From Pseudomonadota bacterium (GTDB lineage Bacteria; Pseudomonadota; Alphaproteobacteria; Rhizobiales; Xanthobacteraceae): DNA of 9,267 nt. Below, piece by piece: positions 1 to 9,267 of this stretch. A model generated the notes under the pieces. That model was not told the origin of the DNA. It ran no database searches and saw only the letters and a list, made by a program, of their open reading frames with translations. Each line of letters opens with the position of its first letter. Position 1 is the first letter of the stretch. The stretch lies in the NCBI GenBank assembly GCA_021779635.1, contig JAJYAH010000216.1, positions 1-9,267 of the forward strand. Direction: 5' to 3'. The position numbers and the translations under genes were made by a program.

Positions 1-600
1 ATCTTCAAAACCCTCGCTCCCGGGATCGGCGACATCCCGCGTACACCGGGGAGAGAGAAGTCCGCCACCGGCACCTCCGAATCCGGCTACCTGCATTGCG
101 GACCCAGCGGCGCAGGTCATTTCGTCAAGATGGTCCACAACGGCATCGAGTATGGACTGATGGCCGCATATGCCGAGGGACTCGGCATTTTGCGTGCGGC
201 GAATATCGGCAAGAAGCCGCATACGGTCGACGCCGAAACGACGCCACTGCGCATCCCCGAACATTACCAGTACGATCTCAATCTGCCTGACATCGCCGAG
301 GTATGGCGACGCGGCAGCGTGGTTGCCTCGTGGCTTCTTGATCTGACCGCAACCGCGCTGCTGGAGGACCCTGCGCTCGCCAAATTCGCAGGCCGAGTCT
401 CGGATTCCGGCGAAGGACGCTGGACTATTGCGGCAGCCATCGACGAGGCGGTCCCTGCCCCGGTGCTGACCACGGCACTTTACGAGCGCTTCAGCTCGCG
501 GGGCGAAGCCGATTTCCAGAATAAACTGCTTTCGGCGATGCGCTACGAATTCGGCGGGCATCTGGAAAAGCCCGGCGGCGACAAAACGGGGTCGGCATGA
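1..600 (+). CDS. gnd: 6-phosphogluconate dehydrogenase, decarboxylating (C-terminal part, 5' end outside window)
   Basis: Oxidative pentose phosphate enzyme converting 6-phosphogluconate to ribulose 5-phosphate, CO2 and NAD(P)H in the cytoplasm. The frame is open from base 1 to TGA at 598-600 (199 residues). It contains the family signature [19 protein letters not shown] at about residues 34-52, holding the catalytic Lys (44), the His-Asn pair (47-48) and the Glu (51) of the active site. The conserved end [15 protein letters not shown] is at about 176-190. The short bacterial form of the family is about 330-345 residues, so roughly 140 N-terminal residues, including the Rossmann nucleotide-binding domain, lie outside the window. 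Cofactor preference (NAD or NADP) therefore cannot be judged. The stop overlaps the start codon of the zwf remnant (ATGA), which shows the two were translationally coupled in one operon. Nothing in the visible part looks damaged. Confidence 0.95.
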
Positions 601-695
601 GCGAACTTCGGTCGGAGGCGTTGGTGTTTTTCGGCGCAACGGGCGGTCTTGCTTACAAGAGGATCTTTCCCGGGATGCTTCGGGAAAGGTATTGA
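597..695 (+). pseudogene. zwf: glucose-6-phosphate dehydrogenase remnant (first ~25 codons)
   Basis: ATG at 597 overlaps the gnd stop. The reading begins [17 protein letters not shown] and continues LAYKRIFP, which matches the N-terminus of bacterial glucose-6-phosphate dehydrogenase with its GxxGDLA nucleotide-binding loop. Homology stops at the IFP triplets (about 671); the frame then runs seven more codons of unrelated sequence to TGA at 693-695. The full enzyme is about 490-510 residues, so about 95% is missing. The nearly invariant Asp of the GATGDLA loop is Gly here, a second sign of relaxed selection. The ATGA junction with gnd means a 32-residue nonsense peptide may still be translated. 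Confidence 0.85.
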
Positions 696-853
696 GCGTG
701 CTGGCGCAGAATCTTCCGCCGTCGAAGCTGCGCCCGTTCGGCGCGACCTTCCTGATCTTCAGCGACTGCGCTCGACTCGCGATACGGCTTGCCGCGTCAA
801 TGGAGTTGCCGACAATCTTGGCTTTTACCGACGACGCGATGGGCGACGATGCC
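666..853 (+). pseudogene. tkt: classical transketolase relic with internal deletion
   Basis: In the frame of 692 (different from the zwf frame) the sequence reads SRDASGKVLSVLAQNLP, then directly SKLRPFGATFLIFSD and on through MELPTI to DAMGD. The first piece matches the RDASGKVLN(x)LA segment at the start of the middle domain of classical bacterial transketolase. The second matches the later KLRPFG(S/A)TFLIFSDYARPAIRL segment. In intact enzymes about 45-55 residues lie between them, including the GGSADLAPS(N/T)KT region and the catalytic Glu of IREHAM; here the two pieces abut at about 716-722. Conserved positions are also changed: SDYARP reads SDCARL, and FTHDAMG reads FTDDAMG. Homology fades at about 850, just before the GEDGPTHQP motif, and the frame ends at TGA 875-877. 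It is clearly non-functional and is not a copy of the transketolase at 3694-5697, which belongs to another subfamily. Confidence 0.8.
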
Positions 854-873
854 GCACCGGAAAGCCGCATAAC

Positions 874-3597
874 ATGAACGACACGGAGCAGCGAAAACCA
901 CCGCCTTCGGCGGAGCACGCAAGGCTCGCCGACTCGTCTCCTGATGCGCCCGGCGACTGGAAAGTGATAGGGCCCTATGTCAGCGAGCGCGCCTGGGGCA
1001 CGGTACGCGAAGACTACAGTGCCGATGGCAAGGCATGGGGGTATTTCCCCTATGAGCACGCGCGCTCGCGCGCCTATCGCTGGAATGAGGACGGCCTCGC
1101 CGGTCTGAGCGACCGGTCGCAGCGCCTGTGTTTTGCGCTGACGTTCTGGAATGGACGCGATCCCTTTCTGAAGGAGCGCATCTTCGGCCTCAGCGGGCCG
1201 GAGGGAAATCACGGCGAGGATGCCAAGGAGTATTGGTGGTACAGCGATGCGACACCGACAAGCTCGTGGCTGCGCTGGCGTTACCACTACCCGCAGGCCG
1301 AGTTTCCCTATGCGCTGCTTCGGCAGGAGAACGCCAGGCGCAACAAGGAAGAACCCGAATTCGAACTCGTCGATACCGGCGTTTTCGAGAAGGACCGCTA
1401 CTGGCAGATCACGGCGGACTACGCCAAAGCCTCGCCCGACGACATATGCATGCGCATCAGTGTGCGGAACGCGGGCCCCGATCCGGCTGAGATTCACGTT
1501 CTGCCGACCCTGTGGTTCCGCAACCGCTGGTCATGGGAGGCTGGTATCGAGCGGCCGGCCGTCCAGGCGACCGCCGAGGATCGAGGCGATACGATCAGCG
1601 CAATCGCCGAAGAACAGTTGCTCGGCCGGTGGCGACTCACGGCTGGCCCGGATCCGGCGGGCAAGCCGCCGACGCTGCTGTTCTGTGAAAACGAAACCAA
1701 TGTTCGGTACCTCTATGGCGACCCGGCCGAGCAGACGCCCTATCCCAAGGACGGTATCAACGACCACGTCGTCCAGGGGGCTGCGACGGTCAATCCGGCG
1801 GGGCACGGCACCAAGATGGCGTGCTGGTATCGCCTCACGGTTGCGGCAGGTGGGACCGTCGAACTCAGGCTTCGCTTCGGGCGCGACACGCCAGGAGCAA
1901 AGCCCGACCTCGGCGCGGGTTTCGAACAAATCCATGCCGTTCGCAGCCGCGAAGCCGACGAGTACTATGCGACGCTCACCCCCGACGGCGCGAGTGACGA
2001 TGAGGCCGTGATGATGCGGCAGGCGTTCGCGGGAATGATATGGAGCCAGCAGTTCTATCACTACGACGTTGCGCGCTGGCTCGACGGCGACACCGTGCCG
2101 CCGGCGACCGCACGCAAATCAGGCCGCAATGCAGACTGGCGTCATCTCAGCAATCACGACATCATCGCGATGCCCGACAAATGGGAATACCCTTGGTATG
2201 CCTCCTGGGATCTCGCTTTCCATTGCATTGTGCTGGCCTACATCGACCCGTCGGCATCGAAGCATCAATTGCTGCTGCTGGCGCGCGAGTGGTACATGCA
2301 CCCGAACGGCCAACTGCCGGCGTACGAATGGAATTTCAGCGACGTCAATCCGCCGGTGCAGGCGTGGGCTGCGCTTGCGGTGTTCCGGATCGACGGCGGC
2401 ACCGATTTCGACTTCCTGGCGCGGGCCTTCCACAAGCTGCTGATCAACTTCACCTGGTGGGTCAATCGAAAGGACGCCTACGGCGACAACCTGTTCGAGG
2501 GAGGGTTTCTCGGGCTCGACAATATCGGTCCGTTTGACCGCTCGGCGATGCTTCCGGACGGGGATGTCCTGGAACAGTCCGACGGCACCGCCTGGATGGC
2601 GAAATTCTGCCTCAACATGCTCGAAATGGCGCTGCGGCTCGCCAATCACGACCCCACCTACGAAGACGTCGCCGTAAAGTTCTTCGACCACTTCGTCCTG
2701 ATCGCGACGGCGATGGACAAACTATGGGACGATCAGGACGGCTTTTTCTACGATCGGCTGCGCAAGCGCGATGGCAGCGCGTTCACGGTGCGGGCGCGCT
2801 CGGTGGTGGGACTGCTGCCGGTGTTCGCCGCAGTGGAGCTCGACGCATCGCTTTGGGAGCGGCTGCCGATGTTCCGTAAACGCGTGCGCTGGCACATCGA
2901 AAAAAAACTGGCTGTCGCCGACTTTCTGCACCGGCTGCCCGGCGACGATCGTCCCTGGCTGATCTCACTGGTGGGCAAGTCGCGCTTGCGGCAGGTGCTG
3001 GGCCGGATGCTCGACGAGGCCGAGTTTCTGTCGCCCTATGGGCTGCGGTCGCTTTCGCGCTACCACCTCGAACATCCGCTTATTATCAATCTGGAAGGCC
3101 ACATCGCCCGCCTCGACTACGAGCCTGGCGAGTCACGCACCGCGCTGTTCGGAGGTAACTCGAACTGGCGCGGCCCGATATGGCTTCCACTCAATTTTCT
3201 GGCGATCGAGTCGCTGCGGCATCTGCACGCCAGCTTTGAGGGAGGCCTGACCGTCGAACTGCCGACCGGATCCGGCAGCCAGGCCAGCCTGCAACAGGTG
3301 GCTGACGAGCTCGAACGCCGGCTGCTCAGGTTGTTCCTGCGCGACGCCGACGGCCGACGGCCCGCGCTGGGATCGAACCCTTGCTTCCAGCGCGATGGAG
3401 CGTGGTGCGATTCCCTGTTGTTCCATGAGTACTTCAACGGCGATACCGGTGAAGGCCTCGGCGCCTCGCACCAGACCGGCTGGACGGCTCTGGCCGGCGC
3501 ACTGGTAGCGGACCGGCGTTTGCGCGACGCCAAGCGCGCGAAAGTCGGGGGGAGCAATTCATCAATTCACTCGCCGCCTATCTCGACGGCGATATAA
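874..3597 (+). CDS. GH63 / MGH1-like glucosidase (amylo-/mannosyl-oligosaccharide glucosidase-like)
   Basis: Predicted cytoplasmic glycoside hydrolase of 907 residues, the usual size for bacterial proteins annotated 'glucosidase' or 'MGH1-like glycoside hydrolase' (clan of GH63). An N-terminal beta-rich domain (about 30-370) is followed by an (alpha/alpha)6 barrel (about 375-880). In the barrel, WYASWDLAFH (441-450) carries the likely acid Asp446, GGNSNWRGPIW lies at 760-770, and HEYFNGDTGEGLG (851-863) with HQTGW (866-870) carries the likely base Glu852. These catalytic assignments are by analogy with GH63 and untested here. No signal peptide is seen. ATG 874 was chosen over an upstream in-frame start at 649, because 649-873 overlaps the zwf and tkt relics; GGAAAG at 859-864 is a weak ribosome site 9 nt upstream. 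The substrate is unknown; in related genomes such genes sit with pentose phosphate, trehalose or glycogen genes. The last ~17 residues, after the G6 run at 3547-3552, look unnatural (see the neighbouring feature). Confidence 0.85.
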   Translation: MNDTEQRKPPPSAEHARLADSSPDAPGDWKVIGPYVSERAWGTVREDYSADGKAWGYFPYEHARSRAYRWNEDGLAGLSDRSQRLCFALTFWNGRDPFLKERIFGLSGPEGNHGEDAKEYWWYSDATPTSSWLRWRYHYPQAEFPYALLRQENARRNKEEPEFELVDTGVFEKDRYWQITADYAKASPDDICMRISVRNAGPDPAEIHVLPTLWFRNRWSWEAGIERPAVQATAEDRGDTISAIAEEQLLGRWRLTAGPDPAGKPPTLLFCENETNVRYLYGDPAEQTPYPKDGINDHVVQGAATVNPAGHGTKMACWYRLTVAAGGTVELRLRFGRDTPGAKPDLGAGFEQIHAVRSREADEYYATLTPDGASDDEAVMMRQAFAGMIWSQQFYHYDVARWLDGDTVPPATARKSGRNADWRHLSNHDIIAMPDKWEYPWYASWDLAFHCIVLAYIDPSASKHQLLLLAREWYMHPNGQLPAYEWNFSDVNPPVQAWAALAVFRIDGGTDFDFLARAFHKLLINFTWWVNRKDAYGDNLFEGGFLGLDNIGPFDRSAMLPDGDVLEQSDGTAWMAKFCLNMLEMALRLANHDPTYEDVAVKFFDHFVLIATAMDKLWDDQDGFFYDRLRKRDGSAFTVRARSVVGLLPVFAAVELDASLWERLPMFRKRVRWHIEKKLAVADFLHRLPGDDRPWLISLVGKSRLRQVLGRMLDEAEFLSPYGLRSLSRYHLEHPLIINLEGHIARLDYEPGESRTALFGGNSNWRGPIWLPLNFLAIESLRHLHASFEGGLTVELPTGSGSQASLQQVADELERRLLRLFLRDADGRRPALGSNPCFQRDGAWCDSLLFHEYFNGDTGEGLGASHQTGWTALAGALVADRRLRDAKRAKVGGSNSSIHSPPISTAI

Positions 3598-3650
3598 CCC
3601 GGACGCCTAACGGCGGAGACATGATCTCATTTCAGTCGGCGGCTGCTTAA
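3547..3650 (+). other. possible original C-terminus of the glucosidase, out of frame after a G6 run
   Basis: The glucosidase frame crosses six consecutive G residues (3547-3552) and then ends in a Ser/Pro-rich tail of about 15 residues. Adding one G would switch translation to a second frame reading EQFINSLAAYLDGD, then ITRTPNGGDMISFQSAAA, with stop TAA at 3648-3650. That frame has protein-like composition and would give about 925 residues. What is seen is the open frame and the homopolymer. That it is the ancestral C-terminus is inference; it could instead be the end of another decayed gene, which I could not identify. Confidence 0.4.
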
Positions 3651-3693
3651 GACTCCCATAAAGACCATCGCAGCACGCGAAGCCCCGACATGG

Positions 3694-5697
3694 TCAGGAG
3701 GGCGCCGGCGCGCGCTGGCGCGTCAGGGTCTTCGCCGCCTGCACGATATCGGCCACCGAGAGATGCACGTAGGCGAGCACATCATCCGCCGTGCGCCCGC
3801 TCTTGGGAATGTTGCGCACGGCCAGCATGCGCACAAGCGGCCCATTTCCCGAGGCGGCGGCCGCTTCGGCGATTTCGCTGCCGATGCCGCCGACATAGCT
3901 GTCCTCCACGGCCAGGATCGGCGCACCGGCGCTGCGTGCGAGTTCGAGCAAAGGCGCCGCCTCGAGCGGCAGCGCATAGGCATCGATTACCGTCGTCGCG
4001 ACGCCGAGTGGCTGCAATGCGTCTGCGGCCTTGAGGCAGCTATGGACGAGATATCCGGCACCGGCGAGCACAATCGCGGGCCGATCCGACTCGGCGCGGC
4101 GGACCACCTTATAGCCGCCGAAGGGGAAGCCTTCGCTCTCGCGATAGAGGATCGGCAGGTCGCCGCGTACCGCGCGTAGATAGCATGCGCTCGGATGCTC
4201 TGCCATCGCCAGCACCAGGTTGTAGGCGCTGACCGGATCGCTCGGCGTCAGCACCGTCATGGCAGGATTGCCGCGGAAGTCATCCGTATGGGCGAGCGCG
4301 CGCATGAATCCCACATCGGCCAGCGCCATCTGGCTCGGCCCATCGGAGGCGAGGGTGACACCGACATGAGTCCCAACCACCTTTATGGGCAGTCCGCTGA
4401 TAATCGCCATTTCGATCTCGTCCAAAGCGCGCTCCATGAACCGACCGAAAGTGCTGACAAAGGCGATCTTGCCACCGGCGGCGAGGCCGGCGCACGCCGA
4501 AACCATGTTCTGTTCGGCGATGCGGCCTTCGAAATAGCGCTCGGGATAAGCCTTGGCGAAATCCTCCGCGTAAGTCGAGTTCTTGACGTCGCCGTCGAGC
4601 GCAACGATGCGCGGATTGGCGGCGCCGAGTGCCTTGAGCGCCAGCCCATAAGCGCGTCGCGGCGATAGCGCCTTCTTTTCCTCGACCGATTTAGCCACCT
4701 TGGTGTTGCCTGCCACGGCGGCCATGAACCCCGCCGGCGGGCGCGTGGCCGGCAGCGTTGTCGGTGTCGCCGTCGGCTGGGCGATCGGCAAGCCACGCGC
4801 CATTTCTTCCTGCGAGATCGCAGCTACTCCGAGTTCCTTCGCGCGCTGGTCGAGCGCTCCGAGCACCGAGTCGAGCTGGTCTTTTGGAACCGGCGTCCCA
4901 TGGTGGCCCATACCCTGAAGAGCGGGCACGCCCCAGCCTTTGACGGTGCGTGCGATAATAGCGAGAGCTTGACCTTCCTTGGCCAACCCGGCGCGTCGCC
5001 CAAGTGCCGCCAGGATCGCCTCGGGGTCATGGCCGTCTACCACCAAAGTGGTCCACCCGAAGGCTTCGGCCTTGTGCTGGAGATGCGTCCAATCCTGCTC
5101 GCGCGAGACGAAGTCGCTTTGGCCGAGTTCGTTGCAGTTGAACAGGGCAACGACGTTCGAGAGGCGTTGGTCCCGGATGAAATCCATCGCCTCCCAGATC
5201 TGCCCCTCGCGTGACTCGCCGTCGCCAACGATGCAATAGATGACCTTATCGATGCCGTCGATGCGCGCAGCGCAGCCGAGTCCGCCTGCAACCGAGAGCC
5301 CCTGTCCCAAGGACCCCGTCGCCGCGTCAAAGAATGGAAAGCCCAATGCCGGGTTGGGGTGACCGTCGATCGCGCTGTCGATCTCTCGCAGCGTCATGAG
5401 ATCATCCACGGTCATTCGTTTAGCCTGGCCGTGAGGACAGAAGGCAGCACCGAGGTCGGCGCAAGCGGCGTAGATGATTGGCACAGCATGGCCCTCGGAC
5501 AGCACCAGGCGATCTGCGCCGGGATCGCGCGGCTGCTCCGGTCGCCAGCGCATCGTGTGATACATCAGCGTGGCAATCAGATGCGCAAGCGCGAGCGCGC
5601 TGGTGGGATGGCCGCTGCCTGCAGCTGTGGTGGCGCGAACGGCAAGCTTGCCGAGAGCGATCGCCTTGGCGTTAATGAGTTGACTCAGCGTTGCCAT
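3694..5697 (-). CDS. tkt: transketolase, vertebrate-like single-chain subfamily
   Basis: Thiamine-diphosphate enzyme moving two-carbon ketol units between sugar phosphates in the non-oxidative pentose phosphate pathway (or Calvin cycle). It has 667 residues. The pyrophosphate-binding N-domain has SGHPTSAL (His30), SEGH (His70), DGHPN (His113), the ThDP motif GDGESREGQIWEAMDF from 158 with its Asn near 187-189, and GMGHHGTP (His265/266). A Pro/Thr/Ala-rich linker spans about 300-345. The pyrimidine domain has ALDGDVKNSTYAEDF (366-380), IAEQNM (393-398, catalytic Glu395) and DGPSQMAL (452-459), followed by the C-terminal domain. DGPSQMAL and the LDGD(x)KNST block are hallmarks of mammalian-type transketolase, where Gln (here 456) replaces the His of DGPTHQ. 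Human TKT is ~623 residues; the excess here is mostly linker. Start 5697 is fixed by GAGGAG six nt upstream and by the family N-terminus; the open frame to 5979 lacks homology. It converges on the glucosidase, stops 96 nt apart. Confidence 0.93.
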   Translation of the reverse strand: MATLSQLINAKAIALGKLAVRATTAAGSGHPTSALALAHLIATLMYHTMRWRPEQPRDPGADRLVLSEGHAVPIIYAACADLGAAFCPHGQAKRMTVDDLMTLREIDSAIDGHPNPALGFPFFDAATGSLGQGLSVAGGLGCAARIDGIDKVIYCIVGDGESREGQIWEAMDFIRDQRLSNVVALFNCNELGQSDFVSREQDWTHLQHKAEAFGWTTLVVDGHDPEAILAALGRRAGLAKEGQALAIIARTVKGWGVPALQGMGHHGTPVPKDQLDSVLGALDQRAKELGVAAISQEEMARGLPIAQPTATPTTLPATRPPAGFMAAVAGNTKVAKSVEEKKALSPRRAYGLALKALGAANPRIVALDGDVKNSTYAEDFAKAYPERYFEGRIAEQNMVSACAGLAAGGKIAFVSTFGRFMERALDEIEMAIISGLPIKVVGTHVGVTLASDGPSQMALADVGFMRALAHTDDFRGNPAMTVLTPSDPVSAYNLVLAMAEHPSACYLRAVRGDLPILYRESEGFPFGGYKVVRRAESDRPAIVLAGAGYLVHSCLKAADALQPLGVATTVIDAYALPLEAAPLLELARSAGAPILAVEDSYVGGIGSEIAEAAAASGNGPLVRMLAVRNIPKSGRTADDVLAYVHLSVADIVQAAKTLTRQRAPAPS

Positions 5698-5703
5698 GGA
5701 GCT

Positions 5704-5709
5704 CTCCTC
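5704..5709 (-). promoter_or_regulatory. ribosome binding site of transketolase
   Basis: On the minus strand GAGGAG lies six nt before ATG 5697. It decides this start against the longer open frame that reaches 5979, whose extra 94 residues are Arg-rich and resemble no transketolase leader. Confidence 0.75.
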
Positions 5710-5815
5710 GATAAGATTTTCGACGGCGCGCGGCCGGTCTGGACAAGCCGCCAAACTACGGGAACATCCTGCAGGCCACTCGCGTGCTCGACCATCCAAC
5801 CCTAGGCGGAAGCCG

Positions 5816-5821
5816 ATTATA
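5816..5821 (-). promoter_or_regulatory. candidate -10 box for transketolase
   Basis: The minus strand reads a perfect TATAAT here, 118 nt upstream of the transketolase start, in otherwise G+C-rich sequence. No convincing TTGACA-like -35 is found 16-18 nt further upstream (about 5838-5845 reads GTAGGG/CGTAGG), so this is only a candidate. Confidence 0.25.
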
Positions 5822-5828
5822 TCAAGGT

Positions 5829-5938
5829 ATGAGCGGGCCCTACGAGGAGACGACTTGCGCGATCGGACGCTGTGCTCGATGATCGTGAATCGGGCGAGTG
5901 GATCCGCGGGACACGAACGACGGCGGGTTCGTCGTCGC
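5829..5938 (+). pseudogene. possible remnant of an HxlR-type regulator N-terminus
   Basis: From ATG 5829 the reading MSGPYEETTCAIGR resembles the start of HxlR-family winged-helix regulators, which begin with a Cys-x-[IV]-x-R motif. It is then broken by stops at 5877 and 5883. Later in the same frame, RDTNDGGFVV (about 5908-5937) could correspond to the RD(x)(x)xGxRRF segment of the family. Such regulators often accompany short-chain dehydrogenases like the one just downstream. The match is short and made by eye, so this is a suggestion rather than a firm call. Confidence 0.25.
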
Positions 5939-5970
5939 TTGACAATGGTCTTGCGGCCACAGCATTGACA
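5939..5970 (+). promoter_or_regulatory. two TTGACA hexamers upstream of the dehydrogenase remnant
   Basis: TTGACA occurs at 5939-5944 and again at 5965-5970, starts 26 nt apart, in the leader of the short-chain dehydrogenase remnant (ATG 5991). The first is a consensus -35, but the matching -10 region (5962-5968, GCATTGA) is poor. The second lies too near the ATG to serve it. A sigma70 promoter is possible but unproven. Confidence 0.25.
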
Positions 5971-5980
5971 TGCAGCCAAT

Positions 5981-5985
5981 GGAGA
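5981..5985 (+). promoter_or_regulatory. ribosome binding site marking the original start of the dehydrogenase
   Basis: GGAGA lies five nt before ATG 5991. It shows that the true start was the ATG whose reading frame is now broken, and not a TTG at 6001. Confidence 0.6.
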
Positions 5986-5990
5986 AACCT

Positions 5991-6591
5991 ATGAAAATCG
6001 TTGGCTAGCGGAACGATCGGAGGCGCAGTAGTCAAGCTGTTAAGGCAAAGGCATCAGGTTATCGCGGTCTCGCGCTCAAGCGGCGATTACCGCGCCGACA
6101 TCACCAATAAGGCGTCGATCGAGACAGCTCTCGGCGCGATCGGCAAGGTCGATGCAATCGTAAGCGCGGCGGGAAGCGCGGTGTTCAAACCCCTTTCGGC
6201 GCTCACAGACTCCGATTTCGAGAAATCGCTTCACGACAAGCTCATGGGACAGGTCAACGTCGTCCGGGCCGGCGCTCAGCATATTCTGCCCGGGGGTTCG
6301 ATCACGCTCACCAGTGGCATTCTGGCGCAACAACCCATACCGGGTTCCGCCGCGATAAGCCTGGTCAATGCCGGATTGGAAGGGTTCGGCCGCGCTGCAG
6401 CACTCGAACTCCAAAGCGCTAAAGTCCGGGTGAACGTCGTCAGCCCGCCCTGGGTAAAGGAGACGCTTGTCGCGCTGAATATGAACCCCTCCTCCGGCAT
6501 GCCTGCTGACGAAGTCGCCAAGGTCTATGCCCAAAGTGTGGAGGGCAGCGCGACCGGAACAATCATCGATGCGAGGGAGACTGCCGGCTGA
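5991..6591 (+). pseudogene. short-chain dehydrogenase (Lin1944-like SDR), frameshifted at the N-terminus
   Basis: ATG 5991 with a good ribosome site encodes only Met-Lys-Ile-Val-Gly before TAG at 6006-6008. From 6001 another frame reads ASGTIGGAVVKLL and continues as an otherwise intact 196-residue SDR. The expected start is MKIVVIGASGTIG, so loss of 2, 5 or 8 nt around 6000-6004 explains the break and removes the first strand and first Gly of the Rossmann motif. Family features include VDAIVSAAGSA, KLMGQVN, GGSITLTSGIL, then SAAISLVNAGLEGFGRAAALEL and RVNVVSPPWV. Where classical SDRs have YxxxK there is no Tyr-Lys pair, as in the Lin1944-like group of unknown function. Restored, it would be ~200 residues, normal for the group. 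TTG 6001 could in principle start a shortened protein without a proper nucleotide site. A sequencing error is the other explanation. Confidence 0.75.
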
Positions 6592-6805
6592 TGGTTGCGG
6601 GCGGAAGCGAGTGAAGGAAGCCTTGCGCTTAACCGATTGATGTTCGCAATGGGGTCAAATGCATGGGTTGATGATCCGCCTGTCTCTTCCGGTCTCCCCC
6701 GAACAGACATCGTCAGACCCAGCGGTGCTGATAGTTCCATCTGACTGCGCTGGCCAGCCCGCGTAAACTGCATTTCTATCGCGGATCTCTGACGCCACCC
6801 TGGGG

Positions 6806-7021
6806 TTAATGAAGCTGTTGCCCGTGGGTTTTACTTACTGTCGGCTGCCGCGGCCGCGCCTCCGGCGTTGATGTCAATGCTTGTGTTGGATATCCGGCGG
6901 TGACACCGCAGAGCGAAGGAGAGGAATCACACTCGTGACTAACCGTGCCACCCTTGGCGAGCGCCGCTGAGCTGGCAAGCGTCAGGGCCGTCACCAATCC
7001 AATAGTGGTTAATTTTTTCAT
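6806..7021 (-). CDS. small secreted protein, probably frameshifted near its C-terminus
   Basis: ATG 7021 is preceded by GGGAG seven nt upstream. The first ~22 residues form a clear Sec signal peptide: MKKLTT, a hydrophobic core, then SSAALA with likely cleavage before KGG. As it stands the frame gives 71 residues to TAA at 6806-6808. The mature part has two Cys (about 30 and 38) and a C-terminus rich in Pro, Arg, Thr and Gln. A second minus frame from about 6885 reads SIDINAGGAAAAADSK and stops at 6831-6833, which looks much more like a natural protein end. One missing nucleotide around 6880-6890 would join the two into ~63 residues. I recognise no family. A leader with two Shine-Dalgarno-like units and a FixK-type box ~285 nt upstream may control it. 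It lies alone, separated by ~500 nt from the operon to its right. Confidence 0.6.
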   Translation of the reverse strand: MKKLTTIGLVTALTLASSAALAKGGTVSHECDSSPSLCGVTAGYPTQALTSTPEARPRQPTVSKTHGQQLH

Positions 7022-7028
7022 TGCCTTT

Positions 7029-7050
7029 CTCCCTCTGTTCTCCCTCTGTT
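7029..7050 (-). repeat. perfect 11-bp tandem duplication containing the ribosome binding site
   Basis: The + strand unit CTCCCTCTGTT occurs twice without a gap (7029-7039 and 7040-7050). On the minus strand each copy carries AACAGAGGGAG, so the small secreted-protein gene has two purine-rich ribosome-site-like copies. The nearer one is at the proper distance (seven nt) from the ATG. Confidence 0.9.
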
Positions 7051-7251
7051 ACAGGCACAAAGAACAACGCCTACGTGGCTAGGGGTGACGGTCGCCTCTT
7101 TCCATGCTGCGCCCGCCCTCGAAATCCGGTTGACCAGTCAAAAATGTCTCAGCATGCCGGGAAAATATCGGGCCGAAAATGAAGTTCCAGCAATAACGGA
7201 TAAGCTTCGCCGGCTGCCGGAATGCTTCTAATCATCCGGAAAAACGTTACT

Positions 7252-7264
7252 GACATCGGATGTC
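7252..7264. promoter_or_regulatory. perfect short palindrome, possible operator
   Basis: GACATC-G-GATGTC is a 6-bp inverted repeat around one base, located 42-54 nt from the FixK-type box. On the minus strand it falls near the start site predicted from that box. It may be chance; no known regulator is assigned. Confidence 0.25.
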
Positions 7265-7305
7265 GGAAACAGCGTAATCAATATTCCGCTCTTTAGTTTG
7301 CGGCT

Positions 7306-7319
7306 TTGACTTAGATCAA
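7306..7319. promoter_or_regulatory. FixK/FNR-type binding site
   Basis: TTGACTTAGATCAA matches the CRP/FNR-family consensus TTGA-N6-TCAA used by FNR, Anr and the rhizobial FixK proteins; all eight defining bases agree. For a class II promoter on the + strand (site centred at -41.5) the predicted -10 falls at about 7342-7347, where TAAATT (7341-7346) is a fair match. On the minus strand the predicted -10 lies at about 7278-7285 (TATTGA-like), which would give a ~250-nt leader to the small secreted-protein gene. Which direction is used cannot be decided from sequence. Regulation by low oxygen is the expected consequence, by family knowledge. Confidence 0.6.
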
Positions 7320-7388
7320 AATTTTTCCGTAGCTAACAATTAAATTTTACCTTGCACAGGTCCGCACTGCCGAGCGCTCATTTTACCA

Positions 7389-7442
7389 TCATCAACGCAT
7401 CCGGGAGCGTGGCGGGTTCAGCCAAACCGCCAACAATGATGA
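7389..7442 (+). other. nested inverted repeat, possible structured RNA element
   Basis: TCATCA (7389-7394) pairs with TGATGA (7437-7442). Inside, GGCGGGTT (7411-7418) pairs, with one bulged G, with AACCGCC (7425-7431) around a six-base loop. It lies downstream of the + direction promoter suggested by the FixK-type box. There is no T-run, so it is not a standard terminator. Function unknown. Confidence 0.3.
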
Positions 7443-7523
7443 GCGGCCGCGCGCGAGCGTCCGGCGTCGGAGCGCGTCCCTTTCCTTGAGGGCGCGCTTC
7501 GGAATCGAGGGCGCCGGCGGGTC

Positions 7524-7988
7524 CTAACCTTTGCCCCAGTTCCAATATTCACCCGGATAGGGAGTCGGATACATGCGCTCGCGGTACCGATGTTCGCGAT
7601 GATAGGCGCGCAGAGCCACCGCGCCGGCTGTCGTCGTCGGTCGAATGTTCACGACCTCGGATTCGGCGGCCAAGACTGCCACGTGCAAACGCATCTGATC
7701 GTCATCGTGGGGCGCGCCCTTGAGAGCCTCCCAGGCTTGCCGGTGATGCTCGATCGCAGCGAAAATCGGGTCGGGCTCCGGAGTCGCGAGAGCGCCCCTC
7801 CCCGGAGCTACGAGGGTCGCGAGCGCTGCGGCCATCATGGTCCGCCGGCTGATACGCCGCGCGGAACCCGCAATGTAACCAGAGCGATACGCGCGCTGGT
7901 TTTCGCTTGGCGATCGCCTGCCCGTGAGGCCGTCGGCGAAACCAGCCTGCCACGGCATCGGGTCCTGACATTCCGTTTCAGATCCCAT
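7524..7988 (-). CDS. hypothetical protein: Rmf/CrpP-like N-terminus, internal Tat-type signal, small C-terminal domain
   Basis: 154 residues. ATG 7988 was chosen because GGAG lies six nt before it (7995-7998); an in-frame ATG at 8000 has no ribosome site. Residues ~12-41 (PWQAGFADGLTGR, then AYRSGYIAG) resemble the A..G..AG..G / Y..GY..G pattern of ribosome-modulation-factor/CrpP-like small proteins. Residues 47-68 form a twin-arginine-type signal: SRRTMM, a hydrophobic stretch AAALATLVAP, then GRGALA with cleavage possible after Ala68. The remainder (DPIFAAIEHHRQAWEAL, then TTTAGAVALRAY) resembles small Tat-signal hypothetical proteins of rhizobia, and ends in an aromatic tail PYPGEYWNWGKG. 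A signal preceded by ~45 residues is unusual and may mean a fusion of two small genes. It lies 20 nt downstream of the ATP-grasp gene, so they are probably co-transcribed. Function unknown; family likenesses are by eye. Confidence 0.7.
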   Translation of the reverse strand: MGSETECQDPMPWQAGFADGLTGRRSPSENQRAYRSGYIAGSARRISRRTMMAAALATLVAPGRGALATPEPDPIFAAIEHHRQAWEALKGAPHDDDQMRLHVAVLAAESEVVNIRPTTTAGAVALRAYHREHRYRERMYPTPYPGEYWNWGKG

Positions 7989-8008
7989 AGTTATCTCCAT
8001 TGGTGAGT

Positions 8009-9025
8009 TTACACTTCGAAAGTGATTCCCCTCCTTGCTGCAGCACGCTCGACGATGTCCCTTACCACCAGCGCAGGCTCATGACCTGCCAGCGCCAGGG
8101 TGCCCAAGAATTCCGAGTAAGGAGTCATGAGCGGGTCTGGGGTGATTTCTATGACGAGCAGTTCGCCGTCCCACAACCGGCCATCGATTCGAATCAAATC
8201 TATTGTCTTGAGATCCGCGGCAAGCTGAACGATCTTCGAGAGTAGCTCGTCGGTCATAAACTCGACGGAGCGCAGCGCAACCCGTCGGTCACCCGAAAAT
8301 TTGAGCTTGTAGTCGTAGACATGGTTTATCAGAAAACTTGATTCTTCCCCCACGATCCTTTCAGAACACCCCCACCGAAAGCTCCCACCTTTATCGAACG
8401 CAAGGCTGACGAACACCTCCGGACCGGAGACGAACTCCTCGACTATTATTCCCTCCGGGAAGTTGCCCAGCTTGTGTAGCGCCAAGTCTTTGGCTTCTTC
8501 CATCGTTGTGCAAATCGACCCTTGGTCGATGCCGATCGATGACCCTTCCATATTGGGTTTAACGATCACGGGAACGCGAAGGGCGCTGATCAGGTCAGTT
8601 TGCGTTGGGGTTGCAACCAAGACGGACGCCGGCGATTCCAGACCCGCTCGCCTGAGAAAGACTTTGGAAAGAGATTTGTCGTTGGCGATCAGCCGGGCAT
8701 AGGGATCGGGCCCGACGTATCGCAATCCATAGATCTCGCAGATTGCTGCGACATATCCAGTGCGATTGCGATTTCTTGAACCATTCCAATGTGGCCATAC
8801 GACAGCATCATGGAGTTTGGGAGCCTGCTGGATAAAGTCTGCCAAATCAAAGAACACGGTCACATCGTCCACGGCTGACTTCATCAGATCTCTTATGTGA
8901 ACTGCTTGTTCAGGTGTCGTCATGTCCAGGTCACGGGATCCGAGCGATAGCAAGGAATTCTCTCGCTCGCGGCCCTCTGTTATGAGTGCGAGCCGAAGCG
9001 GTAACCGGTCCGCGGCGAAAGGCAT
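8009..9025 (-). CDS. ATP-grasp ligase, D-alanine-D-alanine ligase-like
   Basis: 338 residues, within the Ddl range. Ddl-like features in order: GRERENSLLSLG (18-29), aligning with the EREVSL(x)SG motif that binds the first substrate; NDK(x)3K (115-121); VIVKPNMEGSSIGI (153-166), the ATP-binding strand and glycine loop; IVEEFVSGPEVFV (194-206); YDYKLKF (237-243), the omega loop; IRIDGRLW (278-285); and IEITPDPLMTPYSEF (292-306). The last normally reads E-[IV]-N-x-x-P-G-M-T; here the metal-binding Asn is Thr295 while MT and Ser304 remain. By family it joins an amino acid to another amino acid or peptide using ATP. Given the Asn change and lack of cell-wall neighbours, it may be a specialised peptide ligase rather than the housekeeping enzyme. 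ATG 9025 is preceded by AGGA (9032-9035, spacing six); a TTG at 9061 would extend the frame but has no homology. Base composition is visibly lower in G+C (about 45-52% in sampled lines) than the left half, suggesting acquisition. Confidence 0.85.
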   Translation of the reverse strand: MPFAADRLPLRLALITEGRERENSLLSLGSRDLDMTTPEQAVHIRDLMKSAVDDVTVFFDLADFIQQAPKLHDAVVWPHWNGSRNRNRTGYVAAICEIYGLRYVGPDPYARLIANDKSLSKVFLRRAGLESPASVLVATPTQTDLISALRVPVIVKPNMEGSSIGIDQGSICTTMEEAKDLALHKLGNFPEGIIVEEFVSGPEVFVSLAFDKGGSFRWGCSERIVGEESSFLINHVYDYKLKFSGDRRVALRSVEFMTDELLSKIVQLAADLKTIDLIRIDGRLWDGELLVIEITPDPLMTPYSEFLGTLALAGHEPALVVRDIVERAAARRGITFEV

Positions 9026-9267
9026 GACGTTTCCTGGCTGTCCGTGGCCCTGCACTCGCAATACGCTCCCGAACCTGAACTCATCCCTACAGCGGAGAGC
9101 TGCGCCTCCTCGACGGGGTCTCTGCCGCGGGCCTGCGCCAAGAAATAAGATACCATATTGGCTGGCAAATGTCTTTCGGCGCTGGCCGCCATTTGACCAA
9201 TCTTGCCGGTTGGGCTTTCTCGCCGATCGGCGCCGGCCCTTACTCGGGAACGTTGGTTTGCCAACAT
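8980..9267 (-). CDS. doubtful open frame upstream of the ATP-grasp gene
   Basis: An ATG at 9267 opens 95 codons that overlap the ATP-grasp start by 46 nt. The middle part has fairly ordinary composition (KIGQMAASAERHLPANMV, then SYFLAQARGRDPVEEAQL), but I see no family motif, no visible ribosome site (the window ends at the ATG) and a Ser/Arg/Cys-rich end. It could be a small gene or simply the leader region of the operon; no clear promoter was recognised in 9026-9267. Confidence 0.2.
   Translation of the reverse strand: MLANQRSRVRAGADRRESPTGKIGQMAASAERHLPANMVSYFLAQARGRDPVEEAQLSAVGMSSGSGAYCECRATDSQETSCLSPRTGYRFGSHS

Follow-up and report, generated by a model that had tools for sequence, protein, structure and literature searches.

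The window analysed here, a stretch of DNA of 9,267 nucleotides, holds about 270 bp of zwf and tkt leftovers sandwiched between gnd and a GH63/MGH1-like glucosidase gene. We read this scar, with a probability of about 93%, as a multiply deleted pseudogene remnant of zwf and tkt in a Bradyrhizobium-like bacterium. On the left, the 3' part of gnd (6-phosphogluconate dehydrogenase of the PRK09599/TIGR00872 type; NCBIfam PRK09599, E 6e-70) is open to its stop at positions 1 to 600. On the right, the glucosidase gene (874 to 3597, 907 aa; Pfam PF22422, E 7e-21, and PF03200, E 3e-8) is also open. The space between them is filled by the start of zwf (597 to 670, the first 74 nt with the start codon) and by three pieces of tkt: piece 1 (671 to 718, RDASGKVLSVLAQNLP), piece 2 (719 to 848, SKLRPFGATFLIFSDCARLAIRLAASMELPTILAFTDDAMGD) and piece 3 (849 to 871), the latter being the tkt 3' end up to the position of the stop, now out of frame. 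All these features lie on the forward strand, and a 61-aa ORF (692 to 877) runs across the three tkt pieces. That the scar is ordinary gene decay is well supported, and the locus is best read as a partly decayed accessory pentose-phosphate cluster.

Deletions relative to the intact cluster

The glucosidase next to the scar had its best relative (82% aa identity), among the genome contigs scanned, in Bradyrhizobium elkanii WSM2783, hereafter L001, whose cluster is open throughout: gnd at 3380-4411, zwf at 4414-5787, tkt at 5932-7998 and the glucosidase at 8001-10724. The gnd product of the window is 88% identical in amino acids to that of L001. At the family level, 260 of 391 genomes matched positions 401-1100 of the window (E<=0.001), the matches listed covering mostly the gnd end only. 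At the genus level, 77 of 265 genomes matched positions 560-900 (E<=1e-8); the zwf start was matched in at least 11 of the 265, these eleven all being inspected, and none of the matches listed from the 265 genomes ran unbroken from the zwf start into the tkt piece.

Fourteen further loci were examined by tblastn in addition to L001. Ten loci of the Bradyrhizobium group (nine of these and L001) keep the order gnd-zwf-tkt-glucosidase, with 454-457 of 457 aa of zwf, 687-688 of 688 aa of tkt and no internal stops in either gene. The comparison with intact relatives proposed in the initial annotation could be made, and full-length zwf and tkt stood in these ten loci, without the short scar. Partial clusters were also found: L138 has gnd-tkt; L139, L140 and L146 have gnd-tkt and a zwf that is 35-37% identical; L134 (genome G350) has gnd-zwf, with no trace of tkt or glucosidase (E<=1e-3) in the 6.1 kb past it (3853-10001). 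In two of the ten loci zwf and tkt are open but the glucosidase is not intact: it carries frame changes and stops in L141 (genome G450, 6157-8798) and one frame change in L137 (genome G354, 7649-7653). The same cluster is possibly decaying in parallel there, unless the assemblies are in error. In L135, zwf and tkt lie about 2 kb apart (3476-5684), and the interval contains an open frame of 707 residues, presumably a glycogen-debranching enzyme from its appearance; the spacing in L136 is similar.

Positions 597-900 were aligned with the ten loci as chained pieces, allowing no gaps inside pieces and forward jumps only, so that colinearity is built into this alignment. The same three deletions, of about 2.5 kb (about 4.6 kb against two loci), 156 bp and 593 bp, were obtained against 10 of 10. 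Junction 1, at 670/671, joins nt 1-74 of zwf to tkt from codon 373 onwards. These two points are separated by 2493-2562 bp in eight relatives, and by 4611-4613 bp in the remaining two, where an additional 2 kb or so stands between zwf and tkt. Junction 2, between 711 and 722, corresponds to an in-frame skip of 156 bp in all ten, past which piece 2 continues in the frame of piece 1. Piece 2 runs to 841-848, depending on the relative. At junction 3, which follows at about 842-849, the stretch towards the tkt stop has lost 593 bp against nine of the ten relatives, and 516 and 77 bp against L144. Further jumps after 871, within the divergent first glucosidase codons (1 bp in L001 and L144; 451-886 bp starting from 881 or 890 in L133, L135, L136, L141 and L142), were set aside as noise. 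Plain blastn against L001, in which the order is not forced, also returned the first three pieces colinear and in the ancestral order; piece 849-871 lies outside the blastn pieces and rests on the chained alignment and on direct reading of the tkt/glucosidase boundary.

The initial annotation had placed two junctions, at about 669-674 and 716-722, and had proposed at least two deletions removing almost all of zwf and most of tkt in a strain that keeps gnd. The ten relatives bear out both junctions and the losses, the count of deletions being three rather than two because of junction 3. The scar is a pseudogene remnant: its homologous pieces are colinear, and deletions separate them when they are compared with the intact orthologues at this position in relatives. 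On this reading the ancestor carried gnd-zwf-tkt-glucosidase in one run, as the ten loci still do; the deletions shown by the alignment left zwf with its first 74 bp and tkt with about 200 bp, the part of gnd that lies in the window and the glucosidase staying open.

Junction 1 lies inside a predicted hairpin (663-690; stem of 12 bp, loop of 4 nt), formed between zwf- and tkt-derived sequence. It stands out only marginally, 11 of 200 shuffles of 640-720 folding at least as well, and was not retained as a special structure. No terminator-like site was detected on the forward strand between 500 and 1000 (two were on the reverse strand), and the exact 25-mer across junction 1 had 0 matches in viral contigs. 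Five plasmid records matched the whole window, none covering more than 8% of it.

Identity and decay of the zwf and tkt pieces

Using tblastn, residues 1-27 of the intact L001 Zwf matched positions 597-677 (44.7 bits, E 3e-8) and the intact L001 Tkt matched positions 692-847 (71.2 bits, E 3e-16). In 1000 mononucleotide shuffles of 597-873, no score exceeded 25.8 and 26.2 bits, respectively, so that the Zwf and Tkt matches announced in these frames by the initial annotation stand well above the shuffled background. When the zwf-tkt stretch of L001 was compared with the window by blastn, identities were 84% over 597-670, 79% over 671-717 and 82% over 722-846, and the only match elsewhere was one of 15 bp (E 0.097). 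In terms of identical nucleotides, the zwf piece shares 62 of 74 with L001 4414-4487, piece 1 of tkt 33 of 41 (671-711 against 7048-7088) and piece 2 108 of 137 (712-848 against 7245-7381); in the chained alignment piece 3 shares 15 of 23.

The zwf stub reads as a 32-aa ORF (597-695) that ends in a foreign frame. It aligns with positions 1-19 of the Pfam G6PD_N profile at an E-value of 0.049, below cut-off, and has no G6PD_C, when both domains are present in the intact L001 Zwf. Since Pfam is weak by itself here, the stub is identified by its DNA identity (74 nt at 84%) and by its position directly after gnd. With about 24 codons left it is a remnant and, lacking the G6PD_N and G6PD_C pair, does not count as a Zwf. 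The estimate of about 25 retained zwf codons was accurate, the stretch being 74 bp long. As for the gnd-zwf ATGA coupling described as kept, the overlap exists in the window but its exact form is absent from L001, in which 2 bp separate the end of gnd from zwf.

The whole frame of the tkt scrap matches TIGR00232 (E 9.7e-9, positions 420-459 of 654) and, below the Pfam cut-off, positions 73-114 of the 174 of Transket_pyr (E 4.7e-5). The intact L001 Tkt has the TPP-binding, pyrimidine-binding and C-terminal domains; the scrap, without this full set, is not a member of the classical transketolases (TIGR00232). The 156 bp lost at junction 2 encode the FGIREHAM segment of the L001 tkt, whose Glu we take to be the transketolase catalytic Glu. 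The initial annotation had this junction removing the catalytic Glu region, and the loss of the segment is confirmed. At the other end of the scrap, GAAAGCCGCATA is exactly common to piece 3 and to the tkt 3' ends of 7 of the 10 relatives; across the tkt stop and glucosidase start, 6 of the 10 have CGAAAGCCGCATAGCATGGACGA, and the window reads CGGAAAGCCGCATAACATGAACGA.

Pairwise dN/dS against intact relatives lay at 0.04-0.07 in gnd (ten relatives) and at 0.09-0.10 in the glucosidase (nine rows, without L141), compared with 0.10-0.18 in the scrap of tkt and 0.10-0.25 in that of zwf; these values are averages over a long functional past. We also counted changes at sites invariant in intact homologues. 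Over 14 homologues, 4 of 34 such sites in tkt are altered in the window (N>S, Y>C, P>L and H>D) versus 0 of 122 in gnd (Fisher p 0.002). With the ten closest rows the counts were 7/49 for tkt and 3/21 for zwf versus 3/160 for gnd (p 0.002 and 0.02, respectively), and with 8 rows (L137 and L141 left out) 7/51 and 3/21 versus 54/678 for the glucosidase (p 0.18 and 0.24). Loss of constraint is thus only modestly visible, because dN/dS is still low and the difference from the glucosidase is not significant.

A second lineage and the alternative explanations

Searching for proteins with frame 599-874, taken from stop to stop, returned nine (P0241 to P0249). The first, P0241 (2 member sequences, 7419-nt contig), is identical to the 61-aa ORF and is encoded by the window itself. 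The second, P0242 (59 aa), comes from another source, a 601-nt contig labelled ena, and is only 88% identical, yet junctions 2 and 3 recur in it, together with the out-of-frame tail. Junction 2 falls at the same codon (LAQTLP/LPKLRPF in P0242, LAQNLP/PSKLRPF in the window), and junction 3 in the same place, with the whole tail identical (AMGDDAAPESRIT, after which P0242 ends). The seven others, P0243 to P0249, have neither junction. The scar is therefore common to at least one other, diverged lineage as regards junctions 2 and 3, junction 1 being known from the window alone. P0242 changes 3 of 23 invariant tkt sites, two of them as in the window (Y>C and H>D), and these common changes fit, without proving, a decay already under way when the two lineages parted.

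Neither lineage has lost the open 59/61-aa ORF, which counts against a plain remnant. It could be asked if the remnant ORFs were kept for a function, either as a 61-codon peptide or as a relay that passes translation on from gnd to the glucosidase. The identical tail in P0242 speaks for such a role, as does the overlap of the end of the 61-aa ORF with the glucosidase start (ATGA at 874-877). Against this, the peptide is no more than part of the pyrimidine-binding domain and has changes at invariant residues, and 26,911 of 60,000 random three-deletion scars (45%) drawn from three intact relatives show a relay under the same lax rule. The relay was for this reason rejected as a sign of function and carries no weight as evidence, and we regard a retained function as quite improbable.

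An assembly or sequencing artefact, in which parts of an intact locus were brought together in a chimeric or collapsed contig, could be suspected, as the window may come from a metagenome record and junction 1 has no independent witness. Recurrence of junctions 2 and 3 in P0242, from another source and at 88% identity, indicates that the scar is not merely an error of this assembly. The adjoining glucosidase recurs as well, at 99% identity over its full length including the C-terminus, in a separate 5130-nt contig (P0121), and the three blastn pieces keep the ancestral order. We consider an artefact very improbable. It is scarcely credible that the chain of overlapping mini-ORFs (32 aa of zwf, then 61 aa of tkt) moves ribosomes from gnd to the glucosidase, the scar having been co-opted as a translation bridge and selected across lineages.

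Probable redundancy, neighbouring genes and comparison with known systems

The preferred reading, a deleted remnant of zwf and tkt, leaves gnd next to a lost zwf, and the initial annotation had pointed out that gnd would then be without its usual partner unless another copy existed. This worry is probably unfounded: in 12 of 12 relatives exactly two G6PD_C matches exceeded the cut-off, one of them away from the cluster. The same 12 relatives all carry at least two further transketolase-like genes (query cluster tkt, E<=1e-100; 41-47% identity, one match being partial). The loss of the cluster zwf and tkt was thus probably tolerable, and redundancy, as seen in these relatives, would be its simplest reason: a second zwf and further transketolase genes elsewhere in the genome likely allowed the scar to persist.

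The window also encodes, on the reverse strand (3694-5697), another transketolase, which is open, 667 aa long and of the NF004559 type. It shares about 26% identity with the lost tkt, for which it could stand in. Only 3 of 391 family genomes matched it (E<=1e-100, 42-45% identity), for which reason it may have been acquired, despite a 64% identical protein in Bradyrhizobium sp. SYSU BS000235. Further on, a short-chain dehydrogenase gene (PRK07578; 6001-6591, forward strand) lacks its first residues, the model match starting at position 8, and the upstream ATG opens a frame that is interrupted; this may be another decaying gene. A second frameshift suspected at the glucosidase C-terminus was dropped, because this C-terminus recurs in P0121 and, in similar form, in P0122.

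The locus documents how an accessory pentose-phosphate cluster decays; some genomes of the Bradyrhizobium group have this cluster whole, and in others it is partly missing or broken. The picture of central metabolism is not changed by the locus. For annotation purposes, protein collections list the tkt scrap as a protein of 59-61 aa. In the part of the literature accessible to us, nothing was found evidently dealing with this cluster or its zwf/transketolase pseudogene in Bradyrhizobium.

Compared with the gnd-zwf-tkt-GH63 cluster of L001 and nine genomes of its genus, the window has the same gene order, with segments 79-84% identical in nucleotides to L001, but three deletions and about 270 bp left where zwf and tkt are full length in these genomes. 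Successive deletions commonly make bacterial pseudogene remnants, owing to deletional bias. Like ordinary remnants of this kind, the scar consists of colinear leftovers with no complete functional domain between open neighbours, and it is distinctive only in retaining both outer gene ends.
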